Source: Saccharopolyspora rhizosphaerae (GTDB lineage Bacteria > Actinomycetota > Actinomycetes > Mycobacteriales > Pseudonocardiaceae). Taken from it: a stretch of DNA of 64,000 nucleotides. The notes beneath the pieces were generated by a model. It did not search any database, was not told the origin of the DNA, and saw only the letters and a program-made list of their open reading frames with translations. The DNA is taken from positions 62,001 to 126,000 of the forward strand of contig NZ_RSAA01000017.1 in assembly GCF_003931915.1 (NCBI RefSeq), given 5' to 3'. The translations under genes and the position numbers were made by a program. The first letter of the stretch is position 1. Every line of letters begins with the position of its first letter. Below, in pieces: positions 1 to 64,000 of this stretch.

Positions 1-2
1 AG

Positions 3-1304
3 GTCCCGTGGTTGTTCTCGGCCTACCTGCTGGCGCAGGCGGTGAGCACTCCGCTGTTCGGCAGGCTCGCCGACGTGCTGGGCCGCAAGCGGCTGATGCT
101 CGCCGGTGTCGGGTTCTTCTTGATCGGGTCCGTGCTGTGCGGCGCCGCGTGGTCGATGCCCGCGATGATCGTCGGTCGCGTGCTCCAGGGCTTGGGCGCG
201 GGTGCGGTGATGCCGGTGTCGCTGACGATCGCCGCCGACATCTACACGTTGGAGGAGCGCGCGAAGACGCAGGGCTACCTGGCCTCGGTGTGGGCGATCT
301 CGTCGGTCGTCGGCCCCACGCTCGGTGGTGTGTTCAGCGAGTTCGTCAGCTGGCGCTGGATCTTCTGGATCAACCTGCCGCTGTGCTTCGCCGCCGCAGC
401 GATGCTGCTGCTCAAGTACCACGAGTCCGCGCGCGAAGGCGACCGCGAACCGATCGACTACCTGGGCGCCGCACTGCTGACCGGCGGCAGCACCTCCATG
501 CTGCTCGGCCTGCTCGAAGGCGGCACCAGCTGGGCGTGGACGTCGGTGACCTCGGTGGTGATCTTCGCGGTGGCGGTGCTGCTGCTCGCAGCCTTCGCGG
601 TCCACGCGCTGCGCTCCTCGCACCCGATCTTGAACCTGCGGCTGCTGCGCCGCCGCGTGATCGGCGTGCCCACGGCCGTCGCACTGCTGGTCGGCGTCAT
701 CGTGCTGGGTCTGTCGACTTACGTACCGATCTACGGGCAAGGCGTGCTGGGCTTCGGCCCGCTGATCGCCGGTTTCGCCCTGGCCGCGATGACGGTCGGA
801 TGGCCGCTGGCGGCGACCAACGCCGGACGGGTCTACCTCGCGCTGGGCTTCCGCTACACGTCGATGATCGGTGCGTCGTTCGTTCTGGCGGGCACCGCTC
901 TCACGCTGCTGCTTGACGAGCAGTCGTCGGTGTTCGTGGTCGGTGCCTTCACGTTCGTGATCGGGGTGGGCATGGGCCTGACCGCGGTCCCGACGCTGAT
1001 CGCCTCGCAGTCCTCGACCACCTTCAGCGAGCGCGGCGCGGTCACCGGCGTCAACATGTTCGCCCGCTCCCTGGGGTCGGCCGTGGGCGTGGCGATCTGC
1101 GGAGCGGTCATCAACGCCCGCACCACCGCTGCCGCCGACGGAACACCGGCGGGACCAGGCCTGATGTCGGCCCTGCACATCGTCTTCGCCCTGCTGGCGG
1201 TCATCGCAGCAGGCTTGGTCGTCCTGGCCGTGCTGATGCCTGCGGACCACCGCAGGGACCAGCCGGCGAAGGCGGCCCCGACCGACGAACCAGCCACGGT
1301 CTGA
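3..1304 (+). CDS. MFS drug efflux transporter, DHA2/EmrB-type, 5' end outside the window
   Basis: Inner-membrane proton-driven exporter of the 14-helix DHA2 class, which expels toxic organic compounds. The reading frame is already open at the window edge: the residues VPW precede LFSAYLLAQ, which is the end of helix 1/loop seen in this family, so the true start lies upstream. Visible motifs are GRLADVLGRKR (motif A, about residues 19-29), the GRVLQGLGAG segment of helix 4 and GPTLGG in helix 5 (antiporter motif C-like). About 434 codons remain of a usual 480-550. The C-terminus ends in a short polar tail. The substrate cannot be read from sequence. It converges on the next gene with a gap of only 10 bases. 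Confidence 0.9.
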   Translation, partial: VPWLFSAYLLAQAVSTPLFGRLADVLGRKRLMLAGVGFFLIGSVLCGAAWSMPAMIVGRVLQGLGAGAVMPVSLTIAADIYTLEERAKTQGYLASVWAISSVVGPTLGGVFSEFVSWRWIFWINLPLCFAAAAMLLLKYHESAREGDREPIDYLGAALLTGGSTSMLLGLLEGGTSWAWTSVTSVVIFAVAVLLLAAFAVHALRSSHPILNLRLLRRRVIGVPTAVALLVGVIVLGLSTYVPIYGQGVLGFGPLIAGFALAAMTVGWPLAATNAGRVYLALGFRYTSMIGASFVLAGTALTLLLDEQSSVFVVGAFTFVIGVGMGLTAVPTLIASQSSTTFSERGAVTGVNMFARSLGSAVGVAICGAVINARTTAAADGTPAGPGLMSALHIVFALLAVIAAGLVVLAVLMPADHRRDQPAKAAPTDEPATV

Positions 1305-1314
1305 GCCTCCGAAG

Positions 1315-1917
1315 TCAGCTCGCCGGACGGGTGGCGACGAGTTCGATGGCCGGGCTGCCGAGCCGTCGCGGCCGGGCGGTGAGCCCGACGTTGCTGAAAC
1401 CGGCCGCTTCGGCGTCGCTCCGCAGGGTGCGCGGCGGGACGTCGAGGACGTGCCGGTGGACCGTGAGCACCAGGCGGCCGTTCGGGCGCAGGACGCGGAA
1501 GAGCTCAGCGAACCCCGCTCCGCGGTTCCACAGCATCACGTTGTTGACCGAGATCGCGGCGTCGCACGACGCGTCGGCTCTCCCGGTCCGCTCCGCGGAC
1601 CCGTCGCGCACCTCCACGACACCGGCCTCGACCTGCACCCTGCACCGCGAGGCGGCCATCTCGCGCATCGTCGCAGAGGGATCGACGCCGAGCACGTGAC
1701 CGGTTGGACCGACCGCGTCGGCGCACAGCCGCAGTCCCACTCCAGGACCGTGGCCAACGACCAGCACCCGTTCGCCCGGCTGGAGCGCGGCTCGGTCCAC
1801 GGCCCAACGCTCCTGTTCGACGTTGAGGAGCGCCATGACCGACCCACCGGCCCAGCCCATCCACCCCTGCGGACGACCGAACGCCTTGTCGAACACGCGC
1901 GTCACGAGGTTGCCCAT
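1315..1917 (-). CDS. class I SAM-dependent methyltransferase
   Basis: Small Rossmann-fold methyltransferase of about 200 residues. The SAM-binding motif I appears as VLVVGHGPGVG, followed by an acidic end of strand 2 (GVDPS) and a motif IV-like region with NNVMLWNRG, then the LRPNGRLVLTVHR strand typical of Methyltransf_11/25 proteins. The ATG at 1917 (MGNLVTRVFDKAFGRP) was chosen because upstream residues in the open frame are low-complexity and unlike the family. Its acceptor substrate is unknown. It is transcribed away from the broken hydrolase that starts about 240 bases upstream. Confidence 0.75.
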   Translation of the reverse strand: MGNLVTRVFDKAFGRPQGWMGWAGGSVMALLNVEQERWAVDRAALQPGERVLVVGHGPGVGLRLCADAVGPTGHVLGVDPSATMREMAASRCRVQVEAGVVEVRDGSAERTGRADASCDAAISVNNVMLWNRGAGFAELFRVLRPNGRLVLTVHRHVLDVPPRTLRSDAEAAGFSNVGLTARPRRLGSPAIELVATRPAS

Positions 1918-2156
1918 GGTGAAACCGCACCACAGCCGCAGCCCTGCGGCATCAGGGGTAACCCCCGAACTCGCGCTCGGTGCCTCCCCTGCGGAGGAAG
2001 TTCGGTGGACCTCTTGCGATCGTGTTGCTACGTTCCACGAGGCCGTTGAGGAGGTGTCCCCGTGAACGTGGTGACGTGGGCGCTCCTCGTCGAGGTCGCG
2101 GTCGGGCGGTAGGTCGTCCGGGAGCGCCGTGGAGCGCACTTCCGGAAGGAACGACC

Positions 2157-2894
2157 ATGCAGTTCACCCTGGAACACGCTTCGACGACGGGGTCGTCGAG
2201 CGCGGGTTCTCCCTCGGCGCTGTTCCCGGCCTCCTGTGGACTCCCGAATCGGCGTCCGGCCCGTTGATCCTGGTCGGTCACCCCGGTGGGCTGGACCGGA
2301 TGTACCCGCGGCTGCTCGGTCGGGCGCGGCACGCCGTGGCGGCGGGGTTCACCGCAGCGACCCTCGAGCTGCCTGGCAGCGGCGACCGCCCGCGTTCCGC
2401 AGAAGCCGACCGGGCGCGGGCCGACCTGCGGCAGGCTGTGGAGGCGGGTCGACAGGTTGACGAGATCGTCGAACGGCTCGTTCCACCGCTGGTGGAACGA
2501 GCGGTGCCGGAGTGGCGGGCGACCATCGACTTGCTGCTCGCGCTGCCCGAGGTCGATGGCCCGGTCGGGTGTTCGGGCGGGCCCATCGCCATCGGTGTCC
2601 GGCTGGCGGTGGTCGAGCCCCGGATCGCTGCCGCACAGCTGTTCGCCGGGAGTTGCGTGCCGCGCGCCACCTTCGAGGAAGCCAGGCAGGTGTTTCATCC
2701 CGCTGCTGGTGCTGCTGCAGTGGGACGACGAGGGCAACGACCGGCAGCAGGCGCTCAACCTCTTCGACGCCTTCGGTTCCCGGGAGAGGACGTTGCACGC
2801 CAACATGGGCGGGCACACCGGTGTCCCGGCTTCTGAAGCCGACTCCGCGAGCCGCTTCTTCGCCCGGCGCCTGTCGCGTGGTCTCCCGAGCTGA
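2157..2894 (+). pseudogene. alpha/beta hydrolase relic with two frameshifts
   Basis: The protein can be read only by changing frame twice. From ATG 2157 (preceded by the ribosome site GGAAGGA) the frame reads MQFTLEH and then stops at 2267. Restoring one C near 2177 gives RFDDGVVERGFSLGAVPGLL in the next frame, which continues to about 2690. There a TTT for an expected TT (2693-2695) pushes the end of the gene back into the original frame, reading IPLLVLLQWDDEGNDRQQAL and onward to a stop at 2894. The middle carries a hydrolase-like nucleophile-elbow region (GPVGCSGGPIA) and HPGG. The two events, minus one and plus one, cancel. This is either a decayed gene or two sequencing errors; GC-rich homopolymer errors cannot be excluded. 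Confidence 0.7.
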
Positions 2895-2938
2895 GAATTC
2901 GGTCGCGTCGGGCGTGGTTCGGGGCATACGGTCGACGG

Positions 2939-3556
2939 GTGGAGGTGTTGTCGGTCAACGTCGGTCGGCCTCGGCCGAACCGCTGGAAGAAGGTCAGCAC
3001 CACCGGTATCGACAAACGGCCGGTGGTCGGGCCGGTGTCCGTCCGCGCGCCCGGGCCCAAGGGCACTGGTGCAGTGGGCCTCGCGGGAGACCGCGTCTAC
3101 GACGTCGCGCACCACGGAGGCACCGACCAAGCCGTCTACGCCTACGCCCGCGAAGACCTCGACGAGTGGCAGTCCGAACTCGGAACACCGCTCCCGCACG
3201 GCTTTTTCGGCGAGAACCTCACCACCAGCGGTCTCGACGTGAACGGGGCGCTCATCGGCGAGCGGTGGCGCATCGGTCAGGACGTCGTCCTGGAGGTGTC
3301 CGGTCCGCGGATCCCGTGCGCGACCTTCCAGGGCTGGACAGGGCGTGACGGGTGGATCAAGCAGTTCCTGCGGGCGGCGAAGCCAGGTGCGTACCTGCGC
3401 GTGATCGAGCCGGGGGACGTCGAGGCCGGCGACCCGGTGGAGGTCGTGCACCGGCCCGAGCACGACACCACCGTGGCCTTGGCGTTCCGCGCGATGACGC
3501 TGGAACCCGCTCTGCTGCAGCACCTCCCGCGCGAGATCCGCGACGCCCTCGACTGA
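2939..3556 (+). CDS. MOSC domain protein, YiiM type
   Basis: MOSC domains bind sulfur carried on a conserved cysteine and are used in molybdenum-cofactor sulfuration or in detoxifying N-hydroxylated bases (YiiM/YuaD-type). The protein of 205 residues starts MEVLSVNVGRPR and contains the diagnostic AGDRVYDVAHHGGTDQAVYAYA and GFFGENLTTSG segments, then the sulfur-carrying cysteine in SGPRIPCATFQGW. The GTG start at 2939 has no clear ribosome site; a CATACG hexamer 8 bases upstream could serve a leaderless transcript. The stop lies 3 bases from the stop of the convergent kinase gene, leaving no room for a terminator. Confidence 0.85.
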   Translation: MEVLSVNVGRPRPNRWKKVSTTGIDKRPVVGPVSVRAPGPKGTGAVGLAGDRVYDVAHHGGTDQAVYAYAREDLDEWQSELGTPLPHGFFGENLTTSGLDVNGALIGERWRIGQDVVLEVSGPRIPCATFQGWTGRDGWIKQFLRAAKPGAYLRVIEPGDVEAGDPVEVVHRPEHDTTVALAFRAMTLEPALLQHLPREIRDALD

Positions 3557-3559
3557 GTC

Positions 3560-4591
3560 CTAGCGCAAACGGAGGTCCTTCACCGCTCGCCAGGCCAGTT
3601 CGGCTTGGCGCTGTTCGGCGTCGGCTCGTTCTCCGACGTCGTAGCCGTCGTCGCCCATGTGCCCCGCTTCGTAGCGCGCGCGGACGCCTGCGGTGATGCA
3701 GCAGGAGCGCCAACGCTGGAACGCCACGTAGAACGGCAGGTCCGACAGGTCGCGGCCGGTGAGCTCGGCGTAGCGGGCGATGAGGTCGTCACGGCTCGGG
3801 AACCCCGGTTCGGCCGTGGGGCCTGGTGTGACCGGTGCGTAGTCGTCGCCGGGTTCTTCCCAGGTGGCGATGAGCCAGCCGAGGTCGGCCAGGGGTTCGC
3901 CCAGCGTGGCCAGTTCCCAGTCGAAGACGGCGAGGACCTCCCCGTCGGCGCCGTAGGAGAGGTTCCCGGGCCGGAAGTCGCCGTGCACGATGCCGGTGGT
4001 CTGCTCGGGGACGTTGGCGGCCAGCGCGTCGTGCACCTCGTCCAGCAGCGCCAGGTCAGGTGCTCCGGAGGCGTGGACTTGCTTCTGCCAGCGCCGCAGC
4101 TGTCGCTGGAGGTAGCCGTCGCGGCGGGCCACGTCACCGAGCCCGACGGCGTCGGGGTCGAGGTTGTGCAACGCGGACATGCACTCCACGGTCGCCGTGC
4201 CCGCCCGCGCCCGCGCGTCGAGCGAGAACCCGGCGGTGGAGTCGCGGTCGGCGAGCACGGTGCCGTCGACGAAGTCCATCACGTAGAACGTCGCGCCGGT
4301 GACCTCGGTGTCCTCGCAGTACGCGAGCGGGGTGGGCACTGGGACGTCGGTGCCGTGCAGCGCGGAGATGAACCGCCACTCGCGGCTCATGTCGTGCGCG
4401 GTGCTGAGCACTCCCCCGGTGGGTGGCCGGCGCAGCGCACGCACCTCCCCATCGGCGCCGGTGACCCGGTAGGTCAGGTTCGACCTGCCGCCCGAGACCA
4501 GCGAGAACTCCACCGGTGCCGGCACGCCGCGCTCGGCGAGCCAGCGGGTGACCGCTTCCCGTTCGATGCCTGGCAGTGCCACCACGCTCAC
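3560..4591 (-). CDS. phosphotransferase (APH/ACAD10-11 kinase-like), second kinase of the acyl-CoA operon
   Basis: Kinase-fold protein of 343 residues, resembling the N-terminal domain of ACAD10/ACAD11 and bacterial LvaA. Conserved pieces are the glycine-rich start SGGRSNLTYRV, the catalytic loop IVHGDFRPGN (about residues 194-203) and the metal-binding VFDWELATLGEPLADLGW. Family members phosphorylate small hydroxylated metabolites, in the best-known cases 4-hydroxyacyl-CoA. The GTG start at 4591 overlaps the stop of the ligase gene by 4 bases (GTGA), so the two are translationally coupled. It is the last gene of the operon. The exact substrate is inference from neighbours. Confidence 0.85.
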   Translation of the reverse strand: MSVVALPGIEREAVTRWLAERGVPAPVEFSLVSGGRSNLTYRVTGADGEVRALRRPPTGGVLSTAHDMSREWRFISALHGTDVPVPTPLAYCEDTEVTGATFYVMDFVDGTVLADRDSTAGFSLDARARAGTATVECMSALHNLDPDAVGLGDVARRDGYLQRQLRRWQKQVHASGAPDLALLDEVHDALAANVPEQTTGIVHGDFRPGNLSYGADGEVLAVFDWELATLGEPLADLGWLIATWEEPGDDYAPVTPGPTAEPGFPSRDDLIARYAELTGRDLSDLPFYVAFQRWRSCCITAGVRARYEAGHMGDDGYDVGERADAEQRQAELAWRAVKDLRLR

Positions 4592-6243
4592 CCCTGCTGC
4601 ACGATCTGCTCGCGCAGGCGGCGCTTGAGGACCTTGCCGGTCGCGGTGCGCGGCAGCGGGTCCTCGCGCACCACCACGTGCGCCGGAACCTTGAACCCCG
4701 CCAAGCGCTTCCGGACGTGCGCGCGCAGTTCTTCCACGTCCGCGTTCGTCTTCAGGTTCACCACCGCGCAGACCTCCTCGCCGAGGGTGCGGTGCGGCAG
4801 CCCGATCACGGCGACGTCGGCGATCGCGGGGTGCTCGTGCAGGGCCGCTTCGACCTCCGCGCAGTAGACGTTCTCGCCACCCCGGATCACGACGTCCTTG
4901 AGCCGGTCCACGACGTAGACCCAGCCGTCCCGGGTGTAGCCGAGGTCGCCGGTGTGGAACCAGCCGTCGGTGAAGGCGTCCGCGGTGGCCTCCGGCATGT
5001 TCCAGTACCCGCGCACCACGTTGGGGCCGCGGAACCACAGCTCGCCGATCTCCCCGTCCCCGAGGTCGTCGCCGGTAGCCGGGTCGACGGTGCGGATCTC
5101 CGCACCCGGCATGAGCCGGCCGACGCTGTCGGAGTGCTCCTGGTAGTCCTCGCCCGAGTTGCCGACGACCGTGGAGGTCGTCTCGGTCAAGCCGTAGCCG
5201 CTCGAGGCGCTGCTGCCGAGCCCGCCGATGCGCTGCACCAGGTCCGGAGGGATCGGCGCGCCGCCCATCGTGACGCCGTCCAACCCGTGCACGGCCTCGC
5301 TGTTCTCGACCAGGTCGCGCATCACCGTGGGCACCCCGGCGGCGCTGCTGAGCTGGTGGTCGCGGATGAGCTCCTCGGCCTGCTCACGGTCCCAGCGGTA
5401 CATCGTGGCGAGCTTCGCGCCCGCGAGGGTGGTGAAGCACAGCATGGTGATGCCGGCGATGTGGAACATCGGGAAGGTCAGCAGCGCGCCCGGCTGCGGG
5501 TCGTCCGGACCGGGTTCCGGGAAGACGCCACCGTTCTCGAGGGCCATGCCGACCTTGCGGTTGACCACCGTGTTGAGCAGGTTGGTGACGTGGTTGCGGT
5601 GCGTGCCGACCGCGCCTTTGGGGCGTCCGGTGGTGCCCGAGGTGTAGAGGATCGTGGCGTCGTCGTCCGGGTCGATGGTGACCTCGGGCGGGTGCACGTC
5701 GGCCGGGATGCTCGCGACCAGGTCCGACCACGCCCGCACCCCGGGCCCGGACTCTCCGCCGCGCACCTCGACGACCGGCACCTCGCGGCCGAGGAGGGCG
5801 GCGCGTTCGGGGTCGGCGAAGACCAGCTTCGCGCCGCTGTCCCTCATGCCGTAGCGCAGTTCGTCCTCGCTCCACCAGGCGTTGAGCGGGACGGCGACGA
5901 GCCCGGCCACCTGGACGGCCCAGAAGATCGGCGCCCACTCCGGGAAGTTGCGCATCGCGATGGCCACGCGATCGCCGCCGGTCAAGCCGTACTCCTCGCG
6001 CAGCGCCCGGGCCAGGCCGGCGACCAACCGCTGGTGCTCGCTGAAGGTGCAGCGGTAGTCCTCGTAGACGAGGAAGTCCTTGTCACCGTGGAAAGCGCTG
6101 AGCAGCGCCGCGTCGCGCAACGTCTGGAGCGGTTTCGCGTAGACGCGCATGGGGATGCCGCGCACGACGGCATCGGTCATCTCGAACTCGCCACCGGGTC
6201 CGATGAGTTCTTCCAACAGGCGTTCGCGCAGCTCGTCAGGCAC
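4588..6243 (-). CDS. AMP-forming acyl-CoA ligase (FadD-like)
   Basis: Activates a carboxylic acid to its CoA thioester through an acyl-adenylate. The 551-residue protein has the P-loop-like motif ILYTSGTTGRPKGAVGTH (about residues 203-220), the GYGLTETTS motif of the acyl site, and the hinge region WFHTGDLGYTRDG followed by VIRGGENVYCAEVE and the catalytic lysine in PRTATGKVLKRRLRE. The GTG at 6243 was chosen: GGGGAGG precedes it, and it overlaps the end of the upstream kinase gene by 8 bases. In this operon it would supply the CoA ester consumed by the dehydrogenase and hydratase. Chain length preference cannot be read. Confidence 0.92.
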   Translation of the reverse strand: MPDELRERLLEELIGPGGEFEMTDAVVRGIPMRVYAKPLQTLRDAALLSAFHGDKDFLVYEDYRCTFSEHQRLVAGLARALREEYGLTGGDRVAIAMRNFPEWAPIFWAVQVAGLVAVPLNAWWSEDELRYGMRDSGAKLVFADPERAALLGREVPVVEVRGGESGPGVRAWSDLVASIPADVHPPEVTIDPDDDATILYTSGTTGRPKGAVGTHRNHVTNLLNTVVNRKVGMALENGGVFPEPGPDDPQPGALLTFPMFHIAGITMLCFTTLAGAKLATMYRWDREQAEELIRDHQLSSAAGVPTVMRDLVENSEAVHGLDGVTMGGAPIPPDLVQRIGGLGSSASSGYGLTETTSTVVGNSGEDYQEHSDSVGRLMPGAEIRTVDPATGDDLGDGEIGELWFRGPNVVRGYWNMPEATADAFTDGWFHTGDLGYTRDGWVYVVDRLKDVVIRGGENVYCAEVEAALHEHPAIADVAVIGLPHRTLGEEVCAVVNLKTNADVEELRAHVRKRLAGFKVPAHVVVREDPLPRTATGKVLKRRLREQIVQQG

Positions 6244-7585
6244 CGTTGCCTCCCCTGGTCCTCGCCTCGGTGTGCTTCGGGTTGGCGACCGCGAGCCGGT
6301 CCGACACCTCCGACCACAGCAGCGCGGCCACGTCCTGCTTCCACGGGTCCGCCTCACCGACCCGCAGCGCCGCTGCCAGGGCGGCACGATCGGCGAAGCC
6401 GAGTTCCTCGAGCCGTGCGCGGTGCCGTCGCTCCTGCTCGGCACCGAGCCGCAACTCACGCTCCACAGTGGACAACACGTTCGCGGCCACCAGCGACTGG
6501 AACCGCATCCGGCCCTCAGCACCGGCCAGCACCTCGTCGCGCAGGAAGTCCCGCGCCGCCGCGATGAGCTCGGCCGCCGTCGGACGACCGTGCAGGTCCG
6601 AGGCGGGACTCTCCACCTGCTTGGGAGGTTCCGGCTCGGGGATCCCGAGGGCGAGGAGCAGGTCCTGCTCCTGTTCGCAGACCCGGCGGCCGATCGCGGC
6701 GAGCTCGACCGACGGGTGCGCGCCGCTGAGGTGCTGCTCGGCTTGGGCCCGGCAGATCACGCCCCACTTGGTGGTGCCGAAGACCTCCCACCAGCGCACC
6801 ACCTCCGGGTCCGGGCGCACGCCCGCGATCTCGGCGTAACCGTCGAAGAGGTCGTCGAGCTCGCCGAAACCACCGACGGGCAGCGGTGATCCGAAGCGCC
6901 ACGCGTTGGTGCACAGCCAGCCCAGGTCCTCCATCGGGTCACCGACGTGCACGAGCTCCCAGTCGAGCACCGCTCGCAACCCGCTCGGGTCGACGATCAG
7001 GTTGCCGTTGCGGAAGTCGCCGTGCACCAGCGTTCGACCTGACTCGGACGGCTGGTTCTCCCGCAACCAGCGGAAGGCGATCTCCACGGCCGGGATCGGA
7101 TCGCCCAGCGCGTCGTAGTCGGCGACGAGCTGCTCGAGCGGATCGGACTCGGGCACGCCTTCCGGCGGCGCGATCCGGTGGACGCGGGCAGCGGCTCGGC
7201 CCAGTTCGCGGGCGAGCCCGCTGCGCGCGGCGGCGTAGCGGTCGTCGCGCAGCAGGCGTCGCGGTATGGTCTCGCCGTCGACGTGCTCGGTCAGCACGTA
7301 GGGTGAGCCCAACACGGACTCGTCGATGCTGTGGTCGACCACCCGCGGCACCGGGACCCCGGCTTCGGCGGCGGCGTCGAGCACCACCGCCTCCCGCGCC
7401 ATGCCCTCCGGCCGGGCCAGGCCGGGCGGGTCGCGGCGCAGCACCAGCCGTTCGGAGGTGACGAGCTCGATGAACCACGTCTCGCGGCTCGCGCCACCGC
7501 TCGCCTGCTCCAGCCGCGTCACCTGCACCGGGCGCCCGCGGAGTTCACCCAGCCGCTGCGCCAGACGATCGCCGAGCTCGCTCAT
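6236..7585 (-). CDS. phosphotransferase kinase fused to a C-terminal DUF6285 domain
   Basis: Two-part protein of 449 residues. Residues 1-330 form an APH/ACAD10-11-like kinase: ASGGASRETW nucleotide loop, LVHGDFRNGN catalytic loop and VLDWELVHVGDPMEDLGW metal site. Residues from about 340 carry a separate helical domain beginning GRPTAAELIAAARDFL and ending near SDRLAVANPKHTEA, matching DUF6285, which elsewhere is a free-standing small protein beside such kinases. The fusion argues that both act together. Start ATG 7585 overlaps the dehydrogenase stop by 4 bases (ATGA). By analogy to LvaA/LvaB it may phosphorylate a hydroxyacyl-CoA; this is inference. Confidence 0.85.
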   Translation of the reverse strand: MSELGDRLAQRLGELRGRPVQVTRLEQASGGASRETWFIELVTSERLVLRRDPPGLARPEGMAREAVVLDAAAEAGVPVPRVVDHSIDESVLGSPYVLTEHVDGETIPRRLLRDDRYAAARSGLARELGRAAARVHRIAPPEGVPESDPLEQLVADYDALGDPIPAVEIAFRWLRENQPSESGRTLVHGDFRNGNLIVDPSGLRAVLDWELVHVGDPMEDLGWLCTNAWRFGSPLPVGGFGELDDLFDGYAEIAGVRPDPEVVRWWEVFGTTKWGVICRAQAEQHLSGAHPSVELAAIGRRVCEQEQDLLLALGIPEPEPPKQVESPASDLHGRPTAAELIAAARDFLRDEVLAGAEGRMRFQSLVAANVLSTVERELRLGAEQERRHRARLEELGFADRAALAAALRVGEADPWKQDVAALLWSEVSDRLAVANPKHTEARTRGGNGA

Positions 7586-8838
7586 GGCCGCTTCCCCGGG
7601 CCTGCGAAACCGAACAGGTAGGCCGCGACCTTGCGCATCTGCACCTCTTCGGCGCCCTCGGTGATCCGGTAGCGGCGGTGGTGCCGGTAGATGTGCTCGA
7701 AGGGCGTGTGCCGGGTGTAGCCGAGCCCGCCGTGCACCTGGATCGCCCGGTCGGCCGCGTCACACACCAGGCGGTTCGCCCGGTAGTTGCACATCGAGAC
7801 CTTGTCGCTGATCTCGAAGTTCGGCCGCCGGTCCATCTCCCACGCGGTCTTGCGGACCAGGCCGCGCACCATCTCGGCCTCGCTCTGCAGCTCCACCAGG
7901 GGCCACTGGATCGCCTGCCTGCGCGCCAGCGGCTGGCCGAACGTGACGCGCTCACGGGCGTGCTCGACGCTGCGGTCGATGCAGAACTGCGCAGCACCGA
8001 CACCGGAAGCGGCCTGCCGGATGCGGTTCTCGTGCACGAAGCACTGCGCCAGCTCCAGGCCCACGCCCTCGTCACCGAACATCGCCGAGGAGGGCACCCG
8101 CACGTCGCGCAGCGTCACCTCGGCGTGGTCGGTGGGCATGTTGAAGGTCCACCAGTGGAAGTCCACCGAGAAGCCCGGTGCGTCGGTCGGCACGATGAAC
8201 GCGGTGATCCCCCGCGCGTCACCCGGCTCCCCGGAGGTGCGGGCGAACACGACGTCGTGCGTGGCGGAGTGCATGCCCGAGTTGAACCGCTTGCCGCCGT
8301 TGATGATCCAGTCGCCACCGTCGCGGACGGCGGTGGTCTCCAGCCAGGTCGCGTCGCTGCCGTGGTCGGGTTCGGTGAGGCCGAACCCGAGCCGGGCGTC
8401 ACCGGTGAGCATCGGCTGCAGGAGCTCCTGCCGCTGCGCCTCGGTCCCGAACTCCAGCATCATGTGCACGACGGGGAAGTTGCCGACGACGGAGGCTTCG
8501 TTCTGCAGGTCGTTGTGCAGCCCAAGGCCTTTGGCGGCGAGGTGCTCGCGGATGACGGCCATCTCGAAGTTGCCGCCGCCTCCGCCACCGACTTCCTCGG
8601 GCAAACCGTAGCGCAGCCATCCGGCTGCGTCGGCGCGGCGGGCCATCTCGCGCAGCAGCGCTTCCCACTCGGGGCGCGGCGTGCCACCGGCCTCGAAGTC
8701 GGTGCGCGCGAACTCGCGCCGGTGGTCGAAGAACCGCTCGTTGTCGTCCTGCTGCTGCAGCGGGACGATCTCGTTCTCGATGAACTCGTCGAGCTTCCCG
8801 AGCAGTGCGACGAGCTCGCTGGGCAGTGAGAAGTCCAT
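7582..8838 (-). CDS. acyl-CoA dehydrogenase family protein
   Basis: FAD-dependent enzyme of 418 residues with the complete three-part acyl-CoA dehydrogenase fold. Recognised features are GFGLTEPDHGSDA (FAD and substrate loop), the middle beta domain ITAFIVPTDAPGF, RVTFGQPLARRQAIQW, IQVHGGLGYTRHTPFE and the end motif YRITEGAEEVQMR, whose glutamate is the position of the catalytic base in medium-chain enzymes. A good ribosome site (AAGGAGG) precedes ATG 8838. Lying between a hydratase and a kinase, it could either make the 2,3-double bond or, as in ACAD10/11 and LvaC, process a phosphorylated acyl-CoA. Confidence 0.92.
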   Translation of the reverse strand: MDFSLPSELVALLGKLDEFIENEIVPLQQQDDNERFFDHRREFARTDFEAGGTPRPEWEALLREMARRADAAGWLRYGLPEEVGGGGGGNFEMAVIREHLAAKGLGLHNDLQNEASVVGNFPVVHMMLEFGTEAQRQELLQPMLTGDARLGFGLTEPDHGSDATWLETTAVRDGGDWIINGGKRFNSGMHSATHDVVFARTSGEPGDARGITAFIVPTDAPGFSVDFHWWTFNMPTDHAEVTLRDVRVPSSAMFGDEGVGLELAQCFVHENRIRQAASGVGAAQFCIDRSVEHARERVTFGQPLARRQAIQWPLVELQSEAEMVRGLVRKTAWEMDRRPNFEISDKVSMCNYRANRLVCDAADRAIQVHGGLGYTRHTPFEHIYRHHRRYRITEGAEEVQMRKVAAYLFGFAGPGKRP

Positions 8839-8900
8839 GCAGCCTCCTTAGCGCCCGTTCAGTGACCTTAAGCACACGTCCACAGCGACACAAGGGGACG

Positions 8901-9692
8901 TCAGTCGAGCAACCACTCGCCGGTGAACTCCGGCTCGGTCTTGTTCACGAAGGCTCGGAACGCCGCGGGCGCGTCGGCGGTCGCGAAGTTCACGCTCTGG
9001 CTGCGCGCCTCGGTCTCCAGCGCCTCGCGGAAGGACTGCTGACCTGCGGCGTTGAGCATCGCCTTGCTCTGCGAGATCGCCACCGGGGCGCCCGCCGCGA
9101 GGCGGTCGGCGAGGTCGTCGACGAAGCCGTCGAGTTCCCCGTCCTCCTTGACCCAGGTCACCAGGCCGAGATCGCGGGCCTCCTGGGCGCCGATGATCTC
9201 GCCGAGCAGCGCGAGCCGCTTGGCCTGCTGCAACCCGACCACGCGCGGCAGCAGCCAGGAGCCGCCGAAGTCCAGCGACAGACCGCGCTTGGCGAAGATC
9301 TGCGAGAACCGCGCCTCCGGGCTCGCCACCACGAGGTCACAACCCAGCGCCAGGTTCCAGCCCGCTCCCACCGCCACGCCGCGCACCTTGGCGATCACCG
9401 GCTTGGACAGCTCGTGCAGGGCCAGCGCGACGTCGTTGACCCGGTGCATCCGGGCCAGGGGGTGCCCGTCGCGCCCGGCGGCGAGGTCGGCGCCGGCGCA
9501 GAAGTCGCCCCCGGCCCCGGTGAGCACGACGGCGCGCACGCCCTCGTCGAGCTCGGCCTCGCGCAGGGCCTCCTGCAGAGAACCCCAGGTCGGGACGTCG
9601 ATGGCGTTCTTGCGATGCGGCCGGTTCAGCGTCACCGACAACACGGCTCCGCGCCGCTCCACCAGAACGGTGTCACTGTCCACTGTGCTCAC
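8901..9692 (-). CDS. enoyl-CoA hydratase/isomerase family protein
   Basis: Crotonase-fold protein of 263 residues, first gene of the acyl-CoA operon. The oxyanion-hole segments are GAGGDFCAGADLAAG and GVAVGAGWNLALGCDLV. In the second active-site region it has RGLSLDFGGSWLLPR, with aspartate rather than the paired glutamates of classical hydratases, a pattern more like PaaG-type isomerase/hydratases. GTG 9692 was chosen as start because the preceding frame is promoter sequence containing an operator-like palindrome (9723-9738). It is followed after 62 bases by the dehydrogenase gene and is divergent from the AraC-type regulator. Confidence 0.88.
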   Translation of the reverse strand: MSTVDSDTVLVERRGAVLSVTLNRPHRKNAIDVPTWGSLQEALREAELDEGVRAVVLTGAGGDFCAGADLAAGRDGHPLARMHRVNDVALALHELSKPVIAKVRGVAVGAGWNLALGCDLVVASPEARFSQIFAKRGLSLDFGGSWLLPRVVGLQQAKRLALLGEIIGAQEARDLGLVTWVKEDGELDGFVDDLADRLAAGAPVAISQSKAMLNAAGQQSFREALETEARSQSVNFATADAPAAFRAFVNKTEPEFTGEWLLD

Positions 9693-9722
9693 ACGCCCTC
9701 CCCGACCAAGAACTCCGCTGTC

Positions 9723-9738
9723 CTTATCGATCGCTAAG
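9723..9738. promoter_or_regulatory. near-perfect 16-bp palindrome between acyl-CoA operon and AraC gene
   Basis: CTTATCGATCGCTAAG reads as its own reverse complement except for one pair. It lies 31 bases upstream of the hydratase start and about 157 upstream of the regulator start, and is followed by GTTAAC. Its low GC stands out from the surroundings. It is a candidate operator for the divergent promoters; the binding protein is not known. Confidence 0.45.
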
Positions 9739-9894
9739 TTAACACCCGGAACGGCCGAACGGCACCGTCCGAGAGCGATCAGTCCGGCGAGGTTCCCCCG
9801 TGCGGAGGTTCCCCGGACAGGGCGGACACGGCGCTTCTCCCCCGTGGGAGGATCTGACCTTCGAGCGTCGTCGCCAGTCGGAAGTGATCGACAG

Positions 9895-10920
9895 ATGACC
9901 GTGACCTTGCGAACCGACACGGTGCCGGACCCGCGGGACCGGCACGAGTACCTCCGGCAGATCGTCCGTGACACGGTGGTTCCGCTGAACCTCCACCAGG
10001 AGCGGTCGAAGGTGAACCACTGGGGCGAAGTGATCCGCACTGACCTGCCGTGCGGCTCAGTGGCGCGGATGAGCGCGTACCCGACCCACATCGAGCGCAC
10101 GCCGAGGTTGATCCGCGAGGCAGACCCCGACCTCTGCCAGGTGCAGATGCACCTGGAGGGGACGAACCAGATCACCGAGGGCGACGAGCGAGCTCAGATC
10201 GGCCCGGGGGAGGTCGTCGTCTTCGACCCGCACGAGCCCTTCGACGCCGCCGTCGGCCACCCCGTACCCGGTCAGGCGAGCGACGGGATCGCGCGCGTGG
10301 TCAACCTGATGCTGCCGAGACCGATGCTCGACCTGCGCGGCCCCCGGGACCGGATCACCCAAGCGCGGCTGTCGTGCCGGAACCCGATGAACTCGCTGGC
10401 CGCGTCCGCGATGGCCGAGCTCGACCGGCAGCACCTGGCGGGCAACACCGACCTCGTCGTCCACCTCACCTCCGTGATCGCCGACCTGCTCAGCTTCGGC
10501 CTGGCCCACCAGCTCGAATCACTCTCCGCGGTGACGCCGGAGACCCGGGAGAACGCCCTGCTCTGGAGCGTGCGCAGGTTCATCGAGGAGCACCTCGCCG
10601 ATCCCTCGCTCACCACCCGCACCGTCGCGGAGGCGCACAACGTCGCTCCCCGCACGCTGCAGCGGCTGTTCCAGCGCGAGGGGACCTCCGTGGTCGACCA
10701 CATCCGGGACCGACGCCTGGACCGGTGCCGACGAGACCTGCTCGACCCGTCCCAGCGCGGGAAACCGGTTGCCGCCATCGCGTTCCGGTGGGGGTTCCGC
10801 GACGAGTCCCACTTCAGCCGGAGGTTCCGGGACCGCTACGGAGCCCCGCCCGGCGCTTACCGCGATGCCGCTGAGCGATCTGTCGCGAACGGCCACCCTC
10901 CCGGCGCGAACGGCCAATGA
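9895..10920 (+). CDS. AraC family transcriptional regulator
   Basis: Regulator of 341 residues. The N-terminal two thirds form a cupin-like effector domain of the AraC_binding_2 type (GTNQITEGDERAQIGPGEVVVFDP). The C-terminus holds the double helix-turn-helix: helix pairs around LTTRTVAEAHNVAPRTLQRLFQREG and VAAIAFRWGFRDESHFSRRFRDRYGAPPG. ATG 9895 was chosen because the longer open frame upstream is out of family. Divergent placement makes it the likely regulator of the hydratase-to-kinase operon. Effector probably an intermediate of that pathway (inference). Confidence 0.9.
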   Translation: MTVTLRTDTVPDPRDRHEYLRQIVRDTVVPLNLHQERSKVNHWGEVIRTDLPCGSVARMSAYPTHIERTPRLIREADPDLCQVQMHLEGTNQITEGDERAQIGPGEVVVFDPHEPFDAAVGHPVPGQASDGIARVVNLMLPRPMLDLRGPRDRITQARLSCRNPMNSLAASAMAELDRQHLAGNTDLVVHLTSVIADLLSFGLAHQLESLSAVTPETRENALLWSVRRFIEEHLADPSLTTRTVAEAHNVAPRTLQRLFQREGTSVVDHIRDRRLDRCRRDLLDPSQRGKPVAAIAFRWGFRDESHFSRRFRDRYGAPPGAYRDAAERSVANGHPPGANGQ

Positions 10921-11001
10921 CCCGAGCCGACCGATCCCCCCACCCTGGATCGCGCCCTGCCTGGGGCCCGCCGAACGCACGGCAGCACACCAAGGGGGAG
11001 C

Positions 11002-11035
11002 CGGCTGGGTCGGAGGTGACCGCCCGACCCAGCCG
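11002..11035. terminator. bidirectional hairpin between AraC gene and convergent methyltransferase
   Basis: Perfect 12-bp inverted repeat (CGGCTGGGTCGG at 11002-11013 and its complement at 11024-11035) with a 10-base loop, placed between two convergent stops. Confidence 0.7.
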
Positions 11036-11070
11036 ACCCGGGCCCGCGCAGAACTGCTGCGTTCGGATGA

Positions 11071-11877
11071 TCAGCGAACCCGTCCGGTGCCGATGAGCGT
11101 CGTGACGTCGAGTTCGGTCAGGCCGACCTCGTGAAGGCGCGCGAGGTAACGGTCGCGGACCCGGGCGACCTGCTCCTGGGTCAGCTCGGCCAGAGCGCCG
11201 CGGTAGCCGGAGCCCGTGACCAGCAGCCATGCCACCTCGGGTGTCATCGACAGCGAACGCGACCGGACCAGAACGTCCACTTCGGACAGACCCAGACCTC
11301 GTAGCCAGGCCGCGAAGGTGTCGGGCTGGTTGATGCGATCGATCGGACGGGCCGGGCGCTCACCCGGCGGTTCTGCCTCGGTCACCTCGGCAACCGCGAG
11401 GGCGAGCTGACCGCCTGCCGGGTCCATCGCACCGCGACGCCACACGGTGAGGGCGACCCGGCCGCACGGCCGCACCGCACGGAGGAGGTGTCGGGTCCCG
11501 GCCTCCATGTCCGGGAGGAAGAAGATGCCGAGGACCGACTGGACGAGGTCGTAGTCGCCGCCTTCCCACGTCGTGACGTCGGCTTCGTGCGCGTGCAGTG
11601 GGGGCAGGTCGGCCGCCCGGTCGCGCAGTCCCCGGATCATCGGACCCGAGACGTCGACGGCGTCGACGAGTCCGTCGGTTCCGACGCGACGAGCCGTCGG
11701 GATGGCCGACGCCCCGGTGCCGCAGCACGCGTCCCACACCCGCTCCCCCGGCTGCGGGTCCGCGACTGCGACCGCGTCGGCGCTGAGGGGCTCCCAGAGG
11801 TGACGACCGAGCGCCGCGAAGTCCGCCGCAGCCGCGTCGAACGCGTCCCGCGTGCCGATCCTGCCCTGCTCGGCCAT
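11071..11877 (-). CDS. SAM-dependent methyltransferase (UbiE/Methyltransf_25-like)
   Basis: Class I methyltransferase of 268 residues beginning MAEQGRIGTRDAFDAAAADF. SAM motif I is VWDACCGTGASAIP, motif II VDAVDVSGPMI, and the acceptor-side strand reads LLRAVRPCGRVALTVWRRG, followed by the PFAxD-like substrate lid (MTPEVAWLLVTGSGYRG). This layout is typical of actinobacterial small-molecule methyltransferases. ATG 11877 was preferred over the upstream in-frame start because the family begins here. Substrate unknown; flanks give no pathway. Confidence 0.8.
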   Translation of the reverse strand: MAEQGRIGTRDAFDAAAADFAALGRHLWEPLSADAVAVADPQPGERVWDACCGTGASAIPTARRVGTDGLVDAVDVSGPMIRGLRDRAADLPPLHAHEADVTTWEGGDYDLVQSVLGIFFLPDMEAGTRHLLRAVRPCGRVALTVWRRGAMDPAGGQLALAVAEVTEAEPPGERPARPIDRINQPDTFAAWLRGLGLSEVDVLVRSRSLSMTPEVAWLLVTGSGYRGALAELTQEQVARVRDRYLARLHEVGLTELDVTTLIGTGRVR

Positions 11878-12359
11878 CCCCGCTCCCCTCGTCAACCCCG
11901 ACGGACGTCGCAACGCAGGTCGCCGACGTCCGCCTGCCGCCGGGCCGGTTCCCTGCTACGACGACCGACCTCCACGATCCCAGCCCCCAGCTGCTCGACA
12001 ACCACCGCACGACCGGTGCGGCTGCGAGGTCCTCAGCGCGAGGGCCTCGTCACCGCGGGTCTGTCGGAGCACGCCTTGAGGGCGGCATCCTGCGGCGTCG
12101 ATGGCGATCCGGCGACGGCTGCTCGGCGAGCGGCCCTCTGTCGGCGAGGCCCGAACGGTGGGAGCTCGATCCAGGACGTGCGCACCCCGACAAGCTCAGC
12201 ACCGCCCGGCACCCCACCTACGATCCACAGTGGACTCCCGAGGGGGGTGGCGTGGATCGGCTGGAGCCGCGTCGCGACCTTTCGATGCGCGAACCTGACG
12301 CGGGCGAGGATCGGCGACCCGAGGTGGCCGCTCCTCGCCTCCGTGACCGCGGAGGCGGT
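11878..12359. other. gene-free interval of about 480 bases
   Basis: No open frame on either strand has family resemblance or a ribosome site. The only structure seen is the hairpin at 12336-12357. The methyltransferase promoter should lie just above 11877. Confidence 0.5.
12336..12357 (-). terminator. hairpin directly after the larA-like gene
   Basis: Perfect 8-bp stem CGCCTCCG/CGGAGGCG with a 6-base loop, 2 bases past the stop of the minus-strand gene. No T-run; assignment rests on position. Confidence 0.5.
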
Positions 12360-13652
12360 TCAGGACTCGTCGCCCGCGACGTACGGGATGGTCTGCGGGC
12401 CCTCCGGGAGGACGCACACCCGGGCTTCCGGACCTCGGGCCGCGAGCTCTTCCTCGACGGCCGCGGCGATGTCGTCGACCCGGTAGAGGTGGGCCGTGCG
12501 CAGCTGCTCGTCGGTGAGGTTGGTGGTGTGCACGCCGACGCGGGCGGTGGCCAGCACGCGGGCGAGGATCTGGACCTGCCACTGGTCGGGGACGGTCTCG
12601 GTCCTGGCCGAGATGGTCCGCAGCAGGGCTTCCGGCGTCGGCTCGGAGGCCAGGACCTCGCGGAACGACCCGTGGTCGGGGAAGCCGTCGCTGCACTCGG
12701 CCGCGCAGATGATGAGCCCGCCGGGTTCGACCACCGTCGCCGCGGCGGTCATGCCCTTGACCGCCTGGTAGACGTTCTGGTCCAGCGGGAACCCGGAGTT
12801 GGTGGTGACGACGACGTCGTAGCGCTGCGGGACCGGCTGCATCGACAGCTCGCGGACGACTTCGCGCGCGGTGGCGTGCATGGGCAGCAGATCACCGCCG
12901 AAGGCCTCGACGATCCGCTGCTCGCGGTTGAGCACCACGTCGAAGGCGAAGTCCACGCCGGTTCCCTCGGCGATGGCGCGGACGTCGTCGTGCACCGGGT
13001 TGCCCTCGCACACCGCCCAGGTCGCCTGCGGGCTGGCGATGCGCGCCGCGTCGTGCAGCGTGAGCACGGTGTCCAACCCCGCCAAGCCCGGTGCGACCAG
13101 CTTCGGGCCGCCGCTGAACCCCGCGAAGAAGTGGGGTTCGACGAACCCGGTGGTGATCCGGACGTCGGCGTCCACCCAGTGCCGGTTGAGCCACACCGGC
13201 ACGCCGTCGCCGAAGGTGCCCATCGGTCGCAGCGCCTCGGGGTCGCGGCAGTCGTGGTTGATGACGCGCATCGTCTCGACCAGCTCGTCACCGAGCATCG
13301 CCCGCAACTCGTCGTCGGTGTTGCCGCGGTGCGTGCCGGTGGCCACCAGCAGCGTGAAGTCGTCGCGCGTCGCGATGCCTTCCAGCTCCGCCAGCAGCGC
13401 CCGGACCATCGCCTCGCGCGGCTGCGGGCGCGTGAGGTCGCAGAGCGACACCGCGATCCGCTGACCCGGCCGCACCCGCTCGCGCAGCGGCGGGCCGGCG
13501 ACCGGCTCGGCGAGCGCCTTGCGCAGCGCCACCTCCGCGTCGGGCGCGGCCTGCGGGTGGGCCGGCGCCACCACGGTCGTGCGCTCGGACGGCAGCTCCA
13601 CGGTCAAGCCCGACCGGCCGTAGGCCAGCTCGACGGACACCTTCTCGGACAT
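12360..13652 (-). CDS. larA: LarA-family protein (DUF2088, nickel-pincer racemase/epimerase)
   Basis: The 430-residue protein has the LarA fold: N-terminal DUF2088 domain with VSLCDLTRPQP and LVATGTHRGNTDDE, then the cofactor site GFVEPHFFAGFSGGPKLVAPG, whose histidine and lysine match the nickel ligand and the lysine that carries the pincer nucleotide in LarA, and a third histidine in TVLTLHDAARI. LarA enzymes racemise or epimerise alpha-hydroxy acids using a nickel pincer cofactor made by LarB, LarC and LarE; none of these is in the window, so the cofactor must be made elsewhere. ATG 13652 has AGGAG six bases upstream. Substrate may be lactate or another 2-hydroxy acid. Confidence 0.82.
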   Translation of the reverse strand: MSEKVSVELAYGRSGLTVELPSERTTVVAPAHPQAAPDAEVALRKALAEPVAGPPLRERVRPGQRIAVSLCDLTRPQPREAMVRALLAELEGIATRDDFTLLVATGTHRGNTDDELRAMLGDELVETMRVINHDCRDPEALRPMGTFGDGVPVWLNRHWVDADVRITTGFVEPHFFAGFSGGPKLVAPGLAGLDTVLTLHDAARIASPQATWAVCEGNPVHDDVRAIAEGTGVDFAFDVVLNREQRIVEAFGGDLLPMHATAREVVRELSMQPVPQRYDVVVTTNSGFPLDQNVYQAVKGMTAAATVVEPGGLIICAAECSDGFPDHGSFREVLASEPTPEALLRTISARTETVPDQWQVQILARVLATARVGVHTTNLTDEQLRTAHLYRVDDIAAAVEEELAARGPEARVCVLPEGPQTIPYVAGDES

Positions 13653-14128
13653 CCACACTCCTGCTCCAGTCGTTCCTGCGTCCGATCCTGCCCTCGCGAA
13701 CACCCCGGCAGGAGCCGAAGTCGAGGTGACGCCTGCCTCTCCGGACGGCGCGACCGGTCGGCCCCCGCCCCCGTCGAGCCGGACGAGCACCCAGCGGAAC
13801 CCCGCGATCTCCGCCTCCGGGGGTGCCACCACCGAGCGGCCGAGCAGGGCTACCCCGGTCCACGGCGCGACCGACGTCGGGCACCCCCCCCGACCGAGCG
13901 ACAGCGTCCGCGCCGCGAAGGCCCTCAGCGGCGTGACCACTGTGGACGCAACAGGGCGCCACCCTTGCGAGGGGTGGCGACCACCTCGCGCGAAATGTCC
14001 ACCCCCCGCTCAGGTGACATCCCCGCGAGTACGCCGTGGGGGCATGCGGCAGGACGGCGCAGGGAGTCCGCGGAGCCGATCAGGTCCTGCTTCCCGCACC
14101 GCGGGGCGGAGCGGTCCGGTGCGACGTA
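13653..14128. other. gene-free interval of about 475 bases
   Basis: Holds the promoter side of the LarA-like gene and one hairpin (13957-13979). An open frame on the minus strand runs into the racemase gene, but its product shows no domain. Confidence 0.5.
13957..13979. terminator. hairpin downstream of the SGNH hydrolase gene
   Basis: Stem CGCCACCC/GGGTGGCG of 8 bp with a 7-base loop, about 150 bases past the hydrolase stop. Assigned as a terminator by position only. Confidence 0.35.
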
Positions 14129-14908
14129 TCAGCGGCTCGTCGTGGGTTGTGAGAGTGGCGCGAGCTGCGGGCGTTTGGCGGTGCGGCCGTCACCCGAGGA
14201 GCGGCCGGTGAGCCTGCGCCACACCCACGGCACCAGGAACACCGCGGCCCAGCGGACCTCCTCCCAGGCCGATCGGAGGAAGCCCGGCTCAGGACGGGTG
14301 GGCAAGGGCTCGCTCCACGACGTGTCGCTGTCCGGCAGTTCCAGCGCGCTGGCGGTGGCGGCGGCGAGCAGCGCGTGACCATCCGAGTTGAGGTGCAGCC
14401 GGTCGGTGCTCCAGATCCTGCGGTCGGCGCAGACCGGGTGGAGGTCGACCTCGACGAGCGCGGTGCCGTGCTTCGCCGCGATCTCGCGCACCCGGGTGTT
14501 GAACTCGGTGATCCGCGGTTGCCAGCGACGCGCCATCGGGGCGACCTGGCCGATGTCCGGGTAGGTCACCGTGACGACCCGCGCCCCGGCTTCGGTCAGG
14601 GCGGAGATCATCTGCTCCAGGCGGGCGGCGATCGCCTCTCCGTCGCACTCGCTGCGGAGCATGTCGTTGAGGCCGGCGACCACGGTGACGAGGTCAGGTT
14701 CGAGCTCCAGGGCAGGCTGGAGCTGTTCGGCGTGCACCTGGTCGATCAGCTTCCCGCGGACCGCGAGGTTGGCGTAGCGGAAGTCCGGGTTCAGCGCGGC
14801 CAGCCGTGCGGCGAGACGATCGGCCCAGCCGCGCAGACCGCTGTGGTCATCACCGTCGCCGACGCCTTCCGTCTGGCTGTCCCCGATCGCGACATACCTC
14901 GCGTACAT
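14129..14908 (-). CDS. SGNH/GDSL-family hydrolase
   Basis: Esterase/lipase-type hydrolase of 259 residues. Block I carries the nucleophile serine in YVAIGDSQTEGVGD (about residue 11), block III has GLNDML, and block V has DRLHLNSDGHALL with the catalytic Asp and His. The C-terminal 60 residues, including an aromatic stretch WAAVFLVPWVWRRLTG, resemble the tail of actinobacterial members and may touch the membrane. There is no signal peptide, so it is probably cytoplasmic or membrane-peripheral. The acyl ester substrate is unknown. It is divergent from the coiled-coil membrane protein gene. Confidence 0.85.
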   Translation of the reverse strand: MYARYVAIGDSQTEGVGDGDDHSGLRGWADRLAARLAALNPDFRYANLAVRGKLIDQVHAEQLQPALELEPDLVTVVAGLNDMLRSECDGEAIAARLEQMISALTEAGARVVTVTYPDIGQVAPMARRWQPRITEFNTRVREIAAKHGTALVEVDLHPVCADRRIWSTDRLHLNSDGHALLAAATASALELPDSDTSWSEPLPTRPEPGFLRSAWEEVRWAAVFLVPWVWRRLTGRSSGDGRTAKRPQLAPLSQPTTSR

Positions 14909-15125
14909 GGCCCTCCTCGTTCGGTCCGTGCTGACCTGGCGTGCACACTAGGCGACGCGGAGTCGAAAGAGCGCGAGGAGGAGCGGATTTCGCCCGAGCT
15001 GATCGGGAAGTTCGCCTCCCGCTCGTGATTCCGGTGCGTCACACCACGGCTACTGTTCGTGTTATTGCGAACTTTTTGCGCAGGCGGTCGATCGGTCCGA
15101 GCCCTGATGTGTCATCGTCGGACAC

Positions 15126-16025
15126 ATGGGGATGGAGGCACTGGCCGCGTGGATCCCGGCAGTCCTGGCACTCGTCGCGGCCGGAGTCGCCGGCTGGCTG
15201 CTGTGGTCGGCGCGGAAGGCCGCCGAGGAGACCGCGCAGCGCGCTGAGGCCGTGCGCCGGTTGGCGAGCGCGGTCGAGGCCAACGCGGAGCAGACGGGGC
15301 AAGCGGCCTCGACCGCCACCGAGCAGGCCGAACGCGCGTGGGAGCAGGTGAAGCTCACCCGCAGCCAACTCGACGACGCCCGGCAGGAGCGCCACGCCAG
15401 CACGCAGGCCGAGCAGTGGGAGTGGGCCTACGCGCTGACCACGGCCGCGCGCGAACTGGTCAACAGCTGCCACGAGCTGATCCGCGTCTCGCTCGACACG
15501 CAGGTCGCCCCGCACTACCGCCAGGCCGCCGACCGCCACTACCGCCAGGCCGGTCAGCGCTGGCAGGACACCATGATCAAGGCGATCGCGCGCACCCAGC
15601 CTCCGCTGGAGATGCAGCAGCAGGTCACCACGTTCGCCGAGGTGCACCAGCGGCTGCACGGTCACATCGGCGTGCTGCTGCGGGCTGTGGAGACCAACAC
15701 GCTCGGCGAGGGCGACACGCTGACCAAGCAGATCCACGGCATGCGGCACGAGCTCAACAACGCGCACCGCAACCTGCAGCGCATCGTGAGCTCCAACCTC
15801 TCCGCTCCCCAGCCCGCGGCCGGGCAGCAGGCCAACGGCCAGCAGACCCAGCTCAACCAGGCGACGGCCGCGCCCGCACCGCAGGCCGACCCGAACCAGC
15901 AGACGCAGCTCACGCCGGCGGTCGGCCCGCAGACCAACGGATCCCGACAACCGACCCCGAACCAGGGCCCCGCTCCGGCCGAACCGCCGACCCAGCAGCT
16001 CGGCAACCGCCCGGCCCGGGCCTGA
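15126..16025 (+). CDS. membrane-anchored coiled-coil protein with Gln/Pro/Ala-rich tail
   Basis: Not recognised as a named family. Residues 5-27 form one hydrophobic segment (WIPAVLALVAAGVAGWLLW). Residues 30-90 are Ala/Glu/Gln-rich and predicted coiled coil, reminiscent of the stalks of chemoreceptor-like or stator proteins. Residues 95-215 are helical with conserved-looking aromatic and basic positions. From about 220 the chain is low-complexity, rich in Gln, Pro, Ala and Asn (QQANGQQTQLNQ), likely disordered. A 6-bp inverted repeat, TGTGTC and GACACA, overlaps the start region (15108-15126). It may be a structural or scaffolding membrane protein; function is unknown. Confidence 0.7.
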   Translation: MGMEALAAWIPAVLALVAAGVAGWLLWSARKAAEETAQRAEAVRRLASAVEANAEQTGQAASTATEQAERAWEQVKLTRSQLDDARQERHASTQAEQWEWAYALTTAARELVNSCHELIRVSLDTQVAPHYRQAADRHYRQAGQRWQDTMIKAIARTQPPLEMQQQVTTFAEVHQRLHGHIGVLLRAVETNTLGEGDTLTKQIHGMRHELNNAHRNLQRIVSSNLSAPQPAAGQQANGQQTQLNQATAAPAPQADPNQQTQLTPAVGPQTNGSRQPTPNQGPAPAEPPTQQLGNRPARA

Positions 16026-16052
16026 CCGGCCGAGGCCGATCAGGTCCGCACG

Positions 16053-16859
16053 TCAGGGCTTGCGGGCGATCCCCGCGTACATCGCGATGTCGGCCTCGGG
16101 GACGTCGAGGGACGCGGGGTCGTCGGGGCGCCACTTGTGCACCTGGACGACGCCGGGTTCGAGGACCTCCAGCCCGTCGAAGAAGCGCAGCGCCTGGTCG
16201 TGGTCGCGGAACTTCAACGTCTCGCCGTGCTCGTGGTACGCGCGGCGGACTTCGGCCAGCAGTTCCGGGGCGTAGTCGTCGGTGGCGATCGTGGCGGCCA
16301 CGTAACTGCCCGAGGGCAGGACCTCGACGATGCGCCGGACGACGTCCAGGGCTTCGTCGTCGTCCTCGATGAAGTGCACCACGGCGATCAGCATCAGCGC
16401 GATCGGCCGGTCCGGGTCCAAGGTCTCCCGGAACTCGCGCGAGCTCAAGATCGTGTCGGGGTCGCGCAGGTCGGCCTCGACGTAGGCGGTCCTGCCCTGA
16501 CCGGTGCGCGACATCAGCGCGCGGGCGTGGGCGAGCACGATGGGGTCGTTGTCGGTGTAGACGACGCGGGCCTCCGGCTCCACCTCCTGGACCACCTCGT
16601 GCAGGTTCGGGCTGGTCGGGATGCCGGTACCGATGTCCAGGAACTGGTCGACGCCGCGCTCGGTGGCCAGGAAGCGGCCGGCCCGGTGCATGAACTCGCG
16701 GTTGGCGCGCATGTGCACCGGAAGCGCGGGCCAGACCTGCTGGGACGCCTCCGCGGCGGCGCGGTCGACGGCGTAGTTGTCCTTGCCGCCCAAGATGTAG
16801 TCGTAGATCCGCGCGCCGTGCGCCACGTCCGTGCGCAGGTCCTGGACGCCTTCGGCCAT
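16053..16859 (-). CDS. SAM-dependent methyltransferase of the actinobacterial DUF574/Methyltransf_19 family
   Basis: The 268-residue protein has the family landmarks: GARIYDYILGGKDNYAVDR at residues 16-34, NREFMHRAGRFLATERGVDQFLDIGTGIPT with the SAM loop, VVYTDNDPIVLAHARAL, then RPIALMLIAVVHFIEDDD and the C-terminal VQVHKWRPDD. Streptomyces and relatives carry many paralogues; most have no assigned acceptor. A ribosome site (GGAGG) lies before ATG 16859. It converges on the coiled-coil gene with a 27-base gap. Confidence 0.9.
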   Translation of the reverse strand: MAEGVQDLRTDVAHGARIYDYILGGKDNYAVDRAAAEASQQVWPALPVHMRANREFMHRAGRFLATERGVDQFLDIGTGIPTSPNLHEVVQEVEPEARVVYTDNDPIVLAHARALMSRTGQGRTAYVEADLRDPDTILSSREFRETLDPDRPIALMLIAVVHFIEDDDEALDVVRRIVEVLPSGSYVAATIATDDYAPELLAEVRRAYHEHGETLKFRDHDQALRFFDGLEVLEPGVVQVHKWRPDDPASLDVPEADIAMYAGIARKP

Positions 16860-16939
16860 CGTGCTCCTCCCACCGGGTGACGTGCCGATCGTTTCAGACG
16901 CAACAGCGGGCGTCCACGCGTTCGCGCAGATCGCACGGG

Positions 16940-16977
16940 GCAGGGCGGGGACCCCGGGTACGGGGTCCCCGCCCTGC
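16940..16977 (-). terminator. strong hairpin after the small secreted-protein gene
   Basis: Perfect 16-bp stem (16940-16955 with 16962-16977) and a 6-base loop, 11 bases past the stop at 16989. Almost entirely G/C, and long enough to insulate the methyltransferase promoter beyond it. Confidence 0.8.
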
Positions 16978-16988
16978 GTTCGGCGAGG

Positions 16989-17207
16989 TCAGGCCGCGAG
17001 GCCGAGCGCGTCCAGCGCTGCGCCCACGCTGGAGAGGGTGTCGGCGACGGTGGCGTCCACCGCTTCCGCGATCGGCGTGAGTTCGGCGGCGTTGGCCGGC
17101 AGAGCCAGGCCGATCATCAGCGCCGGGACCGCGAGGACGCCGAAGGCGAGGCGCTTGGCGTGCGAGCCGGAGCGGGCCTCGGTGCGCTGCTCGACGATGT
17201 TGCTCAT
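16989..17207 (-). CDS. small secreted or membrane-anchored protein, 72 residues
   Basis: Short gene starting MSNIVEQRTEARSGSHAKR, then a hydrophobic stretch LAFGVLAVPALMIGLALP and the signal-peptidase-like site ANAAE, leaving a mature chain of about 32 residues (LTPIAEAVDATVADTLSSVGAALDALGLAA) that forms an amphipathic helix rich in Ala, Val and Leu. The ribosome site AGAGGAG fits ATG 17207, and a strong terminator follows, so this is a real monocistronic gene. The mature peptide recalls small exported helical peptides of actinomycetes; no function can be assigned. Confidence 0.75.
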   Translation of the reverse strand: MSNIVEQRTEARSGSHAKRLAFGVLAVPALMIGLALPANAAELTPIAEAVDATVADTLSSVGAALDALGLAA

Positions 17208-17613
17208 GGTGATCTCCTCTTGTTGCTCGTTTCGGGCAGAAGCAGGCTCGCCGAGGCGGAAACCGCGAACAAGGCGTTCAACCGGTCCTTTTCGAACTCC
17301 GAACATCCGCCGCGCCCGGTACCGACCAACGGAGGTACCGCGTCCGGGATTCGTCTTCTGCGCGCAACAACCGGTCGAGTCCACATCGGACCGAGCGGGG
17401 CCGGGAGCACCAACCCGCGTTGCGCCGTCCGGGTGCTCCGAACGTGCGAATTCACGTCGTTCACCCCACAGAGCGAACCTTTCTTGAGACCGTGTCCCCA
17501 CACGGGTTGATCACCAGTGCAGCCGCGTCCGGCCGCTGGACGCCGACGGCACCTCTCGCCGACGTGCTCCCGCGAGCGGTGCGCGACCCGAGCACTCCAC
17601 GATGGGGGACCGC
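17208..17613. other. gene-free divergent interval of about 400 bases
   Basis: Lies between the small secreted-protein gene and the muramidase. GC is lower near 17250-17300 and 17440-17520. An imperfect palindrome centred on GAATTC sits near 17449. No open frame is convincing. Confidence 0.45.
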
Positions 17614-18219
17614 ATGGACTACGGAATCGACATCAGCCACCACAACGCCGTCGACGACTGGGGGGCCGTGCGCGGCAACAACATCACCTTCGCGAGCATC
17701 AAGCTCACCGAAGGCCAGTCCTGGGTCGACGACGCGGCCGGAGGGCACACGGCCGGAGCGCGCGGCGCGGGCATCGTCACCGGCGGCTACCACTTCGCCC
17801 GGCCCGGCGCCATCGACCCGCAGGTGGGCCACTTCGCGTGGTGGATGGGCCAGCACGGGCTCAAGGAGCCCGGCAACATGTGGCCGATGCTCGACATGGA
17901 GGACTCCGAGATCCCGGATCCCAACGGGTTCATCACCGAGTTCGTCCAGCGGCTGCGGGCCGCGACCGGTGTCCGGGGCGTGCTGGTGTACGCGAGCCTG
18001 AACTGGTTCCAGAACATCATCGACCCGAACCTGTGGGCCGGTGACGACGTGCTGCTGTGGATCGCCCGGTACAACGGCGACCCGGGCAACCCGGGCTGGA
18101 GCCACCCGCGGCTCGCCCTGCACCAGCACAGCGACGCGGGTCAGGTCCCGGGCATCCCGGCCGGGGTCGACCGCAACGCCACCGTCGGTGACCACACCCT
18201 CGCGTCCTTCACCCTCTGA
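17614..18219 (+). CDS. glycoside hydrolase family 25 muramidase (lysozyme)
   Basis: Cleaves the MurNAc-GlcNAc bond of peptidoglycan. The 201-residue protein is one GH25 barrel: DYGIDISHHNAVDDW at the start, FASIKLTEGQSW, GGYHFARPG, and the catalytic acid pair in MWPMLDMEDSE, then LWIARYNGDPG and the closing LHQHSD. ATG 17614 is preferred to ATG 17602 because GGGGGA lies at proper distance before it. No signal peptide is visible, unusual for a wall hydrolase, so export may use another route or follow lysis. It converges on a secreted-protein gene. Confidence 0.88.
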   Translation: MDYGIDISHHNAVDDWGAVRGNNITFASIKLTEGQSWVDDAAGGHTAGARGAGIVTGGYHFARPGAIDPQVGHFAWWMGQHGLKEPGNMWPMLDMEDSEIPDPNGFITEFVQRLRAATGVRGVLVYASLNWFQNIIDPNLWAGDDVLLWIARYNGDPGNPGWSHPRLALHQHSDAGQVPGIPAGVDRNATVGDHTLASFTL

Positions 18220-18231
18220 CGCTCCCGCTGC

Positions 18232-18268
18232 CTGGGCACGGCACTCGTTCACCAGGTGCCGCGCCCAG
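18232..18268. terminator. bidirectional hairpin between muramidase and secreted-protein genes
   Basis: Stem of 12 bp with one mismatch (CTGGGCACGGCA against TGCCGCGCCCAG) and an 11-base loop, between two convergent stops. Confidence 0.6.
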
Positions 18269-18274
18269 TTCTCG

Positions 18275-19342
18275 TCAGCCGGTGCGGACCGCGGCGAACG
18301 GTGCCGTCCTCGGCAGCTCGCCGGTGGAGCCGAGGACGAGGAGCCGGCCGTCCGAGGTCTCCGCTCCGGTCGCCAACGGTCCCTCAGCCGGGCCGGCCAC
18401 GGTCTGCCACCGAGTGCCGTCGTAGCGCAGCACGCCCTCGTCGGCGATGTTCCACACCGCTCCTCCGGCGTGGACGAACTCCCCCGGCTCACCCGGTGAG
18501 TTCGCGGCGGGGGCCTCGGTCCACGCCGAGCCGTCCCAGTGCAGCAACACCGGCCTGGCCTGCGTCTGGTCGTCGTCGCGCACACCACCCGCGAGCCAGA
18601 CGTCGTCCGGGGCGGCAGTGGCCACGTCGTTCACCGCGAGCTGAGCACCTCCGGGCACCTCGACCTCGGGCACCGGCACCTCGGTCCACGCCGTGCCGTC
18701 CCAGTGCATCGACACCGCGGCGCCGTCCCTCGTGCCCACCAGCCACAGGTCGTCCGGGTTGCCACCGAGCGCGGTGAAGGTGGCCTCGTGGGCCGGTCCA
18801 GGCACCGGGACGTCCTGCAACGTCGCGCCGTCCCAGCGCCGGACGAAGGTCTGCTGCCGCGGCTCGTCACCGTCTTCGTAGCCCTTGCCGACCACCCACG
18901 GCTCACCGCCGGTCGCGAGCACGTCGTCGGGACGCACCCGAGTGGCACCCGGCACCGCCACCGGGACCTCGACCCAGGCGGCGCCGTCCCAGCGCAGCAG
19001 GGTTCCCGCGGTGTTCTTGCAGCCCCAGCCGATCGCCCACACCTCGTCCGGCCCGACGACCGCCGAGGACACCACCGTCCCGACCGCGGGGACCAGCACC
19101 TCGGCCCACTTCCCGTCGTCACCGCGCCGGTAGGCCTGGGCGTTCGACGTGCCCCCGGCCTGGCTGAACCCGCCGAAGGCCCAGGTCTCGCCGCTACCGC
19201 TGGACGCGGTGGCGATCGTCGACGGGACGTCCGGGCGCTGCGGGAACGGCTCAGCCGTCCACGTGCCCTGGGCGTCCGCAACGCCTCCCAGCAACGCCGT
19301 CGCCGCGACGAGCGCGGCGGTGATCCCGGTTCTCCTCCGCAC
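18275..19342 (-). CDS. secreted repeat protein, propeller-like
   Basis: Exported protein of 355 residues. After VRRRTGITAALVAATALLGG comes a cleavage-like ADAQG site. The mature chain repeats a unit of about 45-50 residues of the form W-D-G-(T/S)-x-W-T/V-E-V-P-V-P, followed by a D-D-(V/L)-W strand; examples lie at LLRWDGAAWVEVPV, VRRWDGATLQDVPV, SMHWDGTAWTEVPV and LLHWDGSAWTEAPA. Six or seven such blades suggest a beta-propeller, probably binding a surface ligand. GTG 19342 was chosen because GGAGGGGGAG stands just before it. No enzyme motif was seen. Confidence 0.75.
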   Translation of the reverse strand: MRRRTGITAALVAATALLGGVADAQGTWTAEPFPQRPDVPSTIATASSGSGETWAFGGFSQAGGTSNAQAYRRGDDGKWAEVLVPAVGTVVSSAVVGPDEVWAIGWGCKNTAGTLLRWDGAAWVEVPVAVPGATRVRPDDVLATGGEPWVVGKGYEDGDEPRQQTFVRRWDGATLQDVPVPGPAHEATFTALGGNPDDLWLVGTRDGAAVSMHWDGTAWTEVPVPEVEVPGGAQLAVNDVATAAPDDVWLAGGVRDDDQTQARPVLLHWDGSAWTEAPAANSPGEPGEFVHAGGAVWNIADEGVLRYDGTRWQTVAGPAEGPLATGAETSDGRLLVLGSTGELPRTAPFAAVRTG

Positions 19343-19415
19343 GGTGCTCCCCCTCCGAGTGATCGAGACATCACTCAGACGCCGCACAGCGCGACGAGGT
19401 TGCCGTGCCAAGACG

Positions 19416-19453
19416 ACTGCGGCGGCCCCCTGGTCGAAGGGGACCGCCGCAGT
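19416..19453 (-). terminator. hairpin after the C39-like peptidase gene
   Basis: Stem of 15 bp with one mismatch (19416-19430 with 19439-19453), 8-base loop, 21 bases past the peptidase stop. Confidence 0.65.
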
Positions 19454-19474
19454 GGTCAACTCACCCGGAGGTGA

Positions 19475-20236
19475 TCAGGCGACGTAGCCGCGGGGCTGCG
19501 TCAGCGAGGTGAGCTTGTCGAGGCTCAGCCAGTACTCCTTGTTGCCGGAGAAGTTCGCCGGGTCGGAGATCTTGACGTTCTTCTTCTCCGCGTCGTAGCC
19601 GGTGACCGCGACGTAGTGGTAGATCGTCTTGCTCGACGGGTACCCGGGCGGCTGGTTGCCGGGCTTGGCGACGATGTTGGCGACCATCGCCTTACCGCTG
19701 TCGATGTTGCGGACGGTGTCGTCCCACAGTTCCTTCTTCATCTCCGGGGAGATCTCACGGCTGCTGAGGTCCTTGGCCTCGTAGTGAGCCCCGGTGTTGC
19801 CAACCAGCTTGTTCAGGCCGTCAGCGACCTGACCGACGTGGTCGGTGCCGTTGGTCGTGGTGCCGAGGGTCTTGGCCATCTCGGACTGCGACGGCAGGTC
19901 GCCGGTCTTGCTGGACATGGCGATGCGCGTCGCCGCGGGCCCGCACCAGTAACCGGTCTTCTGGGCCTCGTAGCTGACGGGCAGCTGCTTGGTGACGGCC
20001 TGCGGCTTGATCTCCGCGGGCTTCTGGTCCTCGGCCTTCGGGGCGGCCAAGGCGACGGGGGCTTCGGGGGCCGCCGGGGACAGGACGGGGGCGGGGGCGG
20101 GGCTTTGCACACCGACCGGCTGCGTAGCGGTGTTCACGCTGTGCTGCTCGGTCGCTGATTCGGCGCTTGCCAGTGCACCGAGGCCCAGGGCTGCGGCCAA
20201 TCCGATCGGGGCAACCGCAACTGCGAGCCGGGGCAT
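19475..20236 (-). CDS. secreted C39-like cysteine peptidase
   Basis: The 253-residue precursor has a signal peptide (PIGLAAALGLGALASAESA), then a Pro/Ala-rich linker to about residue 75, and a papain-like C39 domain. The catalytic cysteine is in TGYWCGPAATRIAM, the histidine in TIYHYVAVTGYD, and the acidic residue in KISDPANF. Such actinobacterial proteins act outside the cell, probably on peptides or cell-wall proteins. AAGGGAGA precedes ATG 20236. A long upstream interval of lower GC suggests an extended 5' leader. Confidence 0.85.
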   Translation of the reverse strand: MPRLAVAVAPIGLAAALGLGALASAESATEQHSVNTATQPVGVQSPAPAPVLSPAAPEAPVALAAPKAEDQKPAEIKPQAVTKQLPVSYEAQKTGYWCGPAATRIAMSSKTGDLPSQSEMAKTLGTTTNGTDHVGQVADGLNKLVGNTGAHYEAKDLSSREISPEMKKELWDDTVRNIDSGKAMVANIVAKPGNQPPGYPSSKTIYHYVAVTGYDAEKKNVKISDPANFSGNKEYWLSLDKLTSLTQPRGYVA

Positions 20237-21226
20237 GTAGGTCTCCCTTTCGAGGCGGGATCATCACAACTTCATATCCTTACGCCAAGAAACCCTCCTT
20301 TAATGGGCCGAACGGAGCAATCCATTGAGGCCTGCGCCACCATGTCACCCTTCGTCACGTGATCGCCCCACAACGTCACGACCAGGCACAATGCCTGCGC
20401 GAACGCGATCGACTTCCTTTCTGAAAAACTGTGCGTGAACAGGTGGGCACCGGACGCAACAATTGCGATGCGCTGCGCGAGCTCTCAATTCACACAGCGT
20501 GGCACCGGTACAGGTCCGGTCTGTGGTCGAACGGTCACGAATTGTTCCGAGGTAACCGACATCACATCTGCACCTGCCTGGGAGCGCCTCCGGAAGCGCC
20601 GCACCGGGCTCCGTGGAAGCCCTCGACCCGGGCACAACGGGTGACCGACTCCGGCCGCACCCGGCTCCGGCGGGAGGCGGCTGAAGGCTCCGGTGGGCGC
20701 CGGGGCCGCTGAGCCCTGCCGGACACAGGTCGTCCTGCAGGCTCACCTCACGGCTCGTGGGCAGCCCTGGACGCGGTTTCCGATCCCGAGTGCCGCACCG
20801 GCCCTCGGCCGCACGGTGTTCCGGTGGACGCCTGGTGTCGCCGGACGCCGTGCAGAACCGGAGTCGCACGAGACGACACGGCGGTGAGGACCTCGCCGCC
20901 CACCTGATGACCGGAAGCGCACCGCGGCACACGGATGTGGCCGCGCCGAGCCTCCCGCCCGGGACGGGCAGCAGACCGCGGCTCTCGCGCGCACCGCCGA
21001 GGGACGCCCTCCCCGCCACCCGCGCGCCAGCCACAACGCAACACCTCCACCACGATCACCCCGAGGTGCTGCACCCGCCCCTTGACCCCAGAACGCGAAG
21101 TTCGCAGGGGACGCCCCCGCGTGGCCGAACGGAGCGGGCGACTGCCCTGGCCACGCCGCGTGGGCCTTCACCGTGCGGCACCGTCGGTCGGGCAGCGACG
21201 GTGGGTTGCCTTCGCGGGAGCTCGGC
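20237..21226. other. 990-base interval without a convincing gene
   Basis: Largest gap of the window. The part 20260-20560 is clearly lower in GC than its surroundings and includes TCACGTGA (20355-20362) and an AAAAAC/TTTCT tract; it is the likely leader and promoter of the C39-like peptidase. From 20600 to 21200 several overlapping open frames exist on both strands, but none shows a domain, a ribosome site or consistent third-position bias. I looked for an actinobacterial c-di-AMP riboswitch and did not find its conserved core. Confidence 0.5.
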
Positions 21227-21667
21227 TCAGATGTCGACGGGTTCCAGGAGGACGACGGGGATCAACCGGTCGGTCTTGGTCTGGTACACGGCGTAGTTCG
21301 GGAACGCGGCCACCGCGCGGTTCCACCACAGCTCGCGTTCGTCGCCCTCCAGCTCGCGCGCGGTGTAGTCCCGCCGCACCGGCCCGTCCTGCAGCTCCAC
21401 GGTCGGGTGCGCACGGATGTTGTGGTACCAGAAGGGGTTCTGCGGTGCGCCGCCCAGCGAAGCGACCACGACGTAGCGCCCGTCGTGCTCGACGCGCATC
21501 ACCGGCGTCTTGCGGATCTTGCCCGACTGGGCGCCCTTCGTGGTGAGCACGACCACGGGACAACCGTGCATCGTCGCGCCCTCGGCACCGCCGGAACTCT
21601 CGTACTTCTCGACCTGCTCGCGCACGAAACCGGTCGGGCTCGGCGCGTACTCGCCGGTCAAGGGCAT
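21227..21667 (-). CDS. nitroreductase/deazaflavin (F420)-dependent oxidoreductase, Ddn-type
   Basis: Split-barrel protein of 146 residues of the family that includes mycobacterial Ddn, which reduces substrates with the deazaflavin F420H2. Diagnostic pieces are [31 protein letters not shown], the [19 protein letters not shown] loop and the C-terminal [25 protein letters not shown] 21667 has GGAGGT seven bases upstream. Physiological substrates are probably quinones or xenobiotics. It lies at the end of a minus-strand run, downstream of the LysR-effector-domain gene. Confidence 0.88.
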
Positions 21668-21751
21668 CGTCGTACCTCCATCACGAACCGTGCTGTGATC
21701 ACGACAACACCACAGGTCCGAGGCGCATTCCGCACCCGCCACCCCACCGGG

Positions 21752-22489
21752 TCACCGGCGGCGCGGCTTGCGCCCCCTCGCCCCGGCCGGGCCCCGGCTC
21801 GGCGTGGGCTTGCGCGGCTGGGCCTTCTTGCTGGAGGAGGGCTTGCTCGGGGCCTTCTTGGTCTTGCGGGCGGGCTCGGACTGCTGCTTGCCGCGCGTGC
21901 TGTTGACCGTGCGGCCGCGCACGATCCCGATGAACTGCTCCACCAGATCGGTGGTCTCACCTTCGATCCACGTCAGAGCGACGGAGGATTCAGGCACGTC
22001 GCGGATCGGCCGGTAGGTGAGGTCCTTGCGGTGGTGCAGCCGGGCCAACGACTGCGGCACGACCAGCAGTCCGACACCCGCGGCGACCAGCACGATGGCG
22101 TCGGCGGTGGTGGCCGGCCGCTCGATCGCCGGAAGTCCGGGCGGCCGCTCCCAGTCGAGGGCGTCGTCGAGCGGGTGCAGCACCACGTCCTCGGCCAGGT
22201 CTTCGGGCGTGACCTCGTCGGCGGCCGCGAACAGGTGGTCCTTGGGCACGACGACCACGGTCTGCTCGGTGTAGAGCGGGATCGCGTGCAATCCGGTGCG
22301 GTCGATCGGCAGCCGCAGCAACGCTGCGTGGGCCTCGCGTCCTCGGACCAGGTCGACGGCGTCGGCGGCCGAGGTCTGGACGAGGTTGAGCGAGACCTCC
22401 GGTTCGCGCTCGCGCCACTTGCGCGCCCACTTGTCGGGCGTGACTCCGGGGACGTAGCCGAGGTCGAAGGAGGGGGCCGACTCTGTCAC
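21752..22489 (-). CDS. LysR substrate-binding domain protein without HTH, with basic tail
   Basis: Residues 8-190 match the effector-binding half of LysR regulators (FDLGYVPGVTPDKW; AALLRLPIDRTGLHAIPLYTEQTVVVVPKDHL; TADAIVLVAAGVGLLVVPQSLARL). The N-terminal winged helix normally present is missing: the chain starts directly at the periplasmic-binding-like fold. Residues 195-245 are instead a Lys/Arg/Pro/Ser tail (KKAPSKPSSSKKAQPRKP) resembling histone-like DNA-contact tails. It is divergent from the DUF5997 gene with only 42 bases between starts, a pairing I recall from other actinobacteria. It may sense a small molecule on behalf of that partner. Confidence 0.85.
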   Translation of the reverse strand: MTESAPSFDLGYVPGVTPDKWARKWREREPEVSLNLVQTSAADAVDLVRGREAHAALLRLPIDRTGLHAIPLYTEQTVVVVPKDHLFAAADEVTPEDLAEDVVLHPLDDALDWERPPGLPAIERPATTADAIVLVAAGVGLLVVPQSLARLHHRKDLTYRPIRDVPESSVALTWIEGETTDLVEQFIGIVRGRTVNSTRGKQQSEPARKTKKAPSKPSSSKKAQPRKPTPSRGPAGARGRKPRRR

Positions 22490-22531
22490 CTGGCCAGACT
22501 ACCGGCCGGAGTCGCCCGTTACGCTGGCCGG

Positions 22532-22930
22532 ATGACGTCGCGCAAAACCGTCCAGACGATGAAGCCCGCCACCGCGGCCAAGAAGCTGGGTGTGCTGCTG
22601 GAAGCCACCCCCGCAGAGTTCCAGGAGGGCGTCGTCTCGCGCGATGAGCTCAACGCGCTGCAGACCGACCCGCCGGAGTGGTTGCGCGACCTGCGCCGCA
22701 ACGGCCCGCACCCGCGTCCCGTGGTCGCGGCGAAGCTGGGCATCTCGATCAGCGGCCTCAACCGCAACGGCTACGGCGATCCGCTGACCACCGAGCAGAT
22801 CAACGCCCTGCGCGACGAGAACCCCGAGTGGCTCCAGCAGGAACGCGCCACGCGCGTCGAGGCTCGCCGCGCGGAAGAACGCGCCCAGCTGCGCAAGGCC
22901 GAGAAGGCCCAGGCTCGCCAGAACGCTTGA
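22532..22930 (+). CDS. DUF5997 family protein, possible DNA-binding partner
   Basis: Protein of 132 residues with a conserved core EFQEGVVSRDELNALQTDPPEWLRDLRRNGPHPRP, then VVAAKLGISISGLNRNGYGD, which has the spacing of a helix-turn-helix (A-x2-L-G-I-S-x-S-G-L), and a second copy of the P-E-W-L motif (LRDENPEWLQQE). The C-terminus is a charged helix of alternating Arg, Glu and Ala. Function is not established. The divergent HTH-less LysR effector domain makes a two-protein regulator plausible. A short stem (CCTGA/TCAGG) at 22944-22958 follows the stop. Confidence 0.8.
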   Translation: MTSRKTVQTMKPATAAKKLGVLLEATPAEFQEGVVSRDELNALQTDPPEWLRDLRRNGPHPRPVVAAKLGISISGLNRNGYGDPLTTEQINALRDENPEWLQQERATRVEARRAEERAQLRKAEKAQARQNA

Positions 22931-22971
22931 TCCACTCGCCCCGCCTGAGGAGTTCAGGAACGGGGCAGTGT

Positions 22972-23002
22972 GGGGTACGGTCGTGTTCCTGTTACTTCCA
23001 GT
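22972..23002 (+). promoter_or_regulatory. promoter block of first di-iron oxygenase, shared with the second
   Basis: Reads GGGGTACGGTC then GTGTTCCTGTTACTTC and CAGT, 27 bases before the start codon. Except for one inserted base and a few changes it matches the block at 24806-24835 before the paralogue, at nearly the same distance. CCTGTTACTT is identical and may include the -10 element. Confidence 0.6.
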
Positions 23003-23029
23003 CACAGCGTCGTGCGCGGAGGTGTGGAC

Positions 23030-23914
23030 ATGGCCGTCCGGGACGTCGAGCAGGACTTCTCCCGACTGCTGGGATCGTCGCAGGTGCTGTCCTACGACCC
23101 GATGACCGAGATCGACTGGGACGCGCCGCTGCGGCCCGACCAGTACGGGTTGAACCCGGAGTGGAGCACGCTCTACGGCACGCCGCTGTGGGACGAGCTC
23201 ACCGAGCAGCAGCGGATCACGCTCACCCGGCACGAAGTCGGTTCGATCATGAACACCGGCATCTGGTTCGAGATGGTCCTGCAGCAGATGATCCTGCGCG
23301 ACCAGTACGCCGAGGACCCCGCGACGTCCGAGTTCCAGTTCGCGCTCACCGAGATCGCCGACGAGTGCCGGCACTCGCTCATGTTCGCCCGCATCTGCCA
23401 GAAGCTCGACGTTCCCGCCTACTCCCCTCCCCAGGCGATCGTGGAGGCGGCGCGCCTGCTCAAGAGCACCGCGGGTGGTGAGATCGCCTACGGCGGCACC
23501 CTCGTCGCCGAAGAGGTCCTCGACGTGATGCAGCGCGACTGGATGCGCGGCGAGGACGTCCTCGACATCGTGCGCACCAGCTCCAAGATCCACGTGCTGG
23601 AGGAGTCCCGGCACATGAAGTTCGCCCGCGAGGAGGTCGAGGAGCACGTCCGGGGGGCGAACACCGTCCGACGCCACGCCAGCGCGTACCTGATCGCCCT
23701 GATCTCCTGCGGCATCGTCTTCAGCCTCGTCAGCCCGCAGGTCTACCGGAGCGTGGGCATCCGGCCCCGCACCGGCCTCGCCGCGGCTCGGGCGAACGAG
23801 CACCGGAAGTCGTTGATGCGCAACGCGTGCGGGAACCTCATGGCGTTCCTCGACGAGGCCGGGCTGCTCACCCCGGCGTCGGTCCGGCTCTACCGGCGCG
23901 TGCACATGGTCTGA
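23030..23914 (+). CDS. AurF-like di-iron oxygenase, paralogue 1
   Basis: Protein of 294 residues of the p-aminobenzoate N-oxygenase (AurF) family, non-heme di-iron proteins related to ferritin. Metal ligands are visible as WFEMVLQQ, ADECRHSLMF (ExxH), AEEVLDVMQRDW and HVLEESRHMKFARE (H and ExxH). AurF and relatives oxygenate amines or other small substrates using O2 and external electrons. ATG 23030 has GGAGG at proper distance. A hydrophobic segment near residues 220-240 (AYLIALISCGIVFSLVS) is unusual for AurF. Stop to stop distance with the TetR gene is one base. Confidence 0.85.
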   Translation: MAVRDVEQDFSRLLGSSQVLSYDPMTEIDWDAPLRPDQYGLNPEWSTLYGTPLWDELTEQQRITLTRHEVGSIMNTGIWFEMVLQQMILRDQYAEDPATSEFQFALTEIADECRHSLMFARICQKLDVPAYSPPQAIVEAARLLKSTAGGEIAYGGTLVAEEVLDVMQRDWMRGEDVLDIVRTSSKIHVLEESRHMKFAREEVEEHVRGANTVRRHASAYLIALISCGIVFSLVSPQVYRSVGIRPRTGLAAARANEHRKSLMRNACGNLMAFLDEAGLLTPASVRLYRRVHMV

Positions 23915-23915
23915 G

Positions 23916-24602
23916 TCAGTCGGCCGGATCCGCTTCCACCAGCGGTACGTCCGGGTCCAACTCGATCCCGTACACCTGCAACGACTGGTCGAGCAGGTGC
24001 CAGGTCCAGTCGCAGAGCCAGTCGGTGAGCTCCTCGAGGGTGATCCCGTCGGGCTCCTCCATCCAGCTACTGGCGCCGGACTCGACGAGCCCGACGATGC
24101 CGAACGCGAGCGGCTGCACGATCGGGACCTGGACGCCGAACTGGTCCAGGAAGTGCTGGAACAACCCGGTGACCTGGCGGGCGATGACCGTCTTGACGTC
24201 GGTGATCACGTTCTGCCCGGCCTGACCGGTCGCCGAGTTCCTGCTCAGGTAGCGGTAGAGGTTGCCGTGCTCGGCCAGCCAGTTGGTGTGCGCTCCGATC
24301 GCGGCGCGGATCATCTCGTTCGGCGTGCCGTGCGGGTTGAACATCGGCGCGAGCTCGTCGGTGACCATCTCGGCGGCGCGCGCGGCGATCGCCGCACCCA
24401 GGTCGGCCGTGTCGGTGAAGTACTTGTACAGCCGGGGCCGGGCCACGCCGGCCTCCTCGGCCATCTGCTCCACCGACACGTCGGGACCGTGCTCGGCGAT
24501 GGCTCGCAGGGCCGCATCGACGAGTTCTTCCCGGCGCTTCTCCCGGTACCCGGCCCACCGGGCGCTGCGCCCGTCCACCTGCCCTGTCGTTGATGCGGTC
24601 AC
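23916..24602 (-). CDS. TetR family transcriptional repressor
   Basis: Regulator of 228 residues. The HTH lies at about 25-70: REELVDAALRAIAEHGPDVSVEQMAEEAGVARPRLYKYFTDTADL. The C-terminal ligand domain is all-helical with FLDQFGVQVPIVQPLAFGIVGLVESGASSW. It sits between two AurF-like genes, convergent with the first and divergent from the second. A 34-bp perfect palindrome begins 53 bases upstream of its start and is the obvious autoregulatory operator. Likely represses the oxygenase-reductase unit; the inducer is unknown. Confidence 0.9.
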   Translation of the reverse strand: MTASTTGQVDGRSARWAGYREKRREELVDAALRAIAEHGPDVSVEQMAEEAGVARPRLYKYFTDTADLGAAIAARAAEMVTDELAPMFNPHGTPNEMIRAAIGAHTNWLAEHGNLYRYLSRNSATGQAGQNVITDVKTVIARQVTGLFQHFLDQFGVQVPIVQPLAFGIVGLVESGASSWMEEPDGITLEELTDWLCDWTWHLLDQSLQVYGIELDPDVPLVEADPAD

Positions 24603-24654
24603 CCACGAAGTCTAGAACCTGGCGCGCACTCACCCGAAGATCACCCTGGCGGGG

Positions 24655-24688
24655 GTGGGCTGACATGTCGCGCGACATGTCAGCCCAC
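24655..24688. promoter_or_regulatory. 34-bp perfect palindrome, probable TetR operator
   Basis: The half site GTGGGCTGACATGTCGC is followed at once by its exact complement. The inner part, TGACATGTCG and CGACATGTCA, has the size of a double TetR operator. It lies between the divergent tetR and second oxygenase gene. Confidence 0.75.
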
Positions 24689-24805
24689 GCCCGTCTGGGG
24701 GACGTAGCCGCCCGAACCTGCGGTGGTGCCGGGTGTGCTCCCCACCTGCAGCGTTCCGCCGGACCCCGGTCGGGTCGACGAAGGTCTCCGCAAGAGCCGT
24801 TTTAT

Positions 24806-24835
24806 GGGGTACAGTCTGTACCTGTTACTTCGAGT
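24806..24835 (+). promoter_or_regulatory. promoter block of second di-iron oxygenase with 15-bp palindrome
   Basis: Contains GGTACAGTCTGTACC (24808-24822), a perfect inverted repeat, followed by TGTTACTTCGAGT. The same block, less symmetrical, precedes the first oxygenase (22972-23002). Likely shared operator and promoter. Confidence 0.65.
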
Positions 24836-24860
24836 ACGACTGAACTGCGGAGGTGCGCAC

Positions 24861-25763
24861 ATGACCGCCGTCGATGTTGCCGGCAAGGGCGCCGAGCAGG
24901 ACTTCTCCAGCCGATTGCTGGCGTCCTCCCAGACGCTCTCCTACGACCCGAGCACGGAAATCGACTGGGACGCTCCGGTGCCACCGGACCAGTACGGGCT
25001 CAACCCGGAGTGGAGCACGCTCTACGGCACGCCGCTGTGGAACGAGCTCACCGAACAGCAGCGAATCACGCTGACCAGGCACGAGGTCTGCTCGATCATG
25101 AGCACCGGCATCTGGTTCGAGATGATCCTGCAGCAGATGATCCTCCGGGACCAGTACGTCAAGAACCCCGCGAACTCCGAGTTCCAGTTCGCGCTGACCG
25201 AGGTCGCCGACGAGTGCCGGCACTCGCTCATGTTCGCCCGCATCTGCCAGAAGCTCGAAGTCCCCGCCTACTTCCCCAGCAGGTTCGTCATCGAGCTCGC
25301 GCGGGGGCTCAAGAGCATGGCTTCCGGCGAGGTCGCCTACGGCGCCGGACTCGTCGCCGAGGAAGTGCTCGACGTGATGCAGCGCGACTGGATGCGCGGC
25401 GAGAACGTCCTCGACATCGTGCGCACCAGCTCCAAGATCCACGTGGTCGAGGAGTCCCGGCACATGAAGTTCGCCCGGGAGGAGATCAAGGAGCACATGC
25501 GCAGCATCGGGCGGGTCAAGCGCCACACCAGCGCCGCGATCATCAGCATCGCCGCCTACGTCATCGTCAACGCCCTGGTCAGCCCGAAGGTCTACACCGC
25601 GGTCGGGATCGACCCCAAGCGCGCGCTGGCGGCGGTCGAGGCGAACGAGCACCGGAAGTCGTTGATGCGCAACGCCAGCGCCGGTCTCGTGGAGTTCCTC
25701 GACGAAGCCGGTCTGCTCACCCGCACCTCCACCGCGCTCTACAAGCGCGTGCACATGATCTGA
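24861..25763 (+). CDS. AurF-like di-iron oxygenase, paralogue 2
   Basis: Protein of 300 residues, highly similar to paralogue 1 over nearly its whole length (shared YDP-x-TEIDWDAP, DQYGLNPEWSTLYGTPLW, ADECRHSLMFARICQKLE and EEVLDVMQRDWMRGE). Di-iron ligands are conserved: WFEMILQQ, DECRH, AEEVL, HVVEESRHMKFAREE. It is followed after 10 bases by an FprB-type reductase gene, the same order as Rv0885-fprB in Mycobacterium tuberculosis, so it most likely receives electrons from that protein. ATG 24861 has GCGGAGGTG upstream. Substrate unknown. Confidence 0.88.
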   Translation: MTAVDVAGKGAEQDFSSRLLASSQTLSYDPSTEIDWDAPVPPDQYGLNPEWSTLYGTPLWNELTEQQRITLTRHEVCSIMSTGIWFEMILQQMILRDQYVKNPANSEFQFALTEVADECRHSLMFARICQKLEVPAYFPSRFVIELARGLKSMASGEVAYGAGLVAEEVLDVMQRDWMRGENVLDIVRTSSKIHVVEESRHMKFAREEIKEHMRSIGRVKRHTSAAIISIAAYVIVNALVSPKVYTAVGIDPKRALAAVEANEHRKSLMRNASAGLVEFLDEAGLLTRTSTALYKRVHMI

Positions 25764-25773
25764 GCCGGCGGCG

Positions 25774-27240
25774 ATGACCTACGCGATCACGCAATCCTGT
25801 TGTGCCGACGCATCGTGCGTGTCGGTGTGCCCGGTCAACTGCATCCACCCCACGCCGGACGAGCCCGACTTCGGCACCACCGACCGGCTCTACATCGACC
25901 CGCGCGCCTGCATCGGCTGCGGCGCCTGCGCCGATGCGTGCCCGGTCGACGCGGTGTTCCCGGTCGACAAGCTCACCGGTGAGCTGTCCGTGCACGCCGA
26001 GATCAACCGGGAGCGGTTCACCGACGTCCCGGCCGAACACCCTTGGGGCGAACCGCACTTCCCGCGGTCGCTGCCGTCCCACGCCGCTGCGCCGAGCGTG
26101 GCGGTCGTGGGGACGGGGCCGGCAGCCGGGTACGCGGTGCAGTCGCTGCTGCGCTCGACCGACGCCGAGATCACACTGATCGACCGGATGACCACTCCGG
26201 GCGGTCTGATCAACTACGGCGTGGCGCCGGACCACCCCAGCACCAAGCAGATCGGGCGCACCTTCGCGACCAGCTTCAAGCACCCGAGGGTGCGCATGCA
26301 CCTGGGCGTCGAGGTCGGCCGCCACGTCAGCCACGCCGAGCTGACCGAGCACCACAACGCGGTGGTCTACGCCGTGGGCGCACCCGGTCACCGCACGCCC
26401 GGCCTGCCCGGTGAGGACCTGCCCGGCACGCTCGCCGCGCGCGAGTTCGTCGGCTGGTGCAACGGGCACCCGGACGTCGCCGCCGACGCCGTGGACCTGT
26501 CGGCGGAGCGCGTCGTGGTCGTGGGCAACGGCAACGTCGCGCTGGACGCGGCCCGACTGCTGCTGAGCGATCCCGACGAGCTGGTCGGCACCCCGATCGC
26601 CGAGCACGCGCTCGCCGCGCTGCGCACGAGCCGGGTGCGCGAGGTCGTGCTGCTCGCTCGACGGGGACCCGAGCACGCGGCGTTCACGCCCTCGGAGTGG
26701 GTCGGGATCCAGCACCGGCTGGCCGGACGGATCGTGGTCGACGGCCACGGTGGTGCGGGCGAGGCGATCGCGGGGGCCGAGGACGGTCCCGCCGCGCTGC
26801 TGCGCGGGCTCCCGGTCGAGGACGTCGACTGGGACTGGGCGCCGGCGGGCGACCGCCGCCTGGTGCTGCGGTTCACCTCCGCCCCGTCGGAGGTCCTCGG
26901 CACGACCCAGGTGCGGGCGATCCGGGTCGGCGACGGCACGGCCACCCGCGACGTGGAGACCGGCCTGGTTCTGTGGTCGGTGGGCAGCCGCGGGGTGCAG
27001 GTACCGCAACTGCCCTTCGACGAGAAGACCGGGACCATCCCGAACACCGGTGGCCGGGTGCAGCCGGGCACCTACGTGGTCGGGTGGGCCAAGCGCGGAG
27101 CGGCGGGCGGCATCGGCGCCAACCGGTCGTGCGCGTCGGAGACGGTCGACGCCCTCCTCGACGACGCCGCGGCCGGACGCCTGCACAGGCCCACCAAGGA
27201 CGGCAAGGCGTTCACCAAGCTGCTGCGCTCCCGCACGTGA
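25774..27240 (+). CDS. fprB: ferredoxin fused to NADPH-ferredoxin/adrenodoxin-type reductase (FprB-like)
   Basis: Two-domain flavoprotein of 488 residues. Residues 1-70 are a bacterial 7Fe/8Fe ferredoxin with CVSVCPVNCIHP and CIGCGACADACPVDAVFP. From about 108 an adrenodoxin-reductase-like domain follows: FAD loop VAVVGTGPAAGYAVQ, GGLINYGVAPDHPSTK, NADPH loop VVVGNGNVALDAARLL and the final GWAKRGAAGGIGANR. It passes electrons from NADPH to its own iron-sulfur clusters and on to an oxygenase. It is in one transcription unit with the second AurF-like gene, 10 bases apart. GTG/ATG choice: ATG 25774, MTYAITQSCC, as in relatives. Confidence 0.93.
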   Translation: MTYAITQSCCADASCVSVCPVNCIHPTPDEPDFGTTDRLYIDPRACIGCGACADACPVDAVFPVDKLTGELSVHAEINRERFTDVPAEHPWGEPHFPRSLPSHAAAPSVAVVGTGPAAGYAVQSLLRSTDAEITLIDRMTTPGGLINYGVAPDHPSTKQIGRTFATSFKHPRVRMHLGVEVGRHVSHAELTEHHNAVVYAVGAPGHRTPGLPGEDLPGTLAAREFVGWCNGHPDVAADAVDLSAERVVVVGNGNVALDAARLLLSDPDELVGTPIAEHALAALRTSRVREVVLLARRGPEHAAFTPSEWVGIQHRLAGRIVVDGHGGAGEAIAGAEDGPAALLRGLPVEDVDWDWAPAGDRRLVLRFTSAPSEVLGTTQVRAIRVGDGTATRDVETGLVLWSVGSRGVQVPQLPFDEKTGTIPNTGGRVQPGTYVVGWAKRGAAGGIGANRSCASETVDALLDDAAAGRLHRPTKDGKAFTKLLRSRT

Positions 27241-27251
27241 GCGCGTGCTGG

Positions 27252-27277
27252 TCCGCCGCGAGACCTCTCGGGGCGGA
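27252..27277. terminator. hairpin between fprB and convergent marR
   Basis: Stem of 11 bp with one mismatch (TCCGCCGCGAG with CTCGGGGCGGA) and a 4-base loop, directly between the two stops. Confidence 0.6.
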
Positions 27278-27712
27278 TCAGCTCTCCCGCAGCCCTTCGT
27301 CGAGGCGCACCAGCAGCTTCCGCAGCTGGCAGAGCTCGTCGGCGCCGAGGTGGTCGCCGAGGGCCTGCTCGATCGCGCGGATGCGGTCGGCCGCGACCCG
27401 CAGCGCCGCCCGCCCGGCCGGCGTGGCCACGACCTGCCGGGCGCGCCCGTCGGCCGGGTCGGGTCGGCGCTCGACGTAGCCGCACCGCTCCAGGTGCGTC
27501 ACCAGCTCACCCATCGCCTGCTGGGTCATCCCGGCGGCTTCGGCCAGCTCGGACACCCGCGATCCCGCAGGGTCGAGGTAGCGGAACACGGCGTAGTGCG
27601 CCGGACGCAGCTCGTCGCCGAGCTCGGCGCGCAGGCCGTCGTTGAGCCGCCGCTCGAACGCGGTGGCGCTCTGCACGAGCAACCTGAGCAGGGTCTGGCC
27701 TTCCGCCGACAT
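27278..27712 (-). CDS. MarR family transcriptional regulator
   Basis: Winged-helix regulator of 144 residues: YAVFRYLDPAGSRVSELAEAAGMTQQAMGELVTHLERCGYVERRPDPADGRARQVVATPAGR covers the recognition helix and wing with the conserved D-x-R-x(R)-x3-L-T-like turn. MarR proteins act as dimers on palindromes and respond to phenolic or oxidative signals. A 32-bp imperfect palindrome (27719-27750) sits directly before its start and before the divergent cupin gene, so it probably controls both. No clear ribosome site precedes ATG 27712. Confidence 0.92.
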   Translation of the reverse strand: MSAEGQTLLRLLVQSATAFERRLNDGLRAELGDELRPAHYAVFRYLDPAGSRVSELAEAAGMTQQAMGELVTHLERCGYVERRPDPADGRARQVVATPAGRAALRVAADRIRAIEQALGDHLGADELCQLRKLLVRLDEGLRES

Positions 27713-27718
27713 GGAAAG

Positions 27719-27750
27719 AAGGCTACCTTGCTAATTACGAAGGCAGCCTT
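27719..27750. promoter_or_regulatory. MarR-type operator, 32-bp inverted repeat
   Basis: AAGGCTACCTTGCTAA is followed by TTACGAAGGCAGCCTT; the halves match at 13 of 16 positions. AT-rich centre, placed 6 bases before marR and 18 before the cupin gene start. Confidence 0.75.
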
Positions 27751-27768
27751 CACACGGGGGTGGGTGCG

Positions 27769-28308
27769 ATGCCGGACACGCTGGTCTTCCGCGATGGTCG
27801 CCGGGTCACGTTCGTCGACGAAGGCAGCGACGAGCAAGGCCCGTTCCTGCGCATCGAGCACCGGCTGCCACGACCCGCGCGGCAGGCGGGCCCGCACTGG
27901 CACCCGCTGCTGACCGAGCGGTGGACCGCCCGGCGGGGACGGCTGTGGTTCCGCATCGACGGACGGGAACTCACCCTCGGGCCCGGCGAGTCCGCCTCGG
28001 CCGGAGCGCGTCAGGTCCACGAGTTCCGCACCCTGACCGCCGACGTCGTCCTCGACCACGAGGTCCGCCCGCCGCTGCGGCACCGGCGCATGTTCGAGCT
28101 CTGGCACGCCCTGGACACCGCCGGAGCGACCACCCGTTCCGGGCTGCCGCGCAACCCGCTCGCGCTGGCGCTGCTCTGGGAGGCCCAGGACGGTTACCTC
28201 GCCAGGACCCCAGCCTGGCTCCAGCGCGCGTTCTTCGGCGGTCTGGCCCGGCTCGCCCGAATCCTGCGTTACGAGCAGCGCCTCCCCGGCGCCACCGCAC
28301 CGGTCTGA
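27769..28308 (+). CDS. cupin-domain protein
   Basis: Protein of 179 residues; residues 10-100 form a single cupin barrel: HRLPRPARQAGPHWHPLLTERWTARRGRLWFRIDGRE carries a likely metal site (HWHP and E) and LGPGESASAGARQVHEFRTL the second histidine. The C-terminal half is helical with WEAQDGYLARTPAWLQRAFFGGLARLARI. Cupins range from dioxygenases to sugar isomerases; no specific role is visible. ATG 27769 is preferred to GTG 27760 for spacing. It is divergent from marR and shares its operator. Confidence 0.8.
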   Translation: MPDTLVFRDGRRVTFVDEGSDEQGPFLRIEHRLPRPARQAGPHWHPLLTERWTARRGRLWFRIDGRELTLGPGESASAGARQVHEFRTLTADVVLDHEVRPPLRHRRMFELWHALDTAGATTRSGLPRNPLALALLWEAQDGYLARTPAWLQRAFFGGLARLARILRYEQRLPGATAPV

Positions 28309-28312
28309 GAAC

Positions 28313-28358
28313 GCTCCCGGGAGGTCGGACTGCTCTGCTCAGTCCGCCCCCCGGGAGC
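28313..28358. terminator. strong bidirectional terminator between cupin and efflux genes
   Basis: Outer arms GCTCCCGGG and CCCGGGAGC plus inner CGGACTG and CAGTCCG form one long interrupted stem, followed by CAGTTT on the plus strand. Stops of both convergent genes lie within 10 bases. Confidence 0.85.
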
Positions 28359-28366
28359 AGTTTCCG

Positions 28367-29809
28367 TCAGTGCACCGCCGCCGGGGCGCCGTGCCCGTCG
28401 GTCTTGCGGATGAACAGGGCCGTGCCGAAGGCGAGCAGACCGATCACGCCGGCCACGACGAACGCCGTGCGCAGACCCGCGGCGTCCGGGATGCCGGCCG
28501 GGTTGGTCGAGGTCAGCGACGACACCGTCACGAACACCGCCGTGCCGAAGGCGCCCGCGACCTGCTGCAACGTGCCCAGGATCGCGCTGCCGTGGGAGTA
28601 GAGGTGGTCCGGCAGCGCGCCCAGCGACGAGGTCATCAGCGGCGTCATCATCAGACTCAGCCCCAGCATGAGCAGCAGGTGGAAGCCGATCACCGCGCCG
28701 AGCGAGGAATCCGGGCTCAGCGTGGCGAACAACCACAGCGACACCGCCATCGCCGCCGCACCCGGGATCACCAGCGGGCGCGGGCCGATGCGGTCGAACA
28801 ACCGCCCGACCGGCCGGCCCATCAGACCCATCAGCAGACCACCGGGCAGCACCGCGAGGCCGCTGACGAACGTGCTCGTCCGCAGCACCGTCTGCAGGTA
28901 GAGCGGCAGCAGGATCGCGGCCGCGCCCAGCAGGCACATGAACAGCAGCGCGGCCAGCACGAGGGCGACCACGAACGAGCGGTGGGTGAACGGGCGCAGG
29001 TCGAGCAGCGCCTTGTCGTCGCGCTGCAACCGCAGCTGCCGGGCCACGAACACGGCCAGCGCCACGGCACCCACGACCAGCGGCACCCACGGCGGAACGG
29101 TGTGCCCACCACCGGCCTCACCGATGGCCGACAGGCCGTAGAGCAGCCCGCCGAAGCCGAGCGCGGACAGCAGCACCGACAGCAGGTCCAGCGGCACCGC
29201 GCGGGTTTCGCCTTCCAGCCGCATCCACACCGCACCGATGCCCAGCGCGATCAGCGCCAGCGGCAGCACGATGAAGAACATCCAGCGCCAGCCCAGCGAG
29301 GACAGCACCGCACCGCCGATGGTCGGGCCCACCGCGGGGGCGACCGCGATGACGATCGTGATGGTGCCCATCGTGGCGCCGCGCTTGTCAGCCGGGACCA
29401 GGCGCATCGCCGAGGTCATCAGCAGCGGCAGCATCACCGCGGTGCCCGCCGCCTGCACCACGCGGCCGAGCAGGAGCACCGCGAACCCGGGTGCCAGCCC
29501 GCTGATCAGCGTGCCGAGGCTGAACATCGCCATCGCGGCGAGGAACACCTGACGTGGGGTGAAGCGCTCCCGCAGGAACCCGGTGATCGGGATGATCACC
29601 GCCATGGTCAGCAGGAACCCGCTGGTCAGCCACTGCACGGTCGTGGTGGAGACGTGGAGGTCGACGGTGAGGTCGCGCAGCGCGACGCTCAGGATCGTCT
29701 CGTTGAGGATCATCACGAACGCCGAGGCGACCAGCACGCTGAGCAGCACGCTGGCCCTCGGCGGTGTGGTCACCCGCTCAGGTTCCGCGATCGCGGCCGT
29801 CTCGGTCAT
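28367..29809 (-). CDS. MFS multidrug efflux transporter, DHA2 family (LmrB/EmrB-like)
   Basis: Fourteen-helix proton antiporter of 480 residues. Helix 1 carries MILNETILSVALRDL with the family N-E-T variant of motif D1, then the loop WLTSGFLLTMAVIIPITGFL, helix 4 GRVVQAAGTAVMLPLL and motif C in helix 5 AVAPAVGPTIGGAVLSSLGWRWMFF. Members export lincosamides and other hydrophobic compounds. Start ATG 29809 is the first in frame with family homology. It has a possible long upstream leader: TTGACG on this strand sits near 30155, more than 300 bases away. Confidence 0.92.
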   Translation of the reverse strand: MTETAAIAEPERVTTPPRASVLLSVLVASAFVMILNETILSVALRDLTVDLHVSTTTVQWLTSGFLLTMAVIIPITGFLRERFTPRQVFLAAMAMFSLGTLISGLAPGFAVLLLGRVVQAAGTAVMLPLLMTSAMRLVPADKRGATMGTITIVIAVAPAVGPTIGGAVLSSLGWRWMFFIVLPLALIALGIGAVWMRLEGETRAVPLDLLSVLLSALGFGGLLYGLSAIGEAGGGHTVPPWVPLVVGAVALAVFVARQLRLQRDDKALLDLRPFTHRSFVVALVLAALLFMCLLGAAAILLPLYLQTVLRTSTFVSGLAVLPGGLLMGLMGRPVGRLFDRIGPRPLVIPGAAAMAVSLWLFATLSPDSSLGAVIGFHLLLMLGLSLMMTPLMTSSLGALPDHLYSHGSAILGTLQQVAGAFGTAVFVTVSSLTSTNPAGIPDAAGLRTAFVVAGVIGLLAFGTALFIRKTDGHGAPAAVH

Positions 29810-30235
29810 GGGTCGTCATGCACCTCGTTCGTGTGGGGCCAGGTGGTGGCCGCTGTTCCTCCCGGCCGGGATGCCGCCCGGGGTCGCCTCGTCGCTGACG
29901 GGTGGCGTGGTGGAGGCCGCGCGCGACCGCGAACCGGTCCTCCCGGGTTCGGTGTGCGCGACGGTCGTGCGGGCGCGGGCTGTCAGCAGTTCCTGCGCCG
30001 GGGAGTCACGTGGACCCTCCCCTTCGCGAGCATGCTCATCCCCCCAGAGCTCCGGTCCACCTCGGCGCCCGATCCGGACGACGACGTCCGTCACGATCTC
30101 GTGCGAGCGCGCGGACGCATCCCTCAACGCACCAGACCTCTCCCATCATCCGCGATCGTCAAACTGATTTTGCCGGGATGATCGAGGAACCGTGCGCACC
30201 AGCGGTGTTGGCGAAGCGGATGACCGACGTCACGT
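29810..30235. other. 425-base interval upstream of the efflux gene
   Basis: Holds the efflux-pump promoter region and the 3' side of the PepSY gene. An open frame of 103 codons ends 6 bases before the efflux gene start (29816-30127, minus strand); it has no domain and only a TTG/GTG-type start, so it is not called. No terminator was recognised. Confidence 0.4.
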
Positions 30236-31594
30236 TCAGCCGCGAGCGGCCCGCCACCGGCCCAGCGCCGTGTCGAGCACGAGGAAGCCCAGCAGCGAGA
30301 TCCCGAGCAGCGGCAGGAAGATCGCCACGAGCAGCGTCACCGCGCCCAGCGGCAGCAGCACGCGCAGCGGCACCTGGCGCCAGGCCCCGCGGGCGCTCGG
30401 AGCGCCGAAGGTCCCTGCCGGGCGGCGGTGCCACCACATCCGGTAGCCGAGGACGATCACCGTCAGCAGCGCCACCACCAGTGCCGCCAGCACGAGTTGG
30501 TTCACCAGGCCGAACAGCAGTCCCATGTGGGCGTCGACGCCCCAGCGCGCGAGCTTGGCCATGAGCGGCCAGTCGGCGAACCGCACCGTCTCGACCACCT
30601 GACCGGTCGTGGCGTCCACAGCCACCGCGTCCTGCTGGGTCGGCCAGTGCCGCTGCACCTGCTGCACCACGTAGGCGCCGCCGGAGGTCGGTGGGCTGAG
30701 CTCGACCGGCCCGGTCACACCCTGCGCCTCCGCCACGCGCAGCACCCGGTCCGGACCGACGTCGGTCCCGGTGTGCGCGGCGTGCCCGCCGTGCCCGTGG
30801 TGGCCCTGGTGCGCCGAGGTGGCCGACACCGTCGGCGTCTCCCACGAGAACGCCTCGCGCACCGCCGTCACGTTCGCGCCGGCGTGGACCGACCAGGTCA
30901 GCCCGGTCGCCGACAGGAACAGCAGTCCCACCGCGGTCCAGGTGCCGAGCACGCCGTGCCAGGACAGCAGCCGCTTCCGGCCGCGCGCACCGGTGTCCGG
31001 GAGCACGAGGCCCGTGCGGGAAGCGCGGCGGCGCCGGAACCACAGCAGCAGTCCGCCCAGCGCCACCACCCACAACCAGCTGGCGGCCAGTTCGCTGTAG
31101 AGCCTGCCGGGCTCGCCGAGGTGCAGGCCCCGGTGCAGGTTGTCGACCCAGGCGCGCACCGGCAGGGCCTGGCTGTCGCCGTAGGTCTCCAGGACGCCCC
31201 GGACCTCGGCGGTGTGCGGGTCGACGAAGACCGTGCGGCGGAAGCTCTCCTCGAGGTCGGGGGCCGCGAAGATGACCTGCGTGGTGTCGGTCGGCGTAGG
31301 TGCCGTGCGGATCGACATCAGCGACGCGCCGGGCAGCGCCGCCTGGGCCACCTCCAGCTGGTCGTGCACCGACACGGTCCGCGGGCTCGCCGGCACGTGC
31401 AGCTCGCGGCTGTGCACCAGCTGCTCGAGCTGCGGGGTGAACACGTACAGCAGTCCGGTGGTGGCCGCGACGACCAGGAACGGAGCGATGAGCAGTCCTG
31501 CGTAGAAGTGCAGGCGCAGGACCAGCGGGCGCAGCGCCGCCCCACTGCTCGTGGTCCTGCGCTGCTCGCCGGTGGTGGTCTCGCCCGTGCTCAT
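30236..31594 (-). CDS. PepSY-associated transmembrane protein with histidine-rich loop
   Basis: Membrane protein of 452 residues with four or five helices: LHFYAGLLIAPFLVVAATTGLLYVF near the N-terminus, ASWLWVVALGGLLLWF, HGVLGTWTAVGLLFLSATGLTWSVHAG and two C-terminal pairs. Between them lie PepSY-like extracytoplasmic domains. The outer loop has the metal-binding-looking stretch HQGHHGHGGHAAHTG. Relatives are linked to ferric reduction or iron/copper handling (PiuB/PepSY_TM family). The arrangement suggests a heme-carrying or metal-responsive role at the outer face. It is divergent from the formylglycine-generating enzyme gene. Confidence 0.85.
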   Translation of the reverse strand: MSTGETTTGEQRRTTSSGAALRPLVLRLHFYAGLLIAPFLVVAATTGLLYVFTPQLEQLVHSRELHVPASPRTVSVHDQLEVAQAALPGASLMSIRTAPTPTDTTQVIFAAPDLEESFRRTVFVDPHTAEVRGVLETYGDSQALPVRAWVDNLHRGLHLGEPGRLYSELAASWLWVVALGGLLLWFRRRRASRTGLVLPDTGARGRKRLLSWHGVLGTWTAVGLLFLSATGLTWSVHAGANVTAVREAFSWETPTVSATSAHQGHHGHGGHAAHTGTDVGPDRVLRVAEAQGVTGPVELSPPTSGGAYVVQQVQRHWPTQQDAVAVDATTGQVVETVRFADWPLMAKLARWGVDAHMGLLFGLVNQLVLAALVVALLTVIVLGYRMWWHRRPAGTFGAPSARGAWRQVPLRVLLPLGAVTLLVAIFLPLLGISLLGFLVLDTALGRWRAARG

Positions 31595-31762
31595 CTCGTC
31601 TCCGTCCGCGCGTGGTGCTCCTGGTGCAGATGTCGGTGCCGGGTGGGTCCCGGTTCCCGCGCGTTGCCGTCGTCACACCCGGCGCCGTCCAGGGCGGTCC
31701 GCGCCGGTCGCGCGCGGGTAACGTCGTCGCGCAGCGCAAGACGAGTTCGGGAGGTGTGCTGA

Positions 31763-32647
31763 GTGGCGGGCTGTTGCCCTCCGTCGCGTTCCGGTCCGGC
31801 GTCCGGCCCGGAGCAGCAGGTCACCCGGGGCAGCGGTGACCTGGACGGCATGGTCGTGCTGCCCGGCGGCGTGTTCCGGATGGGGACCGAGGACCCCGAC
31901 GGGTTCCCCGACGACGCCGAAGGGCCGATCCGCGAGGTCCGCGTGTCCTCCTTCGCCATCGACCCGTGCGCGGTGTCCAACGCGCGCTTCGCGGACTTCG
32001 TCGACGACACCGGCTACGTCACCGAGGCCGAGCGGTTCGGTTGGACCTACGTCTTCGCCAAGTTCCTGCCGGGACACCTGCGCAAGGAGTCACCGCGCCC
32101 GGAGCAGACCCCGTGGTGGTGCGGCGTCAGCGGCGCCTCCTGGCGTCACCCGGAAGGGCCCGGCAGCGACGTGGAGGGCCGCTGGGACCACCCGGTGGTG
32201 CACGTGTCCTGGCACGACGCGGCCGCCTACTGCAAGTGGGCGGGCAAGCGGCTGCCGACCGAGGCCGAGTGGGAGCACGCGGCGCGCGGCGGCCTCGACC
32301 AAGCCCGCTACCCGTGGGGCGACGAGCTCACCCCGGGCGGCGAGCACCGCTGCAACATCTGGCAGGGGCAGTTCCCGGTGCGCAACACCGCCGAGGACGG
32401 CCACGTGGGCACGGCACCGGTGAATTCCTTCGAGCCCAACGGTTTCGGATTGCACAACGTTTCCGGGAACGTGTGGGAATGGTGCGCGGACCGGTTCTCC
32501 GAGAACTCCGACAACCGCGCGATGCGCGGCGGTTCCTACTTGTGCCACGACTCCTACTGCAACCGCTACCGGGTCGCGGCGAGAACGTCGAACACACCGG
32601 ACAGTTCGAGCGGCAACCTCGGTTTCCGCTGCGCCGCCGACGCCTGA
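31763..32647 (+). CDS. formylglycine-generating enzyme (SUMF1/FGE family)
   Basis: Copper-dependent oxidase that converts a cysteine of target sulfatases to formylglycine. The 294-residue protein has LPGGVFRMGTEDPDGFPDDAEGP, VSWHDAAAYCKWAGKRLPTEAEWE, NVWEWCADRF and, decisively, RGGSYLCHDSYCNRYRVAAR with both active-site cysteines (261 and 266) at the spacing of Streptomyces FGE. The N-terminus MAGCCPPSRSG also fits actinobacterial enzymes. GTG 31763 has GGGAGG upstream. No sulfatase gene with a CxPSR motif is in the window, so its client is elsewhere. Confidence 0.93.
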   Translation: MAGCCPPSRSGPASGPEQQVTRGSGDLDGMVVLPGGVFRMGTEDPDGFPDDAEGPIREVRVSSFAIDPCAVSNARFADFVDDTGYVTEAERFGWTYVFAKFLPGHLRKESPRPEQTPWWCGVSGASWRHPEGPGSDVEGRWDHPVVHVSWHDAAAYCKWAGKRLPTEAEWEHAARGGLDQARYPWGDELTPGGEHRCNIWQGQFPVRNTAEDGHVGTAPVNSFEPNGFGLHNVSGNVWEWCADRFSENSDNRAMRGGSYLCHDSYCNRYRVAARTSNTPDSSSGNLGFRCAADA

Positions 32648-32670
32648 AGGAATTTCGTCCGCGAAGAAGA

Positions 32671-32717
32671 GCTCCGGCGCCCAAGAGGAAGAATTCATTC
32701 CTCTTGGGCGCCGGAGC
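32671..32717. terminator. very strong bidirectional terminator
   Basis: Perfect 20-bp stem (32671-32690 with 32698-32717) around the 7-base loop GAATTCA; the inner end is A/T-rich (GGAA/TTCC). It separates the convergent FGE and LCP genes. Confidence 0.9.
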
Positions 32718-32724
32718 GCCTGAC

Positions 32725-33741
32725 TCACTTTCCGGTGACGATGACTTCTGCCGGGACCTCGGTGTCGTTGGCGAGAGCACCGAACAGCGTCTCGGCCTTG
32801 TCGCTGTCCCACTTCACGACCGACGCGCCGTCGCTGGTCTCGCCGAAGCCGGACATCGGGACCGTGGTGGTCACACCCTGACCGGAGGCGATCCCGTTCA
32901 TCGCGAACGCCAGGCCGGCGAGGTGCCAGACGTGGTCGTGGGTGTCGACGATGAACGCGCCCGAGGTGTCCAGGATCAGCGGGAACAGTCGCAGCGGGTT
33001 GAGGAAGACGGCCGGCGAGGCGGCCTTCTCGGTCAGCGCGGCGAGGAACTCGCGCTGCCGCTCGACCCGGTCCAGGTCACCGCGAGCGGAGGCGCGGGTG
33101 CGCACGTAGCCCAGCGCCTGCGGGCCGGTGAGCTCCTGGCAGCCCGCCTGCAGGTCGAGGTTGGCCTTCGGGTCCTGGATCGGCTCCTCCACGCAGATGT
33201 CCACGCCGCCGATGGCGTCGGTCATGTCGGCGAAGCCGCCAAGACCGATCTCGGCGTAGTGGTCCACGCGCACGCCAGTGGAGGCCTCCACGGTCTGGGC
33301 CAGCAGCTGCGGGCCGCCGTAGGCGAAGGCCGAGTTCAGCTTGTCCTTGCCGTGCCCGGGAACCGTGACGTAGGAGTCGCGCGGCAGGCTGACCATCGTG
33401 GGCTTGCCGCCGCTCTCCGGGATGTGCACGAGCATCACGGTGTCGGTCCGCCGCCCGGCGGTGTCACCGGTCCCGAGCTCGGCCTGGCGCTCGGGGTCCA
33501 GACCCTCGCGGCTGTCGGAACCCACCAGCAGCCAGTTGGTTCCGGGGCCGTCGGCGGGACGCTCACCGGAGGCCGGCAGCGCGTCCTCCCGCTTGAGCGA
33601 GAAGTCCACGTAGATCAGGAAACCGACCAGCGCCAGCACCAGGACCAGGAGCACGGCGAGGATCTTCTTGCCGGGGCTGCGGCGTTTCGGTCGATGGTGA
33701 GGTGGCTGCGCGTGTAGCATCTGTTGCTGAGCGTAATTCAT
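32725..33741 (-). CDS. LytR-CpsA-Psr (LCP) family protein
   Basis: LCP enzymes attach secondary polymers, such as arabinogalactan or teichoic acids, from lipid carriers to peptidoglycan outside the membrane. The 338-residue protein has a short cytoplasmic basic head, one membrane helix (ILAVLLVLVLALVGFLIYVDF), and the LCP core: NWLLVGSDSREGL, GRRTDTVMLVHI, MVSLPRDSYVTVPG, KLNSAFAYGGPQ, IGGVDICVEEPI, LTGPQALGYVRTRAS and GDLDRVERQREFLAAL with the conserved arginines. It is divergent from a small membrane protein gene. ATG 33741 has only a weak ribosome site. Confidence 0.92.
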   Translation of the reverse strand: MNYAQQQMLHAQPPHHRPKRRSPGKKILAVLLVLVLALVGFLIYVDFSLKREDALPASGERPADGPGTNWLLVGSDSREGLDPERQAELGTGDTAGRRTDTVMLVHIPESGGKPTMVSLPRDSYVTVPGHGKDKLNSAFAYGGPQLLAQTVEASTGVRVDHYAEIGLGGFADMTDAIGGVDICVEEPIQDPKANLDLQAGCQELTGPQALGYVRTRASARGDLDRVERQREFLAALTEKAASPAVFLNPLRLFPLILDTSGAFIVDTHDHVWHLAGLAFAMNGIASGQGVTTTVPMSGFGETSDGASVVKWDSDKAETLFGALANDTEVPAEVIVTGK

Positions 33742-34070
33742 CTGCCATCCGAAGAAGTCGATTGTCAGGCACGGTTTTTCGCGCTCCCCGACCTAGCGCG
33801 GCGGGCGAGCATGGCAGACGATCGTGCCTTCGGAATAGGACCAACCCCACAGCTTTCGGCAACGATGCGGCCACGGCGGGATCACGCGGGAACAACGTTC
33901 CACACTGGCGCTGAAACCACTTCTCGGAACAACGACTCCGAAATTCCTGGGCAGCCACGGGTTGTAGGAATCCTTCCACTTTCGACCGTCGATCGTGGCG
34001 ATCCTCGCAGCACTTCTGCATTCGCCGCGGGGTTGTTCTGAACGCTCTTCGACAACCACAATCGCGCACC
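33742..34070. other. divergent intergenic region, 329 bases
   Basis: Promoter region of the LCP gene and the small membrane protein gene. GC is lower than in flanking genes. No open frame, palindrome or leader peptide was convincing. Confidence 0.45.
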
Positions 34071-34475
34071 ATGAATTACCCGCCGCCCCAAGGCCACGGC
34101 CCGTACCCGCCCCAGCAAGGCGGGCCCTACCCGCCGCAGGGCCGCGGCTATCCCCCGCAGCCGCCGTACGACGAGCACTACGAGGAACGCCGCCGCCGCG
34201 AGGAGAACTCCGACCGCGTGGCGAACATCGTTCGCGTCGTCCTCGGCGTGGTGCTCACGATCTTCCTGCTGCACGTGCTGTTCGTCGTCTTCGACGCCAA
34301 CCAGGGCAACGAGTTCGTCTCGGTCGTCTACGTGCTGGCCAAGACGCTGGTCCTGGGCCTGGGTGATGTGTTCACCCCGGACGACGCGCTGCTGGGCGTG
34401 GTCCTGAACTACGGCCTGGCCGCCCTGGTCTACCTCGTCATCGGCCAGCTGGTCATCAAGTCGCTGCGCCGCTGA
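34071..34475 (+). CDS. small membrane protein with Pro/Gly/Tyr-rich N-terminus
   Basis: Protein of 134 residues. The first 37 residues are low-complexity (PPPQGHGPYPPQQGGPYPPQ), likely disordered, as in many actinobacterial envelope proteins. Then a charged linker EERRRREENSDRV leads to a helix (IVRVVLGVVLTIFLLHVLFVVF), an outer loop with DANQGNEFVS, a second segment VVYVLAKTLVLGLGDVF and a third LLGVVLNYGLAALVYLVIGQLVI. No enzyme motif. The neighbouring LCP gene hints at an envelope role, but evidence is weak. Confidence 0.75.
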   Translation: MNYPPPQGHGPYPPQQGGPYPPQGRGYPPQPPYDEHYEERRRREENSDRVANIVRVVLGVVLTIFLLHVLFVVFDANQGNEFVSVVYVLAKTLVLGLGDVFTPDDALLGVVLNYGLAALVYLVIGQLVIKSLRR

Positions 34476-34494
34476 GCCAGCCGGACACGGCCGC

Positions 34495-34533
34495 GACGTC
34501 ACCGTGCAGCACGCTCCGCTGCACGGTGACGTC
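34495..34533. terminator. perfect 16-bp stem terminator
   Basis: GACGTCACCGTGCAGC and its exact complement enclose a 7-base loop, 20 bases past the stop of the small membrane protein gene and 72 bases past the ssuD stop on the other strand. Confidence 0.85.
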
Positions 34534-34604
34534 CTCCGGCACGACGTGGTCGAGCCTCCCCCGGGTGACGCGCTCGACGGGCGTGACCGACCTCCTCGCT
34601 CGGC

Positions 34605-35768
34605 TCAGGATGCGGGCGAGGGCGCTCCCGCGAAGGGGATGCTCGCCGCGGCGGACTCGTCCGCCTCCCGGGCCGGGTGCCGCCAAAGACCCTTGCGCTC
34701 CAGGATCGGCAGGACTCCCTCGCCGAACCAGTACGCCTCCTCCAGGTGCGGGTGCCCCGACAGCACGAACTCGTCGATGCCCAGCGCGTGGTACTCCTCG
34801 ATGCGCTCGGCGACCTCGGTGTGGCTGCCCACCAGCGCCGTGCCCGCACCGCCGCGCACCAGGCCGACACCGGCCCACAGGTTCGGGTAGATCTCGAGGT
34901 CGGAGGTCGAGCCCCGGTGCAGTTCCAGCATCCGCTTCTGCCCCTCGGACTCGCTGCGGCCCAAGCCCGCCTGCACCTGCTCGATGACCGACGGGTCCAG
35001 GGCGTCGAGCAGCCGCTGCGCCTCCGCCCAGGCCTGCTGGCTGGTGTCGCGGCTGATCACGTGCAGCCGGATGCCGAAGCGCAGGGTGCGCCCCTGCGCG
35101 GCCGCCAGCTCGCGGATCCAGCTGATCTTCTCGGCCACCTTCGACGGCGGCTCACCCCAGGTCAGGTAGACGTCGGCGTGCTTGGCGGCGACATCGCCGG
35201 CGGCCGGCGAGGACCCGCCGAAGTACACGGCGGGCACCGGGTCGGGCACCCGGGTGAGCTCGGCTCCTTCGACGCGCACGTGCTCGCCGCTGAAGTCGAC
35301 CCGCTCGCCGCGCCAGAGCCCGCGCACGACCTCCAAGAACTCGTCGCACCGCGCGTAGCGGGCCTCCTTGTCCAGGAAGTCGCCGTAGGCGCGCTGCTCG
35401 TGGCTCTCACCGCCGGTGACGACGTTGAGCAGCAGTCGCTTCCCGGAGTGCCGCTGGAAGGTGGCGGCCATCTGCGCGCCGAGCGTCGGCGAGAGCAGAC
35501 CCGGCCGGAAGGCGACCAAGAACTTCAGCCGCTCGGTGACCTCGGCGAGCATCGCGGTCGACAGCCAGGCGTCCTCGCACCACGCGCCGGTCGGCGTCAG
35601 CGCGCCTTCGAAGCCGAGTTGCTCGGCGCTGCGCGCGATCTGCCCCAGGTAGGCCAGCGTGGCCGGTCGGGCGCCACCGGCGGTGTGCGTGGGAGTGCCG
35701 TGGCCGCCGCCGACGAGGTAGCGGCTGTCGCCGTAGGTGGGCAGGAACCAGTGGAACGTCAAAGACAT
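34605..35768 (-). CDS. ssuD: FMNH2-dependent alkanesulfonate monooxygenase
   Basis: Luciferase-like TIM-barrel enzyme that splits the C-S bond of alkanesulfonates with O2 and reduced flavin, releasing sulfite for growth. The 387 residues (E. coli SsuD is 381) start MSLTFHWFLPTYGDSR and contain LTPTGAWCEDAWL with the catalytic cysteine region, FLVAFRPGLLSPTLGAQMAATFQRHSGKRLLLNVVTGG, AYGDFLDKEARYARCDEFL, VYFGGSSPAAGDVAA and DEFVLSGHPHLEEAYWFGEGVLP. No ssuABC or ssuE is adjacent. A cysteine-containing leader peptide (35823-35891) lies 54 bases upstream, suggesting sulfur-responsive control. Confidence 0.93.
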   Translation of the reverse strand: MSLTFHWFLPTYGDSRYLVGGGHGTPTHTAGGARPATLAYLGQIARSAEQLGFEGALTPTGAWCEDAWLSTAMLAEVTERLKFLVAFRPGLLSPTLGAQMAATFQRHSGKRLLLNVVTGGESHEQRAYGDFLDKEARYARCDEFLEVVRGLWRGERVDFSGEHVRVEGAELTRVPDPVPAVYFGGSSPAAGDVAAKHADVYLTWGEPPSKVAEKISWIRELAAAQGRTLRFGIRLHVISRDTSQQAWAEAQRLLDALDPSVIEQVQAGLGRSESEGQKRMLELHRGSTSDLEIYPNLWAGVGLVRGGAGTALVGSHTEVAERIEEYHALGIDEFVLSGHPHLEEAYWFGEGVLPILERKGLWRHPAREADESAAASIPFAGAPSPAS

Positions 35769-36144
35769 CTGCTTCTCCTGAAGTCCGATGTGGACTGCCG
35801 ATCGGGATGTGCGCGAGGAGGGTCAGCTGCGACAGGCCTGCGCGGCCACGCGCAAGAAGTCCACGTGGCGGCGGCGGGTCAGGAGTTCCACGGGTTCATC
35901 GTTGGTCCGAGATCGGCGTGAAGTCAACGGGCGGGCAGCGCGTCCCAGGAAGTGGACGATCTCGACACCACTTGACCTCGGGCCCGCCAGCCTCGCACGC
36001 TTCCAGGCGTGCTGCCTTCCGCACTGCTGACGACGCGCCACCACGTGGACCTGCTCCGGGTGGCGTCCGCGGCGTGTTCGGGTTCCTGACCCGTTCCCGA
36101 CACACGTTCTCAACCGGCTGGACGCCGGGCCCTGGGAGGCAGCG
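35769..36144. other. divergent interval between ssuD and MHS transporter
   Basis: Apart from the leader peptide (35823-35891), this 376-base stretch holds the promoters of both genes. ATG 36145 of the transporter has GGGAGGCAGCG before it. No other structure was seen. Confidence 0.5.
35823..35891 (-). CDS. sulfur-metabolism leader peptide, 22 residues
   Basis: Tiny frame GTG to TGA reading MELLTRRRHVDFLRVAAQACRS. It matches the short peptides found before sulfur-assimilation genes in actinomycetes, which share (S/T)RRRHVDLxRxxxxxC. Its cysteine codon (TGT, third from last, in ACRS) would stall ribosomes when cysteine is scarce and so control downstream transcription or translation of ssuD. 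Too short for ordinary gene finding. The GTG has no clear ribosome site, and whether the frame is translated is inference. Confidence 0.75.
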   Translation of the reverse strand: MELLTRRRHVDFLRVAAQACRS

Positions 36145-37473
36145 ATGACCGCGGGCCTGAAGCCTGCTCCCGATGTGCGCGACGTCTCGCGCAAGGACGT
36201 CCGCACCGTGATCGTGTCGAGCCTGATGGGCACGACCGTCGAGTGGTACGACTTCTTCCTGTACAGCACCGCGGCGAGCCTGGTGTTCGACGAGCTGTTC
36301 TTCCCCACCGACGACCCGACGGTCTCGACGATGCTGGCGTTCGCGACGTTCTTCGTCGGCTTCGTCGCACGCCCGCTGGGCGGGGTGCTGTTCGGCCACG
36401 TCGGCGACCGGATCGGACGCAAGCGCACGCTGGTCAGCACGATGCTGCTGATGGGCCTGTCCACCGCGGCGATGGGTGCGCTGCCCACCTACGAGCAGGT
36501 AGGGCTGCTGGCACCCCTGCTGCTGGTGCTGCTGCGCGTGGTGCAGGGCCTGGCGATCGGCGGCGAGTGGGCCGGTGCGGTGCTGATGGCCGTCGAGTAC
36601 GCACCACCCGGCAAGCGCGCCTGGTACGGCGCCTGGCCCCAGGTCGGCCTCGCGCTCGGCCTCGGCCTCGGCACCGGGCTCTTCGCCTTGCTGGGCAACG
36701 TCCTCGACGACGAGCAGTTCCTCGGCTACGGCTGGCGGATCGCGTTCGGCGTGAGCATCGTGCTGGTGCTCATCGGCCTGGTGATCCGGTTGCGCGTCGC
36801 CGAAACACCGGCGTTCGAGCGGATGCGGACAACCCAGGGCGCCGCGAAGGCTCCGCTGGTGGAGCTGTTCCGCGACCGCACCACGCGCCGCAACACCCTG
36901 CTGGGGCTGCTGTCCCGGTGGGCGGAGGGCGCCGCGTTCAACACCTGGGCGGTGTTCTTCCTGTCCTACGCGACCTCGTCGCTGCACCTGCCGCGCAACG
37001 GCGTGCTGGTCTCGGTGATGTTCGCGTCGGTGACCCTCGCCGTGCTGCTGCCGGTGTTCGGCCGGCTCACCGACCGCATCACGCCGCGGCGCGCCTACGC
37101 GTTCGGCGCGGGGTTGTTCGCGCTCGCGGTCTACCCCGCGTTCCTGGCCTTCCAGACGCGGGACGTGCTGCTGTCCGGACTGATCATCGTGCTCGTGCTG
37201 GGCGTGGTGCACGCGCTGCTGTACGCGCCGCAGGGAACCCTCTACGCCCAACTCGCACCGGTCCGCTCGCGCTACACCGGGATGTCGTTCGTCTACCAGT
37301 TCTCCGGCATCTACGCCTCAGGTCTGACGCCGCTGGTCATCACCGCGCTCATCGCCGCCGGCGCTGGCTCGCCCTGGCTGGCGTGCGGCTACCTCGTGCT
37401 CACCGGCCTCATCGGCCTCGGTGCCACCTTGGCGTTGCGACCCGCGGACCTGCACGAGAACGGGCAGGCCTGA
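36145..37473 (+). CDS. MFS transporter, metabolite:H+ symporter (MHS) family
   Basis: Twelve-helix proton symporter of 442 residues of the family containing ProP, KgtP and ShiA. Helix 1 has the family signature MGTTVEWYDFFLYSTAASLVF, loop 2-3 has FGHVGDRIGRKRTL, and helix 4 carries VVQGLAIGGEWAGAVLMAVEYAP. The C-terminal half has FGRLTDRITPRRAYAF and YTGMSFVYQFSGIYASGLTPL. Typical substrates are organic acids, proline/betaine or shikimate; none can be picked. A strong terminator follows. Confidence 0.92.
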   Translation: MTAGLKPAPDVRDVSRKDVRTVIVSSLMGTTVEWYDFFLYSTAASLVFDELFFPTDDPTVSTMLAFATFFVGFVARPLGGVLFGHVGDRIGRKRTLVSTMLLMGLSTAAMGALPTYEQVGLLAPLLLVLLRVVQGLAIGGEWAGAVLMAVEYAPPGKRAWYGAWPQVGLALGLGLGTGLFALLGNVLDDEQFLGYGWRIAFGVSIVLVLIGLVIRLRVAETPAFERMRTTQGAAKAPLVELFRDRTTRRNTLLGLLSRWAEGAAFNTWAVFFLSYATSSLHLPRNGVLVSVMFASVTLAVLLPVFGRLTDRITPRRAYAFGAGLFALAVYPAFLAFQTRDVLLSGLIIVLVLGVVHALLYAPQGTLYAQLAPVRSRYTGMSFVYQFSGIYASGLTPLVITALIAAGAGSPWLACGYLVLTGLIGLGATLALRPADLHENGQA

Positions 37474-37489
37474 TCGAGGGTGACGTGCC

Positions 37490-37538
37490 GGCGCGGGCCG
37501 ACCGGGGGCGCTTCGAAAACCCCCGGTCGGCCCGCGCC
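37490..37538. terminator. 19-bp perfect stem terminator
   Basis: Left arm 37490-37508 and right arm 37520-37538 are exact complements, with the loop CGCTTCGAAAA. It separates the transporter and the FHA gene, which converge. Confidence 0.9.
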
Positions 37539-37550
37539 ACGCACCGGGGC

Positions 37551-37955
37551 TCACAGACCCGTGCGGTAGGTGAAGCGGGCCTTGCCCACCCAGATCTCGT
37601 CGCCGTCGTGCAGGACCGCGGTGTCGACGGGCAGCCTGTTGAGGTAGGTGCCGTTGAGCGAACCGCCGTCGACGAGGACGTGGTCGTCACCGCGACGCCG
37701 GACCTCGGCGTGGTGCTTGGACACCGTGAAGTCGTCGATCACGATGTCGCTCGAGGAGTCGCGGCCGATCGTGGTGCGCTCGCCCTGCAGCACGAAACCG
37801 CTGCCGACCGCGTTCCCGCGGTTGATCACCAGGCGAGGCTTGCCGCTGAGCTCGTCGGCGGCACGGGGCGCTGGAACCTCATGAGGAACGGACGCCCGGC
37901 GGGCGTGTTGGTCGCCTGCGTTCCACGCGGACGTGCCGATCCTGGTCTGTTCCAT
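37551..37955 (-). CDS. FHA-domain protein
   Basis: Protein of 134 residues: about 45 low-complexity N-terminal residues, then one forkhead-associated domain, which binds phosphothreonine. Visible core: PRLVINRGNAVGSGFVLQGERTTIGRDSSSDIVIDDFTVSKHHAEVRRRG and DGGSLNGTYLNRLPVD, including the Arg and Ser of GRDSSSD and the N-G of LNGTYLN. Arrangement is like GarA/OdhI, but the N-terminal ETTQETT-type kinase site is not seen. Start ATG 37955 has GGGAGACG upstream. Its kinase partner is not in the window. Confidence 0.9.
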   Translation of the reverse strand: MEQTRIGTSAWNAGDQHARRASVPHEVPAPRAADELSGKPRLVINRGNAVGSGFVLQGERTTIGRDSSSDIVIDDFTVSKHHAEVRRRGDDHVLVDGGSLNGTYLNRLPVDTAVLHDGDEIWVGKARFTYRTGL

Positions 37956-38184
37956 GGTCGTCTCCCTGGCCAACAAGCGTCAAACCTCCGAAAAGCACCA
38001 ACCCGTGACTGAGCGGTTACGGACAGCATGCCGAACGGAGGGCCGCAAGCGCTAGGTCCAACGTCCTTGATTCACCACTGGTGGCACACGATGTGAGCCA
38101 TGTCTCCCATCTTCGGGGGAGATTTTCCTGCCAGACCGTCGGATCGCGCGAAAGTGCGTTTCCGGCGGCCTGGCCACTCCGGCA

Positions 38185-39006
38185 CTACTTCACCGCACCC
38201 ATCGACAGACCGCGCACCAGGTGGTTCTGCGCGACCCAGCCGATGACCATCACCGGCAGTGAGGCCAGCAGCGCCGCTGCTGACAACTGCGCCCAGTACA
38301 GGCCCTCGCTGGTGATGAAGCCGACCAGGAACACCGGCACCGTGCCGGCCTGGGCGGCGGTGAGGTTGACCGCGTAGAAGAACTCGGTCCAGGAGAAGAT
38401 CACGCAGATCAGCGCGGTTGCCGCGATGCCGGGTGCCACGACCGGCAGCACAACCCGGAACAGCAGCACCGGCAGCGGCGCGCCGTCGACGCGGGCGGCC
38501 TCGACCATCTCCCGGGGAACTTCCAGGAAGAACGAGCGCATCATCCACACCGCCAACGGCAGGTTCATCGCGGTGTAGAGGATGACCAGCGCCCAGACGT
38601 GGTCCAGCAGACCGATGTTCTGCGAGATGACGTAGAGCGGGATGATCGCCGCCACGATCGGGAGCATCTTCGTGGACAGGAAGAACCCGAGCACGCCCTG
38701 GGTACCGGGCACCGCCGCGATGGACAGCGCGTAAGCGGCCGGGATCGCCAGCAGCAGCACCAGCAGCGTCGACACCACCGTCACGAACGCCGAGTTCCCC
38801 AGGTACGGCACGAAACCGCGCTCCAGGATGCCGGCGAACTGGCTCAGCGTCGGTGTGAACAGCAGCTTCGGCGGGTCGGTGTAGGCGTCGGACTCCTCCT
38901 TGAAGGAGGTCAGCACCATCCACAGCAACGGGAAGACGAACAAGATCGCCACGATCCAGGTGAACGCGGTCAGCGCCCACCGGCCGCTCGGGTTCGCGGT
39001 GGGCAT
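38185..39006 (-). CDS. carbohydrate ABC transporter permease (MalG type)
   Basis: Inner-membrane permease of 273 residues with six helices: ALTAFTWIVAILFVFPLLWMVLTSFK at the start, and the EAA loop VPREMVEAARVDGAPLPVLLFRVVLPVVAPG that docks the ATPase. The MalG-type C-terminus SMGAVK fits the family. ATG 39006 overlaps the stop of the preceding permease by one base pair of TGATG type. It is the last gene of the polyol/sugar operon, which lacks an ATPase gene. Confidence 0.92.
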   Translation of the reverse strand: MPTANPSGRWALTAFTWIVAILFVFPLLWMVLTSFKEESDAYTDPPKLLFTPTLSQFAGILERGFVPYLGNSAFVTVVSTLLVLLLAIPAAYALSIAAVPGTQGVLGFFLSTKMLPIVAAIIPLYVISQNIGLLDHVWALVILYTAMNLPLAVWMMRSFFLEVPREMVEAARVDGAPLPVLLFRVVLPVVAPGIAATALICVIFSWTEFFYAVNLTAAQAGTVPVFLVGFITSEGLYWAQLSAAALLASLPVMVIGWVAQNHLVRGLSMGAVK

Positions 39007-39935
39007 CAGCGCACCTCGCTCAATCCGAAGGTCCGGAACATCAAGCGCAGCGCGAAGTTCGCCACGATCAGGGTCAGGATGACCACGACGACGCCCATCG
39101 CCGAGGACTGGCCGATGTCGAAGCCCTCGAACGCGCGCTGGTAGATGTAGTAGGGAAGGTTGGTGCTCGCGGTACCGGGACCGCCCTGCGTCATCAGGAA
39201 GATCGCGTCGAAGCTGTTGACGATGTAGATCGCCCCCAGCAGACCGGCCAGCTGCAGGTACCGCGACAGCTGGGGCAGCGTGATGGACACGAACGTGCGC
39301 CACCGGCCGGCGCCGTCGACCGCCGCGGCCTCCAGCACTTCCTTGGACTGGCCCTGCAGGCCGGCCAGGATCAGCAGCATCATGAACGGCGTCCACTGCC
39401 AGGTGATCTGCGTCATCACCGACGCCAGCGGGTACTCCGCCAGCCAGTCGGTGTCGCCGCCGAGGACGAAGTTCAACAGCCCGTAGGTCGGGTCGAACAT
39501 CGTCGTCTTCCACAGCAGCGCGCCCGCAGCGGGCAGGATCAGGAACGGTGTGATCAGCAAGGTGCGAACCACGCCGCGTCCCACGAACTTCCGGTCCAGC
39601 AGGACGGCCAGCCCCAGGCCGAGCAGCATCGAGGCGAACACGCACACCACCGTCAGCACCACGGTGTTGACCAGCGCGCCGCGGAACTGGCTGTCGGCGA
39701 ACACGTCGACGTAGTTGCGCAGGCCCACGAAGTGCCGCGATCCCGGTCGCACCAGGTTCCAGGACTGGAACGAGTAGAACACCGTCATCAAGAACGGGAC
39801 CTGCGTCACCAGCACAGTGAACAGCAGTGCCGGCAACAAGGGCGCGCGGCGCAGCCAGGCGCTCGAGGCCGCCGGTTCCTTCTTCGGCACCACCGGCGCC
39901 CGAACTTCTCCTTCTTCGACGACCGTTTGGCTCAT
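39006..39935 (-). CDS. carbohydrate ABC transporter permease (MalF type)
   Basis: Permease of 309 residues with six or more helices: LPALLFTVLVTQVPFLMTVFYSFQSWNL, then VVLTVVCVFASMLLGLGLAVLL and the EAA loop GQSKEVLEAAAVDGAGRWRTFVSITLPQLS. It would pair with the MalG-type partner. Start ATG 39935 overlaps the stop of the binding-protein gene by four bases (ATGA). Confidence 0.92.
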   Translation of the reverse strand: MSQTVVEEGEVRAPVVPKKEPAASSAWLRRAPLLPALLFTVLVTQVPFLMTVFYSFQSWNLVRPGSRHFVGLRNYVDVFADSQFRGALVNTVVLTVVCVFASMLLGLGLAVLLDRKFVGRGVVRTLLITPFLILPAAGALLWKTTMFDPTYGLLNFVLGGDTDWLAEYPLASVMTQITWQWTPFMMLLILAGLQGQSKEVLEAAAVDGAGRWRTFVSITLPQLSRYLQLAGLLGAIYIVNSFDAIFLMTQGGPGTASTNLPYYIYQRAFEGFDIGQSSAMGVVVVILTLIVANFALRLMFRTFGLSEVR

Positions 39936-41290
39936 CGCGTCTCCCGGTAGGCCTCACCGACGGTCTCGGCGTACTCCTGGGACTGCTCCAGGGCCTCGTC
40001 GACGGTGATCCGCCCGGCGATGGCCGCCGACAACTGCTGGCTGATCCGGGTCCCCAGGTCCTGGAACTCGGGGATGCCGACGAACTGGATGCCCGGGTAC
40101 GGCACCGGGTGCGCCATCGTGTTGGCCTGCTGCGCCTTGTCGATCCCGTCCAAGGTCGGCTTGGCGTAGGCGGCAGCGGCCTGCTGGTACTCGGGGATCT
40201 CGTAGGTCGACTTGCGCACGCCCGGCGGAACCCGGTTCCAGCCGAAGGCGCCGCCGACCTGCTTGACGAACTGCTTGGAGGTCATCCAGCTCATGAACCG
40301 CCAGGCGGCGTCCTTGTCCTTGGCGACCTTGGGCATCGCCAGCGACCAGGTGTAGAGCCACCCGGCTTCGGGGGTGCGCTCGACCGGTGCGGACACGTAG
40401 CCGTTCTTGCCGACGACCTTGCTCTCGGCGGGGTCCTCGTTGGTGCCGGCCATGACGGTCGCGTCGTACCACATCGCGGCCTGGCCCTGCGCGTAGTGCG
40501 TGCCGCACTCGGAGAACCCGGCGCTGGAAGCGCCGACCTCCCCGTGCTCGCGGACCAGGTTGACGTAGAACTCCGCCGCCCGCTTGAACTCCGGTGAGGT
40601 GATCTGGGCGTTCCAGTCCTCGTCGAAGTAGCGGGCGCCGAAGGTGTTGGCGACCGTGGAGAACGGCGCCAGGCTCTCGCCCCAACCGGGCTTGCCGCGC
40701 AAGCAGATCCCCGCGACGCCGGCCGCGGGGTTGTCGAGCTTGGCGGCGAAGTCGGCGATCTGCTGCCACGTCGGGTGTTCCGGCATGGTGAGGCCTGCCT
40801 GCTCGAAGAGGTCCTCGCGGTAGGTCAGGAACGACGACTCGCCGTAGAACGGCACCGCGTACATCGATCCCTGGTGCGACAGCGAATCCCGGATGCTGGG
40901 GATGAAGTCGTCCGGGTCGTAGCCGGGGGTGCGGTCGATGTAGGGCTGCAGGTTCTCCAGCCACCCGTTGGCCGCCCACTGCGGGGTCTCGTAGTTGCTG
41001 ATCATCACCACGTCGAACTCGCCGCCCTGGGTGGAGGTCGACGCGGTGATCTTCGCACGTGCCTGGTTCTCCGGCAGCTGCACGAACTTCAGGTTGATGC
41101 CGGGGTTGTCCCGCTCGAACTCGCTCTTGAGCGCGACCGCGTCCTCCATCTGCGGGTTGGACACGATCGCGATCACCAGGGTTCGGCCACCGGAGCCGAG
41201 GGCACCGGCTCCTGCGCAACTGGTCAGCAGCAGGCCGACCACCGCGAGCAGCGCGAGCCGCACCCGGCTGCGCCGCAGCCACTCAGGCAT
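39932..41290 (-). CDS. sugar-binding lipoprotein of an ABC importer
   Basis: Extracellular solute-binding protein family 1, 452 residues. The signal sequence RVRLALLAVVGLLLTSCAGAG ends in a lipobox (LLTSC), so it is lipid-anchored. Typical segments are VIAIVSNPQMEDAVALKSEFERDNPGINLKFVQL, GEFDVVMISNYETPQWAANGWLENL and AVPFYGESSFLTYREDLFEQAG. Likely ligand is a polyol or sugar, judging from the adjacent dehydrogenase. ATG 41290 has GGAGGTGCGG upstream and overlaps the dehydrogenase gene by 8 bases. Confidence 0.92.
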   Translation of the reverse strand: MPEWLRRSRVRLALLAVVGLLLTSCAGAGALGSGGRTLVIAIVSNPQMEDAVALKSEFERDNPGINLKFVQLPENQARAKITASTSTQGGEFDVVMISNYETPQWAANGWLENLQPYIDRTPGYDPDDFIPSIRDSLSHQGSMYAVPFYGESSFLTYREDLFEQAGLTMPEHPTWQQIADFAAKLDNPAAGVAGICLRGKPGWGESLAPFSTVANTFGARYFDEDWNAQITSPEFKRAAEFYVNLVREHGEVGASSAGFSECGTHYAQGQAAMWYDATVMAGTNEDPAESKVVGKNGYVSAPVERTPEAGWLYTWSLAMPKVAKDKDAAWRFMSWMTSKQFVKQVGGAFGWNRVPPGVRKSTYEIPEYQQAAAAYAKPTLDGIDKAQQANTMAHPVPYPGIQFVGIPEFQDLGTRISQQLSAAIAGRITVDEALEQSQEYAETVGEAYRETR

Positions 41291-42284
41291 CCGCACCTCC
41301 GGGCAGCACCTGGACCTTGAGACCGGCACCGCTGCGCATCAGCTCGAGCGCCTTGCCGAACTCCTCCAGCGGCAGCGCGTCGGTGAGCAGCTCGTCGCTG
41401 TTGATCGCACCCATCGCCATGAGGTCCAGCGCCGGGCCGAAGCTGTGCAGCACCGCCATCGAACCGACGATCTTGATCTCGTCGTTGTAGATGCGGAAGG
41501 GGGACAGGGAAATCCGCGCGTCGGCGGGGGCGACGCCGAACACCAGCAGCCGCCCGCCGCGGCGCACCTTGTCGAAGGCGGTCTCGATGGCCGGGGCGGC
41601 ACCGGTGCAGTCCACGGCGGCGTCGAAGTTCGCCTCGAGCTCGCCGGCGTCCTCGACGGCGGCGACCGCACCCAGCCGCTCCGCGCGCGGGAGCCGCGCG
41701 CCGTTGCGGTCGGCCACGGTGACCTGCGCGCCCGCGCGCTGCAGCAGCTGCTGCACGAGCAGGCCCATCGTTCCCGCGCCGATGACCAGGAACCGCTCGC
41801 CGGCTTCGACGCCGATCTGGCGCACGCCGTGCACCGCGCAGGAGACGGGCTCGACCAGCGCGCCCTGCTGCCACGTCATCTCGTCGGGCATCCGGTAGCA
41901 GTTCGCCGACGGCACCGCGACGTACTCGGCGAACGCGCCGTCGACGGTGTCGCCGGTGGCTCCCCAGTTCGCGCACAGGTTGCCGTGGCCGTTGCGGCAG
42001 GGCGTGCAGTAGCCGCAGAACAGCGACGGGTCCACCGCGACCCGGTCGCCGACCCGCCACTCGCCCGGCACCTCCGGCCCGACCTCGACGACCTCACCGG
42101 CGAACTCATGCCCCGGCACGATCGGGTAAGGCGTGGGCGGGAAGTGCCCGTCCGCGATGTGCACGTCAGTGCCGCAGATCCCCGTGGCACCGACCTTCAC
42201 CACCAGCTGGCGCTCCCTCGGTACCGGATCCGGTACGTCGCCCACCCGGGTGGAACCGGGCTCGTCGATGATCGCGGCGCGCAT
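41283..42284 (-). CDS. zinc-dependent alcohol (polyol) dehydrogenase
   Basis: Medium-chain dehydrogenase of 333 residues. Catalytic zinc ligands are in GATGICGTDVHIADG and PYPIVPGHEFAGEVVEVG; the structural-zinc cysteines are CGYCTPCRNGHGNLC. The NAD-binding loop is FLVIGAGTMGLLVQQLL, followed by an acidic residue (VTVADRNG), which favours NAD+. It resembles sorbitol/xylitol dehydrogenases and would oxidise the imported polyol. First gene of the operon; ATG 42284 is preceded by GGAGGCGGAGG. Confidence 0.9.
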   Translation of the reverse strand: MRAAIIDEPGSTRVGDVPDPVPRERQLVVKVGATGICGTDVHIADGHFPPTPYPIVPGHEFAGEVVEVGPEVPGEWRVGDRVAVDPSLFCGYCTPCRNGHGNLCANWGATGDTVDGAFAEYVAVPSANCYRMPDEMTWQQGALVEPVSCAVHGVRQIGVEAGERFLVIGAGTMGLLVQQLLQRAGAQVTVADRNGARLPRAERLGAVAAVEDAGELEANFDAAVDCTGAAPAIETAFDKVRRGGRLLVFGVAPADARISLSPFRIYNDEIKIVGSMAVLHSFGPALDLMAMGAINSDELLTDALPLEEFGKALELMRSGAGLKVQVLPGGADA

Positions 42285-42303
42285 GACACCTCCGCCTCCA
42301 GAG

Positions 42304-42317
42304 CGCTCATCTGAGCG
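42304..42317. promoter_or_regulatory. SorC-type operator 1
   Basis: CGCTCATCTGAGCG, inverted repeat with 6-base arms, 20 bases before the dehydrogenase start codon. It shares GCTCATxTGAGC with the site at 42407-42422. Confidence 0.65.
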
Positions 42318-42406
42318 AACTGCGCTGTACTCGGCCCTGAATCTGAAAGGCATTGAAGAGGTCCACAGGTCACTGCGTCAAGCTTTCACGCCGCTTTCAC
42401 GCTAGA

Positions 42407-42422
42407 GTGCTCATATGAGCAC
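42407..42422. promoter_or_regulatory. SorC-type operator 2, overlapping the regulator's start codon
   Basis: GTGCTCATATGAGCAC is a perfect 16-bp palindrome and covers ATG 42415. Together with operator 1, about 105 bases away, it suggests looping or autorepression. Confidence 0.7.
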
Positions 42423-43404
42423 CACTCGACCGCGGAGCGGACTGATCGACACCATGACGGCGGCCGCCATCGCACACCGGTTCTTCGTGGCCGGGCGTTC
42501 GAAGCTGGAGATCGCCGAGGAGTTCGGCATCAGCCGCTTCAAGGCCGCCCGCGTCCTGTCCTCCGCGCAGGAGGACGGGCTGGTGAAGATCTCCTTCGAG
42601 TTGCCCTTCCCGGTCGACGTGGAGCGATCCGAACAGCTCCGGACGGCCTACGGGCTGCGCCGCGCGCTGGTGCTCAACCGAGCGCAGTCGAGAACCGATC
42701 GGGCGGAGCTGCGCCGCCGGATGGGCGCCTTGGCCGCGCAGCTCCTCTCCGAGATCACGGTGGGAGGAGACGTCATCGGCCTGTCGTGGGCGCGCTCGGT
42801 CAACGCCATGGCCGAGGCGATCCGCAGCCTCCCGAAGTGCCCGGTGGTGCAGCTGTGCGGCGTCCAGGCGGGCATGGACATGCGGGACCGCTCGGTGGAG
42901 ACGGTCGGCCGGGTGGCCGCGGTCAGCGGCGGCGAGTCCTACCCCATCTACGGGCCGCTGGTGCTCCCCGACCGCCGCACCACCGAGATCCTGCGCGCCC
43001 AGCCGGGCATCGCGGAGACCTTCGAGCAGTTCCGGCACCTGACCAAGGCGGTGGTGAGCATCGGGGCGTGGCAGGACAACGAGTCCACCGTCTACGACGC
43101 GCTCAGCCCTGCCGAACGCGAGTCGATCCGCGAGCTCGGCGTCACCGCCGAGATCGCCGCCCGGCTCTTCGACGCCGACGGCAACGCGGTGTCCACCGGT
43201 CTCTCCCACCACGTGCTGGCCATCCCGCACGAGCAGCTCCGCGCGGTCCCCGAGGTGATCGCGGTCGGCTACACGACGCCAAAAGCGCGTGCCATAGACG
43301 CGGTCCTGCGGTCCGGCATCGTCAACACCCTCGTCACCGACGCCGAAGCAGCGGACCGCCTCCTCCACCTCGTCTCCGAACGGCCCGTGTCCCGCCCGGC
43401 CTGA
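42415..43404 (+). CDS. SorC/DeoR-type sugar-binding transcriptional regulator
   Basis: Regulator of 329 residues. HTH near residues 20-60: AAIAHRFFVAGRSKLEIAEEFGISRFKAARVLSSAQEDGLVKISF. The remainder is the SorC sugar-phosphate sensor domain, with GLSWARSVNAMAEAI and VVQLCGVQAGMD typical. It is divergent from the polyol operon and flanked by two matching palindromes, one covering its own start, so it likely represses both units until a phosphorylated or free polyol binds. The start is leader-poor, and the transcript may be leaderless. Confidence 0.92.
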   Translation: MSTTRPRSGLIDTMTAAAIAHRFFVAGRSKLEIAEEFGISRFKAARVLSSAQEDGLVKISFELPFPVDVERSEQLRTAYGLRRALVLNRAQSRTDRAELRRRMGALAAQLLSEITVGGDVIGLSWARSVNAMAEAIRSLPKCPVVQLCGVQAGMDMRDRSVETVGRVAAVSGGESYPIYGPLVLPDRRTTEILRAQPGIAETFEQFRHLTKAVVSIGAWQDNESTVYDALSPAERESIRELGVTAEIAARLFDADGNAVSTGLSHHVLAIPHEQLRAVPEVIAVGYTTPKARAIDAVLRSGIVNTLVTDAEAADRLLHLVSERPVSRPA

Positions 43405-43490
43405 CCGAGCCCGACGACCGTGAAACGGACGGCGGACCAAGCACTTCCGCACTTTGACGTGATCGTGATCTTGCTGCAGCGCTGATCCGT

Positions 43491-43519
43491 TGACCGGTAC
43501 AACGTTCAACGTTACAGTT
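43491..43519 (+). promoter_or_regulatory. sigma70-like promoter of the molybdenum hydroxylase operon
   Basis: TTGACC and TACAGT are separated by exactly 17 bases. The spacer carries AACGTT twice (CAACGTTCAACGTTAC), possibly an operator. It is 97 bases upstream of the start at 43616. Confidence 0.6.
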
Positions 43520-43615
43520 CCGCTGCCCGATCGACCTGGATCATCGTCTTCCCAGGTCAAGACCACTGTTCCAGGCCGCAGGCGCCGCGCGTGCGCCCGG
43601 CGTGAGGGGAGCGAG

Positions 43616-45961
43616 ATGACGACCGCGGACCGATCTTCACCGCATTCGTCGCAGCCCGCCGGTTCTCCACCCGCCGAGCCCCGCACCGTCGGCCGCCGGG
43701 GCTTCCTCGGTTACGTGCTGGCCGCGCCGACGCTGGTGGCCGCCGCCGACCTGAACCTGCGCGCGCCCACCGCCGAAGCACAAGGCCTGCCGCCGGCTCC
43801 GTCCCCCGCCATCGCCGAGATCACCGACCTCAGCGACATGCTGGAGTACTCGGCAGCTCCCACGGCCAACCTCATCACCGTCACGGTCAACACCGACGGC
43901 ACCGTCTCCTTCGAGCTGCCGCGCGCCGAGGTGGGCCAAGGCATCACCACCTCGACCGCGATGCTCATCGCCGAGGAGATGGACGTGCCGGTCGAGCACG
44001 TCCACGTCTCGCTCGCCGACGCCCGGCCCGAGCTGGTGTTCAACCAGATCACCGGCGGTTCCGGCACCACGCTGTCGACCTACACGCCGATCCGGGTCGC
44101 CGCCGCCGTGGCGCGCGGGAGGCTGCTGCAGGCAGCCGCGATCGAGCTGGAGCAGTCCGTGTCGAGCCTGCGGCTCAAGCAGGGTGTCGTCACCGACCTG
44201 CTGGGCAACACCATCGGCATCGGCGATCTCGCGAAGAAGGCCGCGAGCGTGCGCACCGAAGAGGTCCCGGTGCAGCTCAAGCCCGCCGAGGACTTCAGCG
44301 TCATCGGCAAGCCGCACAACCGCGTGGACGCGCTCGCCGCGGTGACCGGCACCAAGAAGTTCGCGATGGACCTCACGATCCCGGGCGCGCTGCCGACGAT
44401 GGTGTGCCGGCCGCCGACGATCAACGGGAAGGTCGGCTCGGTGCGCAACCTCGACGAGGTCGCCACCATGCCCGGGGTCACCGACGTCGTGGCGATCTCC
44501 ACCGGGGTCGCCGTGCGCGCCCAGACCTTCGGCCAGTGCATCGACGCGGTGCGGGCCTTGGACGTCGACTGGAAGCCCGGCACCGCCGAGGGCAAGTCCG
44601 ACCAGTCCGTCCTCGCCGAGCTGCGGGCGGCCGAGGCCCCGCTGGTGGCGCCGAAGGGCGAGTCCAGTGTGGAGGGTGACTTCACCTTCCACTTCCGCAG
44701 CAACAGCGCGCTGGAGACCAACTGCGCGATCGCGGACGTGCGGCGCGACCGGGCCGAGATCTGGTCGGCGCAGAAGAACCCGATCGTCACCAAGGAGACC
44801 ATCTCCGCCGAGTACGGCATCCCGCTCGACGCGGTGAAGGTGCACGTCACCGAGGGCGGCGGGTCGTTCGGGCGCAAGCTGTTCAACGACGGCGCGGTGG
44901 AGGCCGCGGAGATCTCCCGCAAGCTCGGCAAGCCGGTCAAGCTCATGTGGCACCGCGCCGACGACTCGCGCCAGGGCCGCACCCACCCGATGGCGACCTC
45001 ACGGGTGCGGGTGGGCGTCTCCGGTGACAACGTGCTCAGCTACGAGCAGCGGCACACCAGCGTCTTCACCGACTTCAGCCACGGCTTCGGCGAGATCATC
45101 ACCGCCAGCGCGGCGAAGCTGCCGGTCATGGACGCGTCGTTCTCGCAGACCATCTTCACGTTCACCCAGAACATGCCCTACGGGTTCGGGGCGACCACGC
45201 AGCTGCTCAACGAGACCGACAAGGGTTTCAACACCGGCAGCATGCGCAACATCTACTCCCCCGACGTCACCACCGCGCGCGAGCTGATCGTCGACCAGCT
45301 GGCGGCGAAGATGGGCGAGGACCCCTACCGGTTCCGCCAGCGGTTCCTGCAGGAGGAGCGGCTCACCGCCGTGCTGGACCAGGTCGCCGAGGCCGGCCGG
45401 TGGGGCCGGTCGATGCCGGCCGGGACCGCGCAGGGCATCGCGGTGCACTCCGAGTACCGGTCGACGATCGCGACGCTGGTGGAGGTCGACTGCACGCCGG
45501 AGACGGTGAACCGGCCGATCCGCGACGGCGTGGCCGGACCACGGGTCACCAAGGCGGTGTGCGCGGTGGACATCGGTCTCGCGGTCAACCCGCGCGGCTT
45601 GGAGGCCCAGGTCATGGGCGGCATCAACGACGGCATCGCCAACGCGCTGACCTCCAGCCTGCACCTGACCGACGGGCACTTCCTGGAAGCCAGCTGGGAC
45701 AACTACTTCTACACCCGGCAGTGGAACTCGCCGCCGGAGCTGGAGATCATCATCATGCCGCCGACGACCGGCAAGCCCGGTGGCGCCGGCGAGCTCGGAG
45801 TCGCCTCGGCCCAGGCGGCGGTGGCCTGCGCCTACGCCCGCGCGACCGGGTCGATGCCGACGAGCTTCCCGATCAACCACGGGACGCTGTCGTTCGAGCC
45901 GAAGCCGAACGTCCCGCCGATCCCGCAGTCGCCCACCGACGGCCTGCGCCACGCGCAGTGA
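43616..45961 (+). CDS. xanthine dehydrogenase-family molybdopterin subunit (isoquinoline 1-oxidoreductase beta type), Tat-exported
   Basis: Molybdenum hydroxylase large subunit of 781 residues. An N-terminal twin-arginine signal, GRRGFLGYVLAAPTLVAAA, marks export of the folded enzyme. The body has the IorB layout: N-terminal ELPRAEVGQGITTSTAMLIAEEM, GGGSFGRKLFNDGAVEAAEI with the glutamine/arginine cofactor loop, and KPGGAGELGVASAQAAVACA with the catalytic glutamate near the C-terminus. It inserts water-derived oxygen into an aldehyde or N-heterocycle. GAGGGGAGCGAG precedes ATG 43616. The 2Fe-2S partner follows after 18 bases. Confidence 0.93.
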   Translation: MTTADRSSPHSSQPAGSPPAEPRTVGRRGFLGYVLAAPTLVAAADLNLRAPTAEAQGLPPAPSPAIAEITDLSDMLEYSAAPTANLITVTVNTDGTVSFELPRAEVGQGITTSTAMLIAEEMDVPVEHVHVSLADARPELVFNQITGGSGTTLSTYTPIRVAAAVARGRLLQAAAIELEQSVSSLRLKQGVVTDLLGNTIGIGDLAKKAASVRTEEVPVQLKPAEDFSVIGKPHNRVDALAAVTGTKKFAMDLTIPGALPTMVCRPPTINGKVGSVRNLDEVATMPGVTDVVAISTGVAVRAQTFGQCIDAVRALDVDWKPGTAEGKSDQSVLAELRAAEAPLVAPKGESSVEGDFTFHFRSNSALETNCAIADVRRDRAEIWSAQKNPIVTKETISAEYGIPLDAVKVHVTEGGGSFGRKLFNDGAVEAAEISRKLGKPVKLMWHRADDSRQGRTHPMATSRVRVGVSGDNVLSYEQRHTSVFTDFSHGFGEIITASAAKLPVMDASFSQTIFTFTQNMPYGFGATTQLLNETDKGFNTGSMRNIYSPDVTTARELIVDQLAAKMGEDPYRFRQRFLQEERLTAVLDQVAEAGRWGRSMPAGTAQGIAVHSEYRSTIATLVEVDCTPETVNRPIRDGVAGPRVTKAVCAVDIGLAVNPRGLEAQVMGGINDGIANALTSSLHLTDGHFLEASWDNYFYTRQWNSPPELEIIIMPPTTGKPGGAGELGVASAQAAVACAYARATGSMPTSFPINHGTLSFEPKPNVPPIPQSPTDGLRHAQ

Positions 45962-45979
45962 CGACCTGGAGGAATCCCC

Positions 45980-46456
45980 GTGCCTGAGCACACCTTTCGA
46001 CTCAACGGCGAGCAGGTCACCGTCGACGTCGCCGACGACGTGCGGGTGCTGTGGGTGCTGCGCGACCTGCTGGGCGTGACCGGGCCGAAGTACGGCTGCG
46101 GGATCAACGTCTGCAAGGCCTGCACCAGCCACATCAACGGCAAGGCGTTCAACCCCTGCTCGGTCCCGGTCGGCGACCTCTCCGCCGAGGACGAGGTCAC
46201 CACGATCGAGGGCCTGCCCGCCACGGTCGACTCCGAGCTGCACCCGATGCAGGAGGCGTGGCTGGAGCAGGACGTGGCGCAGTGCGGCTACTGCCAGCCG
46301 GGCCAGATCATGGCCGCGGTGGCCCTGGTGCGCCGCGCCTCGGAGGAGGGACGCCAGATCACCGAGGCCGACCTCGACTCGCTCCGCAACATCTGCCGCT
46401 GCGGCACGTACTTCCGCATCCGCGAAGCCATCAAGTCCGGCGCCGCCACGATGTGA
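45980..46456 (+). CDS. (2Fe-2S) subunit of the molybdenum hydroxylase (IorA type)
   Basis: Iron-sulfur subunit of 158 residues. First cluster: GPKYGCGINVCKACTSHINGKAFNPC, with ferredoxin-type CxxxxCxxC and a fourth cysteine. Second cluster: CGYCQPGQIM and NICRCGTYFRIREAI. It relays electrons from the molybdenum centre. GTG 45980 has CTGGAGGAAT upstream. No FAD subunit or c-type cytochrome is adjacent, so the final electron acceptor is unclear. It presumably travels out through the partner's Tat signal. Confidence 0.93.
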   Translation: MPEHTFRLNGEQVTVDVADDVRVLWVLRDLLGVTGPKYGCGINVCKACTSHINGKAFNPCSVPVGDLSAEDEVTTIEGLPATVDSELHPMQEAWLEQDVAQCGYCQPGQIMAAVALVRRASEEGRQITEADLDSLRNICRCGTYFRIREAIKSGAATM

Positions 46457-46707
46457 CCTCACCGCGCACGACCCGCCGCGACCGCGCTCCCGAGGCCCGC
46501 AGGGGGCTCCTCGGAGCGGTCGCGGTGTCGTGCCGTCGGGCGTCGTGGGGACTCCTGCGCCACGTCACAGCCGTGGCCGGGGCTGGACACGGCTCGCCCC
46601 GCGCCCCGGGCGCGCAGACAGGCGCCACCACAGGTGGGCGCGGTATCCTGGACGTGCCGGCGGGCGCTCCGCGCTGGCACGTGGAGCATTCGATCCCCGC
46701 ACGGCGG

Positions 46708-46734
46708 AGCCTCCGGTCCGAGCGACCGGAGGCT
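46708..46734 (+). terminator. hairpin terminator-like element
   Basis: Perfect 11-bp stem AGCCTCCGGTC/GACCGGAGGCT with a 5-base loop, followed by TCCGCTTC. It is 250 bases past the hydroxylase operon, so it may end that transcript or a separate small RNA. Confidence 0.5.
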
Positions 46735-46779
46735 TCCGCTTCAGACGCTCCCGGACACGGGGCTCACCCTCACCGTCCC

Positions 46780-46848
46780 GAGCGGCTCCGTGGCGCCGCG
46801 ACGCCTGAGATGGAACAGGCTCGGCGCACGAGGTCCACGAAGCCGCTC
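46780..46848. repeat. palindromic intergenic repeat, copy A
   Basis: Arms GAGCGGCTCCGTGG (46780-46793) and CCACGAAGCCGCTC (46835-46848) are inverted with 13 of 14 matches. The same arm pair occurs at 61334-61412. Sequence after the right arm (AGGTCCCGCTACC) also resembles copy B. Looks like a REP/MITE-like element. Confidence 0.65.
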
Positions 46849-46876
46849 AGGTCCCGCTACCGGGCGGTTGACGAGA

Positions 46877-48316
46877 TCATCCGCCGAGGAGCTTGTCGAT
46901 CTGCTGGTGGACGGTGAGCACCGCCAGCACGCCGAACAGGATGATCGACCAGATCAGCGCGCCGAGGCGAACGCCGGAGATGCGGATCTGGGCGGGCAGC
47001 ATCTTGCGGTTGATGGCGATGAGCAGGCCGGAGTAGATGAACATCATGAGCCCGCCGGTGCAGGCGGCGATGGTGGCCAGCAGCAGCGGCTGCCCCATGC
47101 CCGCGACGATCACCACGGTGCCGATGATGCACAGGCCCCACACCAGGACCGCGTAGATCTTGCTCTCCGAGGCGTCCGGGAAGTAGCTCGTCTTGAGCAC
47201 GTCGGCGGCCAGGCGGCTGGTGTAGTCGACGATGCCCAACGCCGCCGCGAACAACGAGAACGCGCCCACGACCCAGAAGAAGTAGCCGAACCAGCCGCCG
47301 GCCGTGGCCGACATCTTCTCGCCCTCGACACGCAGGAACGACACGTCGTTCTCCAGGCCCGGGTGACCGAAGACGGTGCCGTAGGCCAGCAACGACATGA
47401 ACATGATGGACAGGAACGTGATGGCCACGAAGGTCATCAGCTGCTCCTTGTTGGCGAAGCGCCACCAGGCCTTCCAGCGGTCCAGGTTCTCGTCGGTGGC
47501 CGGGAAGATGAAGCCGGCCTGTCCGCGCGCCTCGGCCTGACCGGTCAGCGGGGAGACGATCTTCGGGACGTAGTGCCCCATCCCGAAGCCCTTGTCGCGG
47601 ATCCAGTTGCTCTGCACGAGGTTCTGGCCGCCACCGGCACCGGCGAAGGCGAGCGCGCCCATCAGCACGGCGAAACCGAGCTCGGCAGCCGGGAACCCGG
47701 GTTCGGTGACCACGGTCGGCAGTGCCTGCCAGGTCTCGGCGCCGATGACGAACAGGCAGCCGATCGCGATGAGCAGCACGACCGCGGCGACCTTGAGCAT
47801 CTCCGCGCGCTCCAGCGCGGTGTACACGGCCGGCGCCAGGGTGAGGATCAGCGCCACCAGCACCAAGATCCCCACGGCCACGACGGACTTGTCGCCGCCG
47901 ACCGCGTAGGTGATCAGCGTCGCCGAACTCGTCGCCCACGCGGGCCAGAGGTTGGCGAAGTAGGCCATGATCGCGAACACCAGGCCCCAGTGCTTCCACA
48001 GCCGGCTGAAGCCGGTCACCGCGGTCTCACCGGTGGCCAGGGTGTAGCGCTCGATCTCCATGTTCAGGAAGTACTGCGTGATCAAGCCCAGCAGCGCCGC
48101 CCACACGAAGGTCAGCCCGACCTGCGAGGTGATGTAGGGGAAGAGGATGAACTCACCGCTGGCCAGGCCGACACCGGCGGCGACGATGCCAGGTCCGATC
48201 AGCCGCCACTGGTTGCGCGGCGGTTCCGGCAGGTCGCGCACCTGCGGTTGCGGGATGTACTTGTCGGGGAACGCCTTCGCCGGGCTCACCGAGCTCGCCT
48301 CGTTGCGATCTGCCAT
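46877..48316 (-). CDS. Nramp-fold membrane transporter lacking canonical metal motifs
   Basis: Polytopic protein of 479 residues with 11-12 helices, scoring by eye as Nramp family. However, the first-helix motif DPGN is replaced: RLIGPGIVAAGVGLASGEFIL has ASGE at that place. The sixth-helix MPH motif is also changed, to GAGGGQNLVQSNW. Both motifs bind the metal in Mn2+/Fe2+ Nramps, so the cargo probably differs (another ion or an organic solute). A large loop with ENDVSFLRVEGEKMSA lies between helices. ATG 48316 has a weak ribosome site. It lies downstream of an MFS gene on the same strand. Confidence 0.85.
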   Translation of the reverse strand: MADRNEASSVSPAKAFPDKYIPQPQVRDLPEPPRNQWRLIGPGIVAAGVGLASGEFILFPYITSQVGLTFVWAALLGLITQYFLNMEIERYTLATGETAVTGFSRLWKHWGLVFAIMAYFANLWPAWATSSATLITYAVGGDKSVVAVGILVLVALILTLAPAVYTALERAEMLKVAAVVLLIAIGCLFVIGAETWQALPTVVTEPGFPAAELGFAVLMGALAFAGAGGGQNLVQSNWIRDKGFGMGHYVPKIVSPLTGQAEARGQAGFIFPATDENLDRWKAWWRFANKEQLMTFVAITFLSIMFMSLLAYGTVFGHPGLENDVSFLRVEGEKMSATAGGWFGYFFWVVGAFSLFAAALGIVDYTSRLAADVLKTSYFPDASESKIYAVLVWGLCIIGTVVIVAGMGQPLLLATIAACTGGLMMFIYSGLLIAINRKMLPAQIRISGVRLGALIWSIILFGVLAVLTVHQQIDKLLGG

Positions 48317-48364
48317 CGTCGGCACCCTTGCTCGTGGTTGTGCTTGTCGTACGAAGAGGGGCCA

Positions 48365-48419
48365 ACGTAAGCGCCCGAACAGCACTCGGGCCGAAAAGTA
48401 ATCTTTTCGTCGCTTACGT
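48365..48419 (-). other. three-way-junction-like nested inverted repeat between two transporter genes
   Basis: Outer stem ACGTAAGCG/CGCTTACGT (9 bp, perfect). Inside it are two complete hairpins: CGAAAAG-ATTA-CTTTTCG (7 bp) and CCCGA-7 bases-TCGGG (5 bp), with only single unpaired bases between. The MFS stop codon lies within the outer stem. Could be an attenuator, processing site or operator pair. Confidence 0.6.
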
Positions 48420-49670
48420 CGTTCTTTCCGCGACCTCGTGGAGGTCGGGGGTGCCCACGGGCTTCGCGACCAGGAAGGCGTAGCTGAGCGCGGCGAGGAT
48501 CGCGATGCCGCTGGCCGCCAGCAGCGCCACCACGAAAGAACCGGTCTCCTCGACGAGGATGCCGGTGATCAGCGGCGCGAAGGCGCCGCCGAAGTAGCCG
48601 CCGAAGTTCTGCAGGCTGCCCAGCGACGCGGTGATCCGCTCGCTACCCGCTGTGGCCGCCAGCGACCAGGCTCCGGCGCTCGCGGAGTTCATGAAGAACT
48701 GCGCCAGCGAGATGCACACCAGCGCCAGCGTGGTGCTGGGGGTGAGCGCCACGGGGATCGTGCACAGCCCGCCGACGAGCAGTCCCGTGCAGATCGGGAT
48801 CTTCCGCGCCAGCATGGTCGGAACTCCTCGCCGCACCAGGAGATCTCCGAAGCCACCACCGGCGAGCATGCCCAGCGTTCCGGCCAGGTACGGAACGATC
48901 AGCGCGATCCCGGTGTCGGCGACGCTGAGCCCGCGCTCGCTCTCGAGGTAGGCCGGCAACCACGTCAGGTAGAGGTAGATGGAGTAGATGACGCCGGTGA
49001 AGCCCAGCACCATGCCCCAGGTCGTGCGGTGCCGCAGCAGGCCCGCCCACTCCCGGACCGACACCGGCACCGGCCGCTCCTCGTCGGTCGACGGCGCCCG
49101 GTCGCGGTGGACGCCGAACCAGACCAGCGCGAGCACGATGCCGACCGCACCGGCCACGACGAACATGGTCCGCCACCCGTAGGCCAGCATCAGCCAGGTC
49201 AGCAGCGGTGGCGCGATCGCGGGCGCGATGGTGGAGGCGGCGTTGAACAACCCGACGGGAAACCCGCGCGATGCGCGCGGCCACCACTGGGAGACCACCT
49301 TCGCCCCTCCGGGGAACGCCGGCGCTTCACCGAGCCCGAGGACGACCCTGCCGAGCAGCATCTGCTTGAAGTTCGCCGCCAGGCCGCAGAACGCCTGCGC
49401 CACCGACCACAGCAGCAGCCCTCCACCGAGCACCCGCCGCGCCCCGAACCGGTCGAGCAGTCCCCCGGCGGGCAGCTGGGCGAACGCGTACGCCCAGGAG
49501 AACACCGACAGCAGCAAGCCCATCTCGGCCGGACCGATGCCGAAGTCCTGCTGCACGCTGTGGTTGGCGATGGCCAGCGTGCTGCGGTCGACGTAGTTGA
49601 CGATGCCGATCAGCAGCAGCATCACCATCAGCACGACCCGCATCCGCCGGATGCCCGCTGGCGCTCCCAC
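48414..49670 (-). CDS. MFS transporter, anion:cation symporter (ACS/glucarate-type) family
   Basis: Twelve-helix symporter of 418 residues. Helix 1 has IGIVNYVDRSTLAIANHSVQQDF, the ACS family signature, followed by GLLLSVFSWAYAFAQLPAGGLLDRFGARRV and GLGEAPAFPGGAKVVSQWWPRASRG. Members take up organic anions such as glucarate, galactonate or phthalate. GTG 49670 is used. The downstream Nramp-fold transporter may share its transcript. Confidence 0.92.
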   Translation of the reverse strand: MGAPAGIRRMRVVLMVMLLLIGIVNYVDRSTLAIANHSVQQDFGIGPAEMGLLLSVFSWAYAFAQLPAGGLLDRFGARRVLGGGLLLWSVAQAFCGLAANFKQMLLGRVVLGLGEAPAFPGGAKVVSQWWPRASRGFPVGLFNAASTIAPAIAPPLLTWLMLAYGWRTMFVVAGAVGIVLALVWFGVHRDRAPSTDEERPVPVSVREWAGLLRHRTTWGMVLGFTGVIYSIYLYLTWLPAYLESERGLSVADTGIALIVPYLAGTLGMLAGGGFGDLLVRRGVPTMLARKIPICTGLLVGGLCTIPVALTPSTTLALVCISLAQFFMNSASAGAWSLAATAGSERITASLGSLQNFGGYFGGAFAPLITGILVEETGSFVVALLAASGIAILAALSYAFLVAKPVGTPDLHEVAERTT

Positions 49671-50020
49671 GCTCCACCTCCACGACGAAGTTGTGGCGCG
49701 ACACTAAGCACCCGAACACGACCCCAGGACACGTTCGAGTCACCGTTTTCCACCGAATTCCCCGAGCCGGCAAGGCTTTTTGTGGACGTTCACGACATAC
49801 CGGACAACGTTCGGTTCCCTGCGGCTCCACGCACCGACGCTCCTACCGCAGACCTCCGGGATCGGGAGGGTGCGGCTCGACAGGTCGGTGTTCGTCACGT
49901 AGACCAGGGTTCTGAGCTGCAGGTCCGGCCTGCAGGCCGGACCTGTCGGCCGAGGGCCGGAGATCCACCACGGTTCAGATCGTCGTTCCGGGCGCCGAGG
50001 GCAGCCCGCGGAGGAGGACC
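49671..50020. other. divergent interval, 350 bases, with one long palindrome
   Basis: The span near 49680-49830 is lower in GC and should hold the MFS promoter. A 26-bp palindrome lies at 49920-49945, nearer the peptidase gene. No gene was seen. Confidence 0.5.
49920..49945. promoter_or_regulatory. 26-bp perfect palindrome upstream of the S9 peptidase gene
   Basis: CAGGTCCGGCCTG followed directly by its exact complement, about 75 bases before the peptidase start. With no loop it suits a dimeric protein better than a terminator, although an RNA hairpin is possible. Confidence 0.5.
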
Positions 50021-52012
50021 ATGTCGAAGGCATCGCTGGGGTACGGGTCGTGGCCCACACCGGTGACCTCGGAACTCGTGACGAGAGCGGCGACGGGGTT
50101 CGGGTCCGTCGCCGCCTACGACGCGCCGGGTGGCAGCGGCATCGTGTGGTCGGAGAGCCGGCCGGACGAGGGTGGCCGGACCCAGCTGGTACGCCTGACC
50201 TCGGACGGGGTCCGCTGCGAGCTTCTGCCCGCCGAGGCCAACGCCCGCACCGCGGTCCACGAGTACGGCGGCGGGGCGTGGTGGCTGCACCCCGGCGACC
50301 CGGAGAGCGTCTGGTACGTCGACTGGGCCGACCAGCGCGTGCGCCTGCAGCGGCGCGACGGCGAGGCCGTCGCCCTCACCCCGGAGCCGGAGGTGCCGCG
50401 CGGTGACCGCTACGCCGACGGCGACGTCGCGCACAGCGGCAGGTTCGTGGTCGCCGTCCGCGAGCACCACCCCTCCGCCGGGTGCCCGGCCCGCGAGGTC
50501 CGCAACGAGGTCGTTCGGCTCGACGCCTACGCGGCCTCCACGCCCGAGGTGCTGGTCAGCGGCCACGACTTCGTCGCCGCCCCTCGCCTGTCGACCGACG
50601 ATTCCCGGCTCGCCTGGATCAGCTGGGAGCACCCCTCGATGCCGTGGGACGACACGGTGCTGCGGGTGCGTGACCTGGCCACCGGGGCCGAGGAGGTCGT
50701 CGCGGGCGGCCCGGGCGAGTCGGTCTCCGAACCGCAGTGGCACCCGGACGGCTCGCTGACCTTCCTCTCCGACCGCACCGGGTGGTGGAACCTCTACCGG
50801 TGGCGGCCCGGCGCCGCGGTGGAGGCCCTCGTCGAGGTCGACGCCGAGATCGGCGTGCCGGGCTGGCAGCTGGGCGGGTCCCGGTACGCCGTCCTCCCGG
50901 ACGGCCGGATCGTGTTCGCCGCCGTCCGTGACGGGTTCGACCGCTTGGCGGTGCGCGAGACGACCGGCGAGATCACCGAGCTGGACCTGCCGTTCTCGGT
51001 GTTCCGGTCCGTCCGACCGGACGCTTCGGGCACGGTCGTGTTCATCGCGGGCAGTCCAGCGGAGGAGTTCGGCGTGCACCGGGTGGTTCCCTCGCCGGAA
51101 GCCACCGCGCAGACGGCGCGGGCCCCGCGCGATCTCGGCCTCGACCGGGAGTTGTTCGCGCGCCCGGAGAGCTTCGCGTTCCCGTCGGTGGACGCCGGAG
51201 GAGCTCCGCGCACCGGACACGCGCTCTACTACCCGCCGACGGGAACGCACACCGCTCCGGAAGGGGAACTGCCACCGCTGCTGGTGACGATCCACGGTGG
51301 ACCGACGTCGATGGCGCAGCCGGTCCTCAACGTCGGCGTGCAGTACTGGACGAGCCGTGGTGTCGGCGTCGTCGACGTCAACTACGGCGGTTCGACCGGC
51401 TACGGTCGCGCCTACCGCGAACAGCTCCACGGCGCGTGGGGTGTCGTCGACGTCGCCGACTGCACGGCTGCCGCACGAGCCTTGGCCGAAGCCGGGCGCG
51501 TCGACCCGGACCGCATGGCGATCCGCGGTGGTTCAGCCGGCGGGTTCACCACGCTGGCGGCGCTGGCACGGCCGGACACGCCTTTCTCCGCCGGCGCCGA
51601 CCACTTCGGCGTGGCCGACCTGGAGGCCCTCGTGCAGGAGACCCACAAGTTCGAGTCGCAGTACCTGCACCGGCTCATCGGGCAGTACCCGCAGGACCGT
51701 GAAACCTTCGTGCAACGCTCGCCCATCACGCACGTCGACCAGCTCCGCACGCCCTTGGTCGTGCTGCAGGGCGGTGAAGACGTCGTCGTGCCGCCGAACC
51801 AGTCCGAGCTGATCGTCGAAGCCGTGCGCGAGCGCGGAGTTCCCGTCGCCTACCTGCTCTTCCCGGACGAGCAGCACGGTTTCCGCCGCACCGAGAACAT
51901 CCGCCGCGCGCTGGACGCCGAGCTCTACTTCTACTCCCGCGTGTTCGGCTTCGACCTCCCCGAAGACGAGGGGATCGCACCGATCGAGATCGACAACCTC
52001 GATCAGAGCTAG
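50021..52012 (+). CDS. S9 family serine peptidase (prolyl oligopeptidase / acylaminoacyl-peptidase type)
   Basis: Cytosolic peptidase of 663 residues: an N-terminal beta-propeller of about 380 residues with WD-type repeats (WSESRPDEGGRTQLVRL, WYVDWADQRVRL, WISWEHPSMPWDD) and a C-terminal alpha/beta-hydrolase domain. The catalytic triad is visible as Ser505 in AIRGGSAGGFTT, Asp587 in LQGGEDVVVP and His619 in DEQHGFR. LLVTIHGGPTSM marks the oxyanion side. It trims short peptides. ATG 50021 is preceded by GGAGGA. A 26-bp palindrome is upstream. Confidence 0.93.
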   Translation: MSKASLGYGSWPTPVTSELVTRAATGFGSVAAYDAPGGSGIVWSESRPDEGGRTQLVRLTSDGVRCELLPAEANARTAVHEYGGGAWWLHPGDPESVWYVDWADQRVRLQRRDGEAVALTPEPEVPRGDRYADGDVAHSGRFVVAVREHHPSAGCPAREVRNEVVRLDAYAASTPEVLVSGHDFVAAPRLSTDDSRLAWISWEHPSMPWDDTVLRVRDLATGAEEVVAGGPGESVSEPQWHPDGSLTFLSDRTGWWNLYRWRPGAAVEALVEVDAEIGVPGWQLGGSRYAVLPDGRIVFAAVRDGFDRLAVRETTGEITELDLPFSVFRSVRPDASGTVVFIAGSPAEEFGVHRVVPSPEATAQTARAPRDLGLDRELFARPESFAFPSVDAGGAPRTGHALYYPPTGTHTAPEGELPPLLVTIHGGPTSMAQPVLNVGVQYWTSRGVGVVDVNYGGSTGYGRAYREQLHGAWGVVDVADCTAAARALAEAGRVDPDRMAIRGGSAGGFTTLAALARPDTPFSAGADHFGVADLEALVQETHKFESQYLHRLIGQYPQDRETFVQRSPITHVDQLRTPLVVLQGGEDVVVPPNQSELIVEAVRERGVPVAYLLFPDEQHGFRRTENIRRALDAELYFYSRVFGFDLPEDEGIAPIEIDNLDQS

Positions 52013-52063
52013 GACCTTCGGAACGGATTCGTGCCGATCACCGCCGTGACGCCGCGTGTCCGC

Positions 52064-52120
52064 AGGAGGCGGAGCCGCGGAGCTTCCCGTCCGGGTCTCC
52101 GCTACCCGCTTCGCCACGCG
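52064..52120. repeat. weaker relative of the palindromic intergenic repeat (copy C)
   Basis: GGAGCCGCGGAGC and GGTCTCCGCTACCCGC resemble, in the same order, the right arm and following bases of copy B (GGAGCCACGGAGC, GGTTCTGCCACCCGC). It also carries GCGGAG/CTCCGC arms. Kinship is by eye only. Confidence 0.35.
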
Positions 52121-52142
52121 CCGCACTCCCTCCGCGAAGACC

Positions 52143-53006
52143 TCACGAACGCTCGTCGAGGGCTTTGGTGGCCTGGTCCCTGGCCTTGCTCGCGCGCTCG
52201 TGCTCGTGGCGGGCGGTCTTGGTCTCGCGGCGGCGCTCCTTGAGCTCGGACTCGGCCTCGGCGAGCTCCTCCCGCAGTCGTTCGCAGCGCTCCTGGGCCT
52301 CCTGCTCCGCCCGTTCGGCCTTGCGGAGGTCTTCTGCGGTCTCGTCGAGCCGGTTCGAGGCCCGGCTGAGGTGGTCGCGCAGTTCGACGAGCTCGGCCTC
52401 GCCGGTGTCCCCGTCCTCCTCGCGCCGCTTCGAGCGGGACCTCCTGGTCTTCGCACCGGACCCGCCGGTCTTCGAGCGGGACTTCCCGGCCCCGTTGCCG
52501 GCTTGCCTGCGGACCGCCGCGACGGCGAGGTCGTCGAGGCCGAAGCCGCTGTACTCCAGCGGCTTGGTCAGCGTCGCCTCCTCGACCTGGCGAGCGGCCT
52601 CGGGGTCGGAGAGGGCCGCGGTGAGGGTCTGCGTGATCTGCTCGCGGCCGCTCTCAGCGATCTTCTGCCCGCGCTCGGCGGCGAGGTCGACCGCCAGGCC
52701 GGTGAGCCGGTCGAGCAGTCTGGTGCGTTCGGCGGCGAGCTCGCGGAGCTCGTCACCGCGCAGTTCGCGCTGAGCGCTGCGCAGCCGCTCCCCGAGGTCG
52801 AGCAGGGCGCGCAACTCGTCGTGCTCGCGGTCGGCCAGCAGGTTGACCGCCCAGGCGGCGGTGGTGGGTTTGCGCAGCTTCTTGATGTGCCGGGCCAGTT
52901 CGGCGTCACCGGATTCCTTGGCGCGCGCGGCGGCCTCGTCGCGTGCGGTGACGAACCCCACCGGATCACCGGTGAGCAAATCGCGCGACACTTCCCGCAG
53001 GTCCAC
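52143..53006 (-). CDS. coiled-coil protein with basic linker, function unknown
   Basis: Protein of 287 residues. An N-terminal helical domain (RDLLTGDPVGFVTARDEAAARAKESGDAELARHIKKLRKPTTAAWAVNLLA) is followed by a second helical region, then a Gly/Ser/Lys/Arg-rich linker at about 165-200 (SRSKTGGSGAKTRRSRSKRR) and a 90-residue Glu/Arg-rich coiled coil to the end. The domain RKPTTAAWAVNLL is a conserved opening I recall from actinobacterial hypothetical proteins. The basic linker could bind nucleic acid. GTG 53006 lies right after GGGGGA, an unusually close ribosome site. Confidence 0.7.
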   Translation of the reverse strand: MDLREVSRDLLTGDPVGFVTARDEAAARAKESGDAELARHIKKLRKPTTAAWAVNLLADREHDELRALLDLGERLRSAQRELRGDELRELAAERTRLLDRLTGLAVDLAAERGQKIAESGREQITQTLTAALSDPEAARQVEEATLTKPLEYSGFGLDDLAVAAVRRQAGNGAGKSRSKTGGSGAKTRRSRSKRREEDGDTGEAELVELRDHLSRASNRLDETAEDLRKAERAEQEAQERCERLREELAEAESELKERRRETKTARHEHERASKARDQATKALDERS

Positions 53007-53085
53007 TCCCCCAACCTGCCATCGAGCCGGTGCTCGCGCGAGGCGCGCGTTGGCGAGATCGTCGGCACGCGGGCAGGCTGGGGAC

Positions 53086-53268
53086 ATGACGGCATTGGAG
53101 CGTCCTCGCAACGGAAAGATGATCGCCGGAGTCTGCGCCGGCCTCGCCCACCGGTTCGGTCTGCCGGTGTTCTTGGTGCGGCTTGCCTTCGTGCTCTCCT
53201 GCATCCTGCCGGGCCCGCAGTTCGTGGTCTACATCGCGCTGTGGATCTTGCTTCCCAAGGCCCGGTGA
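53086..53268 (+). CDS. small PspC-domain membrane protein
   Basis: Only 60 residues, essentially a single PspC domain: RPRNGKMIAGVCAGLAHRFGLPVFLVRLAFVLSCILPGPQFVVYIALWILLPK with a short re-entrant helix and one membrane helix. PspC proteins belong to envelope-stress responses. It stands alone, without PspA or regulator genes nearby, and is divergent from the coiled-coil gene. A hairpin follows directly. Confidence 0.88.
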   Translation: MTALERPRNGKMIAGVCAGLAHRFGLPVFLVRLAFVLSCILPGPQFVVYIALWILLPKAR

Positions 53269-53278
53269 AGCTCGTGCG

Positions 53279-53309
53279 CGCCTGCCGGAATCTCTGGTTC
53301 CGGCAGGCG
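53279..53309 (+). terminator. hairpin between pspC and LLM oxidoreductase genes
   Basis: Perfect 12-bp stem CGCCTGCCGGAA/TTCCGGCAGGCG, loop of 7, ending only 11 bases before the next start codon. It may end the pspC transcript or shape translation of the next gene. Confidence 0.65.
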
Positions 53310-53320
53310 TTGCAGTTGAC

Positions 53321-54289
53321 GTGAGTCCTCGTCTGTCCGTGCTCGACCGCTCGCACCTCCGCGTCGGCGGCAACGCCCAGGACGCGCTGCGGGAGACGGT
53401 GCGCTTCGCGCAGGAGGTCGAGCGCCTCGGCTACCACCGGTTCTGGGTCGCCGAGCACCACGGCGTGCCCGGTGTCGCCGGAGCCGCCCCCACCGTCCTC
53501 GCCTCGGCCGTCGCCGCGGCGACCAGCCGCATCCGGGTGGGCTCCGGCGGGGTCATGCTGCCCAACCACCAGCCGTTGGTGGTCGCCGAGCAGTTCGGCG
53601 TGCTGGCCTCCCTGTTCGGCGACCGCGTCGACGTGGGCCTGGGCCGGTCGCTGGGTTTCACCGGCGCCATCCGCAAGGCGCTCGCCGCCGAGGACGCGAG
53701 CCGCTTCACCGAGCAGCTGGCCGACCTGCTGGCCTACCTCGACGGCGGCATCGGGGGCGTGCACGCGGTCCCGGCCGAAGGGCTCGACCTGCCGGTGTTC
53801 GTGCTGGCCACCCGCAACGCCACCAGCGCAGCCGAGCTCGGTCTGCCGCTGGTCATCGCCTCACCGCTGGGCGAGCAGCAGGTGCTGCGCACGATCGACG
53901 ACTACCGGCAGAACTTCCGCCCCTCCCGTCGCGCCGAAGAGCCGTACGTGGTGCTCGCGCGCTCCGTCGCGGTCGCCGACACCACGGAGGACGCCCGCCG
54001 CCTGCTCGTCCCGGAGGCGTGGGCCGGGGTGTGGTCGCGCACCCGAGGCGAGTTCCCGCCGCTGGAGGATCCGGACCGCGTCCTCGCCCGCGAGATGACC
54101 GACCGCGAGCGCACCCACTTCACCCGAGCTGTGCGCGGCCACACCTACGGCACCCCGGACGACGTGGCGCCGGCCCTCGAAGACCTCCTCGCCACGACGG
54201 CGGCCGACGAACTCCTGGTGACCACGACGGGCCACGACCAGGACGAGCGTCTCCGCTCCTACCGCCTGCTCGCCGAGCTGACCGCCTGA
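53321..54289 (+). CDS. LLM-class flavin oxidoreductase, MsnO8/luciferase-like
   Basis: Luciferase-like TIM barrel of 322 residues. Characteristic start SVLDRSHLRVGGNAQDALRETVRFAQEVERLGYHRFWVAEHHGVPGVAGAAP and RIRVGSGGVMLPNHQPLVVAEQFGVLASLFGDRVDVGLGR place it with MsnO8-type monooxygenases using FMNH2 or F420H2. Substrate unknown. GTG 53321 was chosen; it has no normal ribosome site, because a hairpin ends 11 bases before it. Converges on ehuA with a 7-base gap. Confidence 0.88.
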   Translation: MSPRLSVLDRSHLRVGGNAQDALRETVRFAQEVERLGYHRFWVAEHHGVPGVAGAAPTVLASAVAAATSRIRVGSGGVMLPNHQPLVVAEQFGVLASLFGDRVDVGLGRSLGFTGAIRKALAAEDASRFTEQLADLLAYLDGGIGGVHAVPAEGLDLPVFVLATRNATSAAELGLPLVIASPLGEQQVLRTIDDYRQNFRPSRRAEEPYVVLARSVAVADTTEDARRLLVPEAWAGVWSRTRGEFPPLEDPDRVLAREMTDRERTHFTRAVRGHTYGTPDDVAPALEDLLATTAADELLVTTTGHDQDERLRSYRLLAELTA

Positions 54290-54296
54290 GCGGCGG

Positions 54297-55073
54297 TCAC
54301 TTGCGCTCGAGGACGGCCTTGAGGAAGCGCCGGGTCCGCTCGTGCTGGGGGTGCTGGAGGATCTGGGCCGGTGGCCCGGACTCGATCACCGACCCGGAGT
54401 CGAACATCAGCACCCGGTCGGAGATCTCCTCCGCGAAGCGCATCTCGTGGGTGACCAGCAGCATCGTCATGGCCGTGGTGTGCGCGAGGTCGCGGATGAC
54501 CGCGAGGACCTCGCCGATGAGCTCCGGGTCGAGCGCGGAGGTGACCTCGTCGAAGAGCATCACCTTCGGGCGCATCGCCAGCGCGCGGGCGATCGCGACG
54601 CGCTGCTGCTGACCGCCGGAGAGCTGGCCCGGCTTGTGCGACATGTGCTTCTCCAGGCCGACCAGCTGCAGCAGGTCGACGGCGCGCTGCCCAGCCTCCT
54701 CGCGGCCCATGCCCAGCACCCGCACCGGTGAGAGGGTGACGTTGTCCAGCACGGTCATGTGGGGGAACAGGTTGAAGTGCTGGAAGACCATGCCGATCTT
54801 GCGCCGCACCTCGGCTTGCTTCTTCAGATCCGTCCGGGCACCCTCGCGGCAGTCCCACAGCGGCTCGCCGTCGACCTCGACCAGCCCGGTGTCCGGGCTC
54901 TCCAAGGTCATCAGCAGCCGCAGGATGGTGGTCTTGCCGGAACCGCTCGGCCCGATGATCGACACCTTCTCCCCCGGCGCCACGGTCACGTCGAGGTCGC
55001 GCAGCACGTGGTTGTCCCCGAAGGACTTCCCCACGCCTGCGAAGGAGATCATCGCCTCATCTGGGGTGGGCAA
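54297..55073 (-). CDS. ehuA: ectoine/amino-acid ABC transporter ATP-binding protein
   Basis: ATPase subunit of 258 residues: Walker A GPSGSGKTT, Q-loop VFQHFNLFPHMTVLDNV, signature LSGGQQQRVAIARALA, Walker B VMLFDEVTSALDPE and switch histidine in LLVTHEMRFA. Typical of polar amino-acid and ectoine importers. Start ATG 55073 overlaps the permease gene by 17 bases. Last gene of ehuBCDA. Confidence 0.92.
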   Translation of the reverse strand: MPTPDEAMISFAGVGKSFGDNHVLRDLDVTVAPGEKVSIIGPSGSGKTTILRLLMTLESPDTGLVEVDGEPLWDCREGARTDLKKQAEVRRKIGMVFQHFNLFPHMTVLDNVTLSPVRVLGMGREEAGQRAVDLLQLVGLEKHMSHKPGQLSGGQQQRVAIARALAMRPKVMLFDEVTSALDPELIGEVLAVIRDLAHTTAMTMLLVTHEMRFAEEISDRVLMFDSGSVIESGPPAQILQHPQHERTRRFLKAVLERK

Positions 55074-55713
55074 GACGCAGCTCCAATCTTGTGACCAGCC
55101 ACGCGGCGGGCAGGCTGACCGCCAGGAACAGCAGGGCGGCGATGGTCATCGGTTCCAAGTAGCGGTAGCTGCTGGACCCGACGGCCGTCGCGTGGCCGAG
55201 CAGTTCGAAGACCGTGATGGCGTGCAGGATCGCGGAGTCCTTGAACATCTGCACGAGGTAGTTGCCCAGCGCGGGGATGACGTCGCGGATCGCCTGCGGC
55301 AGCACCACGAAACGCCAGCGCTGCCAGGTCGACAGGCTCAGCGCGGTGCACGCCTCCCACTGCCCCACCGCGACGCTCTGGATCCCCGCCCGGTAGACCT
55401 CGGCGGTGTAGGCGCTGTAGTTGAGGCCGATGACGACGATGCCGGTGATCAACGGCGAGAACTGCACGCCGACGCTCGGCAGCACGAAGAACGCGAAGTA
55501 GGCCTGCACCAGCAGCGGGGTGCCGCGCACGAACAGCACGTAGAAGGTGAACAGCTTGCTGATCACCGGAACACCGGAGTAGCGCACCACCGCCACGAAC
55601 AGCCCCACGACCAGCGCGATCGCCATGCCGATGAGCGTGATCCGCACGGTGACCCACAGGCCCTGCAGCAGGAACGGCAGGATCTGCGCGGCGAACGACC
55701 AGTCCCAGATCAC
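55057..55713 (-). CDS. ehuD: ectoine-type ABC permease
   Basis: Permease of 218 residues, beginning MIWDWSFAAQILPFLLQGLWVTVRITLIG, with the family segment FVRGTPLLVQAYFAFFVLPSVGVQFSPLITGIV and the EAA-type loop ALSLSTWQRWRFVVLPQAIRDVIPALGN. The GTG at 55713 overlaps the ehuC stop by four bases (GTGA). Confidence 0.9.
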   Translation of the reverse strand: MIWDWSFAAQILPFLLQGLWVTVRITLIGMAIALVVGLFVAVVRYSGVPVISKLFTFYVLFVRGTPLLVQAYFAFFVLPSVGVQFSPLITGIVVIGLNYSAYTAEVYRAGIQSVAVGQWEACTALSLSTWQRWRFVVLPQAIRDVIPALGNYLVQMFKDSAILHAITVFELLGHATAVGSSSYRYLEPMTIAALLFLAVSLPAAWLVTRLELRLAHPR

Positions 55714-56411
55714 GACGTCACCCACCGATCCGGCAGCACCCGTTGCCAGAAGCTCCGCGCCTGCGCAGGACGGGTCGGGTCCACCTTCCGCTCCACCCAG
55801 GACGAGCCGAGCGAGAGGACGTAGGCGACCACGAAGTAGAGGACCAGGATGGTGCCGAACACCGCCGCGGTGGCGCCGGTGGTGTTGCGGACCATCTGCG
55901 CGGTGAAGGTCAGGTCGGCCACGGTCACCAGCGACACCAGCGAGGTGTTCTTGAGCAGGTCGACCATGACGTTGCCGAACGGCGGGATCATCGCCGGAAC
56001 CGCCTGGGGCAGGATGACGAACCGCATCCGCTGGTACGGGCTCAGGCTCAGCGCGATGGCTCCTTCCCGCTGACCCCGCGGCAACGCCGTGATGGCACCG
56101 CGCACGATCTCCGCGCCGTAGGCGCCCTCGTTGAGCCCGAGGGCGAGGATCGCCGCGGCGTAGGGGACGAGCTGGACGCCGAAGAACGGCAGGGCGAAGA
56201 ACAACCAGAACAGCTGCACCAGCATCGACGTCCCCCGGAAGACCTCGATGAACACCGAGGCCGGCCAGCGCACCCAGCGGCGGCGCGACATCCGGGCGAT
56301 GCCGGCGACGAAGGCCACGACCACCGCCAGCAGCGTGCCGGCGAGGGTGAGCGCGATGGTGATCAGCAGGCCCTCGCCGAGCAGCGGGAAGTACGGGAGG
56401 ATCTCCGACAT
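55710..56411 (-). CDS. ehuC: ectoine-type ABC permease
   Basis: Permease of 233 residues with four to five helices: LLITIALTLAGTLLAVVVAFVAG, EVFRGTSMLVQLFWLFFALPFFGVQL and the EAA-type loop ALSLSPYQRMRFVILPQAVPAMIPPFGN. It is paired with ehuD and lies 6 bases after the binding-protein gene. A charged C-terminal tail is present. Confidence 0.9.
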   Translation of the reverse strand: MSEILPYFPLLGEGLLITIALTLAGTLLAVVVAFVAGIARMSRRRWVRWPASVFIEVFRGTSMLVQLFWLFFALPFFGVQLVPYAAAILALGLNEGAYGAEIVRGAITALPRGQREGAIALSLSPYQRMRFVILPQAVPAMIPPFGNVMVDLLKNTSLVSLVTVADLTFTAQMVRNTTGATAAVFGTILVLYFVVAYVLSLGSSWVERKVDPTRPAQARSFWQRVLPDRWVTS

Positions 56412-56417
56412 GGGCGT

Positions 56418-57302
56418 CTAGCCCGCGACGGAGCAGAGCTGCTCGCGGGTGACCGACCGCGCCGCCTCCCCGGAGAAGCCCCACTTCGCGAGGATCTGGT
56501 CGAACTCCGGGGTGGCCTTGAGTGCCTTGAGCTGTTCGTCGTAGGCGGCGACCAGGTCGGCGTCCGCCTGCCGGAACCCGGCGCCGGACCCGGTCTGCTG
56601 CACGTCGGTGATGGCACCGGTGATCTCGATGCCCTCGGTCTTGAGCGCGTTGAGCGACAGGGTCGGCAGGAAGAACGCGTCAGCCCGGCCGGCCAGGACC
56701 GCCTCGATCCCGCTGCGACCGTCGGGGACGTTGACGACCTGCGCGGCCGGAACACCGGCCGTCTTGAGGGCACCGTCCTCGAAACCGCCTGGCAACACCG
56801 CGATCTTCAGCGCCGGGTCGGCCTTGACCGCCCCGACCGTGGTCAAGTTCTTCGGGTTGCCCACCGGCACGGCGAACGACTCCGTGGAGACGATCTGCGG
56901 CTCGGAGTAGCGGACCTGGCTGCACCGGGACTGCTTCATGAACAGCCCGGCGGCGATGATGTCCCACCGGCCCGCGTTGAGCCCGGGGATCATCGATTCG
57001 TAGGGGGTGACGACGCCTTCGATCCGGGGGACGCCCATGCGCTTGAGCACGGCGGCGACGACGTCGGGTTCGGCCCCGGTGACGCTGCCGTCCGGGTTGA
57101 TCTGCGTGTAAGGCGGTTCGTTGGCGATCGCGATCCGCGCGTACCCCTGCTGCTTGAGGCGGTCCACCGGGGAGCCGGTCGGCTGGCCGGTGCCGGGTTC
57201 GGTGAAGCTGCACCCGGCGAGGAGGCCTGCGGCAGGCAGGGCGAGTGCCGCGGCTCCACCGGCGCGGAGCAGTTGTCGTCGGGACATTTCGGTCCTGGCC
57301 AT
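56418..57302 (-). CDS. ehuB: ectoine/hydroxyectoine-binding lipoprotein
   Basis: Solute-binding protein of 294 residues. The N-terminus has SRRQLLRAGGAAALALPAAGLLAGC, combining a twin-arginine motif with a lipobox cysteine. The body matches EhuB by pattern: LKQQGYARIAIANEPPY, GAEPDVVAAVLKRMGVPRIEGVVTPYESMIPGLNAGRWDIIAAGLFMKQSRCSQVRYSEPQIV. Ligand assignment to ectoine or hydroxyectoine is by family and is not proven; other osmolytes are possible. GGGGAGG precedes ATG 57302. No ectoine synthesis or breakdown genes are nearby. Confidence 0.85.
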   Translation of the reverse strand: MARTEMSRRQLLRAGGAAALALPAAGLLAGCSFTEPGTGQPTGSPVDRLKQQGYARIAIANEPPYTQINPDGSVTGAEPDVVAAVLKRMGVPRIEGVVTPYESMIPGLNAGRWDIIAAGLFMKQSRCSQVRYSEPQIVSTESFAVPVGNPKNLTTVGAVKADPALKIAVLPGGFEDGALKTAGVPAAQVVNVPDGRSGIEAVLAGRADAFFLPTLSLNALKTEGIEITGAITDVQQTGSGAGFRQADADLVAAYDEQLKALKATPEFDQILAKWGFSGEAARSVTREQLCSVAG

Positions 57303-57542
57303 GGCCCAAACCTCCCCTAGAGCATCGCCCATTAGGGTGATGCGGTTGGGCAGTGACGGTAGGACTCCCTTGTGTCCGTGTCAACGCGAACTCGTCACCG
57401 CACGGTTTCCGAATGTTGCGCCACGTCAACTGTGCCGGACTGCCCATCCAGCGCAAACGCGACAAGGCCGGGACTCCTCCGCACGGGCGGGACGGCGCCG
57501 TTCGGACTAGAAATCAACACGGACGGGTGAACAACGGCGATC

Positions 57543-58631
57543 TCAGGAACGCAGTGCGACCGCGACGCGTGCTTCCCGCGCGACCTCCAGGTCTTCCCGC
57601 GCTCGCACCACGACGCTGCGCGCGGCAGCCCCGGCGGCACTGATCTCCCCCTCACCCGCGTGGATGTTGCGCGCGGGATCGATGGCGGCCCCGGCGAACA
57701 CCAGGGCCCGGCCGACCGCGGCACGCACCGTCGGCTGGTGCTCGCCGACCCCGCCGGTGAACACCAGCAGGTCCACGCCACCGAGCACCGCCAGCATCGC
57801 CCCGGCGTGCCGCACCAGGCTGTGCCGGTAGACGTCGAAAGCCGTTGCGGCGTCGTGATCGCCGTTCTCCCTGGCGTCGAGCACGTCGCGCAGGTCGCCG
57901 GACCCGCCGGCCAGTCCGGCGATCCCGGAGCGCTTCGCCAAGACCTCGAAGACCTCCTGCGGGGCAAGGCCTCTGGTGTTGATGAGCCAGCCGAGGAGGC
58001 CGGGGTCGACGCTGCCGCTGCGGGTGTTCATCACGAGCCCTTCCTCCGGCGTGAAGCCCATCGTGGTGTCCACGCAGCGTCCGTCGAGCACCGCCGCCAT
58101 CGAGGCCCCGGCCCCCAGGTGGCAGCTGAGCACCTTCCCACGCCCCGCGGGCATCCCGACCAGCTCCGCTCCGCGCCGGACCGCGTAGGCGTGCGAGAGA
58201 CCGTGAAAACCGTAGCGCCGCAAGGAATACCGCTCGTTCCACTCGCGCGGCAGCGGGTAGGTGGCCGCCGCGGGGGGCAACCGGGCGTGGAAGGCGGTGT
58301 CCACGCAGACCACCGAAGGCACCTCGGGTGCGAGGTGTCGGGCCACGCGGATCCCCTCGATCGCGCGCGGCTGGTGCAGCGGGGCGAGTTCGGTCAGCGA
58401 CTCCAAGTACGCCTGCACCGAGTCGTCGACGACCGTGGCCTCGATGATGCGGTCGCCGCCGTGCACCACCCGGTGCCCGACGACCTCGGCGCCGTGCCGG
58501 TCGAGGAAGTCCGCGATCGGCGCCGGCTCGCCGTCCCACCGCTCCTCGTGCCGCTCGTCGACGAGGTCGTCGCCGTCGAGGAGCCCGAGCTTGAGGCTGC
58601 TGGAACCGGTGTTGACCGTCAGCACCCTCAC
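57543..58631 (-). CDS. ackA: acetate kinase
   Basis: Interconverts acetyl phosphate + ADP and acetate + ATP. The 362-residue protein opens with [17 protein letters not shown], the ASKHA phosphate loop, and has [60 protein letters not shown] and [22 protein letters not shown] 58631 overlaps the phosphoketolase stop by four bases (GTGA), coupling the two. Slightly shorter than the E. coli enzyme (400), as in actinomycetes. Completes the phosphoketolase route to ATP. Confidence 0.94.
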
Positions 58632-61042
58632 CGGCCGGGCCACACCCACTCCCGGATCTCCGGCATGTCCTCGCCGTGCGTGGAGACGTAGTGCCGGTGC
58701 TCGATCAACTTGGTCTTCAAGGCTTCCCGCGCGTAGGCGGCGCGGGGACCGAGCCGGGGCACGCGGTCGATGACGTCGATGGCGAGGTTGAACCGGTCGA
58801 TCTGGTTGAGCACGCACATGTCGAACGGGGTGGTCGTGGTGCCCTCCTCCTTGTAGCCGCGCACGTGCATGTTCTCGTGGTTGTGGCGGCGGTAGGTCAG
58901 GCGGTGGATCAGCCACGGGTAGCCGTGGTAGTTGAAGATCACCGGGCGGTCGCGGGTGAAGAGGCTGTCGAACTCGGCGTCGGACAACCCGTGCGGGTGC
59001 TCGCGCTCGTCCTGCAACCGCATCAGGTCGACCACGTTGACCACGCGGACCCGCAGGTCGGGGAACTCCCGCAGCAGCAGGTCCACTGCCGCCAGCGTCT
59101 CCATCGTGGGCACGTCACCGGCGCACCCCATCACCACGTCCGGATCACCGTCGCCGTCGCTCGAAGCCCAGTCCCAGATGCCGATCCCCTTGGTGCAGTG
59201 CACCACCGCCGATTCCATGTCGAGGTACTGCGGCGCGGGTTGCTTGCCGGCCACGACGACGTTGATGTAGTCGCGGCTGCGCAAGCAGTGGTCGACCACC
59301 GACAGCAGCGTGTTGGCGTCCGGCGGCAGGTACACCCGCACCACTTCGGCCTTCTTGTTCACCACGTGGTCGATGAACCCCGGGTCCTGGTGGGAGAAAC
59401 CGTTGTGGTCCTGCCGCCACACGTGCGAGGTCAGCAGGTAGTTCATCGAGGCGATCGGTTGCCGCCACGCCAGCTGCCCGGCCACCTTCAGCCACTTGGC
59501 GTGCTGGTTGACCATCGAGTCCACGATGTGCGCGAAAGCCTCGTAGCAGGAGTAAAAACCGTGCCTGCCGGTGAGCAGGTACCCCTCCAGCCAGCCCTGG
59601 CAGGTGTGCTCGGAGAGCACCTCCATCACCCGGCCGTCACCGGCCAACGAGTCGTCACCGGGGAGGATCTCGGCCGTCCAGGCGCGCGAGGTCGCCTCCA
59701 GCACCGCACCCAGCCGGTTGGAGTTGTTCTCGTCCGGCGCGAAGATCCGGAAGTTGCGCTCGTTCTCGCTCAACCGCAGCACATCGCGCAAGAACCGGCC
59801 GAGCTCCCGCGTCGCCTCCCCCGTCGTCGCGCCGGGGTGCTCGACCTCCAGGGCGTAGTCCCGGAAGTCCGGGAGCCGCAAGGCGCGCAGCAGGTGCCCG
59901 CCGTTGGCGTGCGGGCTGGCGCTCATCCGCCGGTTGCCGGCCGGGTTGTTGGCGCGGATCGAGCGCACCGGCGCTCCCGAGGCCTCGAACAGCTCTCCGG
60001 GTTCGTAGCTGCGCATCCAAGATTCCAGCAGCCACAGGTGTTCCGGGTTGTGCCACGGGTCCTTGATCGGCACCTGGTGCGCCCGCCAGGTCCCGGCGAC
60101 GTGCTTGCCGTCGACGGTGTCGGGTCCGGTCCAGCCCTTCGGGGTGCGCAGCACGATCATCGGCCACCGCGGCCGCTGCGCGCTCTGCTCGCGCCGGGCC
60201 CGCCGCTGGATGGCCGCGATCTCGTCGAGGCAGCGGTCCAAGGTCGCGGCGAAGAGGTGGTGCATCGGCGCGGGTTCGTCGCCGGCGACCAGGTAGGGCT
60301 CGTAGCCGAAACCGCGCAGCATGTTGAGCAGCTCTTCGTCGGGGATGCGCGCCAGCACCGCGGGGTTGGCGATCTTGTACCCGTTGAGGTGCAGGATCGG
60401 CAGCACCGCACCGTCGGTGGCCGGGTTGAGGAACTTGTTGCTGTGCCAGCTGGTCGCCAACGGCCCGGTCTCCGCCTCGCCGTCGCCGATGATGCACGGC
60501 ACGATCAGGTCCGGGTTGTCGAACACCGCCCCGAAGGCGTGGGACAGCGAGTAGCCCAGCTCCCCGCCCTCGTGGATCGAGCCCGGTGTCTCCGGCGCGA
60601 CGTGGCTGGGGATGCCACCGGGGAAGGAGAACTGCGTGACCAGCCGCTTCAGGCCCTCGGTGTCCTGCGCGACGTCAGGGTAGATCTCGCTGTAGGTGCC
60701 CTCCAGCCACGCCGCCGCGACCAACCCGGGGCCCCCGTGGCCAGGGCCGATCACGTACATCATCGCCAGGTCGCGCAGCCGGATCGCGCGGTTGAGGTGC
60801 GCGTAGACGAAGTTCAGACCGGGGGTGGTCCCCCAGTGCCCCAGCAGGCGCGGTTTGATGTGCTCCGGCCGCAGCGGCTCCCGCAGCAGCGGGTTGTCCA
60901 TCAAGTAGATCTGGCCCGCCGACAGGAAGTTGGCCGCGCGCCACCACAGGTGCAACCGGTCGAGTTCCCCCGGGTCCAGGTGTTCGCTCACCGCCGGCGT
61001 CATCGTCCACCCCGGCTCGGTGACCTGCGCTTCACTGCTCAT
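58628..61042 (-). CDS. xfp: xylulose-5-phosphate/fructose-6-phosphate phosphoketolase
   Basis: Thiamine-diphosphate enzyme of 804 residues that splits xylulose-5-P (or fructose-6-P) to acetyl phosphate and an aldose phosphate. Motifs: [96 protein letters not shown] (ThDP-binding), [12 protein letters not shown] and [15 protein letters not shown]. With ackA it forms a complete short path from pentose phosphate to acetate and ATP. ATG 61042 is used, and the upstream gap is 400 bases. Confidence 0.96.
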
Positions 61043-61454
61043 CCCCGACTCCCCGAAGTCGATTCACACCACTCAGCGTGGTCGCCCGCCACCAACGCGC
61101 AAGTTGGGACGCGGGCCAAGGCCTGCGGCGTGATCGGCGGGAGGAGAGCCGCTGTTCCAGGTGGAACTCGGCTGGCACCGCCCCAGGTGCCCGTGGCTAC
61201 GCGGCCGGCACGACTTCACGCAGTGTGATCGGCATGCCGCGGCAAGGGTTCACGACGAGGCGCTGAGGTCTGTGAGGCTTGCGGCGGAGCCGCCGTCCTC
61301 AGGTGTGAGATCCAACCGGCATCGCCGCGGGTTCTGAGCGGCTTCGTGGCGAGTACGTCCCGACGCCGTGTTGAACGTAGGAGTGGCGCACCGGAGCCAC
61401 GGAGCCGCTCAGGTTCTGCCACCCGCACCGCTGAGCAGAAGAACCTTCGACCTC
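61043..61454. other. 411-base interval carrying the palindromic repeat
   Basis: Apart from repeat copy B, it should hold the phosphoketolase promoter just above 61042. It also contains GCGGCGGAGCCGCC near 61283. No gene was seen. Confidence 0.5.
61334..61412. repeat. palindromic intergenic repeat, copy B
   Basis: Arms CTGAGCGGCTTCGTGGC (61334-61350) and GCCACGGAGCCGCTCAG (61396-61412) are inverted with 16 of 17 matches around 45 bases. The core GAGCGGCTyCGTGG is the arm of copy A at 46780-46848. Confidence 0.7.
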
Positions 61455-62516
61455 TCAAGGGAGACGCTCGACCGTGCTGCTGTCCGCTGAGCGCTGGGCT
61501 GCGGCGATGATCTCGAGGGCGGTCACCGCGTCGGCGGGGTCCACCGGGGCCGGGGCGTGGCCGGTGAGCGCCTCGACGACCCCGTCGTAGAAGGCCAGGT
61601 AGTCACCCCGTTCGCTGGGGACCGTGCGGGTGGTCTCGCCATCGCCGAGTTCGCCCCAGATCTCCTCGGGCTCGCGGCCCCACGCGTCGTCGACCGGGCG
61701 CTTGCCGGCGCGGAGGTCGGCCTCCTGAGGATCGGTCCCGTGCTTGGTGAACGTGCCCTGGTCCCCGAGGACCCGCAGGCGCGGACCGGGCACCGCCGCG
61801 AGCTTGCTCATCCACAGGTGCGAGCGGACGCCGCCGGCGTGGGTCAGCGAGACGAACGAGTCGTCGTCGGCGCGCACGCCCGGCCTGCGGCGGTCGATCT
61901 CGGCGTAGACCGAGGTGACCGGGCCGAACAGCTGCAACGCCTGGTCGATGAGGTGGCTGCCCAGGTCGTAGAGCAGGCCGGCCACGTCCTCGGCGCCGCC
62001 GGAGTCGCGCCAGGTCGGCTTGGGCTGGGGCGACCAGCGGTCGAAGCGGGACTCGAAGCGGTGCACCCGCCCGAGCTCGCCGCTCTCCAGCACGGCGCGG
62101 ACGGTGCGGATGTCGCTGTCCCAACGCCGGTTCTGGAACACCGTCAGCAGCAGGCCCCGCTCGCGGGCGTGCTCGATGAGCGCGCGGCCTTCCTCGGCGG
62201 TCGGCGTGAACGGCTTGTCCACCACCACCGGCAAGCCCGCGTCGAGCGCGGCCTTCGCCAGTTCGGCGTGCGTGCGGTTGGGCGTGGTGATGACCACCAG
62301 GTCAGGGCGGCGCGCGAACAGCGCGTCCAGGTCGTCCACCGGCTCGGTGCCCGGCAGGTCGGCGCGCACCTGCGCCTGCCGCTCGGGGTTGGCCGTGACC
62401 ACCGCGTCGAACCGCAACCGCGGGTGAGCGGTGATCAGCGGTGCGTGGAAGATCGACCCGCCCGAGCCGTAGCCGACGAGTCCGACCTTCAGTTCCTGCT
62501 GTCCCGAGCCGTGCAT
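61455..62516 (-). CDS. Gfo/Idh/MocA family oxidoreductase
   Basis: NAD(P)-dependent sugar or polyol dehydrogenase fold, 353 residues. Rossmann loop VGLVGYGSGGSIFHAPLI, then VVITTPNRTHAELAKAALDAGLPVVVDKPFTPTAEEG with the family EKP-type lysine (here VDKP), and GLLYDLGSHLIDQALQLFGPV with the catalytic Asp/His region. Substrate unknown; inositols and sugar derivatives are common. ATG 62516 was chosen, although GTG 62531 remains possible. It follows the response-regulator gene on the same strand after 60 bases. Confidence 0.9.
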   Translation of the reverse strand: MHGSGQQELKVGLVGYGSGGSIFHAPLITAHPRLRFDAVVTANPERQAQVRADLPGTEPVDDLDALFARRPDLVVITTPNRTHAELAKAALDAGLPVVVDKPFTPTAEEGRALIEHARERGLLLTVFQNRRWDSDIRTVRAVLESGELGRVHRFESRFDRWSPQPKPTWRDSGGAEDVAGLLYDLGSHLIDQALQLFGPVTSVYAEIDRRRPGVRADDDSFVSLTHAGGVRSHLWMSKLAAVPGPRLRVLGDQGTFTKHGTDPQEADLRAGKRPVDDAWGREPEEIWGELGDGETTRTVPSERGDYLAFYDGVVEALTGHAPAPVDPADAVTALEIIAAAQRSADSSTVERLP

Positions 62517-62576
62517 GTCCCCATTAGACACTCCGCGGCCGCCCGCTCGAGCGAGGGTCGCCACCCGCGGTGACCG

Positions 62577-63275
62577 CTACGCCGACACCTGGGTCGGCGA
62601 GCGTGCGTTGTCCTGCCCCGGGCAGACCAGTCCGGTCTCGTAGGCGAGGATCACCAGCTGCGTGCGCGAGGAGATCTGCAGCTTCTGCATCACGTGGTAC
62701 AGGTGGGACTTCACGGTCAGCTCGGCCAGGCCGAGGTTGCGCGCGATCTCGGCGTTGGAGCCGCCGCGCGCGACTTCCAGCAGCACGTCCAGCTCGCGCT
62801 CGGTGAGCACCGACAGCTCGCTGCGCGCGTCCCGCACGCCCAGCGCGGCGAAGCGCTGCAGCAGCCGCTTGGTCACCCGGGGCGCCAGCAGCGCCTCCCC
62901 GGCGGCGACCGTGTGCACGGCCTTGACCAGCTCCTCGGGGCTGGCGTCCTTGAGCAGGAAGCCGCTGGCCCCGGCGCGCAGCGCGCCGTAGACGTACTCG
63001 TCGAGGTCGTGCACGGTCAGCATGATCACGGCCGTCGCACCACCGGTCTCGGCGAGGATCTCCTGCGCCGCGGCGATGCCGTCCTTGCCCGGCATCCGCA
63101 CGTCGAGCAGCACCACGTCCGGGCGCCTGCGGCGCACCGCCGCGACCGCCGAGTCGCCGTCCGACGCTTCGGCGAGGACCCGCAGACCCGGTTCGTTGGA
63201 CAGCAGCGCGACCAGTCCGGCACGGATCATCGCTTGGTCATCGGCAACCAGGACGGTCGTCTCCGCACTTCCCAC
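62577..63275 (-). CDS. NarL/FixJ-family response regulator
   Basis: Receiver plus LuxR HTH, 232 residues. The phospho-acceptor aspartate is in VVLLDVRMPGKDG, acidic pocket VADDQ, switch residues T and K in IMLTVHD and GFLLKDASP. The C-terminal HTH reads LTERELDVLLEVARGGSNAEIARNLGLAELTVKSHLYHVMQKL. Paired with the upstream histidine kinase after 38 bases. Target genes unknown. Confidence 0.95.
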   Translation of the reverse strand: MGSAETTVLVADDQAMIRAGLVALLSNEPGLRVLAEASDGDSAVAAVRRRRPDVVLLDVRMPGKDGIAAAQEILAETGGATAVIMLTVHDLDEYVYGALRAGASGFLLKDASPEELVKAVHTVAAGEALLAPRVTKRLLQRFAALGVRDARSELSVLTERELDVLLEVARGGSNAEIARNLGLAELTVKSHLYHVMQKLQISSRTQLVILAYETGLVCPGQDNARSPTQVSA

Positions 63276-63313
63276 CGAAGCCTCCTAGGTCCTGGCGGCC
63301 TGACATCCACGGC

Positions 63314-64000
63314 TCAGGCCAGGTCCGGATTTTCCGGGCACGGTAACACGGCCTCCAGGCGAAATCCGTTCATGACCGGATGTGCTGTCAAGGTTCCGCC
63401 CAGCAGCGCAACGCGTTCCCGCAGCCCGATCAACCCGTGACCCGACGGTTGGGACCCAGGCCGCTGCACCTGCTCGTCCAGAGCGCTGAGCTCGTTGGTC
63501 ACCTCGATGCGCAGAGTCGTCGCCCCGTACTCCACCAGCACCCGAGCACGTCCGGCTCCCGCGTGCTTGAGGACGTTGGTCATCGCCTCCTGGACGATGC
63601 GGTAGGCCGTCATCTCCACGCCCGGCCCGAGCTCGCGGACCTGGCCGCGTCGGTCCAGCTTCCAGCTCACGTGCCCGCCGCGCACCGAGTCGACCAGGTC
63701 GTCCAGCCCGTCCAGCGTCGGCGTGGGTTGCCAGTCGATGGTCTCCTTGCCGGTCGCGTCGCGTTCGCGCAGCGCGGTGAGCATGTCGCGCATCTCCCCC
63801 AGCGCACCGCGCGAACTGCTCTCCAACTCCTGCAAGGTCTGCCGGGCGTGGTCGGGGTCGCGGTCGATCACCGCCCGAGCCACGCCCGCGCGCAGCGCCA
63901 CCACCGACAGGTTGTGCGAGACGATGTCGTGGAACTCCCGCGCGATGCGGGCGCGTTCGATCGACGCCGCGTCGGCCGCGAGCTGGTCGCGCGCGTCGTC
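63314..64000 (-). CDS. NarL-type sensor histidine kinase, 5' end outside the window
   Basis: The C-terminal 228 residues of a HisKA_3 kinase. The frame is open to the window edge. The phosphorylation box is ARIAREFHDIVSHNLSVVALRAG, followed by dimerisation helices and the ATP-binding domain: N-box EAMTNVLKHAGAGRARVLVEYG and G-box GHGLIGLRERVALLGGTL. The sensor portion and membrane helices lie beyond position 64000. Its partner regulator follows directly. Confidence 0.93.
   Translation of the reverse strand, partial: DDARDQLAADAASIERARIAREFHDIVSHNLSVVALRAGVARAVIDRDPDHARQTLQELESSSRGALGEMRDMLTALRERDATGKETIDWQPTPTLDGLDDLVDSVRGGHVSWKLDRRGQVRELGPGVEMTAYRIVQEAMTNVLKHAGAGRARVLVEYGATTLRIEVTNELSALDEQVQRPGSQPSGHGLIGLRERVALLGGTLTAHPVMNGFRLEAVLPCPENPDLA

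Follow-up and report, generated by a model that had tools for sequence, protein, structure and literature searches.

An operon of Saccharopolyspora rhizosphaerae couples an LvaA-type fusion kinase to an acyl-CoA dehydrogenase with a different active site

The window analyzed here, a 64,000-nucleotide stretch of the Saccharopolyspora rhizosphaerae genome, carries a five-gene operon in which a kinase fused to an LvaB domain is encoded in overlap with an acyl-CoA dehydrogenase that does not have the active-site residues of ACAD10/11 and LvaC. Genes for this dehydrogenase, a kinase and LvaB are linked across phyla. The operon probably serves a kinase-activated breakdown of hydroxy acids, a claim common to the best explanation and to its main rival.

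Operon organization

The five genes of the preliminary description are confirmed; they lie on the minus strand at positions 3560–9692, and Pfam backs every domain (Table 1). Four of them are coupled by overlaps of 4 nt (7582–7585), 8 nt (6236–6243) and 4 nt (4588–4591), and 62 nt separate the crotonase from the dehydrogenase gene. The original range reached position 10920; its last part is no sixth operon gene, as it encodes a divergent AraC-type regulator, which scores 137 bits with the FeaR model, under the cut-off of 199. A promoter scan of positions 9600–10000 found nothing.

Table 1. Coordinates of the operon genes and of the divergent regulator within the window
Feature	Positions	Strand	Remarks
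Crotonase-superfamily enzyme, 263 aa	8901–9692	-	GTG start; operon gene 1; ECH_1 6.6e-50 (Pfam)
Acyl-CoA dehydrogenase (window-type), 418 aa	7582–8838	-	Pfam Acyl-CoA_dh N/M/C
Kinase 1, LvaA-type kinase + LvaB/DUF6285 fusion, 449 aa	6236–7585	-	APH 1.7e-41, DUF6285 1e-21 (Pfam)
DUF6285 = LvaB domain of the fusion, residues 356–437	6275–6520	-	PF19802 at G000:C7:68275-68520
AMP-forming acyl-CoA ligase, 551 aa	4588–6243	-	GTG start; AMP-binding 4.7e-79 (Pfam)
Kinase 2, APH kinase of the ACAD10/11 type that lacks an LvaB domain, 343 aa	3560–4591	-	GTG start; APH 2.4e-46
AraC/FeaR-like regulator, divergent	9895–10920	+	HTH_18 1.8e-22 (Pfam)

The two kinases, the fused LvaB domain and the accessory enzymes

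Catalysis in the APH fold relies on the motifs HxDxxxxN and DxE/D. Both kinases had been credited with HGDFRxGN and DWE motifs, and these are indeed read as HGDFRNGN/DWE in kinase 1 and HGDFRPGN/DWE in kinase 2; in kinase 1, residues D190, R192, G194, N195, D208, W209 and E210 are invariant among 39 aligned homologues. Kinase 1 falls in the LvaA clade (17 rows, support 100/99) in a tree that carries a long-branch warning. Its C-terminal domain had been proposed as a counterpart of LvaB acquired by fusion, and the profile check bears this out: the NCBI-named LvaB matches PF19802 at 4.8e-24, so the tail and LvaB belong to the same Pfam family. By profiles and trees, DUF6285 is the LvaB family and kinase 1 an LvaA-type kinase fused to LvaB. 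The AF2 model of the fusion (pLDDT 91.7, pTM 0.90) predicts a helical DUF6285 domain with helices 337–355, 358–394, 400–408 and 417–434.

The fusion is not peculiar to this genome: in a listing of the 120 best homologues, which counts the window protein itself, every one holds both domains, although such a best-first listing favors fusions. Nor is it paired only with the window-type dehydrogenase, since at loci L177 and L179 a fusion lies beside an ACAD10/11-type enzyme. The window copy was the only DUF6285 found by a profile search of the contigs of the genome. Our literature search found no paper on DUF6285.

The closest matches of kinase 2 are 3dxp (1.6e-53), 9o56 (1.9e-47) and ACAD11 (8v3v, 2.2e-37), and it clades with the kinase of a split ACAD10/11 pair encoded on another contig (C33) of the same genome (10 rows, support 100/99). 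It is an ACAD10/11-type kinase, so that each of the two kinases comes from a different known lineage of hydroxyacyl-CoA kinases. The operon crotonase shares an aligned Asp with the PaaG-type 1,2-epoxyphenylacetyl-CoA isomerase 4fzw_C, which we take to be the catalytic Asp of that isomerase. Its superfamily had been correctly named; as for the hydratase role assigned to it, an isomerase is as likely as a hydratase.

Active site and family of the dehydrogenase

According to a study of ACAD10/11 (PMC12440821), the dehydrogenase requires R626, H634, R637 and the catalytic D753, and activity suffers most when R626, H634 or R637 is replaced by Ala or Leu. In our alignment the window dehydrogenase has F267, Q275 and S278 at the first three positions, with no R/H/R phosphate clamp, and Glu394 at the position of D753. 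The operon had been described as a split ACAD10/11-like system; its dehydrogenase has none of the four needed residues (F/Q/S/E in place of R/H/R/D), which also leads us to reject it as an LvaC orthologue.

These features are those of a family. We aligned 79 window-type dehydrogenases from the best 80 of 527 loci, picked by similarity to the window enzyme, so that the residue counts describe this family and not dehydrogenases at large. F267, Q275 and Glu394 are kept in 79/79, and residue 278 is Ser in 78 and Ala in one. The helix motif HENRIRQ (residues 269–275), with one Ile-to-Val change at 273, and a second stretch, RHHRRYR, are invariant in the family and differ from the ordinary dehydrogenases aligned. 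The window enzyme is 32% identical to LvaC and 31% to the C33 enzyme of its own genome. The family forms its own clade in both dehydrogenase trees, with support of 100/100 in the later one and 82/57 in the first, which has very long branches; it is joined to the LvaC/ACAD11 clade at 92/87 in the later tree and stands apart in the first. An AU test against a single clade of the window-type enzymes and LvaC (p 0.0007) is void, its "generic" row L055 being of the ACAD10/11 type. By sequence, the window-type enzymes constitute a distinct, widespread and uncharacterized dehydrogenase family.

Gene neighborhoods of the dehydrogenase family

The window-type dehydrogenase is common in Actinomycetes and extends to Acidobacteria, Proteobacteria and haloarchaea. 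Of 148 genomes sampled from the class, among them that of the window, 13 have it and 18 have DUF6285, with both in 12 (Fisher p 1.6e-12); in all 12 the two share a strand, and their matches are 11 to 1164 nt apart. Four genomes of this sample have DUF6285 over the cut-off without the window-type dehydrogenase, and in these an R/H/R/D (LvaC-type) enzyme lies within 0.9 kb of DUF6285, as measured between stop-to-stop frames. Another two genomes, G125 and G163, have DUF6285 below the cut-off.

Among the best 80 of 527 loci, genes were called with a home-made GC3 heuristic, and L066 is absent from the gene-call counts, which brings them to 79/80. DUF6285 is present in 56/80, on the same strand as the dehydrogenase in 45/56 and on the other strand in 11/56. 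Some APH kinase accompanies the dehydrogenase in 67/80, and none is shown in 13/80. Plasmid loci with DUF6285 were hand-picked (11/178 records), and L004 and L006 were read separately. A lactonase gene cluster occurs in 22/80 (two members scanned, both PF08450); 21 of these 22 loci hold an LvaA-type kinase, with the lactonase within 100 nt of it in 12. No lactonase was found among the eight window neighbors scanned. The mycobacterial sister locus L090 carries an HMGL-like lyase. Haloarchaea show the gene order dehydrogenase–small protein–kinase. The small protein is not DUF6285 by sequence (no Pfam match, hhalign probability 6.6), and its position suggests that it may be the counterpart.

Proposed pathway and alternative explanations

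In the proposed pathway the ligase would make a hydroxyacyl-CoA, the hydroxyl group of which would be phosphorylated by the fusion kinase, kinase 2 serving other substrates or isomers; a possible split of the two kinases by position or stereoisomer had been raised in the preliminary description. The lactonases in 22/80 of the best loci suggest lactone-derived hydroxy acids, and since acids hydroxylated at C4 or C5 arise when lactones are hydrolyzed, these carbons would be the most likely sites of phosphorylation. The dehydrogenase, translationally coupled to the kinase, would act on the phosphoacyl-CoA with Glu394 and FAD, the phosphate being lost, and the crotonase would then shift or hydrate the double bond so that β-oxidation goes on. 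In favor of this pathway are the LvaB identity of DUF6285, the place of kinase 1 in the LvaA clade, the linkage of the window-type dehydrogenase with DUF6285 and APH kinases, the lactonases and the unfused gene row of Sulfitobacter; the 11/56 loci with DUF6285 on the opposite strand and the absence of a lactonase from the eight window neighbors scanned speak against it.

The action of the dehydrogenase on a phosphorylated intermediate is the weakest step, one that we consider a real possibility at somewhat below even chances. Against it we count the eight loci with both dehydrogenase types, the 13 loci without a kinase among the best 80 of 527, and the absence of the residues that are most disruptive to phosphate elimination in ACAD10/11 when changed. 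More specifically, and somewhat more tentatively, the window-type enzymes could form a second family of dehydrogenases able to remove the phosphate that LvaAB-type kinases attach, a Glu base and a different polar helix (HENRIRQ) replacing the R/H/R clamp; removal would perhaps be oxidative, giving a dienoyl-CoA, or would concern a phosphate at another carbon.

The main rival is a division of labor, in which the kinases make the phosphoacyl-CoA, an ACAD10/11-type enzyme encoded elsewhere (on contig C33) eliminates the phosphate, and the window dehydrogenase is an ordinary oxidative enzyme acting at another step of the same pathway. This may well be so, although we stop short of giving it an even chance. 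It agrees with the usual Glu base and the lack of a phosphate clamp. It also agrees with the genuine split pair of the same genome (L097), the dehydrogenase of which keeps R/H/R/D. An R/H/R/D enzyme accompanies the window-type dehydrogenase in eight loci, namely 7/80 of the best 80 of 527 (six loci with a fusion kinase, and L081) and a Sulfitobacter cluster (L103); at L022 and L036 it lies directly behind kinase 2. The enzyme in the Sulfitobacter cluster led us to raise this rival slightly, and to lower slightly both the action of the window dehydrogenase on a phosphorylated intermediate and its reading as a second phosphate-removing family. The ACAD10/11 motif is also present in 49/50 genomes with both the window-type dehydrogenase and DUF6285 (from the 56 loci with DUF6285 among the best 80 of 527), a reversed control pattern occurring in 1/50. 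In the class sample it is present in 12/13 genomes with the dehydrogenase versus 65/135 others (p 0.0025; reversed control 10/148). These genome counts rest on motif matches: of 12 relatives read as proteins, eight were R/H/R/D, two near-variants and two ordinary. In the two genomes that have the window-type dehydrogenase but not the motif, an ACAD10/11-type enzyme was found by protein search. A division of labor leaves unexplained, however, why the kinase–LvaB pair adjoins either the window-type dehydrogenase or an LvaC-type enzyme, one replacing the other. HENRIRQ and RHHRRYR, invariant in the family, also set it apart from the ordinary dehydrogenases aligned.

A straightforward ACAD10/11 system for 4-hydroxy acids, with the operon's own dehydrogenase eliminating phosphate like ACAD10/11 and LvaC, is very improbable: the lineages of the two kinases fit and the LvaB domain is present, but the F/Q/S/E residues largely contradict it, as do the identities of 32% to LvaC and 31% to the C33 enzyme and the separate clade in both trees. 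Activation of a tertiary alcohol as in anaerobic sterol side-chain breakdown by 25-hydroxysteroid kinase (25-HSK), with a steroid-like ligase feeding in, is just as remote, for although Foldseek ranks 25-HSK second, the ligase comes closest to steroid-24-oyl-CoA synthetase among NCBIfam models and the lyase at L090 would fit, the ligase stays far under the cut-off of that model (432 versus 750 bits) and kinases 1 and 2 score weakly with 25-HSK (22.6 and 53.8 bits) compared with ACAD11 (60.3 and 132.2 bits).

Comparison with known systems

The lva operon of Pseudomonas comprises lvaABCDE and a PrpR-like regulator, LvaR, a system covered in PMC6692424, PMC11342911 and PMC12440821. Like this operon, whose LvaA/LvaB form the 4-hydroxypentanoyl-CoA kinase, the window operon has a kinase of the LvaA clade, an LvaB-family domain, an acyl-CoA ligase and a dehydrogenase. 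It differs by the fusion of LvaA and LvaB, the other dehydrogenase family, and the additional second kinase and crotonase. No LvaD-type SDR, LvaR-type regulator or symporter was found among 13 window proteins scanned; the operon thus departs from the lvaABCDE set, having no SDR and an AraC-type rather than a PrpR-like regulator.

Kinase 2 resembles the kinase domain of mammalian ACAD10/ACAD11 (132 bits to 8v3v), whereas in the window the kinases and the dehydrogenase are separate proteins, the latter without R626/H634/R637 and the Asp base. The C33 kinase is 45% identical to kinase 2, but contig C33 holds no DUF6285. The plasmid cluster of Sulfitobacter pontiacus (L007/L103) has the unfused row ligase–kinase–LvaB–dehydrogenase–crotonase, with an LvaA-type kinase and a window-type dehydrogenase 66% identical to that of the window. 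Unlike the window, it carries kinase and LvaB as separate genes, two crotonases, a thiolase and a TRAP transporter, and its R/H/R/D dehydrogenase lies ~8 kb upstream of the window-type one. The titles and abstracts that we surveyed on lva, ACAD10/11 and actinobacterial lactone, kinase and dehydrogenase systems describe no such operon.

Discussion

Dehydration by phosphorylation has been assigned only recently, to ACAD10/11 in mammals and to the Lva proteins in Pseudomonas. Of the preliminary description, the LvaB fusion, the two kinase lineages and hydroxy-acid degradation as the likely theme are retained, and the ACAD10/11-like dehydrogenase is not. DUF6285 thereby gets a name, LvaB. The LvaAB kinase module is not bound to the single dehydrogenase type described so far, as a second dehydrogenase, whose active site differs, recurs beside it. 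If this partner does not handle phosphate, the split between the operon and a distant gene is a testable pathway for the breakdown of lactones and hydroxy acids. If it does handle the phosphorylated intermediate, it would provide a second catalytic route; and should it remove the phosphate, the same kinase would have been combined with two catalytic solutions, both among bacteria and, to judge from gene order, among haloarchaea.

The operon and its kinase–DUF6285 fusion

The gene coordinates, the overlaps and the Pfam domains, which bear out every domain assigned to the operon proteins, confirm the five-gene operon of the preliminary description. A 62-nt gap behind the crotonase gene is followed by overlaps of 4, 8 and 4 nt. 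Beyond the regulator, the window also holds genes for a lactate-racemase family protein (LarA) and a GDSL lipase; 2-hydroxy acids are the substrates of LarA-like enzymes.

Features of the window and of the loci compared with it
Feature	Position	Strand	Remarks
Operon, five genes	3560-9692	-	order: crotonase, dehydrogenase (ACAD*), kinase-DUF6285 (kinase 1), ligase, second kinase (kinase 2)
AraC/FeaR-like gene	9895-10920		divergent from operon
LarA gene	12360-13940	-	
GDSL lipase gene	14129-14908	-	
Own-genome split ACAD10/11 system	L097:6829-9306 (G000:C33:170828-173305)		ACAD10/11-type kinase, then directly R/H/R/D dehydrogenase
LvaC relative, Sulfitobacter plasmid	L103:5450-6703		R/H/R/D
ACAD*, 157-159-aa protein and APH kinase, haloarchaeal plasmids	L100:10001-12830; L101:10001-12822; L102:8343-11233		
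Histidine phosphatase family gene	Thermus L003:7276-7929; Azoarcus L005:7325-8002; Azospirillum L185:9220-9543		3' of DUF6285 gene

DUF6285 (PF19802) occurs once in the 5.82-Mb assembly. In the lva operon of a Pseudomonas aeruginosa plasmid (L002), the product of the small gene named "4-hydroxypentanoyl-CoA kinase subunit LvaB" matches PF19802 at 4.8e-24, and small proteins adjoining kinases in Thermus, Azoarcus and Sulfitobacter match it too. Judged by these profile matches, DUF6285 is LvaB. LvaB (12 kDa) was pulled down with LvaA, and lvaA, lvaB and lvaC mutants lost growth on levulinic acid (Rand et al., as cited in PMC6692424). Since LvaB falls in PF19802, kinase 1 is an LvaA-LvaB fusion, and the earlier proposal of an LvaB counterpart by fusion stands. 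The AlphaFold model of the fusion is confident (mean pLDDT 91.7, pTM 0.90; low at 443–449 only), with a helical C-terminal domain at 337–444. The same fusion is found in the 119 other best homologues listed, in a best-first order that favors fusions, and is therefore an established protein. In three loci, a histidine phosphatase family gene lies 3' of the DUF6285 gene; such a gene is also reported near lvaA in Pseudomonas citronellolis, where lvaB was not found (PMC6692424).

Two kinase lineages

A tree of 30 kinases, for which the program gave a long-branch warning, groups kinase 1 with LvaA (17 rows, support 100/99); in it, kinase 2 joins the kinase belonging to the own-genome ACAD10/11 pair (10 rows, 100/99). 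Kinase 2 matches ACAD11 structures with 132 bits, kinase 1 with 60 bits. The domains of ACAD10 can be replaced by bacterial LvaA and LvaC relatives, and its kinase prefers the R form (PMC11342911); kinase 2 might act on another isomer, as had been supposed. The second Foldseek match, the 25-hydroxysteroid kinase, is a relative but a more distant one, and the lyase removing its phosphate is given as not yet known in PMC8449060.

A dehydrogenase of another kind than ACAD10/11

In ACAD10/11, R626, H634 and R637 lie at the substrate phosphate and D753 acts as base, the most disruptive changes being replacements of the three phosphate-site residues by Ala or Leu (PMC12440821). The mouse numbering was carried to LvaC by counting along the R-x4-R-x2-H-x2-R pattern. 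By alignment, LvaC has R/H/R/D, and so do the enzymes from Thermus and Azoarcus and the dehydrogenase at G000:C33, on another contig of the window's genome. The window dehydrogenase carries F267, Q275, S278 and E394 instead, so the "split ACAD10/11-like" label fails for this enzyme; of the earlier interpretation, the LvaB fused to an LvaA-type kinase holds, but the dehydrogenase assignment does not. In the 79 members of the family, here called ACAD*, that come from 79 of the 80 ACAD*-selected loci, F, Q and E never vary, S gives way to A once, and H269, E270, N271, R272, R274 and Q275 are likewise invariant. R274 adjoins the H634 position on the same helix and could face the phosphate. Among solved structures, ACAD* matches the ordinary acyl-CoA dehydrogenase 5ol2 (175 bits) better than ACAD11 (129 bits). 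It forms a clade of its own in two trees, which differ on whether it is sister to the LvaC/ACAD11 clade. The closest named relatives among the matches listed are from Saccharopolyspora (92–95%). Among the papers listed on lva, ACAD10/11, DUF6285 and actinobacterial lactone/kinase/dehydrogenase systems, judged by title and abstract, none was found to describe ACAD* as the kinase's dehydrogenase partner.

ACAD* is linked to the LvaAB kinase

In the class sample of 148 genomes, own included, ACAD* (E <= 1e-150) was found in 13, DUF6285 (E <= 0.001) in 18 and both in 12 (Fisher p 1.6e-12). Each of these 12 carries its pair of matches on a single contig and the same strand, 11 to 1164 nt apart. In the thirteenth ACAD* genome, G106, an APH-like kinase gene is close by. 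ACAD* goes with the LvaAB kinase. In the best 80 of 527 loci by ACAD* similarity, DUF6285 is present in 56 (50 fused, 6 split; 45 on the ACAD* strand), kinase-2 types in 25, both in 14 and neither in 13, and with a broader kinase profile, too, 13 loci gave no kinase. A MAG labelled Bifidobacterium breve (L093) carries the mycobacterial cluster version (CoA-transferase, ACAD*, kinase, DUF6285), and the contig is therefore probably mis-binned. On haloarchaeal plasmids, the 157–159-aa protein found with ACAD* and an APH kinase matches no Pfam family over the cut-off and may be an unrecognized LvaB counterpart.

An R/H/R/D dehydrogenase lies within 0.9 kb of DUF6285 in 4/4 class-sample genomes with DUF6285 over the cut-off and without ACAD*; for the second DUF6285 copy of G136 (L180), no dehydrogenase was found in the stretch read. 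Seventeen DUF6285 loci, the window's included, were read outside the ACAD*-selected set. Their nearest dehydrogenase is R/H/R/D in 10 (about 4 kb off in L004), ACAD* in two (window, Sulfitobacter), a third type in two and absent or unclear in three (L006, L180, L184). The third type, with A/I/A/E at the four key positions, adjoins the LvaA/LvaB pair of Variovorax L182 and L183. One kinase module thus has alternative dehydrogenase partners.

This exchange of partners speaks, as does the ACAD*–kinase coupling, for the tentative reading that ACAD* would itself act on the phosphoacyl-CoA, using another active site. A second reading, as likely as the first and like it somewhat short of an even chance, is that ACAD* performs ordinary oxidation and an ACAD10/11-type enzyme encoded elsewhere removes the phosphate. 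Consistent with the latter, both dehydrogenase types occur in 7 of the 80 ACAD*-selected loci and in the Sulfitobacter plasmid cluster, where a close LvaC relative (463 bits) lies about 8 kb upstream. The ACAD10/11 motif was found in 49/50 genomes with ACAD* and DUF6285 (reversed-pattern control, 1/50) and in 12/13 ACAD* genomes versus 65/135 others (p 0.0025; control, 10/148); the two motif-negative genomes, G037 and G136, encode R/H/R/D enzymes whose motifs deviate slightly.

Neighboring genes and substrates

Called genes of the 80 loci were clustered, and clusters were named from scanned members. After dehydrogenase and kinase, the commonest were crotonases (39/80), TetR regulators (35/80) and ligases (32/80), followed by kinase 2 and SMP-30/gluconolactonase (22/80 each). 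The lactonase accompanies an LvaA-type kinase in 21 of its 22 loci, within 100 nt in 12; its position beside genes for a hydroxyacyl-CoA kinase and a CoA ligase suggests that the substrates are 4- or 5-hydroxy acids derived from lactones. In the window, no lactonase was found in the eight neighboring frames scanned. Mycobacterial locus L090 instead holds genes for a CoA-transferase and for an HMGL-like lyase, and haloarchaeal loci hold hydantoinase-type (L100, L101) and LLM oxidoreductase genes, so that substrates probably differ between loci. The operon is probably a conserved, apparently uncharacterized variant of the phosphorylation-dependent hydroxy-acid pathway.
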